Positions 1-64,000 of a stretch of DNA of 64,000 nucleotides are shown here, piece after piece (position 1 is the first letter of the stretch; the number at the start of each line of letters is the position of its first letter). Position numbers and translations under genes: made by a program. The notes beneath the pieces were generated by a model that ran no database searches, was not told the origin of the DNA, and saw nothing but the letters and a program-made list of their open reading frames with translations. The stretch comes from Pseudomonas sp. SCA2728.1_7 (GTDB lineage Bacteria; Pseudomonadota; Gammaproteobacteria; Pseudomonadales; Pseudomonadaceae): assembly GCF_018138145.1 (NCBI RefSeq), contig NZ_CP073104.1, forward strand, positions 4,407,001-4,471,000. The letters are read 5' to 3'.

Positions 1-2374
1 GACTCTGCTCGTCGTGATAGGGCAAATGTTGCTGCCACAGCGCATTGAACTCATCCAGCACATACAGCTCGGCCTGCTGCTCGGTGATCCGGTAGAACAC
101 CTGGATGCATTCCGGCTGACCCATCGGCAGGATCAATGCGAGGTCGTGCTCCTCCAACGCCATCGGGTCCAGATGCAGCGGGCTGTAGCGCGGCTGTTCC
201 TCGCCAAGATAATCGAGCAGGGCCGGCAGGGTGGCGAGGGCGACGTGGTTGACCTGGCCCGGCACCAATTCCAGTACGTGGTAATGCTGCTGCACCTGAA
301 TCAGATAGCGGTGATTCAACTCGCTGAGCAGCAGGTTCTGCGCGGTGTCGATGATTTCTTCTACCCGGCGGGCAATGAACTGCGCGCGGTTGTGGCAGAA
401 GCAACGCACCTTCAACGACGGCTGCAAGGCCCCGCGCGGCAGATTGTTAAGGTAGTCGCGCAGGCAATCGAGCAGGGCATGCGGGCCGTCGAAGCGGCTG
501 ACCAGTACTTCGTTCCAGCTATTGAGCGTGACCTGATCCAGCGTCAGCACGAGGTTTTCGCGTACCCCGGCGTAACTCAGCGAGTCGGTACGCTCGGTGG
601 TCATCAGGATATTGAGGTCGCGGTGATGCTTGAGCGGGTCGACGCCGACGTTGACCAGAATCAGCACTTCGCTCGGCACCGCGGCGCGCAGCAACGGTTC
701 TTCCGCGACGGTGGGCAAGGGCAGGGCGATGCACTGTTGCAGGCTGCCGAGCAGGTTGAACAGTTCGAACTCGCTCAGGTCGCTGGTGCCGGGATGCAGG
801 GCCAGACGCGTGCTGCTGTCGATCACGCCGTTGCGGTGGCACCAGGTCAGCAATTCAAGCAATTCGCGGCTGCGCTTGATCGGCGCGAAGTGTTCCCACT
901 CCAGCGCCGTGAGGCTGCCGTTGTACAGGCCCCACTGGGTTTGTCCCGGTTCCTTTTTGTTACGCGACTGCACCAGCGTCAGGGTGTCTTCGGCCAGATC
1001 CGGGGCGATGCCGGGGTTGATGAACTCGACCTTGTCGGCCTTGCGTTCGAAGGCGGCATAGAGCCGGCGGCCGAGCACATTGAGGTCACGCTTGTTGATC
1101 AGGCTGACGGTCTGCTCGGTGCGGGCAAACTGGGTGAGGAAGCGATAGCTGTAGTTCAGCTCATTGACCAGCGCGCGGCGCTCGGCGCTGACCTGACGGA
1201 CTTTCCACTGGCTGCGGCTATCCAGCAGGGTCAGTTGTCGCTGATCCCAATGCCACTCGCTGGCAAGCCGTTCCAGCAACGTGCGTTGCCAGCTCTGGGT
1301 GCGGCTGTTGCCGGTGAGCTTGCGGTTGACCTTCAGGTACAGCGCGCGGCGCACCAGTTCCAGCCGCTCCGGCTCGTTACGCGCGGTGAGGTATTCCTCG
1401 ATACGCCGGTACACCACCATGTACGGATCCAGTTCATCCAGATCCAGCTGGTTGGCGAACACGGCTTTCTTGAAGCGCAGGCTCAGGCATTGCACTTGCG
1501 GGTGTTCGCTGGCGTAGACCTCGGTCAGCAGCAGTTTCAGTACCGACTTGTAGGGCGACTCGATGCCTTTGAACAACTGCCACAATCCGGCACCAATGAA
1601 CTCGCCCGGCGGAATCGTCGCCAGATGGCCAAGGTCGAGGGTTTCGTCGGCGCGGATAAAGCGCTTGGACAGCAGGGTGTGGGTGTAAAGGTCGTAGGCG
1701 GTTTCTTCGTAAACCGGCACCAGCCACCAGATCGGCGTGCGTCCGGCCAGCCAGATCGCGGTGCGGTAGAACTCGTCGAGTAGCAGATAGTGTTGCGTGG
1801 ACCCGCAGTTTTCCGAGCTGAGCTGGGTGTCGCGTTCGCCTTTGACGAAGCGCACCGGGTCGATCAGGAAAAAATGCGCCTCGGCGCCCTGACTCGCGGC
1901 CCAGGCTTCCAGCAACTGACATTTCTTGCTGAGCTCGGCGAGTTCGCTTTCGCTCAGATCCGGCGCGTGGCAGACCCACACGTCCATGTCGCTCTGATCG
2001 GCCTGCGCCAGCGTGCCGAGGCTGCCCATCAGGAACAGGCCATGAATCGGGCGCGGTGGATTACTGCCGTGGCGCGGCTTGTAGGAGAACGAACGGGTCA
2101 GGCGCTGGGCTTCGGCGAGGGTGTTGGCATCCGGCTCGTAATTCGACAGGCCGGCCGGTGTACTGCCCGAGACATAACCCGGCAGCAGCGGATGGTTGAC
2201 ATGAAAGAACAGCGGCAACAACGTCAACACGCTCTGTTGACGTGTCGACAGGCCTTCGAGGGCGCGGCCGAGGCGACCTTCATTGAGTTTGAGAAAACGC
2301 GCGCGCAGCTGGTTGAGGACCTTGCGGTCGATGCCTTCGTCCAGGTCGGGGCGGATTTCGTGGGTGCGCGTCAT
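1..2374 (-). CDS. cyaA: Class I adenylate cyclase CyaA (partial, C-terminus beyond window)
   Basis: Makes cAMP from ATP in the cytoplasm and so feeds Vfr/CRP-type regulation. The minus strand is open from an ATG at 2374 to the left edge (about 790 codons) without a stop. The translation starts MTRTHEIRPDLDEGIDRKVL and contains FLMGSLGTLAQADQSDMDVW, the GS-x9-DxDxW nucleotidyltransferase motif of enterobacterial-type class I cyclases, at about residues 110-130. The family is usually 900-950 residues, so roughly the last 150 are missing. Long open frames on the plus strand here are codon-bias shadows. The assignment is firm; only the right-hand start and the missing end limit it. Confidence 0.93.
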   Translation of the reverse strand, partial: MTRTHEIRPDLDEGIDRKVLNQLRARFLKLNEGRLGRALEGLSTRQQSVLTLLPLFFHVNHPLLPGYVSGSTPAGLSNYEPDANTLAEAQRLTRSFSYKPRHGSNPPRPIHGLFLMGSLGTLAQADQSDMDVWVCHAPDLSESELAELSKKCQLLEAWAASQGAEAHFFLIDPVRFVKGERDTQLSSENCGSTQHYLLLDEFYRTAIWLAGRTPIWWLVPVYEETAYDLYTHTLLSKRFIRADETLDLGHLATIPPGEFIGAGLWQLFKGIESPYKSVLKLLLTEVYASEHPQVQCLSLRFKKAVFANQLDLDELDPYMVVYRRIEEYLTARNEPERLELVRRALYLKVNRKLTGNSRTQSWQRTLLERLASEWHWDQRQLTLLDSRSQWKVRQVSAERRALVNELNYSYRFLTQFARTEQTVSLINKRDLNVLGRRLYAAFERKADKVEFINPGIAPDLAEDTLTLVQSRNKKEPGQTQWGLYNGSLTALEWEHFAPIKRSRELLELLTWCHRNGVIDSSTRLALHPGTSDLSEFELFNLLGSLQQCIALPLPTVAEEPLLRAAVPSEVLILVNVGVDPLKHHRDLNILMTTERTDSLSYAGVRENLVLTLDQVTLNSWNEVLVSRFDGPHALLDCLRDYLNNLPRGALQPSLKVRCFCHNRAQFIARRVEEIIDTAQNLLLSELNHRYLIQVQQHYHVLELVPGQVNHVALATLPALLDYLGEEQPRYSPLHLDPMALEEHDLALILPMGQPECIQVFYRITEQQAELYVLDEFNALWQQHLPYHDEQS

Positions 2375-2557
2375 GTCAGCTCAAACCGGCTCGAAGGCTC
2401 GGATGTAGAGGGTCTCGGAATGTCAGGCAGTTTAGCCTTAGCGCAGCGGGACTTTTAAGCTGAATTTGTTTTTTGACGTCAGATTTCTATCGCGGGCGAC
2501 CGGGCAGGCCCGCGGAAATCCCGTGGCAGGAGTTCCCGTGGGCAAAGTCAGGGGGGA

Positions 2558-2803
2558 TCAGGCGGTTTCTTGCTCTCTCAGAATGGTCAGCACGGTTTGC
2601 ACATTTTGTGCGGCATCGCGACCGAGGCTGGTCAGATACCCGCCATCGGGCTGATCGGTCAGATCTTTTTCAAAGAGGCGTTTGGCGGCAGAAATATGTT
2701 TCGGGGCAGCGGTCTGATGAATTTTCAAACCTTCCTGGGAACTGTCCAGGGGAAAGAGTGCGAGGACTTCCAGTTCGGCAACCAACTCAGGGGTAAGCGA
2801 CAT
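2558..2803 (-). CDS. TIGR02647 family small conserved protein
   Basis: An 81-residue cytoplasmic protein beginning MSLTPELVAELEVLALFPLD. Size and sequence match the TIGR02647 family, conserved in Pseudomonas and a few other gammaproteobacteria, with no established function. The start is supported by GGAG eight bases upstream on the minus strand. It lies upstream of and co-directional with cyaA, separated by about 180 bases, so it may share transcription. No signal peptide, membrane segment or catalytic motif is visible. The family name is recalled from memory. Confidence 0.8.
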   Translation of the reverse strand: MSLTPELVAELEVLALFPLDSSQEGLKIHQTAAPKHISAAKRLFEKDLTDQPDGGYLTSLGRDAAQNVQTVLTILREQETA

Positions 2804-2958
2804 AAGGACTCCAGACTTTCTAGGAATTGGACGACAGCGTCCCTAAGGTGAACCCGCTTTTGCGGCATGTCCAGTGCTCAGATCAGGGATTTTGTCTTGA
2901 GGCGGATTCCAGTGTAGTCGGGGCCGGGGAGTTGGCTGGATGGATACGTTACAAACAT

Positions 2959-3048
2959 TGTAGGAGTGAGCCTGCTCGCGATTAGCGGAGTGCCTGTCAG
3001 CATATTCTTCACTGACAGAACGCTATCGCGAGCAGGCTCACTCCTACA
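2959..3048. repeat. REP pair, long-spacer class (90 bp)
   Basis: Two inverted REP copies (core GAGTGAGCCTGCTCGCGA) face each other around about 45 bases containing a shorter nested inverted repeat (CTGTCAG / CTGACAG). It lies between two minus-strand genes. The same layout recurs at 27432, 60716 and 63802. Confidence 0.9.
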
Positions 3049-3057
3049 GGATCGGGG

Positions 3058-3342
3058 TTACTGCTTTTCCGGTGGCAGTTCCGGCAAGGCGCGCAGCGCC
3101 GCTTCGTACCATTCAGTATCAAATGCGCGGTCTTCATCAAGCATCGCGTCAATCTCGTAGGCCAGTACATGCGCCATCAGGTTGAGGATCTCTTCACGCT
3201 CAGTTCCGACCAGTGTCAGCTTGTTGAAAGTCGCTTTGGCCGCTGGCGGGTTGTCGCTTTCGATCTGGTTCTCGATGGCTTCGATCAACGTAGCCTCGGT
3301 GAACTCTTCTTCGTCGTTGTCGATGTCTGTCGGCTCGCTCAT
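3058..3342 (-). CDS. Small acidic conserved hypothetical protein
   Basis: A 94-residue, strongly acidic protein starting MSEPTDIDNDEEEFTEATLI. The frame is open further upstream, but the ATG at 3342 has a good GAGGAG ribosome site and removes an uncharacteristic N-terminus. No transmembrane or catalytic motif is seen; it looks helical and cytoplasmic. I recognise it only as a conserved Pseudomonas hypothetical. It is divergent from the GST gene at 3466, and its 3' end abuts a REP pair. Confidence 0.75.
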   Translation of the reverse strand: MSEPTDIDNDEEEFTEATLIEAIENQIESDNPPAAKATFNKLTLVGTEREEILNLMAHVLAYEIDAMLDEDRAFDTEWYEAALRALPELPPEKQ

Positions 3343-3465
3343 GGCAGGCTCCTCATGGAAAGGCGCCAGTTTACCCGCATTCAGCGGGGTGATGCTGCTG
3401 GCGCGATTCGCTTGCACGATCTATAAACAGGCCCTGCCCACCCCGCACGGCCTGGAGGCTATGTG

Positions 3466-4125
3466 ATGTTCAAGCTCTACGGATTCTCAGTCAGCAACTA
3501 CTACAACATGGTCAAGCTGGCGCTGCTGGAAAAAGGCCTGCCGTTCGAAGAGGTCACGTTCTACCCGACGCCTACCCCTGAATCACTGGCCATCAGCCCG
3601 CGCGGCAAAGTCCCGGTGCTCGGTGTGGACGCCGGCTTTATCAACGAAACCGCGATCATCCTCGAATACCTCGAACAAACCCAGAAAGGCACACCGCTGT
3701 TGCCGAGCGATCCGTTCGAGCGCGCGCAGGTGCTGGCGATTGCCAAGGAAATCGAGCTGTACATCGAGCTGCCGGGACGCGCCTGCTATGGCGAAGCGTT
3801 CTTCGGCATGACCCTGCCGGACGCGATCAAGGAAAAGACCAAGACCGAATTGCTGCTGGGTTTTGCGGCGCTGGGCCGGCACGGCAAATTCGCCCCGTAC
3901 GTGGCGGGCGACAGTCTGAGCATTGCCGATTTGTATTTCCTCTACAGCGTGCCGCTGGCCTGTGCGGTCGGGCAGAAGCTGTTCGGGATTGATTTGCTGG
4001 CGGAGTTGCCACAGGCGAAGGCGCTGCTGGAACGGCTGGAGCAGAATCCGCATGTGCAGAAGATTGCGGCGGACAAGGACGCGGCGATGCCTGCGTTTTT
4101 GGCAATGATCGCTGCCAAGAAGTGA
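3466..4125 (+). CDS. Glutathione S-transferase family protein
   Basis: A 219-residue soluble protein with an N-terminal thioredoxin-like domain (about residues 1-80: MFKLYGFSVSNYYNMVKLAL, then SPRGKVPVL with the cis-proline and ETAIILEYL for the glutathione gamma-glutamyl contact) and a C-terminal all-helical domain (about 90-215, with GDSLSIADLYF, the usual GST capping motif). A GTG at 3463 directly precedes the ATG; I chose the ATG at 3466, with GGAGG upstream. The substrate is unknown. Family certain, specific function not. Confidence 0.88.
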   Translation: MFKLYGFSVSNYYNMVKLALLEKGLPFEEVTFYPTPTPESLAISPRGKVPVLGVDAGFINETAIILEYLEQTQKGTPLLPSDPFERAQVLAIAKEIELYIELPGRACYGEAFFGMTLPDAIKEKTKTELLLGFAALGRHGKFAPYVAGDSLSIADLYFLYSVPLACAVGQKLFGIDLLAELPQAKALLERLEQNPHVQKIAADKDAAMPAFLAMIAAKK

Positions 4126-4149
4126 GGTTTGTGGTGCGTTGAAAGCAGC

Positions 4150-4215
4150 TATCGCGAGCAGGCTCACTCCTACAGGGGAACGCATTCCAATGTAGGAGTG
4201 AGCCTGCTCGCGAAG
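4150..4215. repeat. REP pair, short-spacer class (66 bp)
   Basis: Two REP copies back to back (AGGCTCACTCCTACA, about 16 bases, then TGTAGGAGTGAGCCT) in the gap where the GST gene and argH converge. The spacer resembles those at 34500, 48483 and 55801 (GAACGCATTCC-like). Confidence 0.9.
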
Positions 4216-4232
4216 CTTTTGGCTTTTGGCTT

Positions 4233-5627
4233 TTAGCGGCTAGCGATCAGCGTCTGACCGCGTACCACAGCAGCCTTGACCTGCGCCGGCGCAGTGCCGC
4301 CGATATGGTCACGGGCATTCACCGAGCCTTCCAGGGTCAGCACGGCAAACACGTCCTGCTCGATCTGATCGCTGAACTGGCGCAATTCTTCCAGGCTCAT
4401 CTCGGCCAGATCCTTGCCAGTGTCGACACCGTATTTCACGGCATGGCCAACGATCTCGTGGCAATCACGGAACGGCAGGCCACGGCGCACCAGATAATCC
4501 GCCAGATCGGTCGCGGTGGAGAAACCACGCAGCGCCGCTTCACGCATGATCGCGTGCTTCGGTTTGATCGCCGGGATCATGTCGGCAAAGGCCCGCAGCG
4601 AGTCGCGCAGGGTGTCGGCGGCGTCGAACAGCGGCTCTTTGTCTTCCTGGTTGTCTTTGTTGTAGGCCAGCGGTTGGCCCTTCATCAAGGTCAGCAGGCC
4701 CATCAGTGCACCGAATACGCGGCCGGTCTTGCCCCGCACCAGTTCCGGTACGTCGGGGTTTTTCTTTTGCGGCATGATCGAGCTGCCGGTGCAGAAGCGG
4801 TCCGGCAGATCGATGAACTGGAATTGCGCGCTGGTCCACAACACCAGCTCTTCGGAGAAGCGCGACAAGTGCATCATCGCGATGCTCGCGGCCGAGCAGA
4901 ATTCGATGGCGAAGTCACGATCGGACACGTTATCCAGCGAGTTGCCGCCGACGGCGTCGAAACCCAGCAGTTGCGCGGTGTATTCACGGTCGATCGGGTA
5001 GGTGGTGCCAGCCAGCGCGGCGCTACCCAGTGGCATGCGGTTGGTGCGCTTGCGGCAGTCGACCAGACGCTCGTAATCGCGGCTGAGCATTTCGAACCAG
5101 GCCAGCATGTGGTGCCCGAAGGTCACCGGCTGCGCGGTCTGCAAGTGAGTGAAGCCGGGCATGATGCTCGCCGCTTCGCGCTCGGCTTGCTCCAGCAGGC
5201 CTTTTTGCAGGCGGGTGATCTCGGCGAGGATCAGGTCGATTTCGTCACGCAGCCACAAGCGGATGTCGGTCGCGACCTGGTCGTTACGGCTGCGTCCGGT
5301 GTGCAGCTTTTTGCCGGTGACGCCGATGCGATCGGTCAGGCGTGCTTCGATGTTCATGTGCACGTCTTCGAGGTCGATGCGCCAGTCGAACTGACCGGCC
5401 TCGATTTCGCCCTGAATGGTCTTCAGGCCATCGATGATGCTGTCGCGCTCGGCATCGGTCAGCACGCCGACCTTGGCCAGCATGGTGGCGTGGGCGATCG
5501 AGCCCATGATGTCGTGGCGATACAGGCGCTGGTCGAAAGTGACGGAGGCGGTGAAGCGGGCGACGAAGGCGTCGACGGGTTCACTGAAGCGGCCGCCCCA
5601 GGACTGATTGGTCTTGTCAGTGCTCAT
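4233..5627 (-). CDS. argH: Argininosuccinate lyase
   Basis: Catalyses the last step of arginine synthesis, argininosuccinate to arginine plus fumarate, as a cytoplasmic homotetramer. The protein has 464 residues, the family's usual length, when started at the ATG at 5627 ([20 protein letters not shown]); the frame is open upstream but that extension is not family-like. The fumarase/lyase signature [12 protein letters not shown] is at about 281-292, and the catalytic His region [11 protein letters not shown] surrounds residue 161. It is divergent from algR, with a 470-base gap between them. Identification is secure. Confidence 0.97.
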
Positions 5628-6098
5628 GAATTCGCTCGTATCGGCTTGAAGAAAAAAAGGCGTGAAACGCTGGCGCGGATAATAACAGGGTTGCCAATCC
5701 TGTCGCTGACACTGGTCGATACGTTTTTTTCTCATTGTGTGCGCCATAGTTGACGCTGGCCCCGGAGGTTTTGCGCAACGATATTTTTCGATTGAGCAAT
5801 ATCGGCCCGGCAAGCGTCTACAGTTGGACATAAGGGTCGGTGAGACTTGGATCGGGCAAAGATCTGGCCGCCGACTATAAGAAGAGGGGATGGGTGTAAT
5901 TGTCCTTCGACAATCCCCGTGAAAAACGCAGAAACAGCGGGCTTTGAGCAGTACGACCCGGACACTGGCAAATATTGCTGGCCGACGTACGGCACTTTTT
6001 GGCGCTCGGGCTAGTCTTAGCGTGGATCGCGGTGACGGACGTCACTTCACCTGTCTACGCTATCCTTGTGCGAGACTCACGCAGGAATCCAGCGCAAT
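5628..6098. other. Long argH-algR divergent intergenic region; no sensor kinase gene
   Basis: About 470 bases without a clear gene. In P. aeruginosa the kinase gene algZ/fimS lies here, directly before algR; no kinase-like frame is present. Visible structure: a hairpin at 5886-5918 (GGGGA...TCCCC outer stem, TTGTC-CTTC-GACAA inner stem), and two tiny overlapping frames, ATG 5890-5922 (10 codons) and GTG 5919-6014 (31 codons), joined by GTGA. Whether either is translated is unknown. The promoters of argH and algR must lie here, but I could not fix them. Confidence 0.6.
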
Positions 6099-6845
6099 AT
6101 GAATGTCCTGATCGTTGATGACGAACCACTTGCTCGCGAGCGCCTCAGCCGAATGGTGAGCGAGCTCGAGGGCTACACAGTTCTGGAGCCCAGCGCCACG
6201 AATGGCGAAGAGGCGTTGGCACTGATCGACAGCCACAAGCCGGATATCGTGCTGCTCGATATTCGTATGCCGGGCCTGGATGGCCTGCAGGTTGCTGCCC
6301 GTCTGTGCGAACGCGAAACGCCGCCGGCCGTGGTGTTTTGCACCAGCCCCGATGAATTTGCCGTGGAAGCCCTGCAGGCCAGCGCCGTGGGCTATGTGGT
6401 GAAACCTGTGCGAACCGAACATCTGCATGACGCCCTGAAACGGGCTGAACGTCCCAATCGGGCGCAACTCTCGGCCCTGACCCGTCCCGCTGCCGAGAGT
6501 GGCTCCGGCCCGCGCAGCCATATCAGCGCCCGCACCCGCAAAGGCATTGAACTGATCCCGCTGGATCAGGTGGTCTACTTTATCGCCGACCACAAATACG
6601 TGACGTTGCGTCACGAGGCGGGCGAGGTGCTGCTGGACGAACCACTCAAAGCTCTCGAGGACGAATTCGGCGAGCGCTTCGTGCGTATCCATCGCAACGC
6701 GCTGGTCGCCCGTGAGCGTATCGAACGTCTGCAGCGCACGCCGCTGGGGCATTTCCAGCTGTTCCTCAAAGGTCTCAATGGTGATGCGCTGATCGTCAGC
6801 CGTCGGCATGTAGCCGGTGTGCGCAAAATGATGCAGGGCTTGTAA
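6099..6845 (+). CDS. algR: LytTR-family response regulator AlgR
   Basis: A 248-residue DNA-binding response regulator, equal in length to P. aeruginosa AlgR, which controls alginate, twitching and virulence genes there. The receiver domain (about 1-120) has acidic residues VDDE at 6-9, phospho-acceptor D54 (VLLDIRMPG), and KP at about 102-103. The LytTR DNA-binding domain follows at about 140-245 (IPLDQVVYFIADHKYVTLRH, then RIHRNALVAR). The frame is open 11 codons upstream, but the ATG at 6099 gives the family N-terminus MNVLIVDDEP. No algZ/fimS gene precedes it here, so the cognate kinase is elsewhere or absent. Confidence 0.95.
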   Translation: MNVLIVDDEPLARERLSRMVSELEGYTVLEPSATNGEEALALIDSHKPDIVLLDIRMPGLDGLQVAARLCERETPPAVVFCTSPDEFAVEALQASAVGYVVKPVRTEHLHDALKRAERPNRAQLSALTRPAAESGSGPRSHISARTRKGIELIPLDQVVYFIADHKYVTLRHEAGEVLLDEPLKALEDEFGERFVRIHRNALVARERIERLQRTPLGHFQLFLKGLNGDALIVSRRHVAGVRKMMQGL

Positions 6846-6983
6846 CCCGGTCATTCCGGGTGGCTCCAGCTCCTTATTACCGGGCACTGCAGGCCAGGGA
6901 GGCCGCGCCGACTCTGATTCAAGTCAAAGTGGATTTGGCTGAGCTGTTATTATCCGCCGTATCTATTCAGTACGGATTGATCC

Positions 6984-7925
6984 ATGTCCTCTCGCGAAAT
7001 CCGCATCGCCACCCGTAAAAGTGCGCTGGCCCTCTGGCAGGCCGAATACGTCAAAGCCCGTCTGCAAGCGGCCCATCCGGGTTTGCTGGTGACGCTGGTG
7101 CCCATGGTCAGTCGCGGCGACAAGCTGCTCGATTCGCCCCTGTCGAAAATCGGCGGCAAGGGCCTGTTCGTCAAAGAACTGGAAACCGCGCTGCTGGAAA
7201 ACGAAGCCGACATCGCCGTCCACTCGATGAAAGACGTGCCGATGGATTTCCCTGAAGGCCTCGGTCTGTTCTGCATTTGCGAGCGCGAAGATCCGCGTGA
7301 TGCCTTCGTTTCCAATACCTATGCCAGCCTCGATGCGTTGCCTGCCGGCGCGATCGTCGGCACCTCGAGCCTGCGTCGTCAGGCGCAATTGCTGACTCGC
7401 CGCCCGGACCTGAAAATCCGCTTCCTGCGTGGCAACGTCAACACGCGCCTGGCCAAGCTCGATGCCGGCGAGTACGACGCAATCATCCTCGCGGCGGCCG
7501 GTCTGATCCGTCTTGGTTTCGAAGACCGCATCACCTCCGCGATCAGTGTCGATGACAGCCTGCCGGCCGGTGGCCAGGGCGCGGTCGGCATCGAATGCCG
7601 CAGCGCCGACACTGAAATCCACGCCTTGCTCGCACCGCTGCATCACGCCGATACCACTTCGCGTGTGACCGCAGAACGTGCCCTCAACAAACATTTGAAT
7701 GGCGGCTGCCAAGTGCCGATCGCCTGCTACGCCGTGCTCGAAGGCGAGCAGTTGTGGCTGCGCGGCCTGGTCGGTGAGCCGAGCGGTGGCAAACTGCTCA
7801 GCGCCGAAGCCCGGGCACCGCGCGCCGAGGCCGAAGCGCTGGGTGTGCAAGTTGCCGAAGACCTGCTGCGCCAGGGTGCGGATGACATTCTCAAAGCAGT
7901 CTATGGCGAGGCAGGTCACGAGTGA
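6984..7925 (+). CDS. hemC: Porphobilinogen deaminase (hydroxymethylbilane synthase)
   Basis: Condenses four porphobilinogen molecules into hydroxymethylbilane, a common step of haem, sirohaem and cobalamin synthesis. The 313-residue protein starts [20 protein letters not shown] and shows [21 protein letters not shown] and SSLRRQAQL. The cysteine that carries the dipyrromethane cofactor is C242 in [14 protein letters not shown]. It begins 138 bases after algR and overlaps hemD by four bases (GTGA), so hemC-hemD translation is probably coupled. Confidence 0.97.
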
Positions 7926-8683
7926 CTGGCTGGCGCCTGCTGCTGACGCGCCCTGCGGAAGACTGCACGGCGCTGGCGCAGACGTTGGCCGTGCAGGGGG
8001 TTTTCAGTAGCTGTTTGCCGCTTCTGGACATTGTCCCGCTGCCGGTCTCTGACAAAATTCGTCGGGCGATCGCGCAGTTGCCGCGTTGCAACGCGGTGAT
8101 TGTGGTCAGCAAACCGGCGGCACGTATTGCAGTGGATCTGCTAGACGGCTCGTCGTCGCTGACGATGCCTTGGTTCAGTGTTGGAGCCGCGACTGCGCAG
8201 ATTCTTCACGATCACGGCCTCGACGTCAGCTTTCCGGCTGACGGCGATGACAGCGAAGCGTTACTGCAATTACCGCGTCTGCGTGAGGCAGTCAGTCAGC
8301 CCGGCGCGCAGGTATTGATCCTGCGCGGTGAGGGCGGGCGCGAACTACTCGCCGAGCGCCTGCGCGAGCTAGGTGCTAGTGTCGAGTATCTGGAATTGTA
8401 TCGACGCGACTTGCCAGCCTATGCCCCGGATGAGCTGCCACGGCGGATCGCAGCGGAACGCTTGAACGGGCTGGTGGTCAGCAGTGGACAGGGTTTCGAG
8501 CACCTGCGCCAAATGGCCGGCGATGCCTGGCCGACAATCGCGCCGTTGCCGTTGTTTGTACCAAGCCCAAGGGTCGCCGAGCTGGCACGTGCCGCCGGGG
8601 CTCAAACAGTTGTGGATTGCCGCGGTGCGAGTGCCGCGGCTTTGCTGACGGCGTTACGGGAGCATCCCGAACCCGTTTTCTAA
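7922..8683 (+). CDS. hemD: Uroporphyrinogen-III synthase
   Basis: Closes hydroxymethylbilane with D-ring inversion to uroporphyrinogen III. The 253-residue protein starts with GTG ([15 protein letters not shown]), overlapping the hemC stop. The HemD fold is recognisable by LLTRPAEDC at the N-terminus, [29 protein letters not shown] and [12 protein letters not shown]. The sequence is poorly conserved across bacteria, as is normal for HemD, so position after hemC adds much to the call. hemX follows after 16 bases. Confidence 0.94.
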
Positions 8684-8699
8684 TGCAAAGGATGGATAC

Positions 8700-9842
8700 G
8701 TGAGCGAAACAGCCTTGCCAAAAGATGACGTCCAGCCTGTGATTGAAACCCAGGTTGAAACTCCACCGCCGGCCACAGAGCCGCGCCGAGGCAATGGACT
8801 GGCCATCGTCGCCCTGTTGCTCGGCGCTGCCGGCGTCGCGATCGGTGGCTGGGGTGTCTGGCAGGTCCGTCACCTGCAGACCAATACTCAGCAACAGTCC
8901 GGTGAAGTGCAGGCTTTGAACGATCAGGCGCAGAGCCTGAAACTTAATGAGCAGCGTCTGACCGAGCGTCTCGCGCAGTTGCCGGGTGCTGACGAACTTG
9001 CCGAGCGCCAACGACTGGTGACGCAGATTCAGGGTGATCAACAACGCCTCAATCAACGTCTGGAAACCGTCCTCGGCGCCAGCCGCAAGGACTGGCGTCT
9101 GGCCGAGGCCGAGCACTTGCTGCGTCTGGCCAGCCTGCGTCTTTCGGCGTTGCAGGACATCAGCAGCGCTCAGGCGCTGGTGCAGGGCGCGGACGAAATT
9201 CTTCGTGAGCAAAACGATCCCGGTTCCTTCGCCGCTCGCGAGCAAGTGGCGAAAACCCTGGTGGCGCTGCGCAGCACGGCGCAACCGGATCGCACCGGTC
9301 TGTTCCTGCGCCTCGGCGCATTGCGTGATCAGGTCATCGACCTCACCGAGCTGGCGCCGGAGTACAAGGATCGCGGCGAATCGCTGCTGGGCCTGACCGC
9401 CGACGGTGACGGCGCCAGTCGTTGGGCGCAGTGGTGGGATAAGGTCTCGCGTTACATCCGTATCGATTTCAATGCCGACAAGAATGTGCGGCCGCTGCTG
9501 GCCGGACAGAGTCTGAGCCAAGTACGTCTGGCCCTGAGCCTGGCGCTGGAGCAGGCGCAGTGGGCTGCGCTCAACGGGCAGGCGCCGGTCTACACCCAGG
9601 CACTGGCCGAAGCGCGTGATGTGCTCAAGGGCAATTTCAACCCGGACAATCCGCAAAGCAAAGTGATGCTCGAACAGGTCGGCGAGTTGAGCAAGGAGCC
9701 GGTTACGGTCACGACCCCGGATCTCGCCGGTACGCTGAGCGCGGTGCAAGCCTATCTTGAGCGACGCAATGTAAATGCCGAAGAGTCGGTGAAACCCTTC
9801 GCCAAACCTGCCGCCAACACCGCGCAGGAGACCACGCCATGA
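8700..9842 (+). CDS. hemX: HemX family membrane protein
   Basis: A 380-residue inner-membrane protein of the HemX family, annotated historically as uroporphyrinogen-III C-methyltransferase although it lacks the methyltransferase domain. It starts with GTG at 8700 behind AAGGA. After an acidic/proline-rich cytoplasmic start of about 30 residues there is one membrane segment (about 32-55, LAIVALLLGAAGVAIGGWGV), then a long coiled-coil-like periplasmic part rich in Gln, Leu and Arg. It overlaps hemY by four bases (ATGA). Its exact role beside haem synthesis is not known. Confidence 0.9.
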   Translation: MSETALPKDDVQPVIETQVETPPPATEPRRGNGLAIVALLLGAAGVAIGGWGVWQVRHLQTNTQQQSGEVQALNDQAQSLKLNEQRLTERLAQLPGADELAERQRLVTQIQGDQQRLNQRLETVLGASRKDWRLAEAEHLLRLASLRLSALQDISSAQALVQGADEILREQNDPGSFAAREQVAKTLVALRSTAQPDRTGLFLRLGALRDQVIDLTELAPEYKDRGESLLGLTADGDGASRWAQWWDKVSRYIRIDFNADKNVRPLLAGQSLSQVRLALSLALEQAQWAALNGQAPVYTQALAEARDVLKGNFNPDNPQSKVMLEQVGELSKEPVTVTTPDLAGTLSAVQAYLERRNVNAEESVKPFAKPAANTAQETTP

Positions 9843-11077
9843 AACGCCTGTATGTGATCGTGTTTCTGGTAATCGCGGCGACGGCGGCGCTGGGGCTGGC
9901 GATCGCCGAGCATTCCGGTTACGTGCTGGTGGCCTACAAGAGCTTCCGCTACGAGTCGAGCCTGTGGGCGACACTGGCGGTGATCGCAGTGTTGTGGCTG
10001 CTGATCTGGGGGATCAAGGCGCTGGTTGAATTGGTCATGACCTCCAGTGGTGTGGTCAACCCATGGTCACGCCGCAACCGCAGTCGCCGCGTGCAAGTGG
10101 CGATCGAGCACGGCCAACTGGATCTGGCCGAAGGTCGCTGGGCCAGCGCTCAGCGTCATCTTTATCGAGCGGCTGAGGCCGAGCGTCAGCCATTGCTGTA
10201 TTACCTCGGCGCTGCCCGCGCGGCCAATGAGCAAGGCAATTACGAAGAGTGTGATCGTTTGCTGGAGCGCGCACTGGAGCGTCAGCCGCAAGCGGAATTG
10301 GCAATCGCTCTGAGCCATGCGCAGTTGCAGACCGACCGTGGCGATACCGACGGTGCCTTGGTGACCCTGCAAGCGATGCATGATCGCCATCCCCGCAATG
10401 CGCAGACACTGCGGCAGTTGCAGCGCTTGTATCAGCAGCGCGGCGAATGGTCGGCGGTGATTCGCTTGCTGCCGGAGTTGCGCAAGGACAAAGTCCTGCC
10501 ACCCGCCGAACTGGCTGAACTTGAACGCCGCGCCTGGGGTGAGAACCTTTCGCTGGCCGCCCAGCGTGAAGAGGACGGGACAGTTGGTCTGCAGTCGCTC
10601 ACGCGCGCCTGGCAGCAACTCACCTCGGCGCAGCGGCTAGAGCCGCCGCTGGTGTTGGCGTACGCCGAACAGTTGCGTCAGTTGGGCGCTCAGGTCGAAG
10701 CGGAAGAAGTGCTGCGCACTGCCCTCAAGCGCAAGTACGACAGCCATCTGGCCCGCCTCTACGGTCTGGTGCGCGGCAGCGATCCGGCCCGTCAGTTGCA
10801 AACCGCCGAAGGCTGGCTGAAAGATCATCCGAGCGATCCGAGCTTGCTGTTGACCCTCGGCCGGCTGTGTCTGCAAACCAGTCTGTGGGGCAAGGCGCGG
10901 GATTATCTGGAAAGCAGCCTGCGTGTGCAGCGCAATCCGGAAGCCTGTGCGGAGCTGGCGCGTCTGCTCGCACAGTTGGGCGATACCGAACGCAGCAATC
11001 AGTTGTTTCAGGAAGGCCTCGGTCTGCTCGACGAACGCCTGCTGGCCGCGCCGTTGCCGGTTCCTGCTCACGTCTGA
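9839..11077 (+). CDS. hemY: HemY family TPR protein
   Basis: A 412-residue inner-membrane protein of the gammaproteobacterial HemY family (a TPR protein, not the Bacillus oxidase of the same name). Two hydrophobic segments, about 3-25 and 42-62, are followed by a helical TPR-like region from about 90 to the end (YYLGAARAANEQGNYEECDR, LARLLAQLGDTERSNQLFQE). It is the last gene of the overlapping hemCDXY set. A supporting role in late tetrapyrrole steps is inferred from conserved linkage only. It is followed by 218 bases without a gene. Confidence 0.9.
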   Translation: MKRLYVIVFLVIAATAALGLAIAEHSGYVLVAYKSFRYESSLWATLAVIAVLWLLIWGIKALVELVMTSSGVVNPWSRRNRSRRVQVAIEHGQLDLAEGRWASAQRHLYRAAEAERQPLLYYLGAARAANEQGNYEECDRLLERALERQPQAELAIALSHAQLQTDRGDTDGALVTLQAMHDRHPRNAQTLRQLQRLYQQRGEWSAVIRLLPELRKDKVLPPAELAELERRAWGENLSLAAQREEDGTVGLQSLTRAWQQLTSAQRLEPPLVLAYAEQLRQLGAQVEAEEVLRTALKRKYDSHLARLYGLVRGSDPARQLQTAEGWLKDHPSDPSLLLTLGRLCLQTSLWGKARDYLESSLRVQRNPEACAELARLLAQLGDTERSNQLFQEGLGLLDERLLAAPLPVPAHV

Positions 11078-11295
11078 AGTGGTGGGGGAGTTCGCTCCCT
11101 CGCGTGTCTTTTGTGGCTGGAATTTCAACTTCGGTGAGTGTCCAGGGCAAATTCCTACAGCGGGTTACATCTATTCCTCTCGAACCTGTCGGGTTTTCCC
11201 TACACCTCTGGTGAACTGTCGGCAGGGCCTTGCCTTGAAAGGCTGACACGCTTTCCTCTACCGTAACCGTCTGTCTCTATTGGTACGGAAAAGCC

Positions 11296-11847
11296 ATGTC
11301 GTTGGCCTGCTCACGCTCCTTGTTCTTCATGGCTTTCACTGCGGGGGCCTTTGCTCTGGGAGCTTCCTATTATCTTGAATATGCTGTCGGTCTGATCCCA
11401 TGCAGCCTGTGTCTGGTGCAGCGCCTGTTCCTTACGCTGCTGTGCGTATCCAGCGGTGTGGCGGCGGTGCACGGCCCCATGCGTGTCGGTTTGTGGTTCT
11501 ACTGGCTGATGACGCTGGGCGCGAGCCTTGGTGGCACTACGGCTGCCTGGCGGCAGGTGCTGATCCAGAGTGATCCGCTGCTGCATCTGCTCAATTGCTC
11601 GCCAGCCCCCGAGGCATTGTTCAGTGGTCTGCCGTGGATCTGTGCGCTGCAAAGTATGTTTAGCGGCGGTGCCGATTGTGCGGAAATTTCCTGGACCCTG
11701 TTCGACCTGAGCATCCCGGAGTGGAGCCTGTTGTTCTTTGTCGCCGTCTCGATTCTCGCGGTGTATCAGATGTTGCGGCTGGTCTGGAGTGCTCTGCAAC
11801 GCCCGCTCAGCGGCGAAGCGTCGCACCCGGCGCTGCTGCGGGATTAA
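11296..11847 (+). CDS. dsbB: Disulfide bond formation protein B (DsbB/DsbH type)
   Basis: Inner-membrane quinone-linked oxidase that re-oxidises periplasmic DsbA. The 183 residues contain four hydrophobic segments. The first active pair is C36-x-x-C39 in IPCSLCLVQR; the second periplasmic pair is most likely C101 and C128, with an additional C116. P. aeruginosa has two paralogues, DsbB and DsbH; position next to algQ fits the one called dsbH, so the symbol is approximate. No dsbA partner lies nearby. Confidence 0.9.
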   Translation: MSLACSRSLFFMAFTAGAFALGASYYLEYAVGLIPCSLCLVQRLFLTLLCVSSGVAAVHGPMRVGLWFYWLMTLGASLGGTTAAWRQVLIQSDPLLHLLNCSPAPEALFSGLPWICALQSMFSGGADCAEISWTLFDLSIPEWSLLFFVAVSILAVYQMLRLVWSALQRPLSGEASHPALLRD

Positions 11848-11891
11848 ACACTTGTATGAACTTTATCTCCTGCGTACCTTGAAGCCATAGG

Positions 11892-11917
11892 CGTGCGGGC
11901 ATAATCTGGCCCGCACG
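11892..11917. promoter_or_regulatory. Hairpin in the algQ upstream region
   Basis: A perfect 9-base stem (CGTGCGGGC / GCCCGCACG) around the loop ATAATCTG. There is no T-run, so it is not an intrinsic terminator. The loop carries a CATAAT box that could be the -10 of an algQ promoter (TTGAAG 15 bases upstream, a short spacing). Function unproven. Confidence 0.35.
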
Positions 11918-12030
11918 TGTCATTGGATTTATGTTGCTCGATGACGCTCTGCCCGGCCGTCCCCCAAGCCAAAATCAAAAGAGGGGCGCGGGTGTAGAGC
12001 AGCATGACCCACAAGGGAAGAGAGATCGCC

Positions 12031-12489
12031 ATGCTCGAAAGTTGTCAGAATGCTCAGGAACGTTGGGGTGGAGTTCATCTGCTGATCGACCGCTGGTTGC
12101 AAGAGCGTGAAGAGCTGATCGGTGCCTACGATAAACTCGGTGCGCAGCCGGAGTCGCTGGCCGAGAGCCGCAAGCCCTTGCAGGAGTTCTGCGGCGTGCT
12201 GGTCGATTACGTCTCGGCCGGGCACTTCGAAATCTACGAACAGCTGACTGGCGAAGCCAAAGCGTTCAACGACAAGCGCGGCCTCGAACTTGCCGAGACG
12301 ATCTATCCGCGCATCGACGTCATCACCGAGAAGCTGCTCGCCTTCAACGATCTTTGCGATGAAGGCAAGTGCGTAGCCGAGAAGTTCAAGGAACTCGGTG
12401 GCCTGCTGCACGAGCGCTTCGAACTCGAAGACTGCCTGATTGAAGTGCTGCACACAGCACACAAGGAAGAAGATCCGGTTCAGGCCTGA
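12031..12489 (+). CDS. algQ: Anti-RNA polymerase sigma 70 factor AlgQ (Rsd family)
   Basis: Binds the primary sigma factor and frees core polymerase for alternative sigma factors; in P. aeruginosa AlgQ affects alginate and siderophore genes. Starting at the ATG at 12031 ([20 protein letters not shown]) gives 152 residues, the normal Rsd/AlgQ size; an ATG nine codons earlier is in frame but gives an atypical N-terminus. The sequence is all-helical and acidic ([19 protein letters not shown]). It ends in a strong bidirectional terminator shared with the FKBP gene. Confidence 0.93.
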
Positions 12490-12503
12490 TCCGAACCCTG
12501 ATC

Positions 12504-12538
12504 AAAAAAAACGGTGCGCCCCAAGCGCACCGTTTTTT
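12504..12538. terminator. Bidirectional Rho-independent terminator, algQ / FKBP
   Basis: Stem ACGGTGCGC / GCGCACCGT with loop CCCAA, flanked by an A-run on the left and a T-run on the right, so it can stop transcription from either side of this convergent pair. Confidence 0.9.
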
Positions 12539-12547
12539 ATTGCCTGC

Positions 12548-13213
12548 TCAACTCGTCGCGCCGCGCAATTCCACTTCGAACACCAATGGTGTGAACGGGG
12601 CGATCAGGTCGCCGGCACCGTCGGCGCCATAAGCTTGATCCGATGGAATCACCAAGCGCCATTTCGCACCCACCGGCATGTTCTGCAGCGCGGTGCGCCA
12701 GCCGGCAATCACGCTGTCGAGATTGAACCATTGTGGCTGAGTGTTCTGATCGAACACGGTGCCGTCGGGTAGTCGACCGACATACAGCACCTGCACTTTT
12801 CCGTCAGGTCCGGCCTTGGTGCCAGTGCCCGGTGTCAGTTCGGTGAGCAGGATGCCGTCGGCCAGTTCCTTCACGCCCGGTTTGGCTTTTTCTGCGGTGA
12901 GAAAACGCTGCTCGTTTTCCATCGCCGCATCACTTGAAGGCTGTGCAGAGTGCTCGGCATTTTGCGCTTCATGATCGGCCAGAATCTGTTCGATGCGGGC
13001 CTCGCTCAATGCCAGCGGCTTGCCTTGATAGGCTTGCTGCAAGCCATCGACCAGCGCCTGAATCTGCAATTGCGGGACTTCCTGACGCAGCCGTTCACCA
13101 AGGCTGGCACCGAGGCTGTAGGCCAGATCGTGAGCGTCATTCGCGGTGGTTTTTTCGTCAGCGTGAGCGGCCGAAAAAACCATCCAGAGGGATAAAAAAA
13201 AGTAGCGCGACAT
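12548..13213 (-). CDS. Periplasmic FKBP-type peptidyl-prolyl isomerase
   Basis: A 221-residue cis-trans prolyl isomerase of the FkpA/MIP type. A signal peptide is visible (MSRYFFLSLWMVFSAAHA, cleaved before DEK), then an FKBP N-terminal helical dimerisation domain (about 25-110, AYSLGASLGERLRQEVPQLQ) and the FKBP domain (about 125-218, VQVLYVGRLPDGTVFDQN, VPIG-like PVGAKWRLVIPSDQAYG). The start at 13213 fits the signal peptide; the frame is open further upstream without support. It converges on algQ. Confidence 0.92.
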   Translation of the reverse strand: MSRYFFLSLWMVFSAAHADEKTTANDAHDLAYSLGASLGERLRQEVPQLQIQALVDGLQQAYQGKPLALSEARIEQILADHEAQNAEHSAQPSSDAAMENEQRFLTAEKAKPGVKELADGILLTELTPGTGTKAGPDGKVQVLYVGRLPDGTVFDQNTQPQWFNLDSVIAGWRTALQNMPVGAKWRLVIPSDQAYGADGAGDLIAPFTPLVFEVELRGATS

Positions 13214-13405
13214 GGGCACACTCCGTCCTGAGATGCGGTGGATTATGCCAGCGCGAACGTCTGCAACGGTGAACTGCTTTTGCCTTCGCGCAGAACATTT
13301 TCGATTCGGTGCAACGCAACGCAATCGATACTGTCAAGATGCCCTAGCGGCGGTAACTGCAGAGGTCTAGTATGAGCCGCACTCACGTCAGCCAGGAGGT
13401 AAACC

Positions 13406-14671
13406 ATGTCGGCCACCAAGAAGCCTGTAAATACTCCGTTGCACTTACTCCAACAACTCTCGGGCAGCTTGCTCGAGCATCTGGAAAACGCTTGCTCCCA
13501 AGCCTTGGCTGATGCTGAAAAACTGCTCGCCAAACTGGAAAAGCAACGCGGCAAGGCGCAAGAAAAACTGCACAAGTCCCGCACCAAATTGCAGGACGCA
13601 GCTGCCGCCGGCAAAGCCAAGGCACAGACCAAAGCCAAGGGCGCAGTGAAAGAACTGGAAGACCTGCTCGATGCCTTGAAGGATCGTCAGTCCGACACCC
13701 GCAGCTACATTCTGCAACTCAAACGCGATGCCCAGGAAAGCCTGAAACTGGCCCAAGGTGTTGGTCGCGTTCAAGAAGCCGTGGGTAAAGTGTTGTCCTC
13801 GCGTGCAGCCAAACCGGCAGCGGCACCGGCGAAGAAAGCAGCTGCCAAACCGGCTGCTGCAAAAGCTCCAGCGAAAACCGCAGCGGCCAAGCCTGCGGCA
13901 AAAACTGCTGCTAAAACTACCGCGCCTGCTGCAAAAGCACCGGTGAAAGCCGCTGCAAAACCAGCTGCCAAAGCTGCGGCAAAACCTGCAGTGAAAAAAC
14001 CGGCTGCAGCGAGCGCTGCAAAACCAGCGGCTAAAACCACGGCGGCAAAACCTGCTGCGCGTACTGCCGCTGCCAAGCCGGCTACCCGTGCCGCCGCTGC
14101 TAAACCAGCCGCCAAACCAGCTGCAGCAAAAGCTGCTCCAGCGAAAACCGCCGCTGCTAAACCGGCCGCTAAACCTGCTGCCAAAGCTGCCGCAAAACCT
14201 GCCGCTAAAACTGCTACTGCAAAACCAGCTGCCAAGACTGCCGCTAAACCTGCTGCAAAAGCACCAGCAAAAGTTGCTGCCAAACCAGCCGTGAATGCCG
14301 CCGCCAAACCGGCAGCCAAGCCAGCCGCTAAACCGGCCACTGCTGCCAAACCAGCGACTGTTGCCAAGCCTGTTGCTGCAAAACCAGCGACTGTTGCCAA
14401 GCCTGTTGCTGCAAAACCAGCGACTGTTGCCAAGCCTGTTGCTGCAAAACCAGCCGCCAAGCCCGCTGCAAAACCAGCCGTTAAAAAGCCAGCTGCCGCT
14501 AAACCAGCTACCGCTAAACCGGCTACCGCGCCTGCCGCTAAGCCTGCCGCACCGGCAGCGTCGGCTGCGCCATCGGCACCTGCTCCAGCCGCAACTACCT
14601 CGACGCCATCGACTGCGCCATCGCCAGCCGCTGTGTCGAGCACCAGCAACAACCCGACCAGCGCTTCCTAA
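13406..14671 (+). CDS. algP: Histone H1-like protein AlgP (AlgR3) with KPAA repeats
   Basis: A 421-residue very basic DNA-associated protein, known in P. aeruginosa as a histone-like regulator of alginate genes. Residues 1-125 form a helical, coiled-coil-like head (LLEHLENACSQALADAEKLL). From about 130 to 400 the protein consists of Lys-Pro-Ala-Ala repeats, and the last 30 residues are Ser/Thr/Pro/Ala-rich. AGGAGG precedes the ATG. The tail contains three perfect 33-base tandem units (14354-14452), so length variation is likely. Its stop overlaps by four bases the end of the convergent gene at 14668. Confidence 0.95.
   Translation: MSATKKPVNTPLHLLQQLSGSLLEHLENACSQALADAEKLLAKLEKQRGKAQEKLHKSRTKLQDAAAAGKAKAQTKAKGAVKELEDLLDALKDRQSDTRSYILQLKRDAQESLKLAQGVGRVQEAVGKVLSSRAAKPAAAPAKKAAAKPAAAKAPAKTAAAKPAAKTAAKTTAPAAKAPVKAAAKPAAKAAAKPAVKKPAAASAAKPAAKTTAAKPAARTAAAKPATRAAAAKPAAKPAAAKAAPAKTAAAKPAAKPAAKAAAKPAAKTATAKPAAKTAAKPAAKAPAKVAAKPAVNAAAKPAAKPAAKPATAAKPATVAKPVAAKPATVAKPVAAKPATVAKPVAAKPAAKPAAKPAVKKPAAAKPATAKPATAPAAKPAAPAASAAPSAPAPAATTSTPSTAPSPAAVSSTSNNPTSAS
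14354..14452 (+). repeat. Three perfect 33-bp in-frame tandem repeats within algP
   Basis: Units at 14354-14386, 14387-14419 and 14420-14452 are identical and encode ATVAKPVAAKP. They sit inside a longer imperfect KPAA repeat region. Since 33 is a multiple of three, gain or loss of a unit keeps the frame. Confidence 0.95.
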
Positions 14672-15129
14672 GCGCCGGTTGCCGCGATGCGCAGCACTTG
14701 CAGCGCGTCGCGGTTCGGGCTGGCCGCCGCGCCGGCCAATCCCTCAAGCCAGGTTATTGAACCTGCATCGTTTCGCGTCCACTCCTGCGCCACACCCTCA
14801 AGCCGTGACAGCAACGCTCGCTCAGCTTCCAGCTCGAGTGATTTGATCTGCTCGCGCATGCCTTTCAACACCGCGTCATCCACCGCCCGCGCTTTCCATT
14901 GCATACGCAGGGTTCGCAGCGGCTGCACCACCTCGACATCCCAAGGCTCGGTCAGCGCCTGAAGCAGTCGTACGCGTTGTTGATCACAGGTCACTGCGCG
15001 CTGCTCCAGCCATAAACCGCACAGCAGAAGGCATACATTCGCGCCCGCCGTTTGCAGTTGCAGGCAGGCGTCTTCCACGCCCGGTCGGGCGTAGGTGGCA
15101 AGGGAAAAGCTCCACAGGTCAGAGGACAT
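14668..15129 (-). CDS. TIGR02444 family protein
   Basis: A 153-residue soluble, mostly helical protein (MSSDLWSFSLATYARPGVED, later TEPWDVEVVQPLRTLRMQWK). It fits the TIGR02444 family, conserved in Pseudomonas between algP and the ABC-F gene; no function is known. Its stop codon overlaps the end of convergent algP by four bases, and it is divergent from the ABC-F gene with only 50 bases between the starts. Confidence 0.85.
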   Translation of the reverse strand: MSSDLWSFSLATYARPGVEDACLQLQTAGANVCLLLCGLWLEQRAVTCDQQRVRLLQALTEPWDVEVVQPLRTLRMQWKARAVDDAVLKGMREQIKSLELEAERALLSRLEGVAQEWTRNDAGSITWLEGLAGAAASPNRDALQVLRIAATGA

Positions 15130-15179
15130 CGTGCTACTCGCGCCAGTTGTGAGCGAAGCTGGTAGACTCCGCCGCCATT

Positions 15180-17090
15180 ATGATCCGACTTCAGAACCTG
15201 ACTTTACAGCGTGGCCCGCAACGTCTGCTAGAAGACGCCGAGCTGACCCTGCACGCCGGCCACAAAGCCGGCCTCATCGGTGCCAACGGCGCCGGCAAAT
15301 CGAGCCTGTTCGCCTTGATCCGGGGGGAGCTGCACCCGGACTCGGGGGATTGCTTCCTGCCGGCTGACTGGCGCATCGCCCACATGCGCCAGGAAATCGA
15401 GACGCTCGAACGCCTTGCCGTCGACTATGTGCTCGATGGCGACCTGCGTCTACGCGAGGTGCAACGTGACCTCGCCGCCGCCGAAGCGGCGCACGACGGT
15501 GCCGCTCAGGCCCGTCTGCACTCGGAACTCGACAGCGCCGACGGTTACACCGCTGATGCGCGAGCGCGCAAGTTGCTCGCCGGTCTCGGTTTCACCAACG
15601 AGCAGATGGATCGTCAGGTAGGCGATTTTTCCGGTGGCTGGCGGATGCGTCTGAATCTGGCGCAGGCATTGATGTGCCCGTCGGATCTGTTGTTGCTCGA
15701 CGAGCCGACCAACCACCTGGATCTCGACGCAATCATCTGGCTCGAAGAGTGGCTGAAAAGCTACCCGGGCACCTTGCTGCTGATTTCCCACGACCGCGAT
15801 TTCCTCGACGAAGTCGTCGATCACGTCGCCCACGTCGATCAGCGCAAAATCACCCTGTATCGCGGCGGCTATAGCGCATTCGAACGCGCCCGTGCCGAAC
15901 GTCTGGCCCAGCAGCAACAGGCCTACGAGAAGCAGCAGGCGCAACGTGCGCACATGGAGAGCTACATCGCGCGCTTCAAGGCGCAAGCGACCAAGGCCCG
16001 TCAGGCGCAGAGCCGGATCAAAGCCCTGGAGCGGATGGAAGAGCTGTCGGCGGCCCACGTTGATTCGCCGTTCGATTTCGTCTTCCGCGAGTCGACCAAG
16101 ATCTCCAGCCCGCTGATCGACCTGTCCGATGCCAGCCTGGGTTACGGCGACAAAACCATCCTCGAGAAGGTCAAGCTGCAACTGACCCCGGGGGCGCGGA
16201 TTGGCCTGCTCGGGCCGAACGGCGCGGGTAAATCGACCCTGATCAAGAACCTCGCCGGCGAATTGTCACCGATCGCCGGGCGCCTGACCCGTGGCGAGAA
16301 CACCGTGGTCGGCTACTTCGCTCAGCATCAGCTCGATTCGCTGGATTCCAAGGCCAGCCCGTTGTTGCACATGCAGCGTCTGGCGCCGACCGAGCGCGAG
16401 CAGACCCTGCGTGATTTCCTCGGTGGTTTCGACTTCCGGGGTGCACGCATCGACGAGCCAGTACTGAATTTCTCCGGTGGCGAAAAAGCGCGTCTGGCTT
16501 TGGCGCTGATCGCCTGGGAGCGCCCGAACCTGTTGCTGCTCGACGAACCGACCAACCACCTCGATCTGGAAATGCGCCTGGCGCTGACCATGGCGCTGCA
16601 GGAATTCAGCGGCGCGGTGCTGGTGGTGTCTCACGATCGGCACTTGCTCAAGAGCACCACCGACAACTTCTATCTGGTCGCTGACGGCAAGGTCGAAGAG
16701 TTCGATGGCGACCTCGAAGACTACGCCCGCTGGCTGGTGGAATACCGTCAGCGCAATGCCCCGGTCAGCAATACGCCGGTGAACCCGGACAAGACCGACA
16801 AGAAGGCTCAGCGTCAGGCGGCGGCTGCGTTGCGTCAGCAACTGGCCCCGCACAAGCGTGAAGCCGACAAGCTCGAAGCCGAACTGGGCAAGCTCCACGA
16901 GAAACTCGCCAAGGTCGATGCCAGCCTCGGCGACAGCGACATCTACGAGCCGGCGCGCAAGAACGAGTTGCGTGATCTGCTCGCCGAACAGGCCAAGCTG
17001 AAGGTTCGCGAAGGCGAACTGGAAGAGGCGTGGATGGAAGCCCTCGAGACGCTGGAAAGCATGCAAGCGGAGCTGGAGGCGCTGTCCTGA
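15180..17090 (+). CDS. ABC-F family ATPase (YheS-like)
   Basis: A 636-residue cytoplasmic protein with two ABC ATPase domains and no membrane part, the layout of ribosome-associated ABC-F translation factors. Domain 1: Walker A GANGAGKSSL (about 38-47), signature FSGGWRMRLNLAQAL, Walker B LLLDEPTNHLDLDAI. A charged helical linker (about 225-300) follows. Domain 2: Walker A GPNGAGKSTL, signature FSGGEKARLALALIAW, LLLDEPTNHLDLEM. A basic coiled-coil tail occupies the last 100 residues. It is closest to YheS. The stop overlaps the next start (TGATG). Confidence 0.93.
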   Translation: MIRLQNLTLQRGPQRLLEDAELTLHAGHKAGLIGANGAGKSSLFALIRGELHPDSGDCFLPADWRIAHMRQEIETLERLAVDYVLDGDLRLREVQRDLAAAEAAHDGAAQARLHSELDSADGYTADARARKLLAGLGFTNEQMDRQVGDFSGGWRMRLNLAQALMCPSDLLLLDEPTNHLDLDAIIWLEEWLKSYPGTLLLISHDRDFLDEVVDHVAHVDQRKITLYRGGYSAFERARAERLAQQQQAYEKQQAQRAHMESYIARFKAQATKARQAQSRIKALERMEELSAAHVDSPFDFVFRESTKISSPLIDLSDASLGYGDKTILEKVKLQLTPGARIGLLGPNGAGKSTLIKNLAGELSPIAGRLTRGENTVVGYFAQHQLDSLDSKASPLLHMQRLAPTEREQTLRDFLGGFDFRGARIDEPVLNFSGGEKARLALALIAWERPNLLLLDEPTNHLDLEMRLALTMALQEFSGAVLVVSHDRHLLKSTTDNFYLVADGKVEEFDGDLEDYARWLVEYRQRNAPVSNTPVNPDKTDKKAQRQAAAALRQQLAPHKREADKLEAELGKLHEKLAKVDASLGDSDIYEPARKNELRDLLAEQAKLKVREGELEEAWMEALETLESMQAELEALS

Positions 17091-17671
17091 TGGAAGCGTT
17101 CAAGCTGCCGCTGCCGGCGGAGTGGATCGAGCCGATCTGGTTTGCGGTGCAGATTCTGCTGATCCTGCTGGCCGGCTACCTTACCCAGCGCTTCGTTGCC
17201 AAAGGCCTGACCCGGTTGGGTGAGCGCTATCCGTTCCCGCCGCAACTGCTGATGCCGCTGCGTGGCGTGTTGCGCTGGCTGATCATGGGCAGTGCGCTGA
17301 TCTTCGTACTGGAACGTCTCGGTGTCTCGGCCACGGTGCTGTGGACGGCGCTGTCGGGGTTCGTTGCGGTGGCGGCGGTGGCGTTCTTTGCGATGTGGAG
17401 CGTGCTGTCGAATTTGCTCTGCGCGATTCTGATCTTCACGGTCGGGCCGTTTCGGCTGGGCGATATCGTTGAGCTGGTGGACACCACTGACAAGCCCGGC
17501 GTAAAAGGCCGGGTGGTGGCGATCAATCTGCTTTACACCACGTTGATCGAGGCTGAAGAGCTGGGGACTGGCAGCGCCATGGTGCAAGTGCCCAACAGTC
17601 TGTTCTTCCAGCGCTCGGTGCGGCGTTGGCGCGGGACTGATGTGTTTCCGTCGAGCGGGTTCGAGAAGTAG
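17090..17671 (+). CDS. Small MscS-family mechanosensitive channel
   Basis: A 193-residue inner-membrane protein. Hydrophobic segments at about 13-33, 57-77 and 82-118 are followed by the MscS beta domain (about 120-185: GPFRLGDIVELV, GVKGRVVAINLLYTTLIE, VQVPNSLFFQ). The pore helix is rich in Ala and Gly as in MscS. It is shorter than E. coli MscS (286) and lacks most of the C-terminal cage domain. The ATG at 17090 overlaps the ABC-F stop, implying coupled translation. Confidence 0.88.
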   Translation: MEAFKLPLPAEWIEPIWFAVQILLILLAGYLTQRFVAKGLTRLGERYPFPPQLLMPLRGVLRWLIMGSALIFVLERLGVSATVLWTALSGFVAVAAVAFFAMWSVLSNLLCAILIFTVGPFRLGDIVELVDTTDKPGVKGRVVAINLLYTTLIEAEELGTGSAMVQVPNSLFFQRSVRRWRGTDVFPSSGFEK

Positions 17672-17694
17672 ATTCTGCGGCGTCTGTTCTGACG

Positions 17695-17764
17695 CCTTCG
17701 CGAGCAGGCTCGCTCCCACATTTGGAATGCATTCCCCCTGTGGGAGCGAGCTTGCTCGCGAAGG
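17695..17764. repeat. REP pair of the GGGAGCGAGC subtype, short spacer
   Basis: Same back-to-back layout as the other short-spacer pairs, but the core is GAGCGAGC(C/T)TGCTCGCGAA instead of GAGTGAGCCTGCTCGCGA. It follows the MscS gene. Confidence 0.88.
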
Positions 17765-17866
17765 GGCCCTCAGCAGCACCCGCAACATTCAGCAAAAAAT
17801 CGGTAGTCATCCATTCAAACCCGCATTAGCTTAGGCATTTGTCACGAGCATGAGTCGAGGTGTGCG

Positions 17867-18499
17867 ATGGAGCTTCAAACATGGCTGGCATTTTTTGCCG
17901 CCTGCTGGGTGATCAGTCTGTCCCCGGGTGCTGGCGCCATTGCGTCGATGTCCAGCGGTCTGCAATACGGTTTCTGGCGCGGTTACTGGAACGCCCTTGG
18001 CCTGCAAATCGGTCTGGCGGTGCAGATTGCGATTGTCGGCGCCGGTGTCGGCGCGATCCTGACCGCTTCGGCCACGGCCTTCCACGCGATCAAGTGGTTT
18101 GGTGTGGCTTATCTGGTGTATCTGGCCATCAAGCAATGGCGCGCGCTGCCCATGGACATGAGCGATGACGCTGCGATACGGCCGATCGGCAAGCCACTGG
18201 CGCTGGTGTTCCGTGGCTTTCTGGTGAACATCAGCAACCCCAAGGCCCTGGTGTTCATGCTGGCGGTGCTGCCGCAGTTCATCAACCCGCATGCACCGTT
18301 GCTGATTCAGTATGTGGTGATCGGTGTGACCATGGTCTGCGTCGACCTGATAGTGATGGCGGGCTACACCGGCCTGGCGTCGAAGGTGCTGCGTCTGTTG
18401 CGCACACCGCAGCAGCAGAAGCGCATGAACCGTACATTTGCCGGGCTGTTCATTGGTGCGGCGGCGTTTATGGCGACGTTGCGTAAAGCGGCGGCGTAA
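17867..18499 (+). CDS. LysE/RhtB family amino acid exporter
   Basis: A 210-residue inner-membrane transporter with about six hydrophobic segments. The family's N-terminal signature is present (WVISLSPGAGAIASMSSGLQ, about 14-33), as is SNPKALVFMLAVLPQFI at about 125-140. It most resembles the RhtB branch (homoserine/threonine efflux), but the substrate cannot be read from sequence. It is a single-gene unit: a REP pair lies upstream and a strong terminator directly downstream. Confidence 0.9.
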   Translation: MELQTWLAFFAACWVISLSPGAGAIASMSSGLQYGFWRGYWNALGLQIGLAVQIAIVGAGVGAILTASATAFHAIKWFGVAYLVYLAIKQWRALPMDMSDDAAIRPIGKPLALVFRGFLVNISNPKALVFMLAVLPQFINPHAPLLIQYVVIGVTMVCVDLIVMAGYTGLASKVLRLLRTPQQQKRMNRTFAGLFIGAAAFMATLRKAAA

Positions 18500-18507
18500 A
18501 CATTGCA

Positions 18508-18549
18508 GCCACAAAAAAGGCGACCTTTGCAGGTCGCCTTTTTTGTGGC
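18508..18549 (+). terminator. Rho-independent terminator of the LysE gene
   Basis: A perfect 19-base stem centred on GGCGACCT / AGGTCGCC, loop TTGC, with A and T runs inside the stem. The insertion sequence starts three bases after it. Confidence 0.9.
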
Positions 18550-18605
18550 CGGTGCCTCGTCCTAAATAAGGTTTACACCTTCTGGCTTCTTATCAGGAGG
18601 GTGCA

Positions 18606-19001
18606 ATGGAGACGGGCGAAAAGCGGAGTCAGCGCGATTACACACTGACTTTTAAATTGTCGGTTGTCGATCAGGTCGAAAAAGGCGAGTTGAGTTATAA
18701 AGAGGCTCAACGGCGCTATGGGATTCAAGGCCGGTCGACGGTTCTGGTTTGGTTACGCAAGCATGGTCGGCAGGATTGGAGCCAAGGCGCCTCCATTCGC
18801 TCTCAGAGGACTCGACCGATGGACGAGCCAACTTTGCCGCTGACGCCTGAGCAGAGAATCAAAGAGCTTGAAGAACAATTGGCGCTGGCCAATCAGAAAG
18901 CCAAATTTTTTGAAGACGTGGTCGATGTTCTGAAGAATGACTATGGCGTATCCGTTGTAAAAAAGCGGCCAGGCAAGTCGTTGCGCAAACCCAAACCCTG
19001 A
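18606..19001 (+). CDS. IS3-family OrfA (helix-turn-helix protein)
   Basis: A 131-residue DNA-binding part of the transposase with AGGAGG before its ATG. A helix-turn-helix occupies about 10-55 (SYKEAQRRYGIQGRSTVLVW), and a leucine-zipper-like helix about 80-115 (RIKELEEQLALANQKAKFFE), as expected for IS3 OrfA multimerisation. The slippery sequence A-AAA-AAG at 18959-18965 allows a -1 shift into orfB before the orfA stop. Confidence 0.93.
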   Translation: METGEKRSQRDYTLTFKLSVVDQVEKGELSYKEAQRRYGIQGRSTVLVWLRKHGRQDWSQGASIRSQRTRPMDEPTLPLTPEQRIKELEEQLALANQKAKFFEDVVDVLKNDYGVSVVKKRPGKSLRKPKP

Positions 19002-19019
19002 GTGTCAGCAGGGCTTGCC
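18959..19019 (+). promoter_or_regulatory. Programmed -1 ribosomal frameshift signal
   Basis: The heptamer A-AAA-AAG at 18959-18965 is in the orfA reading frame. Six bases downstream a nested stem can form: GGCAAG (18972-18977) with CTTGCC (19014-19019), and CCCTG (18996-19000) with CAGGG (19009-19013); the two right-hand arms are contiguous. This is the usual IS3 arrangement of slippery site and stimulatory structure. Confidence 0.88.
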
Positions 19020-19828
19020 AGTTTATGGGAATAAGTCGCCAAGCCTATTACAAGCGAGATCGGGCTTACCGATCCAGGCTTGAGCAAGACCAGAAGCTCA
19101 TCAAGTTTGTGCATGAGATCCGCTTACGTCAGCCCTGCATCGGTACTCGTAAGTTACATTCGATGATGCATGCCAAACGCGAGAGACAAGAACTGCATGT
19201 TGGAAGGGATCGTCTATTCGATGTTTTGCGCGATCATCGACAACTGGTACGTAGAAAACGGGCCTATCACAAGACGACTGACAGCCATCATCGTTTTCGC
19301 TGCCATCCCAACCTCCTGAAACCTGGCCCGCATCAAGTGATTGCGACCGGCCCAGAACAAGTCTGGGTAGCAGATATCACCTACATCCCCACACGAGAAG
19401 GATCTGTTTACTTGAGTTTGGTGACAGATGCTTACTCGAGAAAAATTGTCGGCTTTCACGTACATGACAGCCTGCACGCCAAATCCGTGGCTCAAGCCTT
19501 CCGAAAGGCGCTAAAAGAGCGCCGAACAAAGCAACGACTGGTGCATCACTCGGATCGAGGCGCACAGTACTGCTCTGATCTTTACCAGAAGCTGCACGCC
19601 AAACATGACGTCACTTGCTCAATGACCGATGGCTACGATTGCTACCAAAACGCTCTCGCAGAGCGGGTTAACGGCATTCTGAAAACAGAGCTGCTGCTCT
19701 ACAGGCCAGAAAATCTAGAACAGGCTGAACAGATGGTGCGGGAGGCTATTACGATCTACAACCAAGAGCGGCCGCACCTTTCCTTAAAATACAAAACGCC
19801 CGATGCGGTGCATCGGGCGTTAGGGTGA
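18965..19828 (+). CDS. IS3-family OrfB (DDE transposase, made by -1 frameshift)
   Basis: Catalytic half of the transposase. It has an in-frame ATG at 19025, but the -1 frame is open from the slippery site, giving an OrfAB fusion of about 407 residues (join after residue 120). An IS21-like HTH_21 region comes first, then the RNase H-like rve core: D in VWVADITYIP, D in LVHHSDRGAQY, and E in ALAERVNGILKTE, the DDE triad. QERPHLSLKYKTPDAVH is typical of the IS3 C-terminus. It ends three bases before the right terminal repeat. Confidence 0.93.
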   Translation, partial: AARQVVAQTQTLSVSRACQFMGISRQAYYKRDRAYRSRLEQDQKLIKFVHEIRLRQPCIGTRKLHSMMHAKRERQELHVGRDRLFDVLRDHRQLVRRKRAYHKTTDSHHRFRCHPNLLKPGPHQVIATGPEQVWVADITYIPTREGSVYLSLVTDAYSRKIVGFHVHDSLHAKSVAQAFRKALKERRTKQRLVHHSDRGAQYCSDLYQKLHAKHDVTCSMTDGYDCYQNALAERVNGILKTELLLYRPENLEQAEQMVREAITIYNQERPHLSLKYKTPDAVHRALG

Positions 19829-19858
19829 ATAGGTGTAAACCTATTTCAGGACTAGACA

Positions 19859-19905
19859 CGGGACGCAGAGCGTCCCGGGATGCATTCCCACGCGGAGCAT
19901 GGGAA
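19859..19905. repeat. Double-hairpin intergenic repeat beside the IS
   Basis: Two adjacent palindromes: GGGACGC-AGA-GCGTCCC (19860-19876) and TTCCCACGC-GGA-GCATGGGAA (19885-19905, one mismatch). The pattern resembles a hairpin repeat common between Pseudomonas genes (recalled, not checked). The IS integrated at its left edge. Confidence 0.6.
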
Positions 19906-19922
19906 AGATCAGGGGCCAGTCA

Positions 19923-20666
19923 TCAGCGCAGGATCACCGGCGCAGTATCACGCGGCAGATTGTTGCGCTGCGGTGCTTCGCGCGGCTGCTCGTAACCGCC
20001 ACCACCGAGCTGCATGCTCAGTTGCCCGGCCACGTCTTCACCCAAGGCCTTGGACACGTCACGCACCACCCGTGGGCGGTTCAGCGAGATCTTGATGTCG
20101 CGGTGGTTCACCAGTTTGGTGTCCTGCGCTTCGCCCATCGCCGTGAAGGCCGAGGTGATCTCGAAGGTCTTGGTGTTGATCAGGCTGAAGTCCGCCACCA
20201 ACGTCAGGCCCAGTACCGCCGAATAGCTGTCGGTGTTCGCCAGCTCGTTGACGTCCTGAGTGAAGTCGATGTCCGACACCGTACCAAACAGCACATAGTC
20301 GGCGCCTTTGAAGTTGCCGGCCTTGATGCGCTTGATCACGTCGTAGACGTCACCCTTGGACGACGCGGTGTACGGCGTGCCCTGCACCAGCTGGAACATG
20401 CCGGTGCGCAGGATTTCACCCTTGATGTCGCCGGTGAATTTACGCAACTCGCCTTGCTCGATGTAGCTGGTGCTCGCTTCGATCTCGTTGTAGCTCGACG
20501 AGCCGCTGGAGCTGTAGTAACCCTCGCGATGATTGCTCTGGGCCGAAACGATGTGGATGTATTGCTCCACACGTTCCTGGTACGCCAGATCCGTCACCGC
20601 GACTTTCGGGGCCGCTTGCACGCTGAACGCGCAAGCCACGGCCATCATGCCAATCCATGCGCGCAT
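19923..20666 (-). CDS. CsgG/LpoB-fold periplasmic protein of unknown function
   Basis: A 247-residue exported protein starting at ATG 20666 (MRAWIGMMAVACAFSVQA, a Sec signal with an AxA-type site and no lipobox Cys). The mature part (VAVTDLAYQERVEQYIHIV, then GDIKGEILRTGMFQLVQG, GADYVLFGTVSDID) has the alpha/beta pattern seen in CsgG, FlgO and LpoB-like proteins, and ends in a Pro/Gln-rich tail. It follows the lpoB-like gene after three bases, so it is the last gene of that operon. It may be a periplasmic partner of LpoB; function is inferred from position and fold only. Confidence 0.7.
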   Translation of the reverse strand: MRAWIGMMAVACAFSVQAAPKVAVTDLAYQERVEQYIHIVSAQSNHREGYYSSSGSSSYNEIEASTSYIEQGELRKFTGDIKGEILRTGMFQLVQGTPYTASSKGDVYDVIKRIKAGNFKGADYVLFGTVSDIDFTQDVNELANTDSYSAVLGLTLVADFSLINTKTFEITSAFTAMGEAQDTKLVNHRDIKISLNRPRVVRDVSKALGEDVAGQLSMQLGGGGYEQPREAPQRNNLPRDTAPVILR

Positions 20667-20669
20667 CAA

Positions 20670-21257
20670 TTAACGCTCCGTGGTTTTGCGGATCTCTTTT
20701 TCGTCCATCCACTCGGCCAGACCGCTTTCAACGTCGATCAGTTGCAGGCTGAATTTGTAAAAGACGTCCTTGTAGTCGCTGCTGCGCTTGACGATCGAGC
20801 TGATCGATCCTTCGATGCGGTACTTGGCGGCAACCATGTTGCCGGTCTTGGCCACGGTGCTCTTCTTGTACAGACCGCTCTGGTTTTGCAGCTTGAGCTG
20901 GTCAACCTGGCTCTGCATGGCGTTGTTGTCGCTGGCGAAACGCGCTACACCGGTCTTCATCAGCTGAGTCTTGATGCTGGTGGTGATTTCGCGGGTGTCG
21001 ATGTACTCGCTGGTCTTGTTCTTCACGTCGTAGACCTGAACCACCGGACGGCCCTGCAGAATGCCGGACTGGGCCAGCGAGCGGGTCATCGACTCGGCGA
21101 TCATTTGCAGGTCGGTCGAACCGAATTCGTTGGTCACGGTTTCAACCGCTTTGGTGTCGCCGTAGCTGATGTTCTTGCTGCCCAGGGTCGGCGAAGTGTT
21201 GGCGCAACCGGAGGCCAGCAGGGCGATAACGGCGATGCAGGAAAAGCGTGCAAACAT
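20670..21257 (-). CDS. lpoB: LpoB-like outer-membrane lipoprotein
   Basis: A 195-residue lipoprotein of the penicillin-binding-protein activator LpoB family (YcfM), which in E. coli stimulates PBP1b from the outer membrane. Lipobox LLASGC at about 13-18 with Ala at +2, consistent with outer-membrane sorting. The body GSTDLQMIAESMTRSLAQSG, GRPVVQVYDVKNKTSEYIDT and KYRIEGSISSIVKR is characteristic. Unlike E. coli LpoB it has almost no proline-rich linker, so reach through peptidoglycan would be short. Next to a YcfL-like gene, as in E. coli. P. aeruginosa is known to use LpoP for PBP1b, so its role here is open. Confidence 0.85.
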   Translation of the reverse strand: MFARFSCIAVIALLASGCANTSPTLGSKNISYGDTKAVETVTNEFGSTDLQMIAESMTRSLAQSGILQGRPVVQVYDVKNKTSEYIDTREITTSIKTQLMKTGVARFASDNNAMQSQVDQLKLQNQSGLYKKSTVAKTGNMVAAKYRIEGSISSIVKRSSDYKDVFYKFSLQLIDVESGLAEWMDEKEIRKTTER

Positions 21258-21293
21258 GGGAATGCTCTCTAAAACAGGAATAGGGTGACAGGC

Positions 21294-21668
21294 TTACGGC
21301 GTCTTGATTTCCAGACGGAAGTCCACGGCTTTCGGGGTCGGGGCGATGCCTTGAATGAAGCTGGTCTGGGCGCCGTACATCATTTGGCTTTTCCACACTT
21401 CTTCTTCGGCAATCGGGAAGCCTTCCGCGCCGAGCCAGGCGAAGCGGTAGTAGAAAATCTTGTTGCTGTTGAGGGTGTTGCTCAACTGCACATTGACCGT
21501 CATGAAGCCGTTTTCGCGGGCGACGCGCATGGCGCCGACGACGATGTGTTTCTGCGGACCCATGGCCACGACTTTGCTCGCGGCGCTGCCCGGCTCTGGC
21601 GGTGGCGGGGTGGCGCAGCCGCTCGCCAGCAAGGCGAGGGCGGCGACGGCGATGAGTTTGAAGCGCAT
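21294..21668 (-). CDS. YcfL-like (DUF1425) lipoprotein
   Basis: A 124-residue lipoprotein; lipobox LLASGC at about 14-19, Ala at +2. The mature domain (VARENGFMTVNVQLSNTLNS, YYRFAWLGAEGFPI, FIQGIAPTPKAVDFRLEI) matches DUF1425/YcfL, a single beta-sandwich domain of unknown role. In E. coli ycfL sits beside lpoB; here it lies 36 bases before the lpoB-like gene and 15 bases after a COG3014 gene, supporting a common operon. Confidence 0.85.
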   Translation of the reverse strand: MRFKLIAVAALALLASGCATPPPPEPGSAASKVVAMGPQKHIVVGAMRVARENGFMTVNVQLSNTLNSNKIFYYRFAWLGAEGFPIAEEEVWKSQMMYGAQTSFIQGIAPTPKAVDFRLEIKTP

Positions 21669-21683
21669 GCAAAGACTCCGTTC

Positions 21684-23078
21684 TTAAGGTTGTTTGAGGC
21701 TGGCGACGTTGGTCGCGCTGGCGCTCGGGATGACGTGTGCGGCGAGGCCACCGGCGAACACCTGGTTGCCCACGGCGCGCAGGGTGATCACTTGATATCG
21801 CTGATCGACAGTGACCTTGACCACCGAACCGCCCACGGCGCTCGGCAGGGTAACCTGATGCTCACCCTTTTTCAGACGCAGACGCACCACTTGGGTGTAG
21901 TCCGGCAGGGTGCGCCACGTACGGGTATCGGCACCTTCGAGCACAGCTGAAGAGATACCGACGGCGAGACCGGCCAGAGGGTTGGTTTCGTTGATCTGCT
22001 TCTGCGCAACACCCTTGGTGATCGCCCGCACGGTGGTGCGCACGATGATCCCCGGCATGTCGTCGCGCAGGGCGCGGCGGGACATCGCGGTGGTGCTGTT
22101 GAGCGCGGTCAGATCGACCTGCTTACCATCGACGCCGATTTGCGCGAAAGTCGCCGTGGAGGTGTCAGGTTTGATGATCGGGAACGACAGCGGCGTGATC
22201 ACCACATTGTTGGAAATCGGCAATGGCAGCGGCACCCGGATTGAGTCGCGGGCTGGCGCCAGACCGCTTTGCACCACGATCAGAATGTCGCTGTCGTCGG
22301 ACTTGCTCGGCTTGTCGAGATTGACCAGCGCCTGCTCCAGCAACGGCGTGTTCGGACGCAGCTCGGCGGCCTTGCGGTAGCCCGGTGCAGCCAGGCCTTT
22401 TTCGCCCAAGGCTTCGTAGACGAAACCGGACAGGTAATGGCTGAACGCACTCTGGTAGCTGTTTTTCAGGCCAACCACTTCCGGCGCGTCAAGACTGGCG
22501 ACCGGATAGCCTTGCAGATCCTTGTACTGAGTCTTGATGCCTTCTTTCTCGGCTTCTTCCTCGCTCTTGAGGTATTCCTTGTCGCGCAGGTCGGCGATCA
22601 CCGCTTCACGTTCGTGAGTCTTTTTGATCGCAGTACGTGCGCCGTCGAAGTCATTGACCGCCAGCAGGTTCAGGGCCATCTGGGTGGTCAGCATGACTTT
22701 TTCGTAGTCGTAGCCTTCGTAGCGACGCACTTTGTCATTGACGATGAAGCTGCCGAACTGAGCCAGGTATTTACCGGTGTCGAGCTTGACCGAGTCTTCC
22801 CACTGACCGACCACCACATCGGCACTGGTCCAGGCATTCTGACTGCCGGAGAGATCGCCCTTGGCGCGCAGCAACTCACCTTTCTCGAAGTAATAGAGCA
22901 GGTCTTTGTCTGGGCCGGTGTTGTTCTTTTCCAGCAGGGTCAGCGCGGCGTCAACGTTGCCGTTGGCCAGTTGCTGGTTGGTCTGTGCCAGTTCGGAGTC
23001 GTAGTTGCGAAACGCCGTACAGCCGGACAGCAGAGTGACGGCGCTGAGCGCGATCAGAGTGGGGGCGCGGAATGCCAT
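21684..23078 (-). CDS. COG3014-type outer-membrane lipoprotein (copy 1)
   Basis: A 464-residue lipoprotein from ATG 23078 (MAFRAPTLIALSAVTLLSGC, Cys 20, Thr +2); the frame is open 29 codons further upstream but without a lipobox-compatible start. The first 250 residues are helical and TPR-like (NQQLANGNVDAALTLLEKNN, GRYL-type repeats); the rest is beta-rich and ends in a short extended domain. It is collinear with the gene at 23286, sharing RYEGYDYEKVMLTTQMALN and QSAFSHYL. It heads the ycfL-lpoB-CsgG-like run. Function unknown. Confidence 0.8.
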   Translation of the reverse strand: MAFRAPTLIALSAVTLLSGCTAFRNYDSELAQTNQQLANGNVDAALTLLEKNNTGPDKDLLYYFEKGELLRAKGDLSGSQNAWTSADVVVGQWEDSVKLDTGKYLAQFGSFIVNDKVRRYEGYDYEKVMLTTQMALNLLAVNDFDGARTAIKKTHEREAVIADLRDKEYLKSEEEAEKEGIKTQYKDLQGYPVASLDAPEVVGLKNSYQSAFSHYLSGFVYEALGEKGLAAPGYRKAAELRPNTPLLEQALVNLDKPSKSDDSDILIVVQSGLAPARDSIRVPLPLPISNNVVITPLSFPIIKPDTSTATFAQIGVDGKQVDLTALNSTTAMSRRALRDDMPGIIVRTTVRAITKGVAQKQINETNPLAGLAVGISSAVLEGADTRTWRTLPDYTQVVRLRLKKGEHQVTLPSAVGGSVVKVTVDQRYQVITLRAVGNQVFAGGLAAHVIPSASATNVASLKQP

Positions 23079-23285
23079 GGGGGTACTTCTTCCCTGGAGT
23101 AATACAGCCGCGGGTGCTGGTCGGGCTGGTGTGACCCATCGACAGTGGCGTTGGCCTCCTGCCAATTCCTCATAACCTGAGGAGCTTTAATGCCCGATCG
23201 CAATAACGCGGGCGCGGCATTATAAGCAGGCGGTGATGGCTATGTAATAGCTTTTTAATTGCACTGGTTAGTTAGGTGCCATTAC

Positions 23286-24689
23286 TTATTTCGAAGGGCT
23301 TGCTTTCTCTGGTAAAGGCGTCGCAGGAGCAACGAAGGCCGATCCGACGTAATAGGTCTGATCCCGGAACACGCGCAGATTGAGTATTTGATGATCCTGA
23401 TCGACGCGTAAGGTCAGGGGATAGCCCGGCGGGTAGATGGGCACGTCGACCGTGTGCAGGCCCTTTTTCAGGCGCAGACGAGTGACGAGCGTCTTGTCAG
23501 GCAGGGCGCGCCAGGTGCGTGTATCGGCCTCCTCGAAAGGATCCTTGTTTGTCACCACCAGCGAGGCCTTGACCGGGTTGCGCTCGTTTTCCTGTGCCTG
23601 GCCGATCGCGGCCATATTGGCGCGGAACATCGCGCGCGAGATGATTTCAGGCATGTCATCGCGCAGTGTTCGCATGGCCATATCGGTCACGCTGTTGATG
23701 ACCGTCAACGGCTGCTTACGGCCATCAACCTTCAGGTGATTGAAGGTCGGGGTGACGGCGTCCGGAATCATCACCGGAAAGGATATCGGCGCGACAATGA
23801 CCAGGTTTTCGTTCAGGCGCACCGGAATCGGCACTTGAACCGAGCTGCGCGCCGGTGCCAGACCGCTTTGCACAATGATCAGAACGTCACTTTCATCGGC
23901 CTTGGCTGCACGCTTGTCGAGGTTACGCAAAGCGTTCTGCAGAAACGGCATGTCCGGGCGCAGTTCGATGGCTTGGCGATAACCGGGCGCCGCGAGGTCG
24001 CGCTCACCCAAGGCTTCATAAGTGAACCCGGCCAGATAGTGGCTGAACGCACTTTGATAGCCGTTCTTCAGTTCCAGCACTTGTGGCGCATCGAGTATGG
24101 CCACCGGATAACCTTGCAGATCTTTGTAGCGCAGGGTGATGCCTTGGGACTTGGCCTCTGCCTCCGCCGCTTCGTATTGCAATTCGCGTTGCCGGGCGAT
24201 CAGTCCTTCGCGTTCATGGGTCTTCTTGATATCGGCGCGAGCACCATCGAAATCGTTGACGGATAACTGATTGAGGGCCATTTGCGTGGTCAGCATGACC
24301 TTCTCGTAGTCATAGCCTTCGTAGCGCAGCAGCTTGTCGTTGACGAGCATGGTGCCCATTTCATTGCCGAACCGGGACAGCAGCTTCATGGCGCCGGATG
24401 GGTTGGCCTCTTCGCGCTGGAAGATCATCCGGTCAGCACTGCGCCACGCTTGCTGACTTTCGGGCAGAGCGCTGCCAGCACTGAGGATGGCGCCTGTTTC
24501 CAGGTAATACAGCAGATCCTTGTCTTCCCACGGGTTATGCATCTCGACCAGTGCCAGTGCGCCGGTGAGGTTGCCCTTGGTCATCTCGTCGGTGGTTTGC
24601 TGCATTTCCTGATCGTAATTACGGTAAGCCGCGCAGCCGTTTAAAAAAAGCGCAGTGGCGAGCAGGACGAACAACGGGATGATCCGCAT
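23286..24689 (-). CDS. COG3014-type outer-membrane lipoprotein (copy 2)
   Basis: A 467-residue paralogue of the downstream neighbour. Starting at ATG 24689 gives a lipoprotein signal (MRIIPLFVLLATALFLNGC, Cys 19, Ala +2). Domains are as in copy 1: a helical TPR-like half, then a beta-rich half with DVLIIVQSGLAPARSSVQVP. Identity to copy 1 is clear over the full length but well below that of a recent duplication. A 207-base gap separates the copies, so each may have its own promoter. The gene is divergent from the FTR1 gene. Confidence 0.8.
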   Translation of the reverse strand: MRIIPLFVLLATALFLNGCAAYRNYDQEMQQTTDEMTKGNLTGALALVEMHNPWEDKDLLYYLETGAILSAGSALPESQQAWRSADRMIFQREEANPSGAMKLLSRFGNEMGTMLVNDKLLRYEGYDYEKVMLTTQMALNQLSVNDFDGARADIKKTHEREGLIARQRELQYEAAEAEAKSQGITLRYKDLQGYPVAILDAPQVLELKNGYQSAFSHYLAGFTYEALGERDLAAPGYRQAIELRPDMPFLQNALRNLDKRAAKADESDVLIIVQSGLAPARSSVQVPIPVRLNENLVIVAPISFPVMIPDAVTPTFNHLKVDGRKQPLTVINSVTDMAMRTLRDDMPEIISRAMFRANMAAIGQAQENERNPVKASLVVTNKDPFEEADTRTWRALPDKTLVTRLRLKKGLHTVDVPIYPPGYPLTLRVDQDHQILNLRVFRDQTYYVGSAFVAPATPLPEKASPSK

Positions 24690-24883
24690 AAACGGTGTGT
24701 TTCCTTGAGCCGGAATGTTGAAGGCGCGCGCAGTATAGTGACGGATGCTGGCCAGTGGCTGCGAGTTGGGGGCCGATGTGCGCAGATCAAAGACTCTGTT
24801 CCTGAGGCAACCTCGGCGATTTTGCGGAGTTCGTCTGCCGGGTACATCCGCCCAATCAAAGCGAAACACCGACAAAGCTTGAG

Positions 24884-24925
24884 GGAAATGCGTTCGAAGT
24901 GAACAATATGTAACTTCGCATTTCC
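24884..24925. promoter_or_regulatory. Inverted repeat upstream of the FTR1 gene
   Basis: Perfect 9-base arms GGAAATGCG (24884-24892) and CGCATTTCC (24917-24925), 16 bases before the FTR1 start and in the divergent promoter region. Possible operator or 5'-leader hairpin; it does not match a Fur box. Confidence 0.45.
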
Positions 24926-24940
24926 ATTTGAGAATTCTTC

Positions 24941-26836
24941 ATGACTGCCTCGTCCCGTTTCCTGGCCTGGCTGGTGTTCCCGTTGTTTGCCCTGAGCAGC
25001 TTCAATCTGCTGGCCGATACCGTGGAAGGCGCGCCGCAAGCGCTGCACCTGCTCGATTACATCAGTGCGGATTACCCGCCGACGGTAGCGGCGGGCAAGG
25101 TTGTCGATGATTCCGAATACCGCGAGCAACTGGAGTTCACTCGGGCGCTGCAAGGCTTGATCGCCGGTATGCCGGCCAAATCGGAAAAGGCTGCGCTGGA
25201 GCAGGGCGTTGAAGCCCTGCACGCGGCGATCAGCGCGAAACAGGATGGCGCCGAAGTCGCTCGGCAGGCGCGGCAACTGGGCGCGCAACTGGCGGTAGCC
25301 TATGAAGTCAGTCAGGCACCGATCATCACCCCCGATCCCACCCGAGGCGCTCCGCTCTATGCGCAGAATTGCTCGGTGTGCCACGGCGACAGCGGCGCCG
25401 GTGACGGCCCGGCGGGACTCGGCATGACCCCGGCCCCGGCCAATCTGAGGGATGCGGCGCGGCTGGATCACCTGAGCCTGTACGCGATCTACAACACCCT
25501 CGGCCAAGGCGTCGAAGGCACCGACATGCCGGCGTTTGCCGATCAGCTTGACGATCGTCAGCGCTGGGATCTGGCGACTTACATCGCCGGCTTCAGCGCT
25601 GATCCGGCGGCGGCCAGGTCCGAGAAGAGCTACAACATCGCCGATCTGGCACGCCAGACCCCGGCCGAAGTGCAGGCTGCCGATGGCCCGCAAGCGGCGG
25701 CGACGTTCCGCGCACAACGCGCGCAGCCGCCACAGGTCAAGCGTGGTCCGGCGCAGTTGCTCGACTACACCGCGGCAACGCTGGACAAGAGTCTTGCTGC
25801 GTACCGCGCCGGTGAGCACGATCAGGCTTACGACCTGTCGGTCGCGGCGTATCTGGAAGGCTTCGAACTGGTCGAGAGCTCGCTGGATAACGTCGACGCC
25901 AACGTGCGCAAGGACACTGAAAAGTCGCTGATGGCGTATCGACAGTCGTTGCAGGACGGCTTGCCTGTCGAGCAGGCCGAGCAGCGTCTGGACGCGGCCA
26001 AGGCGAAGTTGAAAGAGTCCGCCGGGCTGCTCGGCAGTGATGGCTTGAGCTGGTCGCTGAGCTACATCTCCGGCTTGCTGATTCTGTTGCGCGAAGGGCT
26101 GGAAGCGATTCTGGTGCTGGCGGCGATACTCGCCTTCCTGCGCAACACCGGCCAGCAATCGGCGGTGCGCAGCGTCAACGTCGGTTGGGGCCTGGCGCTG
26201 CTGGCCGGCCTCGGCACCTGGGCGCTGGCGGCGTATGTGATCGACGTCAGTGGTTCGCAGCGTGAACTGCTCGAAGGCGCGACGGCGCTGTTCGCCAGTG
26301 TCATGGTCTTGTGGCTCGGCGTGTGGATGCATGACCGTCGCCACGCCGCGGCCTGGCAGGATTACATCAAGAGCAGTCTGGTCGGCGGTGGCGGGCGTTT
26401 CGGCTTCGCGATTCTGGCGTTCTTCTCGGTGTATCGCGAGTTGTTCGAAGTGATCCTGTTCTACGAAACCCTGTGGTTGCAGGCCGGCCCGGCCGGGCAT
26501 GACGCGGTGCTCGCCGGTGGCGCGACGGCACTGGTGCTGCTGGTCGGTCTGGCGTGGGTGATCCTGCGCGGTTCGGCGAAACTGCCGCTGACGCTGTTCT
26601 TCAGCATCAACGCGGCGCTGTTGTGCGCGTTGTCGGTGGTGTTTGCCGGACATGGCGTGAAGGCGTTGCAGGAAGCCGGGATCTTCGGCACGCGGCCGGT
26701 GGCGTTCTTTGAATTCGACTGGCTGGGAATTCATGCCGATGCGTATTCGTTGACGGCGCAGGCGGTGGCGATTCTGGCGATTGTTGTGTTGTATGGGCGT
26801 AGTTGGGTGGCGGAGAAGCGGCGGGTAGTCGCTTAA
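24941..26836 (+). CDS. Cytochrome c / FTR1 fusion iron permease
   Basis: A 631-residue inner-membrane protein joining a periplasmic cytochrome c part to an FTR1-type iron permease. Signal peptide 1-25; c-type haem site CSVCH at 144-148 in an otherwise typical class I domain (NLRDAARLDHLS, DMPAF with the likely axial Met); a helical linker; then about seven membrane segments from residue 370, carrying the iron-binding motifs REGLE (384-388) and RELFE (499-503). The fusion suggests that Fe(II) oxidation or electron transfer is built into uptake, as with the ferroxidase partner of yeast Ftr1. This architecture is known in Pseudomonas. Confidence 0.92.
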   Translation: MTASSRFLAWLVFPLFALSSFNLLADTVEGAPQALHLLDYISADYPPTVAAGKVVDDSEYREQLEFTRALQGLIAGMPAKSEKAALEQGVEALHAAISAKQDGAEVARQARQLGAQLAVAYEVSQAPIITPDPTRGAPLYAQNCSVCHGDSGAGDGPAGLGMTPAPANLRDAARLDHLSLYAIYNTLGQGVEGTDMPAFADQLDDRQRWDLATYIAGFSADPAAARSEKSYNIADLARQTPAEVQAADGPQAAATFRAQRAQPPQVKRGPAQLLDYTAATLDKSLAAYRAGEHDQAYDLSVAAYLEGFELVESSLDNVDANVRKDTEKSLMAYRQSLQDGLPVEQAEQRLDAAKAKLKESAGLLGSDGLSWSLSYISGLLILLREGLEAILVLAAILAFLRNTGQQSAVRSVNVGWGLALLAGLGTWALAAYVIDVSGSQRELLEGATALFASVMVLWLGVWMHDRRHAAAWQDYIKSSLVGGGGRFGFAILAFFSVYRELFEVILFYETLWLQAGPAGHDAVLAGGATALVLLVGLAWVILRGSAKLPLTLFFSINAALLCALSVVFAGHGVKALQEAGIFGTRPVAFFEFDWLGIHADAYSLTAQAVAILAIVVLYGRSWVAEKRRVVA

Positions 26837-26857
26837 CAGCATTCGCTGGGGCTCACA

Positions 26858-26936
26858 TTCGCGAGCAGGCTCGCTCCCACAGGGTTTACGCGTAACCTGT
26901 GGGAGTGACGGTGCGACGATTCGACCTGCTCGCGAA
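26858..26936. repeat. Degenerate REP pair with an inserted segment
   Basis: The left copy is the TTCGCGAGCAGGCTCGCTCC subtype. The right copy starts TGTGGGAGTGAC, carries about 15 extra bases (GGTGCGACGATTCGA) and resumes with CCTGCTCGCGAA, so the two arms are not symmetrical. Confidence 0.75.
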
Positions 26937-26957
26937 TTGTTTTTGGAGGTTAGAAAA

Positions 26958-27413
26958 ATGCGTGTATGGATCGATGCCGACGCCTGCCCACGGGCGGCGA
27001 AGGATCTGGTAGTGAAGTTTGCGCTCAAGCGCCAGTTCGAAGTGGTGCTGGTGGCCGGGCAGCCGCAGATCAAACCGGGGCTGGCCATCGTCAAACTGAT
27101 CGTGGTGCCGAGCGGGCCGGATGCGGCGGACGATTATCTGGTCGAGCACGCAGTGCCCGGTGAGCTGGTGATTTGCAGCGATATCCCGCTGGCCGATCGT
27201 TTGGTGAAGAAGGGCGTCGCGGCGCTGGATCCGCGCGGCAAAGAGTTTGATGCGCAGAACATGGGCGAGCGCCTGGCCGTGCGCAACCTGTTCACCGATC
27301 TGCGCGAGCAAGGCCAGATGAGCGGCGGACCGGCGCCGTTTGGCGATCGCGAGAAGCAGGCGTTCGCCAATGCGCTGGACCGGATCCTCACACGCCTGAC
27401 CCGCAAGCCTTAA
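26958..27413 (+). CDS. UPF0178 family protein (YaiI/YqxD)
   Basis: A 151-residue soluble protein. The ATG at 26958 follows GGAGG at the right distance, and the protein begins MRVWIDADACPRAAKDLVVK, the family signature of a PIN-like/NYN-like fold with conserved Asp residues. SDIPLADRLVKKG and FTDLREQG are further family blocks. Its molecular function is unknown; a nuclease role has been suggested by fold only. It is flanked by REP pairs on both sides and stands alone. Confidence 0.9.
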   Translation: MRVWIDADACPRAAKDLVVKFALKRQFEVVLVAGQPQIKPGLAIVKLIVVPSGPDAADDYLVEHAVPGELVICSDIPLADRLVKKGVAALDPRGKEFDAQNMGERLAVRNLFTDLREQGQMSGGPAPFGDREKQAFANALDRILTRLTRKP

Positions 27414-27431
27414 GCCCGGCACAAATCCCCT

Positions 27432-27520
27432 TGTAGGAGTGAGCCTGCTCGCGATAGCGGTCGGTCATTCAACAGATATGTGCCTGATACACCGCCATCG
27501 CGAGCAGGCTCACTCCTACA
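27432..27520. repeat. REP pair, long-spacer class (89 bp)
   Basis: Two inward REP copies with the GAGTGAGCCTGCTCGCGA core; arm ends AGCGGT and ACCGCC plus a pair of short internal arms, as at 63802. It fills the gap between the convergent yaiI and elbB genes. Confidence 0.9.
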
Positions 27521-27530
27521 GTAGACCGTA

Positions 27531-28199
27531 TCAGGCGTCGTTTTCGTGGGTCAGCTCGAGCACGCGGTCGACCAGTTTGTTGATCCCCGAAGCCGCCTCA
27601 CTGATGTTCTGCGCCAGCATGTAAGCCGGGGTCGTCACCAGTTTGCGCGCCTTGTCTTCGATGATTTCCGTCACCGCACAGTCTTCATGGGTGGCGCCCA
27701 TCTTGTTCATTGCCGTGGCGGTGTCGGTATCGTTGCCGATGGTGCAGGTTACGCCCGGGCCGTAGATCTTCGCCGCCAGTGCCGGCGAGATGCACATCAG
27801 ACCGACCGGTTTGCCCGCTTCGGCAAATGCCTCGGCCAGCGCCAGCACTTCAGGCTGGACAGTGCAGCCAGCGCCTTCGACGGCGAAGTTGGACAGGTTC
27901 TTCGCCGCACCGAAACCACCCGGCACGATCAGCGCATCGAAGTCGTCGACGTCGGCCTCGCGGATGTCCTTGATGTTGCCGCGGGCAATGCGCGCCGATT
28001 CCACCAGGACGTTACGCGACTCGGGCATTTCTTCGCCGGTCAGGTGGTTGATCACGTGCAATTGCGCGATGTTCGGGGCGAAGCACTGCACCTGCGCGCC
28101 GCGTTGGTCGAGGCGCAGCAGGGTGATGACGCTTTCATGGATCTCGGCGCCGTCGTACACGCCACTGCCGGACAGGATCACTGCAACTTTTTTGCTCAT
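27531..28199 (-). CDS. elbB: Isoprenoid biosynthesis glyoxalase ElbB (DJ-1/PfpI-like)
   Basis: A 222-residue cytoplasmic protein of the DJ-1/PfpI superfamily, formerly sigma cross-reacting protein 27A. The start MSKKVAVILSGSGVYDGAEI and the blocks DALIVPGGFGAAKN and VGLMCISPAL (nucleophile-elbow Cys at about 136) are diagnostic. E. coli ElbB has glyoxalase activity in vitro and a genetic link to isoprenoid synthesis; the physiological role is not settled. It stands alone; a 278-base gap follows on the right. Confidence 0.92.
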   Translation of the reverse strand: MSKKVAVILSGSGVYDGAEIHESVITLLRLDQRGAQVQCFAPNIAQLHVINHLTGEEMPESRNVLVESARIARGNIKDIREADVDDFDALIVPGGFGAAKNLSNFAVEGAGCTVQPEVLALAEAFAEAGKPVGLMCISPALAAKIYGPGVTCTIGNDTDTATAMNKMGATHEDCAVTEIIEDKARKLVTTPAYMLAQNISEAASGINKLVDRVLELTHENDA

Positions 28200-28434
28200 G
28201 GGTTTCTCTCCAGATTCATGGCGCTAAATGTCCACTAAATTGTCGCGCGTTGCCATAGGCTCAAGTGGTGGCGGCACTTGCATGGAACGCTTTCTACATG
28301 GATCGCAACAACGGCGGGGTGTTCATTATTTGGGATGTCTGTTGCGTGGCGAGCGGGTGATTTTTGGCGTGAGAACGCCGCTGACGAGCGGGAGTCCGCT
28401 AGCGCAGAGGGGATAAATGACTGAAAGAGGCGGC

Positions 28435-28459
28435 CAGCCCGCTCAGTGCCGGCGGGCTG
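28435..28459 (-). terminator. Possible terminator of dedA (weak)
   Basis: Stem CAGCCCGC / GCGGGCTG just past the dedA stop, followed on the minus strand by a weak CTCTTT tract. The rest of 28200-28477, between dedA and elbB, shows no gene. Confidence 0.3.
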
Positions 28460-28477
28460 TAGCAAGTCGCCAGCGCG

Positions 28478-29128
28478 TTACTCGGCTGGCGTCTTCGGTT
28501 CGGCAGGCTTGGATTCTTCGGCCTGATTCAGCAGTGCAGCTTTCGCGGCTTGCTCGTCGGCGTACACCTGCTTGGCCAGCCGCGCATTCTTGAAGCGGCG
28601 GCGCAACCACAGGCCAACGCCAAGAATCAGCAGCGCACCGAGTACCCACAACTCGTACTTCTTGATGCTGCCGAGCATGCCTTCCAGCACCGCGCCGAAG
28701 TGGTAAGCGGCGGCAGCCAGCGCGGTCGCCCAGATCGCCGCGCCAATGCCGTTGAGCAGCAGATAACGTCCCGGCGGATACCCCGACAGGCCGATCGCCA
28801 CCGGCATCACCGTGCGCAGACCGTAAACAAAACGGAAACTCAGCACCCAGATGTCCGGATGCTTGCGAATGTGCTCCAGCGCGCGGTCGCCCATCAGTTG
28901 CCAGCGCGGTTTGCGCGCGAGCAATTTGCGCCCGTGCTTGCGGCCCAGGAAGTACCACAGCTGATCGCCGGCATAGCTGCCGCAGAACGCCACGACCACC
29001 ACCAGGTTGATGTCCATGTATCCACGGAACGCGAGGAAGCCCGCGAGCACCAGGATGGTTTCGCCTTCGAAGAACGTGCCGAGGAACAAGGCAAAGTAGC
29101 CAAAGTCATGCAGAAATTGTTGGAGCAT
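28478..29128 (-). CDS. DedA family membrane protein
   Basis: A 216-residue inner-membrane protein with 4-5 hydrophobic stretches. The DedA/SNARE-associated domain is recognised by GTFFEGETILVLAGFLA (about 17-33), GDQLWYFLGRKHG and FRFVYGLRTVMPVAIGLSG (about 97-116), in which the conserved Arg residues matter for transport in this family. Recent work links DedA proteins to recycling of undecaprenyl phosphate and phospholipids. The C-terminal 35 residues are charged and cytoplasmic. Divergent from hemB. Confidence 0.9.
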   Translation of the reverse strand: MLQQFLHDFGYFALFLGTFFEGETILVLAGFLAFRGYMDINLVVVVAFCGSYAGDQLWYFLGRKHGRKLLARKPRWQLMGDRALEHIRKHPDIWVLSFRFVYGLRTVMPVAIGLSGYPPGRYLLLNGIGAAIWATALAAAAYHFGAVLEGMLGSIKKYELWVLGALLILGVGLWLRRRFKNARLAKQVYADEQAAKAALLNQAEESKPAEPKTPAE

Positions 29129-29169
29129 TGTCTGGGTGCTGGCGAAATGAACGCGCAGCCTAACCCTTC

Positions 29170-29200
29170 GGACACATTCATGAAAGTGTCCAAATGTGTC
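29170..29200. promoter_or_regulatory. Overlapping GTGTC inverted repeats upstream of dedA
   Basis: GACACATT (29171-29178) pairs with AATGTGTC (29193-29200), while GGACAC (29170-29175) pairs with GTGTCC (29186-29191). The two alternative pairings overlap. They lie 42 bases before the dedA start. Operator or regulatory RNA fold; unproven. Confidence 0.4.
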
Positions 29201-29209
29201 TCGACGTGA

Positions 29210-30349
<1,140 letters not shown>

Positions 30350-30367
30350 CCCTCCCAGGAACATTCA

Positions 30368-32593
30368 ATGAATACCGAAGGACTCACGGAAGTTGCAGTA
30401 AAAGAAGCTCAGCCGGTGGTCGAGCAAATCACCGAAACTCCGCCGGAGCTGGAGCCTGCGCCACCCGCGCCAGTCGCCGAACCTGTCGCGGCGGCGCCAG
30501 TGATTGCGATACCGGGCCTGGATGACAGCAGCCTGTACATCCACCGTGAGCTTTCGCAACTGCAATTCAATATCCGCGTGCTGGAACAGGCGCTGGACGA
30601 GTCCTATCCGTTGCTGGAACGCTTGAAGTTCCTGCTGATCTTCTCCAGCAACCTCGATGAATTTTTTGAAATCCGCGTCGCCGGTCTGAAGAAGCAGATC
30701 ACCTTCGCCCGTGAGCAGGCCGGAGCTGATGGCTTGCAACCGCATCAGGCGCTGGCGCGGATCAGCGAGCTGGTTCACGGTCACGTTGACCGTCAGTACG
30801 CGATCCTCAACGACATTCTGTTGCCGGAGCTGGAAAAGCATCAGGTGCGCTTCATCCGTCGCCGCCACTGGACGGTCAAGATCAAAACCTGGGTGCGCCG
30901 CTATTTCCGCGACGAGATCGCACCGATCATCACCCCGATCGGCCTTGACCCGACGCACCCGTTCCCGTTGCTGGTGAACAAGAGCCTGAACTTTATCGTC
31001 GAGCTCGAAGGTATCGACGCCTTCGGTCGCGACTCCGGTCTGGCGATCATCCCGGCGCCGCGCTTGCTGCCACGGATCATCAAGGTGCCGGAAGAAGTCG
31101 GCGGCCCGGGCGACAACTATGTTTTCCTGTCGTCGATGATCCACGCCCACGCCGATGACCTGTTCCAGGGCATGAAGGTTAAAGGCTGCTACCAGTTCCG
31201 TCTGACCCGAAATGCCGACCTGGCGCTCGATTCCGAAGACGTCGAAGACCTCGCCCGCGCCCTGCGTGGCGAGTTGTTCTCACGTCGTTACGGCGATGCG
31301 GTGCGTCTGGAAGTCGCTGACACTTGCCCGAAACATCTTTCGGACTACCTGCTCAAGCAGTTCAACCTGAGCGAGAGCGAGTTGTATCAGGTCAACGGCC
31401 CGGTCAACCTGACGCGGCTGTTCAGCATCACCGGACTGGACAGCCATCCGGAGCTGCAATACACGCCGTTCACCCCGCAGATCCCGAAACTGCTGCAGAA
31501 CAGCGAAAACATCTTCAGCGTGGTCAGCAAGCAGGACATCCTGTTGCTGCACCCGTTCGAGTCGTTCACCCCGGTGGTCGACCTGCTGCGTCAAGCGGCG
31601 AAAGACCCGCACGTTCTCGCTGTGCGTCAGACCCTGTACCGCTCTGGGGCCAACTCCGAGATCGTCGATGCGCTGGTGGATGCCGCGCGTAACGGCAAGG
31701 AAGTGACGGCGGTCATCGAGCTGCGTGCAAGGTTCGACGAAGAGTCCAACCTGCAACTGGCCAGCCGTCTGCAAGCTGCGGGTGCGGTGGTGATCTACGG
31801 CGTGGTCGGCTTCAAGACCCACGCCAAAATGATGCTGATCCTGCGGCGTGAGGCCGGTGAAATCGTCCGTTACGCGCACCTCGGCACCGGTAACTACCAC
31901 GCCGGTAACGCCAAGCTCTACACCGACTACAGCCTGCTGACCTCCGACGATGCCTTGTGCGAAGACGTCGGCAAACTGTTCAGCCAGTTGATCGGCATGG
32001 GTAAAACCCTGCGCATGAAAAAGCTGCTGCATGCGCCGTTTACCCTGAAGAAGGGCATGCTCGACATGATTGCCCGCGAGACCCAGTTCGCCGTCGAAGG
32101 CAAACCGGCGCACATCATCGCCAAGTTCAACTCGCTGACCGATCCGAAGATCATCCGCGCGCTGTACAAGGCCAGCCAGTCCGGCGTGCGCATCGATCTG
32201 GTGGTGCGCGGCATGTGCTGTCTGCGCCCGGGAATTGCCGGGGTTTCGCACAACATCCATGTGCGCTCGATCATTGGCCGCTTCCTTGAGCACACACGTG
32301 TTTTCTACTTCCTCAATGGCGGCGACGAGCAGATGTTCCTCTCCAGCGCCGACTGGATGGAGCGCAACCTCGACAAGCGCGTCGAGACTTGCTTCCCGGT
32401 CGAAGGCAAAAAGCTGCTGACTCGCGTGAAGAAAGAGCTGGAGCTGTACCTGACCGACAACACCCACAGCTGGAGCCTGCAGTCGGATGGCCGTTACATC
32501 CGCAATACGCCGACCGGCAACCAGAATCCGCGCAGCGCGCAGGCGACGTTGCTGGAACGGTTGGGTAGCCCCATCCTTCCGGTAAGCAGCTGA
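30368..32593 (+). CDS. ppk: Polyphosphate kinase 1
   Basis: Makes polyphosphate from ATP, reversibly. 741 residues: an extra N-terminal segment of about 55 residues rich in Pro, Glu and Ala (typical of Pseudomonas), then the N, head and two catalytic PLD-like domains. The phospho-histidine is H485 in [10 protein letters not shown]; the second conserved His follows in [33 protein letters not shown] marks the N-domain. The operon with hemB behind a Pho-box-like site, and the tail-to-tail arrangement with ppx, point to phosphate control of polyphosphate metabolism. Confidence 0.97.
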
Positions 32594-32611
32594 GGCCTTG
32601 AAGGTCAAATG

Positions 32612-32761
32612 CCCCTCACCCTAACCCTCTCCCAGAGGGAGAGGGGACTGATCGAGGTGGATGTCAGGGTTACGCCGACTTGCAATACCGAGTCGAACTC
32701 AGGATTTGAAAAGCCCACAAATCGGCTCCCTCTCCCTCCGGGAGAGGGCTGGGGTGAGGGG
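32612..32761. repeat. 150-bp element with 22-bp terminal inverted repeats
   Basis: Ends CCCCTCACCC... and ...GGGTGAGGGG form 22-base terminal repeats with two mismatches; each arm also holds an inner GGGAG palindrome. The core contains CGAGTCGAACTCAGGATT. A longer copy lies at 57039-57304. It is non-coding and MITE-like. Confidence 0.8.
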
Positions 32762-32794
32762 AAGATCCACCTCCTGTCTCAAGCCGAACCCAAT

Positions 32795-32826
32795 AAAAAA
32801 GGCGATCCCTGCGGATCGCCTTTTTT
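32795..32826. terminator. Bidirectional Rho-independent terminator, ppk / ppx
   Basis: Perfect stem GGCGATCC / GGATCGCC extended by A6/T6, loop CTGC; serves the convergent genes from both sides. Confidence 0.92.
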
Positions 32827-32880
32827 GCACCTGTCATCCACCCACCTTCGGCAGCTCCTGCGGGGGAGATTTGCGGTGTT

Positions 32881-34383
32881 TCAGTGAACAGTCAGCACAA
32901 TCCCCACCCGCGTCAGCCAATCTGCCTCAAGCCCGAAATCTGCCTGAGTCAGCTGATTCTCATCCAGCCAGTTCTCCGGGAATTCCACATCCAGGGTGTT
33001 GCCCTTGGCGTGCAACACCACCTGCGGCATCGTCTGCGTGCCACGAATGTGGTGGAACAGGATCGCAAAGCGCAGCAGCACGCACAGGCGGATCAGCTTG
33101 TCGCCGTCGTCGCCGAAATCGGCAAACTTGTCCTTGGGAATGTTGCGGCGATGGCCGCGCACCAACAGCGCAAGCATTTGCTGGTCTTCGCGGGAGAAGC
33201 CGGCGAGGTCCGAGTGTTCGATCAGGTAGGCACCGTGCTTGTGGTAGTGATAGTGCGCAATATCGAGGCCGACTTCGTGCACTTTCGCCGCCCAGCCGAG
33301 GAGTTCGCGCCAGATGCCGTCATCCAGCTCCCAGTCCACCGCGACCTGATCGAACGCGTGCAAGGCTTTGCGCTCAACTCGCGCCGCCTGCTCCAGGTCG
33401 ACGTGGTAGCGCTCCATCAGCGAGGTCAGGGTGCGTTCGCGCACGTCTTCGTGATGATGACGGCCGAGCAGGTCGTAGAGCACGCCTTCACGCAGTGCGC
33501 CGTCGCAGTGATCCATGCGTTGCAGTTCGAGGGCGTCGAAAATCGCTTCGAGAATCGCCAGGCCCGCCGGGAAAATGGTCCGGCGATCCGGCTTGATGCC
33601 TTCGAAATCGATCTTGTCGACGTCGCCAAGCTTGAATAGCCGACGCTTTAGCCACGCCAGACCTTCGGCATTCACTTCGCCAGTGCCATGGCCGCCGGCC
33701 TTCAGCGCCAGGCCGATGGCGCGGATGGTGCCCGAGGAGCCGATGGCTTCATCCCAGGTCAGACGGTGCAGGGCGTGTTCGATGCTCATGATCTCCAGCC
33801 GCGCCGCCGTGTATGCCTGGGCGTAGCGGGCCGGGGTGATCTTGCCGTCCTTGAAGTAGCGCTGGGTGAAGCTGACGCAGCCCATCTGCAGGCTTTCGCG
33901 CAGCAGCGGCTCGAAGCGCTGGCCGATGATGAACTCGGTACTGCCGCCGCCGATGTCGGCGACCAGACGTTTGCCCGGAGTGTCGGCGAGGGTGTGCGAC
34001 ACGCCCAGATAGATCAGACGCGCTTCTTCACGGCCGGAGATGACTTCCACCGGGTGGCCGAGGATTTCTTCGGCGCGGTGGATGAATTCGAGGCGGTTGC
34101 GCGCTTCACGCAAAGCGTTGGTGCCAACGATGCGCACGGCGCCCAGCGGCATACCGTTGATCAGTTGGGCAAAACGCTTGAGGCAATCGAGGCCACGTTG
34201 CATCGATTCTTCGTTGAGCTTGCGCTCATCGTCGATGCCGGCGGCCAGCTGAACCTTTTCGCCGAGCCGCTCGAGAATGCGGATCTCGCCGTTCTGGGCC
34301 TTGGCCACGACCATGTGAAAGCTGTTCGAGCCCAGGTCGATTGCGGCGATCAGGGACAGATTCTTGGCTTGGGATTGCGGCAT
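32881..34383 (-). CDS. ppx: Exopolyphosphatase
   Basis: Removes terminal phosphate from polyphosphate and may act on pppGpp. 500 residues of the Ppx/GppA family: actin-like ATPase N-half with [15 protein letters not shown] (phosphate 1, about 12-27) and [14 protein letters not shown] (phosphate 2, about 141-154), then a helical HD-like C-half ([20 protein letters not shown] at about 348-367). Convergent with ppk across a shared terminator, the usual Pseudomonas arrangement. Confidence 0.96.
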
Positions 34384-34499
34384 GGTCAGGGGGTCTCGGT
34401 CGATAACCCCGACATCGTGCCACGATCAACGGCTGGCGCCAACGCGCATGGTTCAAACCGTTGATTCAGCGCAGAAAGTCGGTGACCGCTGCGCGGTCA

Positions 34500-34563
34500 A
34501 TCGCGAGCAGGCTCACTCCTACAGGTGAACGCATTCCCATGTAGGAGTGAGCCTGCTCGCGAT
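34500..34563. repeat. REP pair, short-spacer class (64 bp)
   Basis: Back-to-back REP copies around a GAACGCATTCCC spacer, located between ppx and the amino acid ABC transporter. Confidence 0.9.
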
Positions 34564-34590
34564 GAGGGCCTGAAAGCCCCTGTTTTTCTC

Positions 34591-35328
34591 TCAGGCTGTT
34601 GCTTCAACTGTGCCAATAAAGTTCGCCAGCTCCGCCGTCTGCGGATTGGCAAACAACACCTTCGGATCACCCACCTCATGCACCTTGCCATGGTGCATGA
34701 ACACCAATTTATCCCCGACCTCGCGGGCGAAGCGCATTTCATGGGTGACCATGATCAGCGTCATGCCTTCCTTGGCCAGTTGCCGAACCACGCTGAGCAC
34801 TTCGTTGACCAGTTCCGGGTCGAGCGCCGAGGTGATCTCGTCGCACAGCAAAACCTTCGGCGACATCGCCAATGCCCGGGCAATCGCCACACGCTGTTGC
34901 TGGCCGCCTGAGAGTCGATCCGGGAAGGCATCGAATTTTTCCCCAAGCCCCACACGTTCGAGCATCTCTCGCGCCAGTTCCGCAGCCTTGGCTTTCGGCA
35001 CTTTCTGCACCACTTGCGGCGCGAGCATGACGTTTTCGCCCACGGTCAGGTGCGGGAACAGATTGAACTGCTGAAACACCATGCCGACCTTCTGCCGCAG
35101 GCTGCGCAGATCGGCGCGGGCGGCGTCGAGGTATTCGCCATCGACTTCGATGACGCCATCGTTGATCGACTCCAGGCCATTGAGCGTGCGCAGCAGGGTG
35201 GATTTGCCCGAGCCGCTGCGGCCTATGATCGCCACGACCTGGCCTTCCTCGACGCTGAGGTCGATGCCTTTGAGCACGTGGTGATCGCCGTAGTATTTAT
35301 GCAGGGCGGAAATTCTAAGCAGAGGCAT
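34591..35328 (-). CDS. Polar amino acid ABC transporter ATP-binding protein
   Basis: A 245-residue cytoplasmic ATPase of the GlnQ/HisP type: Walker A GRSGSGKST (about 34-42), Q-loop QQFNLFPHLT, signature LSGGQQQR, Walker B LLCDEITSALDPE (here DEI replaces the commoner DEP), and H-loop VTHEM. The ATG at 35328, preceded by AAGGAGA, gives the family start MPLLRISALHKYYG. It overlaps the permease gene by 14 bases and is the last gene of the four-gene operon 37443-34591. Substrate unknown. Confidence 0.92.
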   Translation of the reverse strand: MPLLRISALHKYYGDHHVLKGIDLSVEEGQVVAIIGRSGSGKSTLLRTLNGLESINDGVIEVDGEYLDAARADLRSLRQKVGMVFQQFNLFPHLTVGENVMLAPQVVQKVPKAKAAELAREMLERVGLGEKFDAFPDRLSGGQQQRVAIARALAMSPKVLLCDEITSALDPELVNEVLSVVRQLAKEGMTLIMVTHEMRFAREVGDKLVFMHHGKVHEVGDPKVLFANPQTAELANFIGTVEATA

Positions 35329-35965
35329 GCAGTCTCCTTTCCAGGTAGCGCGCACTGAGGGACAAGGGGTAGCAGAGCAGGAAGTAGCCGAGGGCGACGA
35401 GGCCGTAGACCATGAACGGTTCAAACGTGGCGTTGGCGAGCATGCCGCCGGTCTTGGTCAGCTCGGTGAAACCGATGATCGAGGTCACCGCGGTGCCTTT
35501 GACCACTTGCACCGAGAAACCCACGGTCGGCGCCACGGCAATGCGCAGCGCCTGCGGCAGGATCACGTAGCGCAGCTGTTCCAGCGGATTGAGCGCCAGA
35601 CTCGCCGAGGCTTCCCACTGGCCATTGGAAATCGATTCGACGCAGCCGCGCCAGATCTCCGCCAGATAGGCGCTGGTGAACAAGGTCAGGGCAATCGCTG
35701 CGGCCATCCACGGCGAGATTTCGATCCCGGCCAGCGCCACGCCGAAGAACACCAGAAACAGCTGCATCAACAATGGCGTGCCCTGGAACAGCTCGATCCA
35801 TGTGCGGGCGATGCTGCTTGGCAGAGAGTTTTTCGAGATGCGCATGATCAGGATCAGCAGCCCGACAATCCCGCCGCCGATAAACGCCACCAGCGACAGC
35901 GCCAGCGTCCATTGCAGGCCGACGAGCAGGTTGCGCAGGATGTCCCAGAAGGTGAAATCGCTCAT
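35315..35965 (-). CDS. Polar amino acid ABC transporter permease (2)
   Basis: A 216-residue inner-membrane permease of the HisMQ type with about five membrane segments. ELFQGTPLLMQLFLVFFGVA and the EAA loop QWEASASLALNPLEQLRYVILPQA (about 137-160), which contacts the ATPase, are diagnostic. Starting at ATG 35965 (MSDFTFWDILRNLL) avoids an unsupported upstream extension. It overlaps the other permease by four bases and the ATPase by 14, so translation is coupled. It probably forms a heterodimer with the neighbouring permease. Confidence 0.92.
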   Translation of the reverse strand: MSDFTFWDILRNLLVGLQWTLALSLVAFIGGGIVGLLILIMRISKNSLPSSIARTWIELFQGTPLLMQLFLVFFGVALAGIEISPWMAAAIALTLFTSAYLAEIWRGCVESISNGQWEASASLALNPLEQLRYVILPQALRIAVAPTVGFSVQVVKGTAVTSIIGFTELTKTGGMLANATFEPFMVYGLVALGYFLLCYPLSLSARYLERRLHASA

Positions 35966-36630
35966 GCGCGGCTCCTGCTGATGTAGCGCCGGCCGATCCA
36001 GTTCAGCAGTTGGCGAATCAGCAGCGCCATGCACAGATAGATCAGCGTGGTCAGCGCGTAGGTTTCAAAGGCGCGGAAGTTGCGTGACTGAATGAAATTG
36101 GCGGCGAAGCTCAGCTCTTCGGTGGCGATCTGCGAACACACCGCCGAGCCAAGCATGACGATGATGATCTGGCTGCTCAGCGCCGGCCAGACCTTGCCCA
36201 GCGCCGGCAGCAGCACCACATGACGGAACGCTTCGAAGCGCGTCATCGCCAGCGCCGCTGCGGCTTCCAGTTGCCCGCGCGGAATCGCCTGAATGCCGGC
36301 GCGAATGATCTCGGTCGAATAGGCGCCGAGGTTGATTACCATCGCCAGCACCGCCGCCTGCCACTCGGAAATCTGCACGCCCAGCGACGGCAAACCGAAG
36401 AAGATGAAGAACAACTGCACCAGAAACGGCGTGTTGCGGATCAACTCGACGTAGACGCCGAAGATTGTCGAGAACGGGCGGATGTTCCACGCCCGCACCA
36501 GCGCCCCGACAATCCCCACGCCGACCCCGAGCAACGCGCCGATGGCCGTCAGCTCAAGGGTGAACAGCGCGCCGCGCAGCAGCAGGTCGGTGTTTTCCAC
36601 CACCGGCATGAAATCGAACTGATAAGCCAT
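35962..36630 (-). CDS. Polar amino acid ABC transporter permease (1)
   Basis: A 222-residue inner-membrane permease of the same family. ELIRNTPFLVQLFFIFFGLP and the EAA loop RGQLEAAAALAMTRFEAFRH are visible, with about five membrane segments from residue 18. It starts 21 bases after the binding-protein gene stop and overlaps the second permease by four bases. The asymmetric pair of permeases is typical of importers for His, Gln, Arg or opine-like solutes. Confidence 0.92.
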   Translation of the reverse strand: MAYQFDFMPVVENTDLLLRGALFTLELTAIGALLGVGVGIVGALVRAWNIRPFSTIFGVYVELIRNTPFLVQLFFIFFGLPSLGVQISEWQAAVLAMVINLGAYSTEIIRAGIQAIPRGQLEAAAALAMTRFEAFRHVVLLPALGKVWPALSSQIIIVMLGSAVCSQIATEELSFAANFIQSRNFRAFETYALTTLIYLCMALLIRQLLNWIGRRYISRSRA

Positions 36631-36651
36631 GAAGGTCTCCCGCTCAGTCGA

Positions 36652-37443
36652 TCAGAGATCGGCCGGCAGCGGCTCTTTCAGCCAGGTCTGCGAATTCTTT
36701 TCCAGTGCGCCGTCAGCCTTGGCGGTGGTCAGGATGTCGTTGACCTTGGCCAGCAGCGCCGCTTCGTTCTTGTTCACGCCAACGTAGACCGGCGAATCCT
36801 TCAGTTTCACTTTCAACGCCGGTACACGTTTCGGGTTCTTTTCGCTGATTGCGACCATCACCACGTTGCCGCTGGCGATCAGGTCAACTTGTCCTGCGAG
36901 GTAGGCGGCGATGGTCGAGTTGTTGTCTTCGAAGCGTTTGATGGTCACGCCTTCGGGGGCGACCTTGGTCAGCTCGATGTCTTCGATAGCGCCACGGGTG
37001 ACGCTGATGGTTTTGCCTTTGAGATCGTCGAGGCTGGCGATGGCGGCGTCTGGCGGGCCGAACACGGCGAGGTAGAACGGTGCGTAAGCGCGGGAGAAGT
37101 CGATGACCTTCTCGCGCTCAGGATTTTTGCCGAGGCTGGAGATCACCAGATCAACCTTGCCGGTGGTCAGGAACGGAATGCGGTTAGTGCTGTTGACCGG
37201 GGTCAGTTCGAGTTTGACCTTGAGTTGATCAGCCAGCAGTTTCGCCGTGTCGATGTCCAGACCACGAGGTTTCATGTCCGGGCCGACCGAGCCGAACGGC
37301 GGGAAGTCCTGGGGCACGGCGACTTTCAGCGTGCCGCGCTTGACCACGTCGTCCAGACCGTCGGCGTGAGCGGGAGCCTGGCTGAGCAACAAAGAGGCAA
37401 ACAGAGCGGCGAGGAGGGCGCTGTAACGCTTGGTCATGGACAA
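36652..37443 (-). CDS. Periplasmic substrate-binding protein of an amino acid ABC transporter
   Basis: A 263-residue periplasmic protein with a Sec signal (MSMTKRYSALLAALFASLLL, cleavage after about residue 27 AHA). The SBP family 3 fold is evident: GTLKVAVPQDFPPFG, DMKPRGLDIDTAKLLADQL (ligand loop), RIPFLTTGKVDLVIS and SRAYAPFYLAVFG. It is the first gene of the operon. The substrate is not identifiable; the adjacent divergent FadR-type regulator may respond to it. Confidence 0.92.
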   Translation of the reverse strand: MSMTKRYSALLAALFASLLLSQAPAHADGLDDVVKRGTLKVAVPQDFPPFGSVGPDMKPRGLDIDTAKLLADQLKVKLELTPVNSTNRIPFLTTGKVDLVISSLGKNPEREKVIDFSRAYAPFYLAVFGPPDAAIASLDDLKGKTISVTRGAIEDIELTKVAPEGVTIKRFEDNNSTIAAYLAGQVDLIASGNVVMVAISEKNPKRVPALKVKLKDSPVYVGVNKNEAALLAKVNDILTTAKADGALEKNSQTWLKEPLPADL

Positions 37444-37551
37444 TCTCCGGATCGGCGGGAAGTGATTTCTGCGTTCGGACAGAGCATGTGCCGTGCCAAT
37501 ACGTGGCTTTCGTCGTGGCAGGCCGCGGTTTCAGCGGCTTTGTTCGGTCTT

Positions 37552-37566
37552 ACTGGTCTGAACAGT
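37552..37566. promoter_or_regulatory. Candidate operator between the ABC operon and its regulator
   Basis: Imperfect palindrome ACTG-GTCTGAA-CAGT in the 250-base divergent region. FadR/GntR regulators commonly bind short palindromes with GT...AC halves; this is the best one I see, but support is weak. Confidence 0.35.
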
Positions 37567-37693
37567 CAGGTTGTTTTTCGCACCGCTATCGCGCATCGGC
37601 GTGGAGCACCGAACCCCGCTGGGGCACGACTTGCCGGACTCGACGAATAGCTTTACAACTAGCCGCACATTGGCCTGGCGCGTCTGAAAAACC

Positions 37694-38401
37694 ATGAACT
37701 CGATTTCCCGTGCGGTACCTGAAGTGGCGCTGCAAGCGATCCGCAAACTGATCACCGAGCAGGGTTTCGGTGCGGGCGACGCCTTGCCGTCGCAGCGGGA
37801 TCTAGCGTTGCAACTGGGCGTGAGCCGGGCGTCGTTGCGCGAGGCACTGTCATCGTTAAGTGCGCTGGGCGTGGTCAGTATTCAGCCGGGCAAAGGCGTG
37901 TTCGTGCAGTCACCAGTGGAATTGTCGCGTGGCGAAAACGCACCGGGCTGGTCGTTCGCGGCGCAGGCGTCGCCACTGGATATCTTTCAACTGCGCTATG
38001 CGCTGGAAGGATTTGCGGCGGGGCTGGCGGCGGTGACCTTGAGCACGTTCGATCTGGATGCGCTGGAAGACAACGTTGCAGCCATGCGCGAGCAATTGAA
38101 GGTCGGTGATTTTGAGGCAGCGGCGAAACTCGACTTCGAATTCCACCGGCGCATCCTTCTGGCCAGCGGCAATCAGGCGATGCTGAACATCCTCACCGCC
38201 AGCGCCGAGATGTTCCTGGAAAGCCAGAAACTACCGTTCATCCGCGCCGAACGCGCCATGGAAACCTGGCAGGAACACCGCAAGATTCTTCGTGCCCTCA
38301 CGCGCCGGGCGTCCGGCGCTGCGCAAAAAGCCATGCAGGAGCACGTGCGCAACGCGGCCCTGCGCACTGGAATTTCCTTCATTGCCCCCGCCACCGCGTG
38401 A
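37694..38401 (+). CDS. FadR-subfamily GntR regulator (FCD domain)
   Basis: A 235-residue transcription regulator. A winged helix-turn-helix occupies about 10-75 (GAGDALPSQRDLALQLGVSR, REALSSLSALGVV, QPGKGVFV), then the helical FCD ligand domain (about 95-225), with FEFHRRILLASGN carrying metal-binding residues. Divergent from the amino acid ABC operon, which it probably controls; the ligand would be the transported compound or a catabolite. Confidence 0.9.
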   Translation: MNSISRAVPEVALQAIRKLITEQGFGAGDALPSQRDLALQLGVSRASLREALSSLSALGVVSIQPGKGVFVQSPVELSRGENAPGWSFAAQASPLDIFQLRYALEGFAAGLAAVTLSTFDLDALEDNVAAMREQLKVGDFEAAAKLDFEFHRRILLASGNQAMLNILTASAEMFLESQKLPFIRAERAMETWQEHRKILRALTRRASGAAQKAMQEHVRNAALRTGISFIAPATA

Positions 38402-38521
38402 CTTGAGCTATACCCAAACTCATCGAGTGCCATAGCAAGACTCAATCAACTGCGGCTTCCTGAACAGGGGAAGGGCGGCTATGATGGGCCACGTTTTTTT
38501 GCTTACAACCTGGAGAATTCC

Positions 38522-38851
38522 ATGAGCAGCGATCTTATCAAACACGTTAGCGACGCTAGCTTCGAAGCCGACGTACTCAAGGCCGAAGGCGCTGTCCTGG
38601 TCGATTACTGGGCTGAATGGTGCGGTCCTTGCAAAATGATCGCTCCGGTTCTGGACGAGATTGCCGAGACTTACAAAGGCAAGCTGACCGTTGCCAAACT
38701 GAACATCGACGAAAACCAGGAAACCCCGGCCAAGCACGGCGTGCGTGGTATCCCGACCCTGATGCTGTTCAAGAACGGCAACGTTGAAGCGACCAAAGTC
38801 GGCGCCCTGTCGAAGTCGCAACTGGCGGCTTTCCTCGACGCCAACATCTAA
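38522..38851 (+). CDS. trxA: Thioredoxin 1
   Basis: A 109-residue cytoplasmic disulfide reductant with the active site WCGPCK (C34, C37), cis-Pro GIPTLML and the internal D27 in VDYWAEW. It precedes rho, as in E. coli and other gammaproteobacteria. A strong terminator between them suggests largely separate transcription. Full length and well conserved. Confidence 0.98.
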
Positions 38852-38871
38852 GCGTCGCTGTAAAGTGCCTG

Positions 38872-38902
38872 AAAAAAAGCCCCGCAATTAGCGGGGCTTT
38901 TT
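38872..38902 (+). terminator. Rho-independent terminator of trxA
   Basis: Stem AAGCCCCGC / GCGGGGCTT, loop AATTA, T5 tract. Confidence 0.93.
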
Positions 38903-39101
38903 GCGTATTCAGGGCTAGACGCTCCGAAACTCAGGTGGTACATTCGGCCCCGCACTGGTTTCTCCACTGCCCCCTGCTAGCCGTCGCCGACGCACTCCTT
39001 TTCGAATTAGTTCGCGATCCTGTCGCCTTCTCCGCGGCGCGGCCTCATTAAGCCAAAAGCTTAATTTCCCCCCCCTCCATAAATGATTACGTCATTCCTA
39101 T
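38903..39101 (+). promoter_or_regulatory. C-rich rho leader with an overlapping upstream ORF
   Basis: The 199 bases before rho are rich in C over G in several stretches and include an 8-C run (39068-39075), the composition of a rut site, consistent with Rho repressing its own gene. An 11-codon frame including the stop (39083-39115, [10 protein letters not shown]) starts upstream and runs past the rho ATG in another frame. No Shine-Dalgarno-like sequence precedes rho's ATG. Confidence 0.5.
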
Positions 39102-40361
<1,260 letters not shown>

Positions 40362-40380
40362 TACGCAGCTGTTTAAAAGA

Positions 40381-40408
40381 ACGCTCCCGAAAGGGGGCGT
40401 TTTTTTTT
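40381..40408 (+). terminator. Rho-independent terminator of rho
   Basis: Stem ACGCTCCC / GGGGGCGT (one G-T pair), GAAA loop, followed by T9. Confidence 0.88.
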
Positions 40409-40531
40409 GCTTTCTGGGGGCATGACTTTGCCGATGTGTCAGTCCTCTTGTTTGAACAACAGCTACCCGCAGGGGCAAGAAACCTTATGTAGCTGATTGG
40501 TGGTCACCGTGATATCGACGGATTAAGGGCA

Positions 40532-40557
40532 CTGACGGGCTGCTGTTTGCCCGTCAG
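40532..40557. promoter_or_regulatory. Hairpin upstream of ubiD
   Basis: Perfect 9-base stem CTGACGGGC / GCCCGTCAG with an 8-base loop, 42 bases before the ubiD start. No T-tract, so rather an operator or leader structure. Confidence 0.4.
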
Positions 40558-40598
40558 AGCAGGTAGGATGTACGCCTATTTTGAGGGTGCCATCGTCA

Positions 40599-42065
40599 AT
40601 GAAATTCAAGGATCTTCGGGATTTCGTGCAGCAGCTTGAGCAGCGCGGAGAGTTGAAACGCATCCAGATTCCCGTCTCGCCGGTGCTGGAGATGACCGAG
40701 GTATGCGACCGCACGCTGCGGGCCAAGGGCCCGGCGCTGTTGTTCGAAAAGCCCACCGGTTACGACATTCCGGTGCTTGGCAACCTGTTCGGCACCCCTG
40801 AGCGGGTAGCCATGGGCATGGGCGCCGAGTCGGTCAGCGAGCTGCGCGAAATCGGCAAGCTGCTGGCCTTCCTCAAGGAACCCGAGCCGCCGAAGGGCTT
40901 GAAAGACGCGTGGTCGAAGCTGCCGATCTTCCGCAAGATCATCTCGATGGCGCCGAAAGTCGTCAAAGACGCGGTGTGCCAGGAAGTGGTCATCGAAGGC
41001 GACGACGTTGATTTGGCGATGCTGCCGGTGCAGACCTGCTGGCCTGGCGACGTCGGCCCGCTGATCACCTGGGGCCTGACCGTCACCAAAGGCCCGAACA
41101 AAGAGCGCCAGAACCTCGGCATCTACCGTCAGCAAGTGATCGGCCGCAACAAGGTGATCATGCGCTGGCTCAGCCACCGTGGCGGCGCGCTGGACTATCG
41201 CGAATGGTGCGAGAAGCATCCGGGCCAGCCGTTCCCGGTGTCCGTGGCATTGGGTGCCGACCCCGCGACCATCCTCGGCGCGGTAACCCCGGTGCCAGAC
41301 AGCCTGTCCGAATACGCTTTTGCAGGTCTCTTGCGCGGTAACCGCACCGAACTGGTCAAGTGCCGTGGCAACGACCTGCAAGTGCCGGCCACTGCCGAGA
41401 TCATCCTCGAAGGCGTGATCCATCCCGGCGAAATGGCTGATGAAGGCCCGTACGGTGACCACACCGGTTACTACAACGAAGTCGACAGCTTCCCGGTGTT
41501 CACCGTCGAGCGCATCACCCACCGGATCAAACCGATCTATCACAGCACCTACACCGGCCGTCCGCCGGATGAGCCGGCGATTCTCGGCGTGGCGCTCAAC
41601 GAAGTGTTTGTGCCGATCCTGCAGAAGCAGTTCCCGGAAATCACCGACTTCTACCTGCCGCCGGAAGGCTGCTCGTACCGCATGGCCATCGTGACCATGA
41701 AGAAGTCGTATCCGGGGCATGCCAAGCGCGTGATGCTCGGTGTCTGGTCGTTTTTGCGACAGTTCATGTACACCAAGTTCGTTATCGTCACTGACGACGA
41801 TATCAACGCCCGCGACTGGAACGACGTGATCTGGGCCATCACCACGCGCATGGACCCCAAGCGCGACACGGTGATGATCGATAACACGCCGATCGACTAC
41901 CTCGACTTCGCCTCGCCGATCTCCGGCCTGGGTTCGAAAATGGGCCTCGATGCCACCCACAAGTGGCCGGGCGAAACCACTCGGGAGTGGGGCCGCGTGA
42001 TCGTCAAGGACGACGCCGTCACCCAACGGATCGATGCCATCTGGAATCAGTTAGGAATAGATTGA
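40599..42065 (+). CDS. ubiD: 3-octaprenyl-4-hydroxybenzoate decarboxylase
   Basis: Prenylated-FMN-dependent decarboxylase in ubiquinone synthesis. The ATG at 40599 gives 488 residues, as in other UbiD. Family blocks: [20 protein letters not shown] (Arg/Lys residues binding prFMN and metal), [16 protein letters not shown] with the catalytic E-x-x-x-R/E triad region, and [14 protein letters not shown] near the C-terminus. It needs the prenyltransferase UbiX for its cofactor, not in this window. Its stop overlaps the next start (TGATG). Confidence 0.96.
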
Positions 42066-43033
42066 TGCGTGTAACCCTGCAGCCCTCCGGAGCAGTGCTC
42101 GAGATACAGCCCGGTGAGCGGATTCTCGATGGCGCGCGGCGCCTGGGCTACGAATGCCCGCAAAGCTGCCGCAATGGCAATTGTCATGTGTGTGCGGCGC
42201 TGCTGGTTGAAGGTAGCGTCGCGCAGGACGGCAAGGTGCATGATCACGGCGAGTTCTACACTTGCATCGCCGAGCCGCTGGAAGACTGCATCCTGCTGTG
42301 GGATGGCGTGCTCGCGCTGGGAGAACTGCCGGTGCGCAGCCTGTCATGTCAGGTCATCGAATGCCGCGATGTCGGTGGCGACACCTGGCGTGTGCGCCTG
42401 CGGGCGCCGGCCGGCAAGCCGCCGCGCTATCACGCCGGGCAGTACTTGATGATCGAACGTGAGAACGGCGAGAAGTCGGCGTTCTCCATGGCCTCGGCAC
42501 CCCACGGCGGGCGTGACCTGGAAATCCATGTGCTGGCGCGCGAAGCCAGTGCACTGAGCCTGATCGAACAGCTGCAACGCAACGCGATGGTGCGTGTCGA
42601 GCTGCCGTTCGGCGATACGCATCTGGCCGAGCTGCCCGACGGGCCGCTGGTGCTGGTCGCCGCCGGTACCGGCATGGGCCAGATTCACGCCCTGATCGAA
42701 CACTGCCGCGCCAACGGCTTCAAACACCCGGTGCATCTGTACTGGGGCGTGCGCCGTCCGGAAGATTTCTATGAGATCGAACATTGGGACGAATGGCTGA
42801 AACTGCCCAACCTGTTCCTGCACAAAGTCGTCAGCGATCAATGCGGTTGGGAAGGGCGCTGCGGCATGCTGCACGAGGCGGTCTGTGAAGACTTCCCCGA
42901 CCTGAAACCGTTGCACGTCTACGCCAGCGGCTCGCCAGCCATGGTCTACGGCACGCTGGACGCATTGGTCGAAGCCGGGATGGATGCCCATCAAATGCGT
43001 GCCGACGTATTCGCTTACGCCCCACGCTCCTGA
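42065..43033 (+). CDS. 2Fe-2S NAD(P)H:flavin reductase family protein
   Basis: A 322-residue electron-transfer protein: plant-type ferredoxin domain (about 1-90; ligands C35-x4-C40-x2-C43 and C67), FAD domain (about 100-200; YHAGQYLMIERENGEKSAFS) and NAD domain (about 205-315; LVLVAAGTGMGQIHALIEH). It is commonly annotated as CDP-6-deoxy-delta-3,4-glucoseen reductase (AscD-like), but no ascarylose genes are present. Translational overlap with ubiD suggests a link to ubiquinone synthesis or general redox supply. The actual partner is unknown. Confidence 0.9.
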   Translation: MRVTLQPSGAVLEIQPGERILDGARRLGYECPQSCRNGNCHVCAALLVEGSVAQDGKVHDHGEFYTCIAEPLEDCILLWDGVLALGELPVRSLSCQVIECRDVGGDTWRVRLRAPAGKPPRYHAGQYLMIERENGEKSAFSMASAPHGGRDLEIHVLAREASALSLIEQLQRNAMVRVELPFGDTHLAELPDGPLVLVAAGTGMGQIHALIEHCRANGFKHPVHLYWGVRRPEDFYEIEHWDEWLKLPNLFLHKVVSDQCGWEGRCGMLHEAVCEDFPDLKPLHVYASGSPAMVYGTLDALVEAGMDAHQMRADVFAYAPRS

Positions 43034-43060
43034 TTCTTTATAACTCGCTATATAGCCGAT

Positions 43061-43088
43061 CGGTATTTATGTAATTGCATAAATACCG
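43061..43088. promoter_or_regulatory. AT-rich 28-bp palindrome upstream of the ChaC-like gene
   Basis: Arms CGGTATTTATG (43061-43071) and CATAAATACCG (43078-43088), spacer TAATTG, inside a conspicuously AT-rich gap (about 43030-43200). Likely an operator; the binding protein is unknown. Confidence 0.55.
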
Positions 43089-43229
43089 CTAGGTTATATA
43101 TCAATCAGGCAATCAATTAAGAACTGTGCCATGGCACTCAAATTGCCTTAAAACATATGTGCCTTATTGTTACAGCGGTGCGTTCTATTAAGTAATTCTT
43201 TACCCGCGGGGAGCTGAACGCTATTCGCC

Positions 43230-43898
43230 ATGAGCGCCATTGAAAACGCTTTTCTGAATTTGAATTACCCTCCGCGGCTCGATCTTGGGCCGCAGCTGAC
43301 GCACGAACAACTTCTCGCTTCCATGCAATCGACCATGGCGCGCCACAAGGGCGGGCCGGTGTGGCTGTTCGCGTATGGTTCGCTGATCTGGCGGCCGGAA
43401 TGTACGGCAGTGGAGCGCGTACGTGGACGCGTGCATGGCTACCATCGCGGCTTGTACCTGTGGTCGCACGAGCACCGCGGTACGCCGGAAATGCCGGGTC
43501 TGGTATTTGGTCTGGATCGCGGCGGTTCGTGCAGCGGCTTCGCCTATCGCTTGCCGGAAGACAATCTCGATGCGGCGCTGTACGCGCTGTGGAAGCGCGA
43601 GATGCCGGTGCCATCCTATCGGCCACACTGGCTCAATTGCCGTCTTGCCGACGGTAGCCAGGTGCAGGCATTGGGATTTGTGTTGGAGCGACACCTGCCC
43701 AGCTATGCCGGCAACCTGCCGGATCATGTGCTGAGTCAGGTGTTCGAAAGCGCCAGCGGGCGTTACGGCACGACTCGCGATTATGTCGAGCAGACCGCCC
43801 ACGCCCTGCGCAGCCACGCCATGCCAGATCGAAACCTGGAGGCGCGGCTCAAGCGCTGTAAATCACAAAGCGATCAGGCGACCGCTTCACGGCTCTGA
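43230..43898 (+). CDS. ChaC-like gamma-glutamylcyclotransferase
   Basis: A 222-residue cytoplasmic protein of the ChaC family, which splits glutathione into 5-oxoproline and Cys-Gly. The substrate loop [13 protein letters not shown] at about 46-58 is diagnostic; [15 protein letters not shown] and [11 protein letters not shown] follow. The start at 43230 gives [20 protein letters not shown]. Its 3' end overlaps the convergent glpT gene by about 25 bases. Upstream lies an AT-rich palindrome, so regulation may be distinctive. Confidence 0.88.
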
Positions 43899-45223
43899 CT
43901 GGCGACTTGCTTGTGCCACAGGGTCGGGGCGAGGAAGGCCATCGACAGCAGGCAAGCGCCCACCAGCAGGACAAAACCACCGTCCCAGCCGAAGTGGTCA
44001 ACGGTGTAGCCCATCGCGGCACTGGCCGCGACCGAACCACCGAGATAACCGAACAGGCCAGTGAAGCCTGCGGCAGTGCCAGCGGCTTTCTTCGGTGCCA
44101 GTTCCAGCGCCTGCAGGCCGATCAGCATCACCGGGCCATAGATCAGGAAACCGATGGAGAACAGCGCGATCATGTCGACGGTCGGGTTACCGGCCGGGTT
44201 CAGCCAGTAAACCAGCGTTGCGACAGTCACCAGTGCCATGAACACCATGCCGGTCAGGCCACGGTTGCCACGGAAGATCTTGTCCGACATCCAGCCGCAC
44301 AGCAGCGTGCCCGGGATACCCGCCCACTCATAGAAGAAATAGGCCCACGAGGTTTTGTCGACGGTGAAACCCTTGGCTTCTTTCAGGTAGGTCGGTGCCC
44401 AGTCCAGCACGCCGTAGCGCAGCAGGTAGACGAAGACGTTGGCCATGGCGATGTACCAGAGCATTTTGTTGCGCAGCACGTATTTGACGAAGATCTCTTT
44501 CGCGCTGAATTCGTCTTCGTGGCTGGCGTCGTAGCCTTCCGGGTAATCGTTCTTGTACTTCTCGATCGGCGGCAGGCCAACCGATTGCGGGGTGTCGCGC
44601 ATGGTGATGAACGCAAACACGGCCACGCCCAGCGCCACCGCTGCCGGTACGTAGAACGCCGCGTGCCAGTCGTTGAACAGGCCCATGCCGAGCAGGAACA
44701 ACGGGCCGATCAGACCGCCGCCAACGTTATGCGCCACGTTCCACACGGACACCACGCCGCCGCGTTCCTTCTGTGACCACCAGTGCACCATGGTCCGGCC
44801 ACTTGGCGGCCAACCCATGCCCTGGGCCCAGCCGTTGATGAACAGCAGGATGAACATCATGGTCACGCTGGATGTTGCCCAAGGTGCGAAACCGAAAATG
44901 AACATCACCCCGGCCGAGACCAACAGGCCGAACGGTAGGAAGTAGCGTGGGTTGGAGCGGTCGGACACCAGGCCCATGAGGAATTTCGATAAGCCGTAGG
45001 CAATGGCGATCGCCGACATCGCCAGACCCAGATCACCGCGGCTGTAGCCTTCGTCGATCAGGTACGGCATGGCCAGCGAGAAGTTTTTGCGCAGCAGGTA
45101 GTAACCCGCATAGCCAAAGAAAATACCGGCGAAGATCTGCCAGCGCAGGCGTCGGTACGTGCTGTCTATTTTTTCTTCAGGCAATGGAGCCTGATGTGCG
45201 GCAGGACGAAAGAAAGCAAACAT
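43874..45223 (-). CDS. glpT: Glycerol-3-phosphate transporter
   Basis: A 449-residue inner-membrane antiporter of the major facilitator superfamily, exchanging sn-glycerol-3-phosphate for phosphate; also the entry route of fosfomycin in Pseudomonas. Twelve hydrophobic segments; family signatures [20 protein letters not shown] near the N-terminus and [20 protein letters not shown] (about 133-152, with one of the phosphate-binding Arg residues). Alone on the minus strand, divergent from the histidine phosphatase gene. Confidence 0.94.
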
Positions 45224-45271
45224 TCAAGAGCTCCAGATTTCTTGTTTTGACTGCGGATGCGAATGTTACAG

Positions 45272-45285
45272 TTTCGTTACCGAAA
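45272..45285. promoter_or_regulatory. Candidate operator upstream of glpT
   Basis: Palindrome TTTCG-TTAC-CGAAA, 49 bases before the glpT start. GlpR control of glpT is known in Pseudomonas, but I cannot confirm that this matches the GlpR site. Confidence 0.3.
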
Positions 45286-45447
45286 ATAGCACCGGTTCGC
45301 ATCGAGCAAATAGCGGAAAATGTTGGAAGTCGCGTGTTCCTTTACGAACCTGTCGCTCAGCTGTAAGAACAGGGCGTTTTTGTGGCGGTCGGGACGTTGT
45401 GTCTTAGACTCGCGATCTACAGATCGACTGATATCTCGAGATAAACG

Positions 45448-46065
45448 ATGACCCCGAAAGTTCGCAGGCTATTGCCCAGACTGTTGATGGTCGCAGCGGT
45501 GACTGTTTCAGTGTTGGCACTGAGCTTCGCCCAAGGTTCTGCAGCACCAGGCCTGCGCAATGTCACCGTATTGATCGTCCGCCATGCGGAAAAGCCTGAT
45601 GTCGGCCGAGAACTCAATGCCCGGGGCGAACAGCGCGCCGCAGCTTACGCGGACTATTTCACCTCTTTGCAGTTGGACGACCAGACACTCACACCCCAAC
45701 GTCTGATCGCTACCGCCGACAGCCCGGAAAGCATCCGCCCGCGACAGACGCTGATTCCACTGTCCCAGCGCCTGCAACTGCCGATCGAGCAGCCCTACGC
45801 CAATAACGACGTCGACAAACTGGTCAGCTCGCTGCGCAAGAATAATCAGGCGAAAACCGTGCTGATCGCCTGGCATCACGGCCACATCAATAAGCTGATT
45901 GCCGCTTTCGGCGGCGATGGCCCGGCACTGATCGGTCAGCCGAAATGGCCGGTGGATATCTACGACTGGCTGATTGTTTTGCGCTTCGACGACAGGGGGC
46001 AGTTGATCCAGTCGCGAAGCGAGAAGGTTCAGGAACAACTGATGCCAGGCGATATTGCAGGCTGA
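45448..46065 (+). CDS. Exported histidine phosphatase family protein
   Basis: A 205-residue protein with an N-terminal signal or anchor (RLLMVAAVTVSVLALSFAQG, about 12-31) and the phosphoglycerate-mutase-like core: nucleophile His in TVLIVRHAEKPD (about 41-52), Arg in DSPESIRPRQT, and the second His in IAWHHGHINKLI. The C-terminal DIYDWLIVLRFDDRGQ fits related secreted phosphatases. Substrate unknown. It stands alone; the next gene starts 188 bases later. Confidence 0.85.
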   Translation: MTPKVRRLLPRLLMVAAVTVSVLALSFAQGSAAPGLRNVTVLIVRHAEKPDVGRELNARGEQRAAAYADYFTSLQLDDQTLTPQRLIATADSPESIRPRQTLIPLSQRLQLPIEQPYANNDVDKLVSSLRKNNQAKTVLIAWHHGHINKLIAAFGGDGPALIGQPKWPVDIYDWLIVLRFDDRGQLIQSRSEKVQEQLMPGDIAG

Positions 46066-46253
46066 AACGGTAATAGGGTCCGTCAGAAAAGTTACCTTTA
46101 AGCATTCGCGTGGTGCGTTCGCCCGATTTACCGTTGTGTCTTGGGAAACGTCCTGCGTCCAAAGCAGAAGTTGCGCCATTCAGTTAAACGTCATAGCTCC
46201 GTAACCTTTGTGCTGTTGCCGGGATCGGCATTCGGGTGCTTAGGGAGCGGATC

Positions 46254-46868
46254 ATGCGGTGGATTGTGGCGTTGCTTTTGTTGCTGGTCGGCGGTGTCGT
46301 GCAAGCGGCGGGGGCGCTGTTGATTCCCGAAGACAACCCCCGACCAATTTATCCACTGGCATTGTCCAGGGCAGGGATTACGGGAGAGGTTAAGGCTCGT
46401 TTCATCGTCAGGGCGGATGGCTCAGTCAGCGAAATCAGCATTCTGAAAAGCGACCACCCCGATCTGGCTGAAGCGGTCAGAGTTGCGCTGGTGCAGTGGC
46501 GTTTCAAGCCTTGGGCTGTAGAGGAGGACAAACCCGAAAAGCAGGAAGTCGTCGCGCCGATAGTCTTTCGGCTCGATCTGGATCAACCCATTCACGTCAA
46601 CCGGCAACTGAAAGTCTTGCGATGCCGAACGGTCAACGAGAACCTCGCCAACATTGCCGAGTATTCATGGATCGATTCGGCGGCGTTCGCACAAACCCGC
46701 GCCTATCTATCGAACGTCTTCCATAAAACCCAGCTTCCGGATGAGCAGCGTCTGGCGATGATCGCCAGGATGAATCGGCAGGTTGAGAAGATCGTCAGGG
46801 CTTGTCGAGAGAGCCCCACGCGCAAATTCATAAGCCTGTTGCCCACGGAGATTCGTGAGTTGCTCTGA
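46254..46868 (+). CDS. TonB C-terminal-domain protein with an unusual C-terminal extension
   Basis: A 204-residue exported protein from ATG 46254 (MRWIVALLLLLVGGVVQAAG signal) behind GGGAG. Residues about 28-105 form a TonB C-terminal domain (NPRPIYPLALSRAGITGEVK, VRADGSVSEISILKSDHPDL, VALVQWRFKPW). It lacks the membrane anchor and Pro-rich spacer of true TonB. The remaining 95 residues (two Cys, helical, RACRESPTRKFISLLP at the end) match nothing I know. It is unlikely to transduce energy; perhaps a periplasmic binding module. Confidence 0.75.
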   Translation: MRWIVALLLLLVGGVVQAAGALLIPEDNPRPIYPLALSRAGITGEVKARFIVRADGSVSEISILKSDHPDLAEAVRVALVQWRFKPWAVEEDKPEKQEVVAPIVFRLDLDQPIHVNRQLKVLRCRTVNENLANIAEYSWIDSAAFAQTRAYLSNVFHKTQLPDEQRLAMIARMNRQVEKIVRACRESPTRKFISLLPTEIRELL

Positions 46869-46922
46869 TAACAAAAGCCAGTATGACCGAGCCGGACATT
46901 CTGGCCTTTATCGAAAGGTTAC

Positions 46923-47900
46923 TCAGCGCACCTGCACCACCACCTTGCCCACCGCCTTGCGCTGGCCAAGATCATTGATCGCCTGCGCCGCATTGCTCAG
47001 CGGATAGACCTGCGACACCAGCGGTTTCAACTTGCCCTCGGCAAACCAGCCGAATAACTGCTGAAAGTTCGCCGCGTTGTCTTGTGGCTGACGCTGGGCA
47101 AAAGACCCCCAAAACACACCCAGTACAGCCGCGCCTTTGAGCAGGGCGAGGTTGACCGGCAGTTCGGGGATCCGGCCGCTGGCGAAGCCGACTACCAGCA
47201 AGCGACCGTTCCAGGCGATAGCGCGGATGGCTTGATCGAACAGGTCACCGCCAACCGGGTCGTGAATCACATCGGCACCCTGGCCATCGGTGAGGCGTTT
47301 GATTTCGTCTTTGAGGCTGGTTTCGCTGTAGTTGATCAACTCGTCGGCGCCGGCTGCCTTGGCTACTGCGAGTTTCTCGGCACTGCTGGCGGCAGCAATC
47401 ACCCGGGCGCCCATGGCTTTGCCGATTTCGACGGCAGCCAGGCCGACCCCGCCGGAAGCACCGAGTACAAGCAGGGTTTCCCCCGGTTGCAGGTTGGCGC
47501 GCTGCTTGAGTGCATGCATCGAGGTGCCGTAGGTCATGCTGAAGGCGGCGGCGATGTTGAAATCCATCGACGGCGGAATCGGCAAGACGTTGTAGCCCGG
47601 CACGGCGACTTGTTCGGCGAAGCTGCCCCAACCGGTCAGGGCCATGACCCGATCGCCAACCTTGAGGTGGCTGACCTTTTCCCCGACTTCACGCACCACA
47701 CCGGCCGCTTCACCACCCGGCGAGAACGGGAAGGGCGGCTTGAACTGATACTTGCCCTCGATGATCAGCGTATCCGGGAAGTTGACCCCGGCGGCGTGCA
47801 CGTCCAGCAGGATTTCATTCTTCTTCGGGGCGGGGCTGGCGACCTCTTCCAGCACCAGCGATTCGGCAGGGCCGAAGGCTTTGCACAGCACGGCTTTCAT
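46923..47900 (-). CDS. NADPH:quinone oxidoreductase family protein (zinc-free MDR)
   Basis: A 325-residue cytoplasmic medium-chain dehydrogenase/reductase without the catalytic zinc ligands. GroES-like N-domain (LDVHAAGVNFPDTLIIEGKY, PFPFSPGGEAAGVV), then a Rossmann domain with LVLGASGGVGLAAVEIGKAM (about 142-161) for NADPH. Close to Qor/zeta-crystallin-like reductases acting on quinones or enones; the exact substrate cannot be read. Divergent from the FliL-like gene. Confidence 0.9.
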   Translation of the reverse strand: MKAVLCKAFGPAESLVLEEVASPAPKKNEILLDVHAAGVNFPDTLIIEGKYQFKPPFPFSPGGEAAGVVREVGEKVSHLKVGDRVMALTGWGSFAEQVAVPGYNVLPIPPSMDFNIAAAFSMTYGTSMHALKQRANLQPGETLLVLGASGGVGLAAVEIGKAMGARVIAAASSAEKLAVAKAAGADELINYSETSLKDEIKRLTDGQGADVIHDPVGGDLFDQAIRAIAWNGRLLVVGFASGRIPELPVNLALLKGAAVLGVFWGSFAQRQPQDNAANFQQLFGWFAEGKLKPLVSQVYPLSNAAQAINDLGQRKAVGKVVVQVR

Positions 47901-48050
47901 CAGGGCTATTCCTTTGGGAGTGATGGCCGATAAGTGTAGGTGTGTCAGTCAACGGGTCAACGAGCATGCCCGGCCCTGATAGTCAGCCATAAGCTTGTGC
48001 TTGCGCGGCGGGTCGTTATGCTAGGCCGCAAACCGGATAAGGAGCGAATT

Positions 48051-48458
48051 GTGAAAGCGTGGATCATGTTGTTGCTGGCCCTGTCTCTGCCTGTGGCAGC
48101 GCTGGCCGAAGAAGCCAAAGAAGGCGAGGCGCCGAAGGTAAGCTACATCACCCTGAGTCCACCGTTCGTGGGGAACTACGGGCTGGACGGTACGCCGAAG
48201 CTCAAGGTCTACAAGGCCGATGTGGCATTGCGCGTGACCGGCGAAGAGGCGAGCAAACTGGTCAAGGCCAACGAGCCGCTGATTCGCAATCAACTGGTGG
48301 CGCTGTTCACTCAGCAGACCTCTGATGCGATGGCCAGCATCGAAGGCAAGGAAAAGCTGCGTCAGGAAGCGTTGAAGCAGACCCAGCAAGTGATGAATGA
48401 TGAGACCGGCAAACCGGTGGTTGAAGATCTGTTGTTCAACAACCTGATCATTCAATAA
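48051..48458 (+). CDS. FliL-like exported protein
   Basis: A 135-residue protein starting with GTG at 48051 behind AAGGAG; longer in-frame starts are unlikely since they would bury the signal peptide (MKAWIMLLLALSLPVAALA). The mature part (SYITLSPPFVGNYGLDGTPK, YKADVALRVTGEEASKLVKA, EPLIRNQLVALFTQQ) matches the stator-associated FliL family but is exported rather than membrane-anchored. It is far from flagellar genes, so its link to motility is unproven. Confidence 0.82.
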   Translation: MKAWIMLLLALSLPVAALAEEAKEGEAPKVSYITLSPPFVGNYGLDGTPKLKVYKADVALRVTGEEASKLVKANEPLIRNQLVALFTQQTSDAMASIEGKEKLRQEALKQTQQVMNDETGKPVVEDLLFNNLIIQ

Positions 48459-48482
48459 GCCATTCGTTGTCCGGGCTGGCCC

Positions 48483-48549
48483 CATCGCGAGCAGGCTCAC
48501 TCCTACAGTTGGAATGCGTTCCCCTGTAGGAGTGAGCCTGCTCGCGATG
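48483..48549. repeat. REP pair, short-spacer class (67 bp)
   Basis: Back-to-back REP copies around GGAATGCGTTCCCC, between the convergent FliL-like and EVE genes. Confidence 0.9.
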
Positions 48550-48573
48550 GCGATGTTTCAGGCAACATATTCT

Positions 48574-49026
48574 TCAAGGCTTGAGCGCAATCACCGCAGC
48601 CCACTGCTCCGGCGTCACCGGCATCACCGACAATCTTGATCCCTTCTGTACCAACGGCATCTCCGCCAGCGCCGTCTGCTGCTTCAGATAATCCAGCTTC
48701 AACACCCGGGTAAACGTCTCGACGTGTTCAACGTCAATCGCACTCCACGCGTTCTTCTCCTGCGTAGCCTTCGGATCGAAGTAATGACTCTCCGGCTCCA
48801 GTGCGGTGGGATCCGGGTACGCCGCTTCGATTATTTTGCCGATCCCGGCAATCCCTGGCTCCGGGCAGCTGGAATGATAGAAAAAGAACTCATCGCCCAC
48901 CGCCATCGCGCGCAGGAAGTTGCGTGCCTGATAGTTGCGAACCCCGTCCCAGCGCGCTTTGCCGAGTTTTTCCAGACCTTTGATCGAGAGTTCGTCGGGC
49001 TCGGACTTCATCAGCCAATAGGCCAT
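48574..49026 (-). CDS. EVE domain protein (THYN1-like)
   Basis: A 150-residue cytoplasmic protein consisting of a single EVE domain, a PUA-like fold related to YTH/ASCH domains that read modified bases. MAYWLMKSEPDELSIKGLEK, WDGVRNYQARNFLRAM, GDEFFFYHSS and GIAGIGKIIEAAYPDPT are the canonical blocks; the aromatic cage residues appear intact. Biological role in bacteria not established. Confidence 0.92.
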   Translation of the reverse strand: MAYWLMKSEPDELSIKGLEKLGKARWDGVRNYQARNFLRAMAVGDEFFFYHSSCPEPGIAGIGKIIEAAYPDPTALEPESHYFDPKATQEKNAWSAIDVEHVETFTRVLKLDYLKQQTALAEMPLVQKGSRLSVMPVTPEQWAAVIALKP

Positions 49027-49224
49027 GGTTTTTTGCTCCTGAAACGGTCATTGGGCAGGTTGTCGGGCAATTTTATGACAAACCGACAGTCGGTTGACGT
49101 CAGCGTTTGCGCGCAGGTTCACGTTGTCGCAAAATGCCGGCCTTTAAAGCTTGACGCTGCTGCACGGCCTACAAACGGAAACCGCTGCTGTCATCGTGAT
49201 GATGTGCCTTGAGGGGGGCAATCG

Positions 49225-49380
49225 ATGAAACGCAAACCGGATTTACTATGGACTTTGGTAATTTTGTTTGGCCTGGGCGTCGTGACCACCGGTTACGCGC
49301 AAAGCCTGTGGGCGAACAAGGCCGACGCGCCGATTGAAGTTGCACAGCAAGTACAACAGTCGACAGCCTTCAAGCGCTGA
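49225..49380 (+). CDS. 51-residue single-pass membrane peptide
   Basis: ATG at 49225 behind GAGGGG. The product starts MKRKPDLLWTLVILFGLGVV: four basic/polar residues, then one membrane segment (about 8-24), followed by a polar C-terminal part of about 27 residues rich in Gln and Ala that ends in FKR. Composition and ribosome site argue for a real small protein; I know it only as a Pseudomonas hypothetical. It converges on ygfA, 36 bases apart. Confidence 0.7.
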   Translation: MKRKPDLLWTLVILFGLGVVTTGYAQSLWANKADAPIEVAQQVQQSTAFKR

Positions 49381-49416
49381 AACTGCTTTCCCGACGCCGC
49401 TGATCTGCGCGGCGTC

Positions 49417-50022
49417 CTATCCTGCGAAATACCACGCCTTGTCGCTGACCGTGCCTTGTAACGGTACATCCCAGCTCGCCTGCGCCAATCGCTCGACCTT
49501 CTGACACTCATGGGCCAGCCCCAGCAACGTCGGCTTGCGCCAGTTTTTGCGTCGAGCCAGATACGCCAGACTGCGATCATAGAAACCGCCACCCATCCCC
49601 AGGCGTCCGCCGACATCGTCAAACCCTACCAACGGCAACAACACCAGATCCAGTGCCCAGACCTTGCGTTGCTGCGCCAGATTGGCGCGCGGCTCGAGAA
49701 TGCGGAAGCGATTGGGTTTGAGTTTCTCGCCGGGACGAATCCGCTGGAAAACCATCTTGGTTCGCGGCCAGGCGCTGAGCACCGGCAGGTACGTCGCCTT
49801 GCCCCGACGCTGTGCTTCACGCAACAGCAGGCGCGGATCGATTTCACCGTCGGTGGGTAAATATAGAGAGATATGTCTGGCCCGGCGAAAATGCGGGTCT
49901 TGCGCCAATTGCCGGTACAGGCCTTTGGCAGCCTCGCGTTGTTCGCTTTTGCTCAGCGAACGGCGCGCCTTGCGCAGCAGGCGGCGGAGTTGCGGGCGGG
50001 GCAGTAGCGCGGGTTCGGTCAT
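49417..50022 (-). CDS. ygfA: 5-formyltetrahydrofolate cyclo-ligase
   Basis: Converts 5-formyl-THF to 5,10-methenyl-THF, ATP-dependent. 201 residues; LRRLLRKARRSLSKSEQREA at the N-terminus, LYLPTDGEIDPRLLL in the middle, and the ATP-binding GGRLGMGGGFYDRSLAYL at about 138-155. It lies directly downstream of 6S RNA, the arrangement known from E. coli and Pseudomonas, where ssrS and ygfA are co-transcribed. 5-formyl-THF inhibits the glycine/serine enzymes; gcvTHP lies 9 kb away. Confidence 0.94.
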   Translation of the reverse strand: MTEPALLPRPQLRRLLRKARRSLSKSEQREAAKGLYRQLAQDPHFRRARHISLYLPTDGEIDPRLLLREAQRRGKATYLPVLSAWPRTKMVFQRIRPGEKLKPNRFRILEPRANLAQQRKVWALDLVLLPLVGFDDVGGRLGMGGGFYDRSLAYLARRKNWRKPTLLGLAHECQKVERLAQASWDVPLQGTVSDKAWYFAG

Positions 50023-50100
50023 GGTTCGGCTTCGGCAGGTTGGACGAAAACGTACGCATAAAAAATCCGATGGCGGTTTTCACCGACATCGGATTCGAAT

Positions 50101-50279
50101 CAGGCTCCCCGGATGAACCGCTGTCAACTTAGCCCTTGAACCCGAAAGTTCAAGGTGGAAGATGCAGTAGACTTTAAGGCTTTCCGTCTAGCGGACATGC
50201 ACACCAGCCCAACGTGCAACTTCCAGGGTAGTGCGAATCGGCTCAGGGACATCGTCAACTGGCAAGCACCCCAGGGAGT
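50101..50279 (-). ncRNA. ssrS: 6S RNA (SsrS)
   Basis: The minus-strand sequence from about 50279 to 50101 closely resembles Pseudomonas 6S RNA, including GTGCTTGCCAG near the 5' end, GGTTGCACG-like TGCACGTTGGGCTGGTGTGC and ACTTTCGGGTTCAAGGGC. The two ends can pair (CTCCC with GGGAG) to form the closing stem around the large central bubble that mimics open promoter DNA and traps sigma-70 polymerase. A -10 TATACT lies just upstream (50291-50286). Position between zapA and ygfA is the classical one. Ends are estimated to within a few bases. Confidence 0.9.
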
Positions 50280-50310
50280 GCCGCGAGTATACCGCAAGCG
50301 GCCAGTCGAA

Positions 50311-50628
50311 TCAGCCCTTGGTGGTGTTCTGATCGTCGGCCAGCACCAGATCGACACGATCGAGCAAGTCACGCACCTGTTCGCGGGTCGAGCCGCTGGC
50401 CTGGATATCCGGGCGCTCTTCTTTGTGCAAGAGGTCATGGGTGATGTTCAGCGCGGCCATCACAGCAATGCGATCGGCACCGATGACTTTGCCGCTGCTG
50501 CGGATTTCGCGCATCTTGCCATCGAGGTAGCGCGCGGCGCTGACCAGATTGCTGCGTTCTTCCTGCGGGCAGATGATCGAATACTCTTTGTCGAGGATCT
50601 GCACGGTGACGCTATTGCTTGAACTCAT
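50311..50628 (-). CDS. zapA: Cell division protein ZapA
   Basis: A 105-residue FtsZ-ring stabiliser: beta-rich head (SNSVTVQILDKEYSIICPQE) and a C-terminal coiled coil (LDGKMREIRSSG, DRIAVMAALNITHDLL). It overlaps the upstream small coiled-coil gene by four bases (ATGA) and is followed by 6S RNA. Confidence 0.95.
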   Translation of the reverse strand: MSSSNSVTVQILDKEYSIICPQEERSNLVSAARYLDGKMREIRSSGKVIGADRIAVMAALNITHDLLHKEERPDIQASGSTREQVRDLLDRVDLVLADDQNTTKG

Positions 50629-50834
50629 GAGTCTTGCTCCAGGGCCTTGAGGCGCGAAATCATCGATTCGACCTTACGCCGGGCGATTTCGTTTTTTTCA
50701 ATGAGGTGAGCGCGTTCCTCGCGCCAGGTTTTTTCCTGAGCTAGTAAGAGTGCGTTTTGACTCTTTAGTTGCTCGACTCGGCCAATCAGCAGTTCGAGTC
50801 TGGCCATCAGCGCTTGCAGGTCGGTGTCTTCCAT
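50625..50834 (-). CDS. ZapB-like coiled-coil protein (TIGR02449)
   Basis: A 69-residue protein from ATG 50834 (MEDTDLQALMARLELLIGRV); a longer frame is open upstream but 69 residues fits the TIGR02449 family. It is nearly all coiled coil (heptads with Leu/Ile at a and d), like ZapB. It sits in an operon with zapA, four bases overlap, so it probably acts with ZapA in division. Divergent from ygfB. Confidence 0.88.
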   Translation of the reverse strand: MEDTDLQALMARLELLIGRVEQLKSQNALLLAQEKTWREERAHLIEKNEIARRKVESMISRLKALEQDS

Positions 50835-50964
50835 TGTGTCCACTGGGTCGGAGTCTGTCTGATGGGATAGCTGGCGGACAGCCTTTAATAGTCTTGGCGA
50901 GTCTGTCGATGTAGGATACAAGGCCTTCATTCTAGACATAGCGCCGTCTGGCGCCTAGCTGCCC

Positions 50965-51525
50965 ATGACCATTGCGAATTCCCCTTACAAAGCCTTTGCC
51001 ACCCTGCTGACCTCCAGCGGCCACAACGTTTCGCCTGCCGAACTGCACGGCGTGCTGCTCGGGCGCAGTTGCGCCGGTGCCGGCTTCGATAACGAAGGCT
51101 GGCTGATCGACGCCGCCGAACTGCTCGAAGGCGACATCCAGGACACCGTCCGCAACGCCCTGATCGGCCTGCAAGAGATGGTCAAAGGCGAGCTGACCGG
51201 CGACGATGTCACTGTCGTTCTGCTGCTGCCGACCGATGACGCGCCACTGGCCGACCGCGCCGCTGCACTGGGCGAGTGGTGCCAGGGCTTCCTCAGCGGT
51301 TTCGGCCTGAACTGCCGCGACAGCAGCATGCTCAGCACTGAAGCCACCGAAGTGCTGCAGGATCTGGCCGCCATTTCTCAGGTGCAAGATGCCCTGGAAG
51401 AATCCGAAGACGGCGAGACCGACTACATGGAAGTCATGGAATACCTGCGAGTTGCGCCGCTGCTGCTGTTCTCGGAAACCAAGAAAGCCAACGTGCCGCC
51501 AGCCGCCAAGCCGTCGCTGCATTAA
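50965..51525 (+). CDS. ygfB: UPF0149 family protein YgfB
   Basis: A 186-residue helical, acidic cytoplasmic protein ([47 protein letters not shown]). YgfB is linked in P. aeruginosa to repression of ampDh3 and beta-lactam tolerance (recalled). It forms the start of a ygfB-pepP-ubiH-ubiI transcription unit with short gaps, conserved in gammaproteobacteria. Confidence 0.92.
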
Positions 51526-51552
51526 TCGCGTGCCAGGGAAAGCCATCTGCCC

Positions 51553-52887
51553 ATGACCCATATCCCGAAAGCGGAATACAGCCGTCGCCGCAAGGCCCTG
51601 ATGGCGCAGATGGAACCCAACAGCATCGCGATCCTGCCCGCCGCCGCGGTGGCCATTCGCAACCGCGACGTCGAGCACGTCTATCGGCAGGACAGCGACT
51701 TCCAGTACCTCAGTGGTTTTCCCGAGCCGCAGGCTGTCATCGTCCTTATGCCCGGCCGTGAGCATGGCGAGTACGTGCTGTTCTGTCGTGAACGCAACGC
51801 CGAACGCGAGTTGTGGGACGGCTTGCGCGCAGGCCAGGAAGGCGCGATCCGCGACTTCGGTGCCGACGACGCCTTTCCGATTACCGACATCGACGACATT
51901 CTCCCGGGCCTGATCGAAGGCCGTGACCGGGTGTATTCGGCGATGGGCAGCAACCCCGAATTCGATCGTCACCTGATGGACTGGATCAACGTGATCCGCT
52001 CCAAGGCGCACCTCGGTGCCCAGCCGCCGAACGAATTCGTTGCCCTGGATCATCTGCTGCACGACATGCGCCTGTATAAATCGGCGGCAGAAGTGAAGGT
52101 GATGCGCGAAGCCGCACGGATTTCGGCGCAGGCGCATATTCGCGCGATGCAGGCCAGTCGGGCCGGGCTTTACGAGTACAGCCTCGAAGCCGAGCTCGAT
52201 TACGAATTCCGCAAGGGCGGAGCGAAGATGCCGGCCTACGGCTCGATCGTCGCCGCCGGGCGCAACAGCTGCATCCTGCATTACCAGCAGAATGACGCGC
52301 TGCTCAAGGACGGTGATCTGGTGCTGATCGACGCTGGCTGCGAGATTGATTGCTACGCCAGCGACATCACCCGCACCTGGCCGGTCAACGGCAAGTTTTC
52401 GCCGGAGCAGAAAGCGATCTACGAATTGGTATTGGCCTCGCAGGAAGCCGCATTCGCCGAAATCGCCCCGAACAAGCATTGGAATCAGGCACATGAAGCC
52501 ACGGTTCGGGTGATCACCACAGGCTTGGTGAAACTCGGATTGCTGCAAGGCGAAGTCGACGAATTGATCGCCAGCGAAGCCTATAAAGCGTTTTACATGC
52601 ACCGCGCCGGCCACTGGCTGGGTATGGATGTGCATGACGTCGGCGAGTACAAGGTCGGCGGCGAATGGCGCGTGCTGGAAGTCGGCATGGCGCTGACCGT
52701 GGAGCCGGGCATTTATATCGCCCCGGACAATCAGAACGTCGCGAAGAAATGGCGCGGCATTGGCGTGCGCATCGAGGACGACGTGGTGGTGACCAAAACG
52801 GGCTGTGAAATCCTCACCAGCGGCGTGCCGAAAACCGTCGCAGAAATCGAAGCGCTGATGGCGCAAGCAAGGACCCACGCGGCATGA
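51553..52887 (+). CDS. pepP: Xaa-Pro aminopeptidase
   Basis: Cytoplasmic metallo-aminopeptidase releasing N-terminal residues before proline. 444 residues: N-terminal creatinase-like domain (RRRKALMAQMEPNSIAILPA) and the pita-bread catalytic domain. Metal ligands are present: two Asp in LIDAGCEIDCYASDITRTW, His in MHRAGHWLGMDVHDVG, Glu in TVEPGIYIAPDN and Glu in GVRIEDDVVVT. It overlaps ubiH by four bases (ATGA). Confidence 0.96.
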   Translation: MTHIPKAEYSRRRKALMAQMEPNSIAILPAAAVAIRNRDVEHVYRQDSDFQYLSGFPEPQAVIVLMPGREHGEYVLFCRERNAERELWDGLRAGQEGAIRDFGADDAFPITDIDDILPGLIEGRDRVYSAMGSNPEFDRHLMDWINVIRSKAHLGAQPPNEFVALDHLLHDMRLYKSAAEVKVMREAARISAQAHIRAMQASRAGLYEYSLEAELDYEFRKGGAKMPAYGSIVAAGRNSCILHYQQNDALLKDGDLVLIDAGCEIDCYASDITRTWPVNGKFSPEQKAIYELVLASQEAAFAEIAPNKHWNQAHEATVRVITTGLVKLGLLQGEVDELIASEAYKAFYMHRAGHWLGMDVHDVGEYKVGGEWRVLEVGMALTVEPGIYIAPDNQNVAKKWRGIGVRIEDDVVVTKTGCEILTSGVPKTVAEIEALMAQARTHAA

Positions 52888-54071
52888 GTCGAGTCAATCT
52901 GGCAATCATCGGTGGCGGTCTGGTCGGCGCCAGTCTGGCGTTGGCCTTGCAGGCCGGAGCCAAGGCGCGTGGCTGGAAGATCGTGCTGATCGAACCGTTC
53001 GCTCCCGGTGACAGTTGGCAGCCGAGCTACGACGCACGTTCCTCGGCGTTGTCCTTCGGCTCGCGACAGATCTATCAACGCTTGGGCGTGTGGCAGGAAA
53101 TCTCCCGCCGTGCCGAGCCGATCAAACAGATTCACGTTTCCGACCGTGGCCGCTTCTCCACCGCGCGCTTGTCGGCGATGGAAGAGGGCGTGCCGGCACT
53201 CGGTTACGTGGTGGAAAACGCCTGGCTCGGTCAGTGCCTGTGGCAGCACGTCGACAAAGACGTGATCAGCTGGCGCTGCCCGGCGGAAGTCACGCGCATG
53301 GAACCGCTGCCCGACGGCTATCGCCTGACCCTCAATGATGAAACCACCCTTGAATGCGACCTCGCGGTACTCGCCGATGGCGGTCGCTCCGGGCTGCGCG
53401 AGCAGTTGGGCATCAACGTGCGCAAGCGTCCGTACAACCAGAGCGCGCTGATCGCCAACATCACCCCGAGCGAAGCGCACAACGGCATGGCCTTCGAGCG
53501 CTTCACCGACGAAGGGCCGATGGCGCTGCTGCCACTGCCGGAAAACCGCTGCGCTTTGGTCTGGACCCGTTTGGGTATGGACGCGCAGCGCTTGGCCGAT
53601 CTGAGCGAGCGCGATTTCCTCAGCGAATTGCAGGGCGTGTTCGGCTACCGCCTCGGCACGCTGAAACAGGTCGGCGCACGGCATTTGTATCCGCTGACGC
53701 TGGTCGAGGCCGAAGAACAAGTGCGCTCGCATCTGGCCGTGCTCGGCAATGCGGCGCACAGCCTGCACCCGATTGCCGGGCAGGGTTTCAATCTGTCGCT
53801 GCGTGATGCCGATGCCTTGGCGGCTGCGCTGTTGGCCAGCGATAAACCGCTCGGCGACCTCGCCACGTTGCAGACGTATCGCGAGCGTCAGCGTCTCGAT
53901 CAGGATCTCACCGTCGGTTTCTCCGATCAGGTCACGCGCCTGTTCGGCAGCACGCAACCGCTGGTTTCGCTGGGGCGCAACATCGGCCTGCTCGGCCTTG
54001 ATCTGCTGCCACCGGCCAAGCGCTGGTTTGCCCGTCAGGCCATGGGTTTGGGAACACGACCGGATGCTTAA
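52884..54071 (+). CDS. ubiH: 2-octaprenyl-6-methoxyphenol hydroxylase
   Basis: FAD monooxygenase of aerobic ubiquinone synthesis. 395 residues: GGGLVGASLALAL dinucleotide fold (about 10-22), the DG motif VLADGGRSGLREQLG (about 160-174) and the second FAD motif LGNAAHSLHPIAGQGFNLSL (about 287-306). Located after pepP as in E. coli pepP-ubiH-ubiI. It overlaps the DUF4442 gene by eight bases. Confidence 0.94.
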   Translation: MSRVNLAIIGGGLVGASLALALQAGAKARGWKIVLIEPFAPGDSWQPSYDARSSALSFGSRQIYQRLGVWQEISRRAEPIKQIHVSDRGRFSTARLSAMEEGVPALGYVVENAWLGQCLWQHVDKDVISWRCPAEVTRMEPLPDGYRLTLNDETTLECDLAVLADGGRSGLREQLGINVRKRPYNQSALIANITPSEAHNGMAFERFTDEGPMALLPLPENRCALVWTRLGMDAQRLADLSERDFLSELQGVFGYRLGTLKQVGARHLYPLTLVEAEEQVRSHLAVLGNAAHSLHPIAGQGFNLSLRDADALAAALLASDKPLGDLATLQTYRERQRLDQDLTVGFSDQVTRLFGSTQPLVSLGRNIGLLGLDLLPPAKRWFARQAMGLGTRPDA

Positions 54072-54549
54072 GTGGTTAAGCGGCAAATTCGGTAAAGCAC
54101 GATTGATGCGCTGGGTGATGACGTTCTACCCGCCGTACCTCGGCGCCGGTGTTCGGGTTCGGCACATCAGCGATGACTTTCGCGATGTGCAGGTGTCGAT
54201 GGGCCTGGGCTGGTACAACCGCAACTACGTCGGCACGCAGTTTGGCGGCAGTCTGTATTCAATGGTCGATCCGTTTTTCATGCTGATGCTCATGGAAAAC
54301 CTCGGTTCGCGCTACATCGTCTGGGACAAGGCTGCCGACATCGATTTCATCGCACCGGGCAAAGGCCCGGTGTTCGCCCGCTTCACTATCGACGAGACCT
54401 TGCTCGCCGAAATCCGCCGGCAGACCGCCGATGGCGAGAAATACCTGCCGCAGTTGCAGGTCGACATTCATGACGGCGCCGGCAATCTGGTGGCGCGGGT
54501 CGGAAAAACCCTTTACGTGCGGCTCAAGCCGCAAGCGAGACAGGCTTAA
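54064..54549 (+). CDS. DUF4442 (hotdog thioesterase-like) protein
   Basis: A 161-residue protein of the DUF4442 family, which has a hotdog fold related to acyl-CoA thioesterases (LGWYNRNYVGTQFGGSLYSM and FMLMLMENLGSRYIVWDKAA). The ATG at 54064 lies inside the end of ubiH, and ubiI follows after three bases, so all three are translationally linked. Enzyme activity is not shown; the tight insertion between two ubiquinone hydroxylases suggests a lipid or quinone-related role, which is inference only. Confidence 0.85.
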   Translation: MLKWLSGKFGKARLMRWVMTFYPPYLGAGVRVRHISDDFRDVQVSMGLGWYNRNYVGTQFGGSLYSMVDPFFMLMLMENLGSRYIVWDKAADIDFIAPGKGPVFARFTIDETLLAEIRRQTADGEKYLPQLQVDIHDGAGNLVARVGKTLYVRLKPQARQA

Positions 54550-54552
54550 AGC

Positions 54553-55776
54553 ATGGAAATGCGCGCAGATCTGCTGATTGTCGGAGCCGGAATGGTCGGC
54601 AGCGCTTTGGCGTTGGCGTTGCAGGACAGCGGCCTCGAAGTCCTGCTGCTCGACGGCAGCCCGTTGAGCGTCAAACCCTTCGACGCCGAAGCCGCTTTTG
54701 AGCCGCGAGTGAGTGCCTTGTCGGCAGCCAGCCAGCGCATTCTTGAACGCCTCGGCGTGTGGGAAGGCATCGCCAAACGCCGCAGCAGTCCATACACCGA
54801 CATGCACGTCTGGGACGGCAGCGGCACCGGGCAGATTCATTTCTCGGCGAGCAGTGTGCACGCCGAGGTGCTGGGGCATATCGTCGAAAACCGTGTGGTG
54901 CAGGACGCCTTGCTCGACCGTCTGCACGATTGCGATCTGGGCATGCTGGCCAATGCGCGGCTGGAGCAGATGCGCCGCTCCGGCGATGACTGGCTGCTGA
55001 CGTTGGCTGACTGTCGGCAGTTGCGCGCGCCGCTGGTGATTGCCGCTGACGGTGCCAACTCGGCAGTGCGCCGTCTGACCGGTGTGGCGACGCGTGAGTG
55101 GGATTACCTGCATCACGCCATCGTTACCAGCGTGCGCAGCAGCAAATCGCACCAGATGACCGCGTGGCAGCGCTTTACCGATCACGGGCCGCTGGCGTTT
55201 TTGCCGCTGGAGCGTGATGGTCAGCAGGATTGGTGTTCGATCGTCTGGTCGACCACCCCGAGTGAGGCCGAGCGCTTGATGGCGCTGGACGAAGCGGATT
55301 TCTGCCGTGAGCTGGAGCGTGCCTTTGAAGGGCGACTCGGCGAAGTGATCAGTGCCGATCCACGCCTGTGCGTGCCGCTGCGTCAGCGTCATGCCAAGCG
55401 TTACGTGGCCGAAGGGCTGGCGCTGATCGGCGATGCGGCGCACACCATTCACCCGTTGGCGGGGCAGGGCGTAAACCTGGGTTTCCTCGATGCGGCGGTG
55501 TTGGCGGAAGTGCTGTTGCAGGCGGCGGAGCGCGGTGAGCGTTTGGCCGATGTGAAGGTGTTGAGCCGTTACGAGCGTCGGCGCATGCCGCATAACTTGG
55601 CGTTGATGGCGGCGATGGAAGGGTTTGAGCGGTTGTTTCAGGCGGATCCGTTGCCGGTGCGTTGGTTGAGGAATGCCGGGTTGAAGCTGGTGGAGCAGAT
55701 GCCCGAAGCGAAGGCGCTTTTTGTGCGTGAAGCACTCGGATTGACCGGTGATCTTCCGGCCCTCGCCAAGCCTTGA
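54553..55776 (+). CDS. ubiI: UbiH/UbiI-family FAD-dependent hydroxylase
   Basis: A 407-residue monooxygenase paralogous to ubiH: VGAGMVGSALALALQDSGLE (about 10-29), the DG motif IAADGANSAVRRLTG and ALIGDAAHTIHPLAGQGVNL (about 291-310). By position (after pepP-ubiH) it is the VisC/UbiI-type hydroxylase for the C5 position; UbiF-type activity cannot be excluded from sequence. End of the ygfB-pepP-ubiH unit, followed by a REP pair. Confidence 0.9.
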   Translation: MEMRADLLIVGAGMVGSALALALQDSGLEVLLLDGSPLSVKPFDAEAAFEPRVSALSAASQRILERLGVWEGIAKRRSSPYTDMHVWDGSGTGQIHFSASSVHAEVLGHIVENRVVQDALLDRLHDCDLGMLANARLEQMRRSGDDWLLTLADCRQLRAPLVIAADGANSAVRRLTGVATREWDYLHHAIVTSVRSSKSHQMTAWQRFTDHGPLAFLPLERDGQQDWCSIVWSTTPSEAERLMALDEADFCRELERAFEGRLGEVISADPRLCVPLRQRHAKRYVAEGLALIGDAAHTIHPLAGQGVNLGFLDAAVLAEVLLQAAERGERLADVKVLSRYERRRMPHNLALMAAMEGFERLFQADPLPVRWLRNAGLKLVEQMPEAKALFVREALGLTGDLPALAKP

Positions 55777-55800
55777 TCTTTTCGTTGCTGCTGATGGCCT

Positions 55801-55867
55801 CATCGCGAGCAGGCTCACTCCTACAGGGGATCGCATTTCAAATGTAGGAGTGAGCCTGCTCGCGATG
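55801..55867. repeat. REP pair, short-spacer class (67 bp)
   Basis: Back-to-back REP copies between ubiI and the iron SBP gene, with a GGGGATCGCATTTCAA-like spacer. Confidence 0.9.
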
Positions 55868-55944
55868 GCGCCCGTCCAGGCACCACAATTTTCAAACTGT
55901 GCAACATCTGGTAACTCCTTCAAAAAGAGTTCGATTGAGGTGGT

Positions 55945-55965
55945 AAATGTGAGTCCTTATCATTT
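55945..55965 (+). promoter_or_regulatory. Candidate Fur box upstream of the iron transporter
   Basis: AAATGTGAGTCCTTATCATT (+T) resembles the Pseudomonas Fur site (AATGAGAAT...TTATCATT form), 33 bases before the SBP start. Iron uptake function of the downstream genes fits Fur control. Confidence 0.6.
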
Positions 55966-55997
55966 GGCCCACATTTTCCGACCGAGAGACCACTCCC

Positions 55998-57002
55998 ATG
56001 TTGGCACCCAAGCGTCTTCTGACCGCACTGGCCCTGACCCTGATCGGTAGCACAACGGCCCAGGCCGCTGATGAGGTGGTGGTTTACTCGTCGCGCATCG
56101 ATGAACTGATCAAACCGGTCTTCGATGCCTACACCGCCAAGACCGGGGTGAAGATCAAGTTCATCACCGACAAGGAAGCGCCGCTGATGCAGCGCATCAA
56201 GGCCGAGGGTGAAAATGCTACCGCCGACCTGCTGCTCACCGTTGATGCCGGCAACCTCTGGCAGGCCGAGCAGATGGGCATCCTCCAGCCGTTCACTTCG
56301 AAAACCATCGACGCCAACATCCCGCTGCAATATCGCTCGTCCAGCCATGCCTGGACCGGTCTGAGCCTGCGCGCGCGGACCATCGCCTACTCCACCGAAC
56401 GGGTGAAACCGGGCGAACTGACCACCTACGAAGCACTGGCCGACAAGAACTGGGAAGGGCGCCTGTGCCTGCGAACGGCGAAAAAGGTCTACAACCAGTC
56501 GCTGACCGCGACCATGATCGAAGTCCACGGTGCCGAAAAGACCGAGAAGATCCTCAAGGGCTGGGTCAACAACCTCTCCACCGATGTGTTCTCCGATGAC
56601 GTCGCGGTGCTCGAAGCGATCAATGCCGGGCAGTGCGACGTTGGCATCGTCAACACGTACTACTACGGTCGCCTGCACAAGCAGAAGCCGGAGTTGCCGG
56701 TAAAACTGTTCTGGCCGAATCAGGCCGATCGGGGTGTGCATGTCAATCTGTCGGGCATTGGCCTGACCAAGCATGCACCGCACCCGGAAGCGGCGAAGGC
56801 TTTGGTTGAGTGGATGACTACACCTGAGGCGCAGAAGATCTTTGCTGACGTGAACCAGGAATTCCCGGCCAACCCGGCGGTAGCACCTTCGGAAGAAGTG
56901 GCGGCGTGGGGCAAGTTCATTGCCGATACTTTACCGGTGGAAGTGGCGGGCAAGCGTCAGGCTGAGGCGATCCGGATGATGGATCGGGCGGGTTGGAATT
57001 GA
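55998..57002 (+). CDS. Ferric iron ABC transporter substrate-binding protein (HitA/FbpA-like)
   Basis: A 334-residue periplasmic protein with signal peptide ([20 protein letters not shown], cleavage after AQA at about 24). The mature part starts [20 protein letters not shown]; the Fe(III)-binding tyrosines lie in [12 protein letters not shown] (about 217-228). Similar to FbpA/HitA/FutA. A Fur-box-like site precedes it; the permease gene follows after a 360-base repeat region. No ATPase gene is seen here, so that subunit must come from elsewhere. Confidence 0.92.
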
Positions 57003-57364
57003 GTCTGTTCCGATAACGCTGCTCACTTTAGATCGCTGCCCTCACCCCAGCCCTCCCGAAACGTCGGACCGCCCGGAGGGAGAGGGAGCCGACTTGTAGT
57101 GTTTTCGAAACCTGAGTTCGACTCGATATCTCAGGTCGATGTAGCTTGCATGAGCACCTCGGTCAGTCCCCTCTTCCTCTGGGAGAGGGAGTCGATCTAT
57201 GTTGAATTCAAATCCTGAGTTCGACTCGATATCTCAGGTCGGCGTAATTCTCATAAACTACGCGGTCAGTCCCCTCTCCCTCCGGGAGAGGGCTAGGGTG
57301 AGGGCAACAATCCCAACCTGAAATACTCAACCCAAGAACACCCCAATCCCCCAGAGACCCAAAA
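57003..57364. repeat. Composite repeat region between iron SBP and permease genes
   Basis: 361 bases without a gene. From 57039 to 57304 it is an enlarged copy of the 150-bp TIR element of 32612-32761: ends CCCTCACC... and ...GGGTGAGGG; inside, a unit containing GAGTTCGACTCGATATCTCA is duplicated with a 103-base period (57111 and 57214). It separates two genes that should work together, so permease expression may need read-through or its own promoter. Confidence 0.8.
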
Positions 57365-58981
57365 GTGGCCCACCCTGCCCAACGCCGCTGGTACCCCATC
57401 GTCTTCGCCATCGCCGCGCTGGTGCTGTTGCCCCTGAGCGTTCTGCTGCTCTCCTGGCAGACCATCGACCAGCAAATCTGGTCGCACCTGTGGGAAACCC
57501 AGATGCCACGCCTGCTGGGCAATACTCTGACGCTGGTCGTTGGCGTCGGTGTCGGTGTGACGCTGCTCGGCGTCAGCCTCGCCTGGCTCACCAGCCTTTG
57601 CGAGTTCCCCGGGCGGCGCTGGCTCGACTGGGCGCTGATGCTGCCTTTCGCCATTCCGGCCTACGTACTGGCGTTCGTCTTCGTCGGCCTGCTCGACTTC
57701 GCCGGCCCCGTACAGACCCTGCTGCGCGAATGGTTCGGCACCGGTCTGCGCCTGCCACGGGTGCGCTCCACCGGCGGGGTGATCATCGTGCTGGTGCTGG
57801 TCTTTTATCCCTACGTTTACCTGCTGGCGCGCACCGCGTTCCTCGCCCAGGGCAAAGGCCTGATGGAAGCCGCACGGGTACTTGGCCAGTCGCCGTGGCA
57901 AGCCTTCTGGCGGGTGGCGTTGCCGATGGCGCGTCCGGCCATCGGTTCGGGCGTGGCGCTGGCGCTGATGGAAACCCTGGCCGATTTCGGTGCAGTGTCG
58001 GTGTTCAACTTCGACACCTTCACCACCGCCATCTACAAAACCTGGTACGGCTTCTTCAGCCTGCCGAGCGCCGCGCAACTGGCCAGCCTGTTGCTGCTGG
58101 TGGTGATGTTGGTGCTCTACGGTGAACGCCGTGCGCGCGGTGCCAACCGGGCAAGCAACGAGCGGCCACGGGTCAAAGCCTTGTATCACTTGCGCGGATT
58201 CAAGGCCCTCGCGGCGATGAGTTGGTGTGGATTGGTGTTCGCCTGCGCTTTCGTCATTCCGATGCTGCAACTGATCGTCTGGTTCTGGCAGCGCGGGCGT
58301 TTCGATCTCGATGAGCGCTACGCCGGGCTGATCCTGCACACCCTGTATCTGGGCGGCATGGCGGCGCTGATTACGGTCAGTGTTGCCCTACTGCTTGCGT
58401 TTGCCCGGAGGCTGGCGCCGACGCAGGCGATCAACTCTGGTGTTGGTCTGGCCAACCTTGGCTACGCCTTGCCGGGTTCGGTGCTGGCGGTGTCGATCAT
58501 GCTGGCCTTCAGTTACTTGGATCGAGAATTGGTCATCCCGCTCTCCGGATGGCTCGGTGGCGCAGGCAAACCGTTACTGCTTGGCAGCCTGGCGGCACTG
58601 TTGATGGCTTATCTGGTGCGTTTCATCGCGGTCGCTTACGGCCCGCTGGAAAGCAGTCTGGCGCGTATACGGCCATCTTTGCCCGAAGCGGCACGTAGCC
58701 TGGGTGTCAGTGGGCCGCGACTGTTTTTCAAAGTGTATCTGCCGTTGTTACTGCCCGGCACGTTGAGCGCGGCGTTGCTGGTGTTCGTCGATGTGCTCAA
58801 GGAAATGCCCGCGACCCTGCTGATGCGCCCATTTGGCTGGGACACGCTGGCCGTACGCATCTTTGAAATGACCAGCGAAGGCGAATGGGCGCGTGCGTCG
58901 TTGCCAGCGCTGACCCTGGTTCTGGTCGGATTGTTACCGGTCATCGGCCTGATTCGCCGCTCTGCCCATCGAAACACTTAG
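57365..58981 (+). CDS. Ferric iron ABC transporter permease (HitB/FbpB-like)
   Basis: A 538-residue inner-membrane permease with about 12 hydrophobic segments and two fused permease halves, each with an EAA loop (EAARVLGQSPWQAFWRVALP at about 168-187; EAARSLGVSGPRLFFKVYLP at about 440-459). It starts with GTG at 57365 with only a weak ribosome site, so the start is less sure. Pairs with the SBP gene upstream to import Fe(III). No ATPase gene follows; gcvT starts 157 bases later. Confidence 0.92.
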   Translation: MAHPAQRRWYPIVFAIAALVLLPLSVLLLSWQTIDQQIWSHLWETQMPRLLGNTLTLVVGVGVGVTLLGVSLAWLTSLCEFPGRRWLDWALMLPFAIPAYVLAFVFVGLLDFAGPVQTLLREWFGTGLRLPRVRSTGGVIIVLVLVFYPYVYLLARTAFLAQGKGLMEAARVLGQSPWQAFWRVALPMARPAIGSGVALALMETLADFGAVSVFNFDTFTTAIYKTWYGFFSLPSAAQLASLLLLVVMLVLYGERRARGANRASNERPRVKALYHLRGFKALAAMSWCGLVFACAFVIPMLQLIVWFWQRGRFDLDERYAGLILHTLYLGGMAALITVSVALLLAFARRLAPTQAINSGVGLANLGYALPGSVLAVSIMLAFSYLDRELVIPLSGWLGGAGKPLLLGSLAALLMAYLVRFIAVAYGPLESSLARIRPSLPEAARSLGVSGPRLFFKVYLPLLLPGTLSAALLVFVDVLKEMPATLLMRPFGWDTLAVRIFEMTSEGEWARASLPALTLVLVGLLPVIGLIRRSAHRNT

Positions 58982-59060
58982 TAGTGAGTCCTGAATCATG
59001 CGGCTACAATGCGCGGCATTCGGTGCGGTTCGTCTGACAGATCTTTTCGCTGAAATTGGC

Positions 59061-59087
59061 TGAAAGCCTTCTATTACAAGGCTTTCA
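59061..59087 (+). promoter_or_regulatory. Hairpin in the gcvT leader
   Basis: Perfect 10-base stem TGAAAGCCTT / AAGGCTTTCA, 7-base loop, 51 bases before gcvT. No T-run follows, and I see no glycine-riboswitch core, so its role is open. Confidence 0.45.
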
Positions 59088-59137
59088 CGCTGTGCAGCGA
59101 CTGTCCGCACCTTCGCCACGCCCGGAAGGAGAAACCC

Positions 59138-60220
59138 ATGGGACAGCGTACGCCTCTGTATGACCTGCATCTCGCCCTCGGCGCGAAGATGGTCGATTTT
59201 GGCGGTTGGGACATGCCTCTGCATTACGGCTCGCAGGTCGAGGAACACCACGAAGTGCGCCGCGATTGCGGGGTGTTCGATGTATCCCACATGACCGTGA
59301 TCGATGTCACCGGCCCCCAGGCCAAAGCCTGGTTGCAGCATTTGCTGGCCAATGATGTCGACCGCCTGCATCGCCCTGGCCGTGCGTTGTACAGCACCAT
59401 GCTCAACGAGCGCGGCGGCATCGTCGACGACATGATCGTCTACCGCCTCGACGACGCTTATCGACTGGTGTTCAACGCTTCCACCCGCGATCAGGATCTG
59501 GCCTGGATGAACGCGCAGCGCGGCGATTACGACGTGCAGCTGCACGAGCGCGCCGAACTGGCGATGCTCGCCATTCAAGGTCCACAGGCCCGGCACAAGA
59601 TTGCCGAACTGGTGACCCAGTCGCGCGCCACGCTGATCCAGCACCTCAAGCCATTCGAAGGCTACACCGACGGTGACTGGTTTATCGCCCGTACCGGTTA
59701 TACCGGTGAAGATGGTCTGGAAATCTGCCTGCCGGCCAGTCAGGCGCCGGGGTTCTTCAACGATCTGGTCGGCGCCGGTATTTCCCCGATCGGCCTCGGC
59801 GCCCGCGACACTCTGCGCGTTGAGGCCGGAATGAACCTCTACGGTCAGGACATTCATCAGGACGTTTCGCCGCTGGCGTCGAACATGGCCTGGAGCATTG
59901 CCTGGGAACCGGCCTCGCGCCAGTTCATCGGTCGCACTGCGCTGGAAGCGGAAAAAGCCGCCGGCGTTGCGCACAAACTGGTCGGCCTGGTGCTGGAAGA
60001 ACGCGGCGTTTTGCGCGCTCATCAAGTGGTTCGCATCGCCGATGTTGGCGAAGGGGAGATCACCAGTGGTAGTTTCTCTCCTACGCTAAGCAAATCGATT
60101 GCCCTGGCGCGTGTTCCGATGGCAACCGCCGACCGCGCCGAAGTGGAAATCCGTGGCAAGTGGTACCCGGTGCGAGTGGTCAAACCGACCTTCGTACGCC
60201 ACGGCAAAACTTTGATCTAA
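59138..60220 (+). CDS. gcvT: Glycine cleavage system T protein (aminomethyltransferase)
   Basis: Transfers the methylene group of the H-protein aminomethyl arm to THF, releasing ammonia. 360 residues; [20 protein letters not shown] near the N-terminus, [25 protein letters not shown] (THF site) and [20 protein letters not shown] with the catalytic Asp. Strong GGAAGGAG ribosome site. First gene of the gcvT-H-P cluster (the copy equivalent to gcvT1-H1-P1 of P. aeruginosa). Confidence 0.95.
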
Positions 60221-60269
60221 CCTTTTTCCGGCGGGCATGACCGCTGACCCAATTCCGAGGACACCGAAG

Positions 60270-60653
60270 ATGAGCAATATCCCCGCTGAACTGCGTTTTG
60301 CCGAAAGTCATGAATGGGCACGTCTGGAAGCCGACGGCACCGTCACCGTGGGCATCAGCGATCACGCGCAGGAAGCGCTGGGCGATGTGGTGTTCGTCGA
60401 GCTGACTGAAGTGGGCAAGGTGTTCGCCGCTGAAGATCAGGCTGGCGTCGTTGAATCGGTGAAAGCTGCTTCCGACATCTATTCGCCGATCAGCGGTGAA
60501 GTGATCGCAATCAACGAAGAGCTGGGCGGCTCGCCTGAGCTGCTGAACTCCGACCCGTATGGCGCGTGGATCTTCAAGCTCAAGCCAAGCGACAAGGCTG
60601 AGCTGGACAAGCTGCTGGATGCAGCGGCGTACAAGGCCGCCATCGGAGAGTAA
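60270..60653 (+). CDS. gcvH: Glycine cleavage system H protein
   Basis: 127-residue lipoyl carrier shuttling the aminomethyl intermediate between P, T and L proteins. Lipoyl lysine K65 in [10 protein letters not shown]; the ATG at 60270 gives [20 protein letters not shown], the family start. Followed by a strong terminator, so gcvP may have its own promoter. Confidence 0.96.
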
Positions 60654-60670
60654 GCGTTAAGCAATACCCA

Positions 60671-60695
60671 AAGCCCCGACTCGTCGGGGCTTTTT
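60671..60695 (+). terminator. Rho-independent terminator after gcvH
   Basis: Stem AAGCCCCGAC / GTCGGGGCTT, loop TC, T5. It lies within the gcvT-H-P cluster, before a REP pair and gcvP. Confidence 0.9.
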
Positions 60696-60715
60696 CATGG
60701 GCGATACAAATCCCC

Positions 60716-60804
60716 TGTAGGAGTGAGCCTGCTCGCGATAGCGCTCTTTCAGACACATTAATGCTGACTGACACACCGCTATCGCGAGCAGGCTCACTCC
60801 TACA
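60716..60804. repeat. REP pair, long-spacer class (89 bp)
   Basis: Inward REP copies with the AGCG.../...CGCT arm ends and nested GTCAG-type arms, between the gcvH terminator and gcvP. Confidence 0.9.
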
Positions 60805-60903
60805 GGGGGACGCGGTGCACTGAAAATGGGTTGCCATGTGGGCTGCTATGCTGGTTTGACCGTGTTGCATTGACGCCGAGCGCCAGCCAAGAGAGAGCCC
60901 GTC

Positions 60904-63777
60904 ATGTCCCAGTTGCCGTCCCTGAGCCAGTTACGCGATCCCGACGCTTTTCTGCGCCGCCACCTCGGTCCCGACATCGCCGAACAACAGGCGATGCTCG
61001 ACAGTCTCGGCCTCGGTAGTCGAATCGAACTGATCGAGCAAACGGTGCCGCCAGGCATTCGCTTCAATCGCGCGCTCGACCTGCCACCGGCGCTGGATGA
61101 ACAAGCAGCGCTGGCCAAACTGCGCGGTTATGCCGAACAGAATCAGGTCTGGACCAGCCTGATCGGCATGGGCTATCACGGCACACTGACGCCGACCGTC
61201 ATCCTGCGCAACGTCCTGGAAAATCCCGGCTGGTACACCGCGTACACGCCGTATCAACCGGAGATCGCCCAGGGCCGGCTCGAAGCGCTGCTGAATTTTC
61301 AGCAGTTGACCATCGACCTCACCGGGCTCGAATTGGCCAACGCCTCACTGCTCGATGAAGCCACGGCAGCGGCGGAAGCCATGGCGCTGGCCAAGCGTGT
61401 GGCGAAGTCGAAGAGCAACCTGTTCTTCGTCGATGAGAACTGTCATCCGCAAACCATTTCCGTGGTGCAGACCCGCGCCGAAGGCTTCGGTTTCGAGCTG
61501 ATCATCGACGCTGTGGATAACTTGAAACAGCATCAGGTGTTTGGCGCGCTGCTGCAGTATCCCGACACTCACGGCGAGATCCGTGATCTGCGGCCGTTGA
61601 TCGATCACTTGCATGCGCAGCAGGCCCTGGCGTGTGTGGCGACCGATTTGTTGAGCTTGCTGTTGCTGACACCGCCGGGCGAACTGGGCGCCGATGTGGT
61701 GTTCGGCTCGTCCCAGCGCTTTGGCGTGCCGATGGGTTATGGCGGTCCGCACGCGGCGTTCTTTGCCAGTCGCGAGGAATACAAACGGGCGATTCCGGGG
61801 CGGATCATCGGTGTGTCGAAAGATGCCCGGGGCAACGTGGCGCTGCGCATGGCGTTGCAAACCCGCGAGCAACATATCCGCCGTGAGAAGGCCAATTCGA
61901 ACATCTGCACCGCGCAGGTGCTGCTGGCCAACATCGCCAGTTTCTACGCGGTGTATCACGGCCCGGAAGGTTTGAAACGCATCGCCCAGCGCACGCATCG
62001 GTTGACCTGCATTCTGGCGGCCGGGCTTGAGCGCAAAGGCATCAGTCGGGTCAATGCGCAGTTCTTCGACACCCTGACGCTGGACGTCGGCGGTGCGCAA
62101 ACCGCGATTATCGAAAGCGCTCAAGCCGCACAGATCAATCTGAGAATACTCGGGCGCGGTCGAGTGGGGCTGAGTCTCGATGAGACGTGCGATGAGAGCA
62201 CCGTGGCCAAGCTGTTCGATGTGCTGCTCGGCGCCGATCATGGGTTGAATGTCGATGAACTTGACGCTGAAGCCCTGAGCTCGGGCATCCCCGACAACCT
62301 TCAGCGCAAAACCCCGTACCTGCGCCACCCGGTGTTCAACGCTCATCACAGCGAAACCGAGATGCTGCGCTATCTCAAACAACTGGAAAACAAGGATCTG
62401 GCGCTCAACCAGTCGATGATCCCGCTGGGCTCCTGCACCATGAAACTCAACGCCACCAGCGAAATGATCCCGATTACCTGGCCGCAATTCGCCAATCTGC
62501 ATCCGTTTGTGCCCCGCGAGCAGGCCGTCGGTTACACATTGATGATCGAGGAGCTGGAGCGCTGGCTGTGCGCAATCACCGGGTTCGATGCGATCTGCAT
62601 GCAGCCCAACTCCGGCGCCCAAGGCGAGTACGCCGGGCTGCTGGCGATCCGCAAATATCATGAGAGCCGTCAGCAGGGTGCGCGGGATATCTGCCTGATT
62701 CCGTCCTCGGCCCACGGCACCAACCCGGCCTCGGCGCAGATGGCCGGAATGCGCGTGGTGATCGTCGAATGCGACGAGGCGGGCAACGTCGATCTGCCGG
62801 ATTTGAAAGCGAAAGCCGCCGAGGCTGGGGATAAGTTGTCGTGCCTGATGGCAACCTATCCGTCGACTCACGGTGTGTACGAGGAGGGCATCAGCGAGAT
62901 CTGCGAGGTTATCCACAAGCATGGCGGTCAGGTGTACATGGACGGCGCCAACCTCAACGCGCAGGTCGGGCTGGCGCGGCCGGCGGACATCGGCGCCGAC
63001 GTGTCCCATATGAACCTGCACAAGACTTTCTGCATTCCCCATGGCGGCGGTGGGCCGGGCATGGGCCCGATCGGCATTCGTGCGCATCTGGCGCCGTTCG
63101 TCGCCAATCACCCGGTGGTGCCAATCGATGGGCCGTTGGCGCAGAACGGCGCCGTCAGCGCGGCGCCATGGGGCAGTGCAAGTATTCTGCCGATCAGTTG
63201 GATGTACATCGCCATGATGGGCCCACAGTTGGCGGATGCCAGCGAGGTGGCGATTCTGGCAGCGAATTACCTGGCGCAACATTTATCCGGTGCGTTCCCG
63301 GTGTTGTATACCGGGCGCAATGGGCGCGTGGCTCATGAATGCATTCTGGATTTGCGGCCATTGAAGGCGCAGACCGGGATCAGTGAGGAGGACGTCGCCA
63401 AGCGTCTGATGGATTACGGTTTCCATGCGCCGACCATGTCCTTCCCGGTGCCGGGAACCTTGATGGTCGAGCCGACCGAGAGTGAATCCAAGGCTGAACT
63501 GGACCGCTTTATCGGTGCAATGTTGAGCATTCGCGCAGAAATCACTGAGGTGCAGAACGGCAACTGGCCGGCCGAGGACAACCCGTTGAAACGAGCGCCG
63601 CATACCCTGGCGGATGTCACCGGAGTTTGGGAGCGGCCCTACAGCATCGAGCAGGGCATTACCCCGGATGCGCACACCAAGGCGCACAAGTATTGGCCGG
63701 CGGTGAATCGGGTCGACAATGTCTACGGCGATCGCAACCTGTTCTGCGCCTGCGTCCCGGTGGATGATTACCGCTGA
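60904..63777 (+). CDS. gcvP: Glycine dehydrogenase (decarboxylating), P protein
   Basis: PLP enzyme that decarboxylates glycine and loads the residue onto GcvH lipoate. 957 residues, the one-chain form (N and C halves fused). The PLP lysine is K707 in [20 protein letters not shown]; the glycine-rich loop [18 protein letters not shown] is at about 514-531. Starts [20 protein letters not shown]. Separated from gcvH by a terminator and a REP pair, so transcription may be partly independent. Confidence 0.97.
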
Positions 63778-63801
63778 ACTCTCTGGTGGCACACTGTCTC
63801 C

Positions 63802-63890
63802 TGTAGGAGTGAGCCTGCTCGCGATAGCGGTGAATCAGTCACCGGAGAATTTGCTGATACACCGCTATCGCGAGCAGGCTCACTCCTACA
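63802..63890. repeat. REP pair, long-spacer class (89 bp)
   Basis: Inward REP copies with arm ends AGCGGT / ACCGCT and a nested internal pair; it follows gcvP. Confidence 0.9.
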
Positions 63891-63919
63891 AGGGATTGTG
63901 GTGATCCTGAAATCCGGGC

Positions 63920-63952
63920 AAAAAAATGCCGCTCATTTGAGCGGCATTTTTT
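63920..63952. terminator. Bidirectional Rho-independent terminator after gcvP
   Basis: 10-base stem ATGCCGCTCA / TGAGCGGCAT with A-run and T-run on the two sides; shared with the convergent gene that enters from the right edge. Confidence 0.88.
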
Positions 63953-63953
63953 G

Positions 63954-64000
63954 TTACTCGGAAGCCACGGCGTTCTTCGCCAGAATCGCATTCGCCAGTT
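63954..64000 (-). CDS. C-terminal end of a minus-strand gene (partial)
   Basis: On the minus strand the last 15 codons of a gene are visible, ending LANAILAKNAVASE before TAA at 63954. Too short to identify. Its stop lies two bases from the shared terminator. Confidence 0.6.
   Translation of the reverse strand, partial: LANAILAKNAVASE

Follow-up and report, generated by a model that had tools for sequence, protein, structure and literature searches.

A COG3014–LpoB lipoprotein module in Pseudomonas as a candidate outer-membrane complex with a possible role outside PBP1B activation

LpoB is known as a dedicated activator of PBP1B, and Pfam names the whole family for that role, NCBIfam a part of it. 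The presence of an LpoB-domain gene among other envelope genes in Pseudomonas sp. SCA2728.1_7 raises the question of whether such a gene set offers a further route to PBP1B or serves the outer membrane in another way. The preliminary description of the window (the whole stretch of 64,000 nucleotides that was analysed) had reported five envelope genes on the minus strand, and an open reading frame check found all five, here called A to E, where it had placed them. Gene A (23286..24689, 467 amino acids, lipobox LNGC-A) and gene B (21684..23078, 464 amino acids, lipobox LSGC-T) encode COG3014-type lipoproteins that are 53% identical to each other. Gene C (21294..21668, 124 amino acids, lipobox ASGC-A) encodes a DUF1425/YcfL lipoprotein, gene D (20670..21257, 195 amino acids, lipobox ASGC-A) an LpoB-domain lipoprotein with a short tether, and gene E (19923..20666) a periplasmic CsgG/FlgT/TolB-N-like protein; the ATG at 20666 is the preferred start of E, the TTG at 20669 being the alternative, and its end lies at 19923. 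The signals, read by eye, are those first described: none of the lipoboxes of A to D has an Asp at +2, which makes them of the outer-membrane type, and E has a plain Sec-type signal and no lipobox. The intergenic gaps measure 207 bases between A and B, 15 between B and C, 36 between C and D, and 0 or 3 between D and E, in agreement with the spacing of 3–36 bases given earlier for the last four genes.

The domain content of C and D is clear. C matches PF07233 (DUF1425) at 68.6 bits (cut-off 28.3), and D matches PF13036 (LpoB) at 141.4 bits (cut-off 22.3) and TIGR02722 at 141.2 bits (cut-off 110.55). A has no match in Pfam or NCBIfam, and the sole match of B there is a sub-threshold TPR_2 (20.2 bits, cut-off 27). 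Profile A1, which both helped to build, places them in an LpoB-linked family; we take this family to be COG3014, a label given in the preliminary description. The AlphaFold2 model of B (mean pLDDT 86.7, pTM 0.87) is composed of a TPR half and a beta/long-helix half. A fold search with this model returned TPR and other helical-repeat proteins, and among the matches listed there was none for the beta/long-helix half. When solved structures were searched by sequence, most matches of COG3014 were to TPR proteins or to designed helical ones (best E 4.8e-5), and C weakly matched 3o0l (E 5e-4) and 4gio (E 1e-3); D gave a chance-level match only (E 0.85) and E none. E also has no Pfam or NCBIfam match at E <= 0.001, its best Pfam match being LpoB PF13036 at 19.1 bits (E = 0.0012), below the cut-off. 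As this match lies under the cut-off, the CsgG/LpoB fold first ascribed to E is not provable from sequence alone.

The survey of 99 Pseudomonas genomes clearly indicates that these genes are inherited together, as had been proposed. COG3014, DUF1425/YcfL, LpoB and the CsgG-like gene are common to the same 55 genomes, with a few copies broken, and occur in no others; the families thus co-occur instead of being distributed independently of each other, and their joint conservation is far beyond chance. The LpoB family of D was found in these 55 genomes and as one relic. The relic genome (G230) has kept both flanks of the module and retains between them only residues 121–186 of D and 178–197 of E, a scar which indicates that all its members were lost together. 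Single members can also look broken while the others stand: E is split in two pieces in one genome (G252), and B looks damaged in four, lying in pieces in G218 and having its match interrupted by a TAA in G193, G208 and G240. The second COG3014 paralogue pointed out in the preliminary description is a recurrent feature, present in 25 of the 55 module-bearing genomes. In the 20 Pseudomonas loci that were fetched, the order B-C-D-E and an FTR1 gene upstream were found without exception, and a LysE gene lies downstream in 17; one of the three misses is a contig end.

A sigma70-like promoter (ATTACA-18-TATAAT, 23219..23248, minus strand) precedes B-C-D-E. One such pattern was found where shuffles predict 1.6, so the evidence for it is its conservation: among the 17 relatives checked from the 20 fetched loci, TATAAT is present in all 17 and the exact ATTACA in 12. 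The promoter is followed by a conserved and possibly structured leader of B (23079..23218, minus strand), for which 23 pairs are predicted; in seven of these, both partners have changed in one or more of the sequences, and the covariation term is small. Neither the leader nor any other part of 19800–25000 has an Rfam match.

The insertion sequence that had been noted beside the module is indeed present next to E, at about 18553–19859. The genome carries five copies of this element, at a reported identity of 100% over 1,299 bases, and the element is absent from this site in the relatives compared; it is a bystander. In view of the conserved flanks and of the recent, multicopy nature of this element, we reject the idea of a mobile module. 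A plasmid search with D matched one record, a 4.9-Mb Aeromonas caviae sequence that is labelled as a plasmid and, judged by its size, looks chromosomal. Searches of viral contigs with E and with the LpoB alignment detected no relatives, B, C, D and E had no match among the PHROGs phage families, and the PADLOC defence search gave no match for any of the five genes. Among the titles listed from the open-licence PMC literature, none deals with a COG3014–LpoB/YcfL module.

Beyond Pseudomonas, the class-wide draw of 185 genomes points to two constant partners. LpoB-domain genes were counted in 37 genomes (15 of 52 genomes, with PF13036 matches only below 55 bits, having been dropped) and COG3014 in 34 (three of 37, G126, G140 and G141, with scores below 20 bits, having been left out, and profile A1, built from LpoB neighbours, being liable to miss COG3014 relatives elsewhere); all 34 COG3014 genomes also carry an LpoB-domain gene (Fisher p 5e-34). 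COG3014 lies within 3.2 kb and on the same strand at 34 of the 38 LpoB places. The exceptions are three places without COG3014 (G075, G116, G136) and one genome with the two genes on different contigs (G097). In a separate set of 80 named loci, COG3014 is upstream of the LpoB gene in 78 (69 after the first gene calling, raised to 78 by a search of all open reading frames), and the remaining two are contig ends; the Aeromonas caviae record also has the two genes adjoining. Consequently, the core of the module is the COG3014–LpoB pair. The adjacency of COG3014 and LpoB is the rule in both samples and no local oddity, and it is E. coli, with the order hinT-ycfL-lpoB-thiK-nagZ and no COG3014, that is the exception.

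The original proposal for this locus was a second outer-membrane route to PBP1B, in which D would be LpoB proper and its neighbours would deliver or regulate it. In favour of this possibility, D passes the TIGR02722 cut-off, as do E. coli LpoB (218 bits) and three of five other non-E. coli family members scanned; the genome encodes a PBP1B with the docking domain UB2H (87.8 bits); and UB2H is somewhat enriched in the LpoB genomes of the class draw (28/37 versus 77/148 of the others, p 0.01). Passages of one study also place the V. cholerae lpoB homologue genetically in the PBP1B pathway (PMC4063736). However, a likely LpoP, recognized by position and architecture and not by comparison with the P. 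aeruginosa sequence, is already encoded here as the immediate neighbour of mrcB, and Pseudomonas LpoP is described as a TPR lipoprotein that activates PBP1B (PMC7267771). D gives no BLASTP alignment with E. coli LpoB at E <= 100, and its tether, from the Cys to the Pfam domain, has 30 residues and no Pro-rich stretch, versus about 50, Pro-rich, in E. coli LpoB. In nine other family members the tether measures 21–23 residues in six and 33–35 in three, one of which (L174) adjoins COG3014. A periplasm-spanning role is attributed to the long, disordered tether of LpoB (PMC6220978, PMC4632607). The module is missing from 44 of the 99 Pseudomonas genomes, and other Acinetobacter species (L240, L248, L251) carry it, whereas A. 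baumannii uses LpoP (PMC7943195). Finally, nine of the 37 LpoB-domain genomes of the class draw have no UB2H match above 50 bits. Matches below this value were dropped, and among those listed most fall in open reading frames of about 1,150–1,270 amino acids, presumably Mfd-like; three of the nine genomes (G071, G089, G121) have partial matches of 28.9–30.4 bits (cut-off 27) in frames of 1,171–1,228 amino acids, which by their length are not PBPs, and a fourth (G059) is only 82% complete. In another of the nine (G049), rated 100% complete, no transglycosylase domain (PF00912) was found. The occurrence of the LpoB-domain family in a genome without a detected transglycosylase suggests that the original job of the module was probably something other than activating such enzymes. 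Together with the likely LpoP at mrcB and the genomes without a UB2H match above 50 bits, it leaves the second route via D unsupported, and we consider it unlikely, with a small probability left for Pseudomonas itself.

A different reading starts from E, which could be a CsgG-like pore or ring subunit of a small system for secretion or export at the outer membrane, to which the COG3014 and LpoB-domain proteins would be accessory. A CsgG/FlgT-like gene is found near the COG3014–LpoB pair in 21 of the 80 named loci, and in Alcanivorax, Oleiphilus and Acinetobacter it directly follows lpoB, the position of E; all such proteins that were scanned, four from the named loci and three from the class draw, score over the Pfam CsgG cut-off. 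For the model of E, which has low confidence (mean pLDDT 55.1) and was folded with CsgG-like rows that can bias the fold, the best match is CsgG in Foldseek (E 3.5e-6) and FlgT in VIA-align, with FlgT and PelC as related folds. On the other hand, E has no lipobox and no CsgG match in Pfam (PF03783) at E <= 1, the interval bounded by the conserved FTR1 and LysE genes contains no obvious cargo gene, and 59 of the 80 named loci show no CsgG-like gene by the clustering used, contig ends included. An export system seems improbable to us. Among the 185 genomes of the class draw, E itself was found only in its own. A further candidate explanation is a flagellar outer-membrane disc or ring of the FlgO/FlgP/FlgT kind; the module with its CsgG-like gene occurs in the Acinetobacter loci mentioned above, from a genus that is not known to have flagella, and we regard this explanation as very improbable.

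The reading that we prefer, with confidence evenly balanced for and against it, is that the module encodes an outer-membrane-anchored periplasmic TPR-lipoprotein complex with an upkeep role independent of PBP1B, enteric LpoB being a divergent offshoot. Its core would consist of a COG3014 TPR lipoprotein (A/B) and the LpoB-domain lipoprotein (D), with C (DUF1425/YcfL) and E (CsgG/FlgT-like) as frequent extra subunits. The products would bind each other, A and B providing a TPR scaffold to which D, C and E may attach on the periplasmic side of the outer membrane. The assembly could possibly form a ring, by analogy with the fold relatives CsgG, FlgT and PelC, and would serve the upkeep of the outer membrane or cell wall without PBP1B. 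In the enteric lineage, COG3014 would have disappeared, the tether of LpoB would have lengthened, and the protein would have taken on the role of PBP1B activator. In the LpoB tree, the branch of the E. coli protein measures 2.36 substitutions per site and the node next to it has a support of 0.37; its status as an offshoot can thus only be inferred.

More tentatively still, the COG3014–LpoB pair, often accompanied by YcfL and a CsgG/FlgT-like subunit, may represent a widespread uncharacterized outer-membrane machine of Gammaproteobacteria, with PBP1B activation in enterics as a late reuse that followed the loss of COG3014. Nearly every LpoB-domain gene sampled adjoins COG3014, and some of the genomes concerned have no detected UB2H, one of them no detected class A PBP gene. 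If this view is correct, the name LpoB misleads for most of its family, and there is an outer-membrane complex that still awaits description. The origin of LpoB would then become testable in the genetically tractable Pseudomonas, Shewanella and Acinetobacter.

Several known systems can be compared with the module. Proteins with the CsgG/FlgT/PelC/TolB-N fold are matched by the low-confidence model of E, and more clearly by the CsgG-like neighbours of the pair in other genera; unlike those neighbours, E is shorter and unlipidated and passes no Pfam cut-off. The GNA1162–CsgG–DUF4810 cluster of Neisseria brings together, side by side, the genes for a CsgG-like protein and for two lipoproteins, one of the TPR type and one with the LpoB fold. 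Sub-threshold GNA1162 matches were obtained for one CsgG-like and one LpoB-type protein; the families are different, and the cluster would parallel the module in composition only. Pseudomonas LpoP resembles B as an outer-membrane lipoprotein with TPRs. It is, however, the product of a separate, distant gene, and its TPR domain is small and its tether long and disordered, whereas A and B are proteins of about 465 amino acids with a beta/helix half, encoded next to D. E. coli LpoB shares with D the PF13036 and TIGR02722 domain, the outer-membrane lipobox and an adjoining DUF1425/YcfL gene; D differs from it in lacking the long Pro-rich tether and in having COG3014 alongside.

The minus-strand block at 24689-19923 holds all five genes of the envelope set proposed in the preliminary description. 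Genes A and B encode two COG3014-type lipoproteins, A being the claimed second paralogue (53% identical to B); C encodes a DUF1425/YcfL protein, D an LpoB-domain protein and E a Sec-exported CsgG-like protein. Genes B to E are tightly spaced, with gaps of 15, 36 and 0-3 bases. Ahead of B lies a sigma70-like promoter (23248-23219, minus strand). Of the 17 Pseudomonas relatives compared, all have its TATAAT and 12 an exact ATTACA. Its assignment rests on this conservation, because a single site of this kind does not exceed the chance expectation. Downstream of it, a conserved leader (23079-23225, minus strand) has predicted hairpins with 23 pairs that are partly preserved among the relatives: in seven pairs both partners are changed in one or more of the sequences, the covariation term being small (-0.16 of -11.1 kcal/mol). 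The leader matched no Rfam family; it may be structured and might represent a regulatory element.

The adjoining insertion sequence (approximately 18553-19859, with an rve-type transposase) is present as described but is not part of the module. Five copies, with a reported 100% identity over 1,299 bases, occur in the genome, and in three relatives (L033-L035) the alignment passes directly from window position 19860 to 18552. The element inserted recently and is a bystander. A short palindromic GC-rich repeat, detected by eye at approximately 19860-19908, abuts it.

Genus-wide searches found B, C and E each in 55 of 99 Pseudomonas genomes and D in 56. Instead of occurring independently of each other, the four families share the same 55 genomes, the additional D being a fragment with a stop in genome G230. 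Of these 55 genomes, 25 also carry a second COG3014 gene. The order B-C-D-E is invariant in 20 fetched loci, with an FTR1 gene (PF03239) upstream in all 20 and a LysE gene (PF01810) downstream in 17, one of the three misses being a contig end. G230 retains FTR1 and LysE genes ~90% identical to those of the window, and between them only residues 121-186 of D and 178-197 of E were found. This is an in-place loss of the whole set and speaks for its long residence at this location. As their matches are split, B in G218 (three pieces, G218:C1:719801-721190) and E in G252 (two pieces, G252:C20:36157-36893) look broken; the remaining module genes of both genomes match at full or near-full length. The B match contains a TAA in G193, G208 and G240. 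G195 carries, downstream of E, three further tandem copies of its C-terminal residues 136-248 (G195:C4:1359802-1361210).

In a class-wide draw of 185 genomes, LpoB (PF13036, at least 55 bits) was found in 37 (52 before removal of weak matches), COG3014 in 34 (37 before removal), DUF1425 in 11 (one, G038, below its cut-off) and E in one, the source genome of the window. All COG3014 genomes (Fisher p 5e-34) and all DUF1425 genomes fall within the 37. A same-strand COG3014 gene lies within 3.2 kb of LpoB at 34 of 38 places, upstream at 15 and downstream at 19, linkage counts to be read with the caveat that the COG3014 profile was derived from LpoB neighbours. In lineages of the downstream type (L149, L155, L158, L161, L163 and similar loci), LPP20-type lipoproteins, some of them below the Pfam cut-off, often flank the COG3014-LpoB pair on both sides and are another recurring partner of it.

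Among the best 80 of at least 583 confirmed matches in the species genome collection, which include Shewanella, Alcanivorax, Acinetobacter, Pseudoalteromonas and Ferrimonas, COG3014 lies upstream of lpoB in 78, with at most YcfL between them among the families sought; the other two loci (L179 and L201) are cut off by a contig end. The order is COG3014-LpoB in 39 loci and COG3014-YcfL-LpoB in 27 (also the order of an Aeromonas caviae record); 10 have a CsgG-like gene preceding or following, and four are arranged otherwise. When the clustering is loosened, 21 of the 80 have a CsgG/FlgT-like gene close to the pair; in Alcanivorax, Oleiphilus and Acinetobacter this gene comes after lpoB, the position of E in Pseudomonas. 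Of these 21 proteins, 17 share a conserved C-terminal tail of the type TPGSS[DE]xPxxW (L182, L200, L212, L214, L215, L220, L221, L229, L232, L239-L241, L244, L245, L248, L251 and L252), three end in GPRW and one is cut by a contig end, while a terminal W occurs in only one of 616 other ORFs above 200 aa of the same loci. The tail is also present in L148 and absent from L145, L168 and Pseudomonas E.

The preliminary description took the LpoB-containing module to suggest a second way, besides LpoP acting on PBP1B, of coupling peptidoglycan synthesis to the outer membrane, or a trans-envelope complex. In favour of a PBP1B role, D passes the LpoB models, its source genome encodes a PBP1B bearing the UB2H docking domain, and UB2H is mildly enriched with LpoB (28 of 37 versus 77 of 148 genomes, p 0.01). 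However, a likely LpoP, assigned from position and architecture (lipobox, long linker, C-terminal TPRs), directly follows the PBP1B gene mrcB (L176:10021-10770). A UB2H match above 50 bits is absent from nine of the 37 LpoB genomes, of which G059 is 82% complete and three (G071, G089, G121) have partial matches that barely exceed the Pfam cut-off and lie in ORFs of 1,171-1,228 aa, presumably Mfd-like. In G049, one of the nine and rated 100% complete, no transglycosylase domain was detected, yet LpoB, COG3014 and a CsgG-like gene are present, its locus L145 reading LpoB, DUF6844 protein, CsgG-like protein, COG3014. The LpoB-domain family overall thus appears not to rely on PBP1B. BLASTP gave no alignment of D with E. 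coli LpoB, and the stretch preceding the Pfam domain has 30 residues in D versus about 50 in E. coli LpoB (21-23 in six and 33-35 in three of nine other family members). According to published accounts, a disordered segment spanning up to 145 A lets E. coli LpoB reach PBP1B (PMC4632607, PMC6220978), and in V. cholerae there is a genetic link between lpoB and PBP1B (PMC4063736), but P. aeruginosa (PMC7267771, PMC6220978) and A. baumannii (PMC7943195) employ LpoP. Other Acinetobacter species carry the module in the loci surveyed here. A role of D as a PBP1B activator in Pseudomonas is thus possible but unsupported.

These findings are most simply explained by a lipoprotein complex that is anchored in the outer membrane and built around the COG3014-LpoB pair. 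YcfL and CsgG-like proteins would be common extra parts, the products would contact one another, and a TPR protein might act as the hub. The E. coli ycfL-lpoB neighbourhood is indeed free of COG3014, as the preliminary description held, and enteric LpoB differs in this from the module-linked LpoB genes. The LpoB tree places E. coli LpoB on a very long, weakly supported branch; given this branch and the lack of a neighbouring COG3014 gene, enteric LpoB may be a divergent offshoot.
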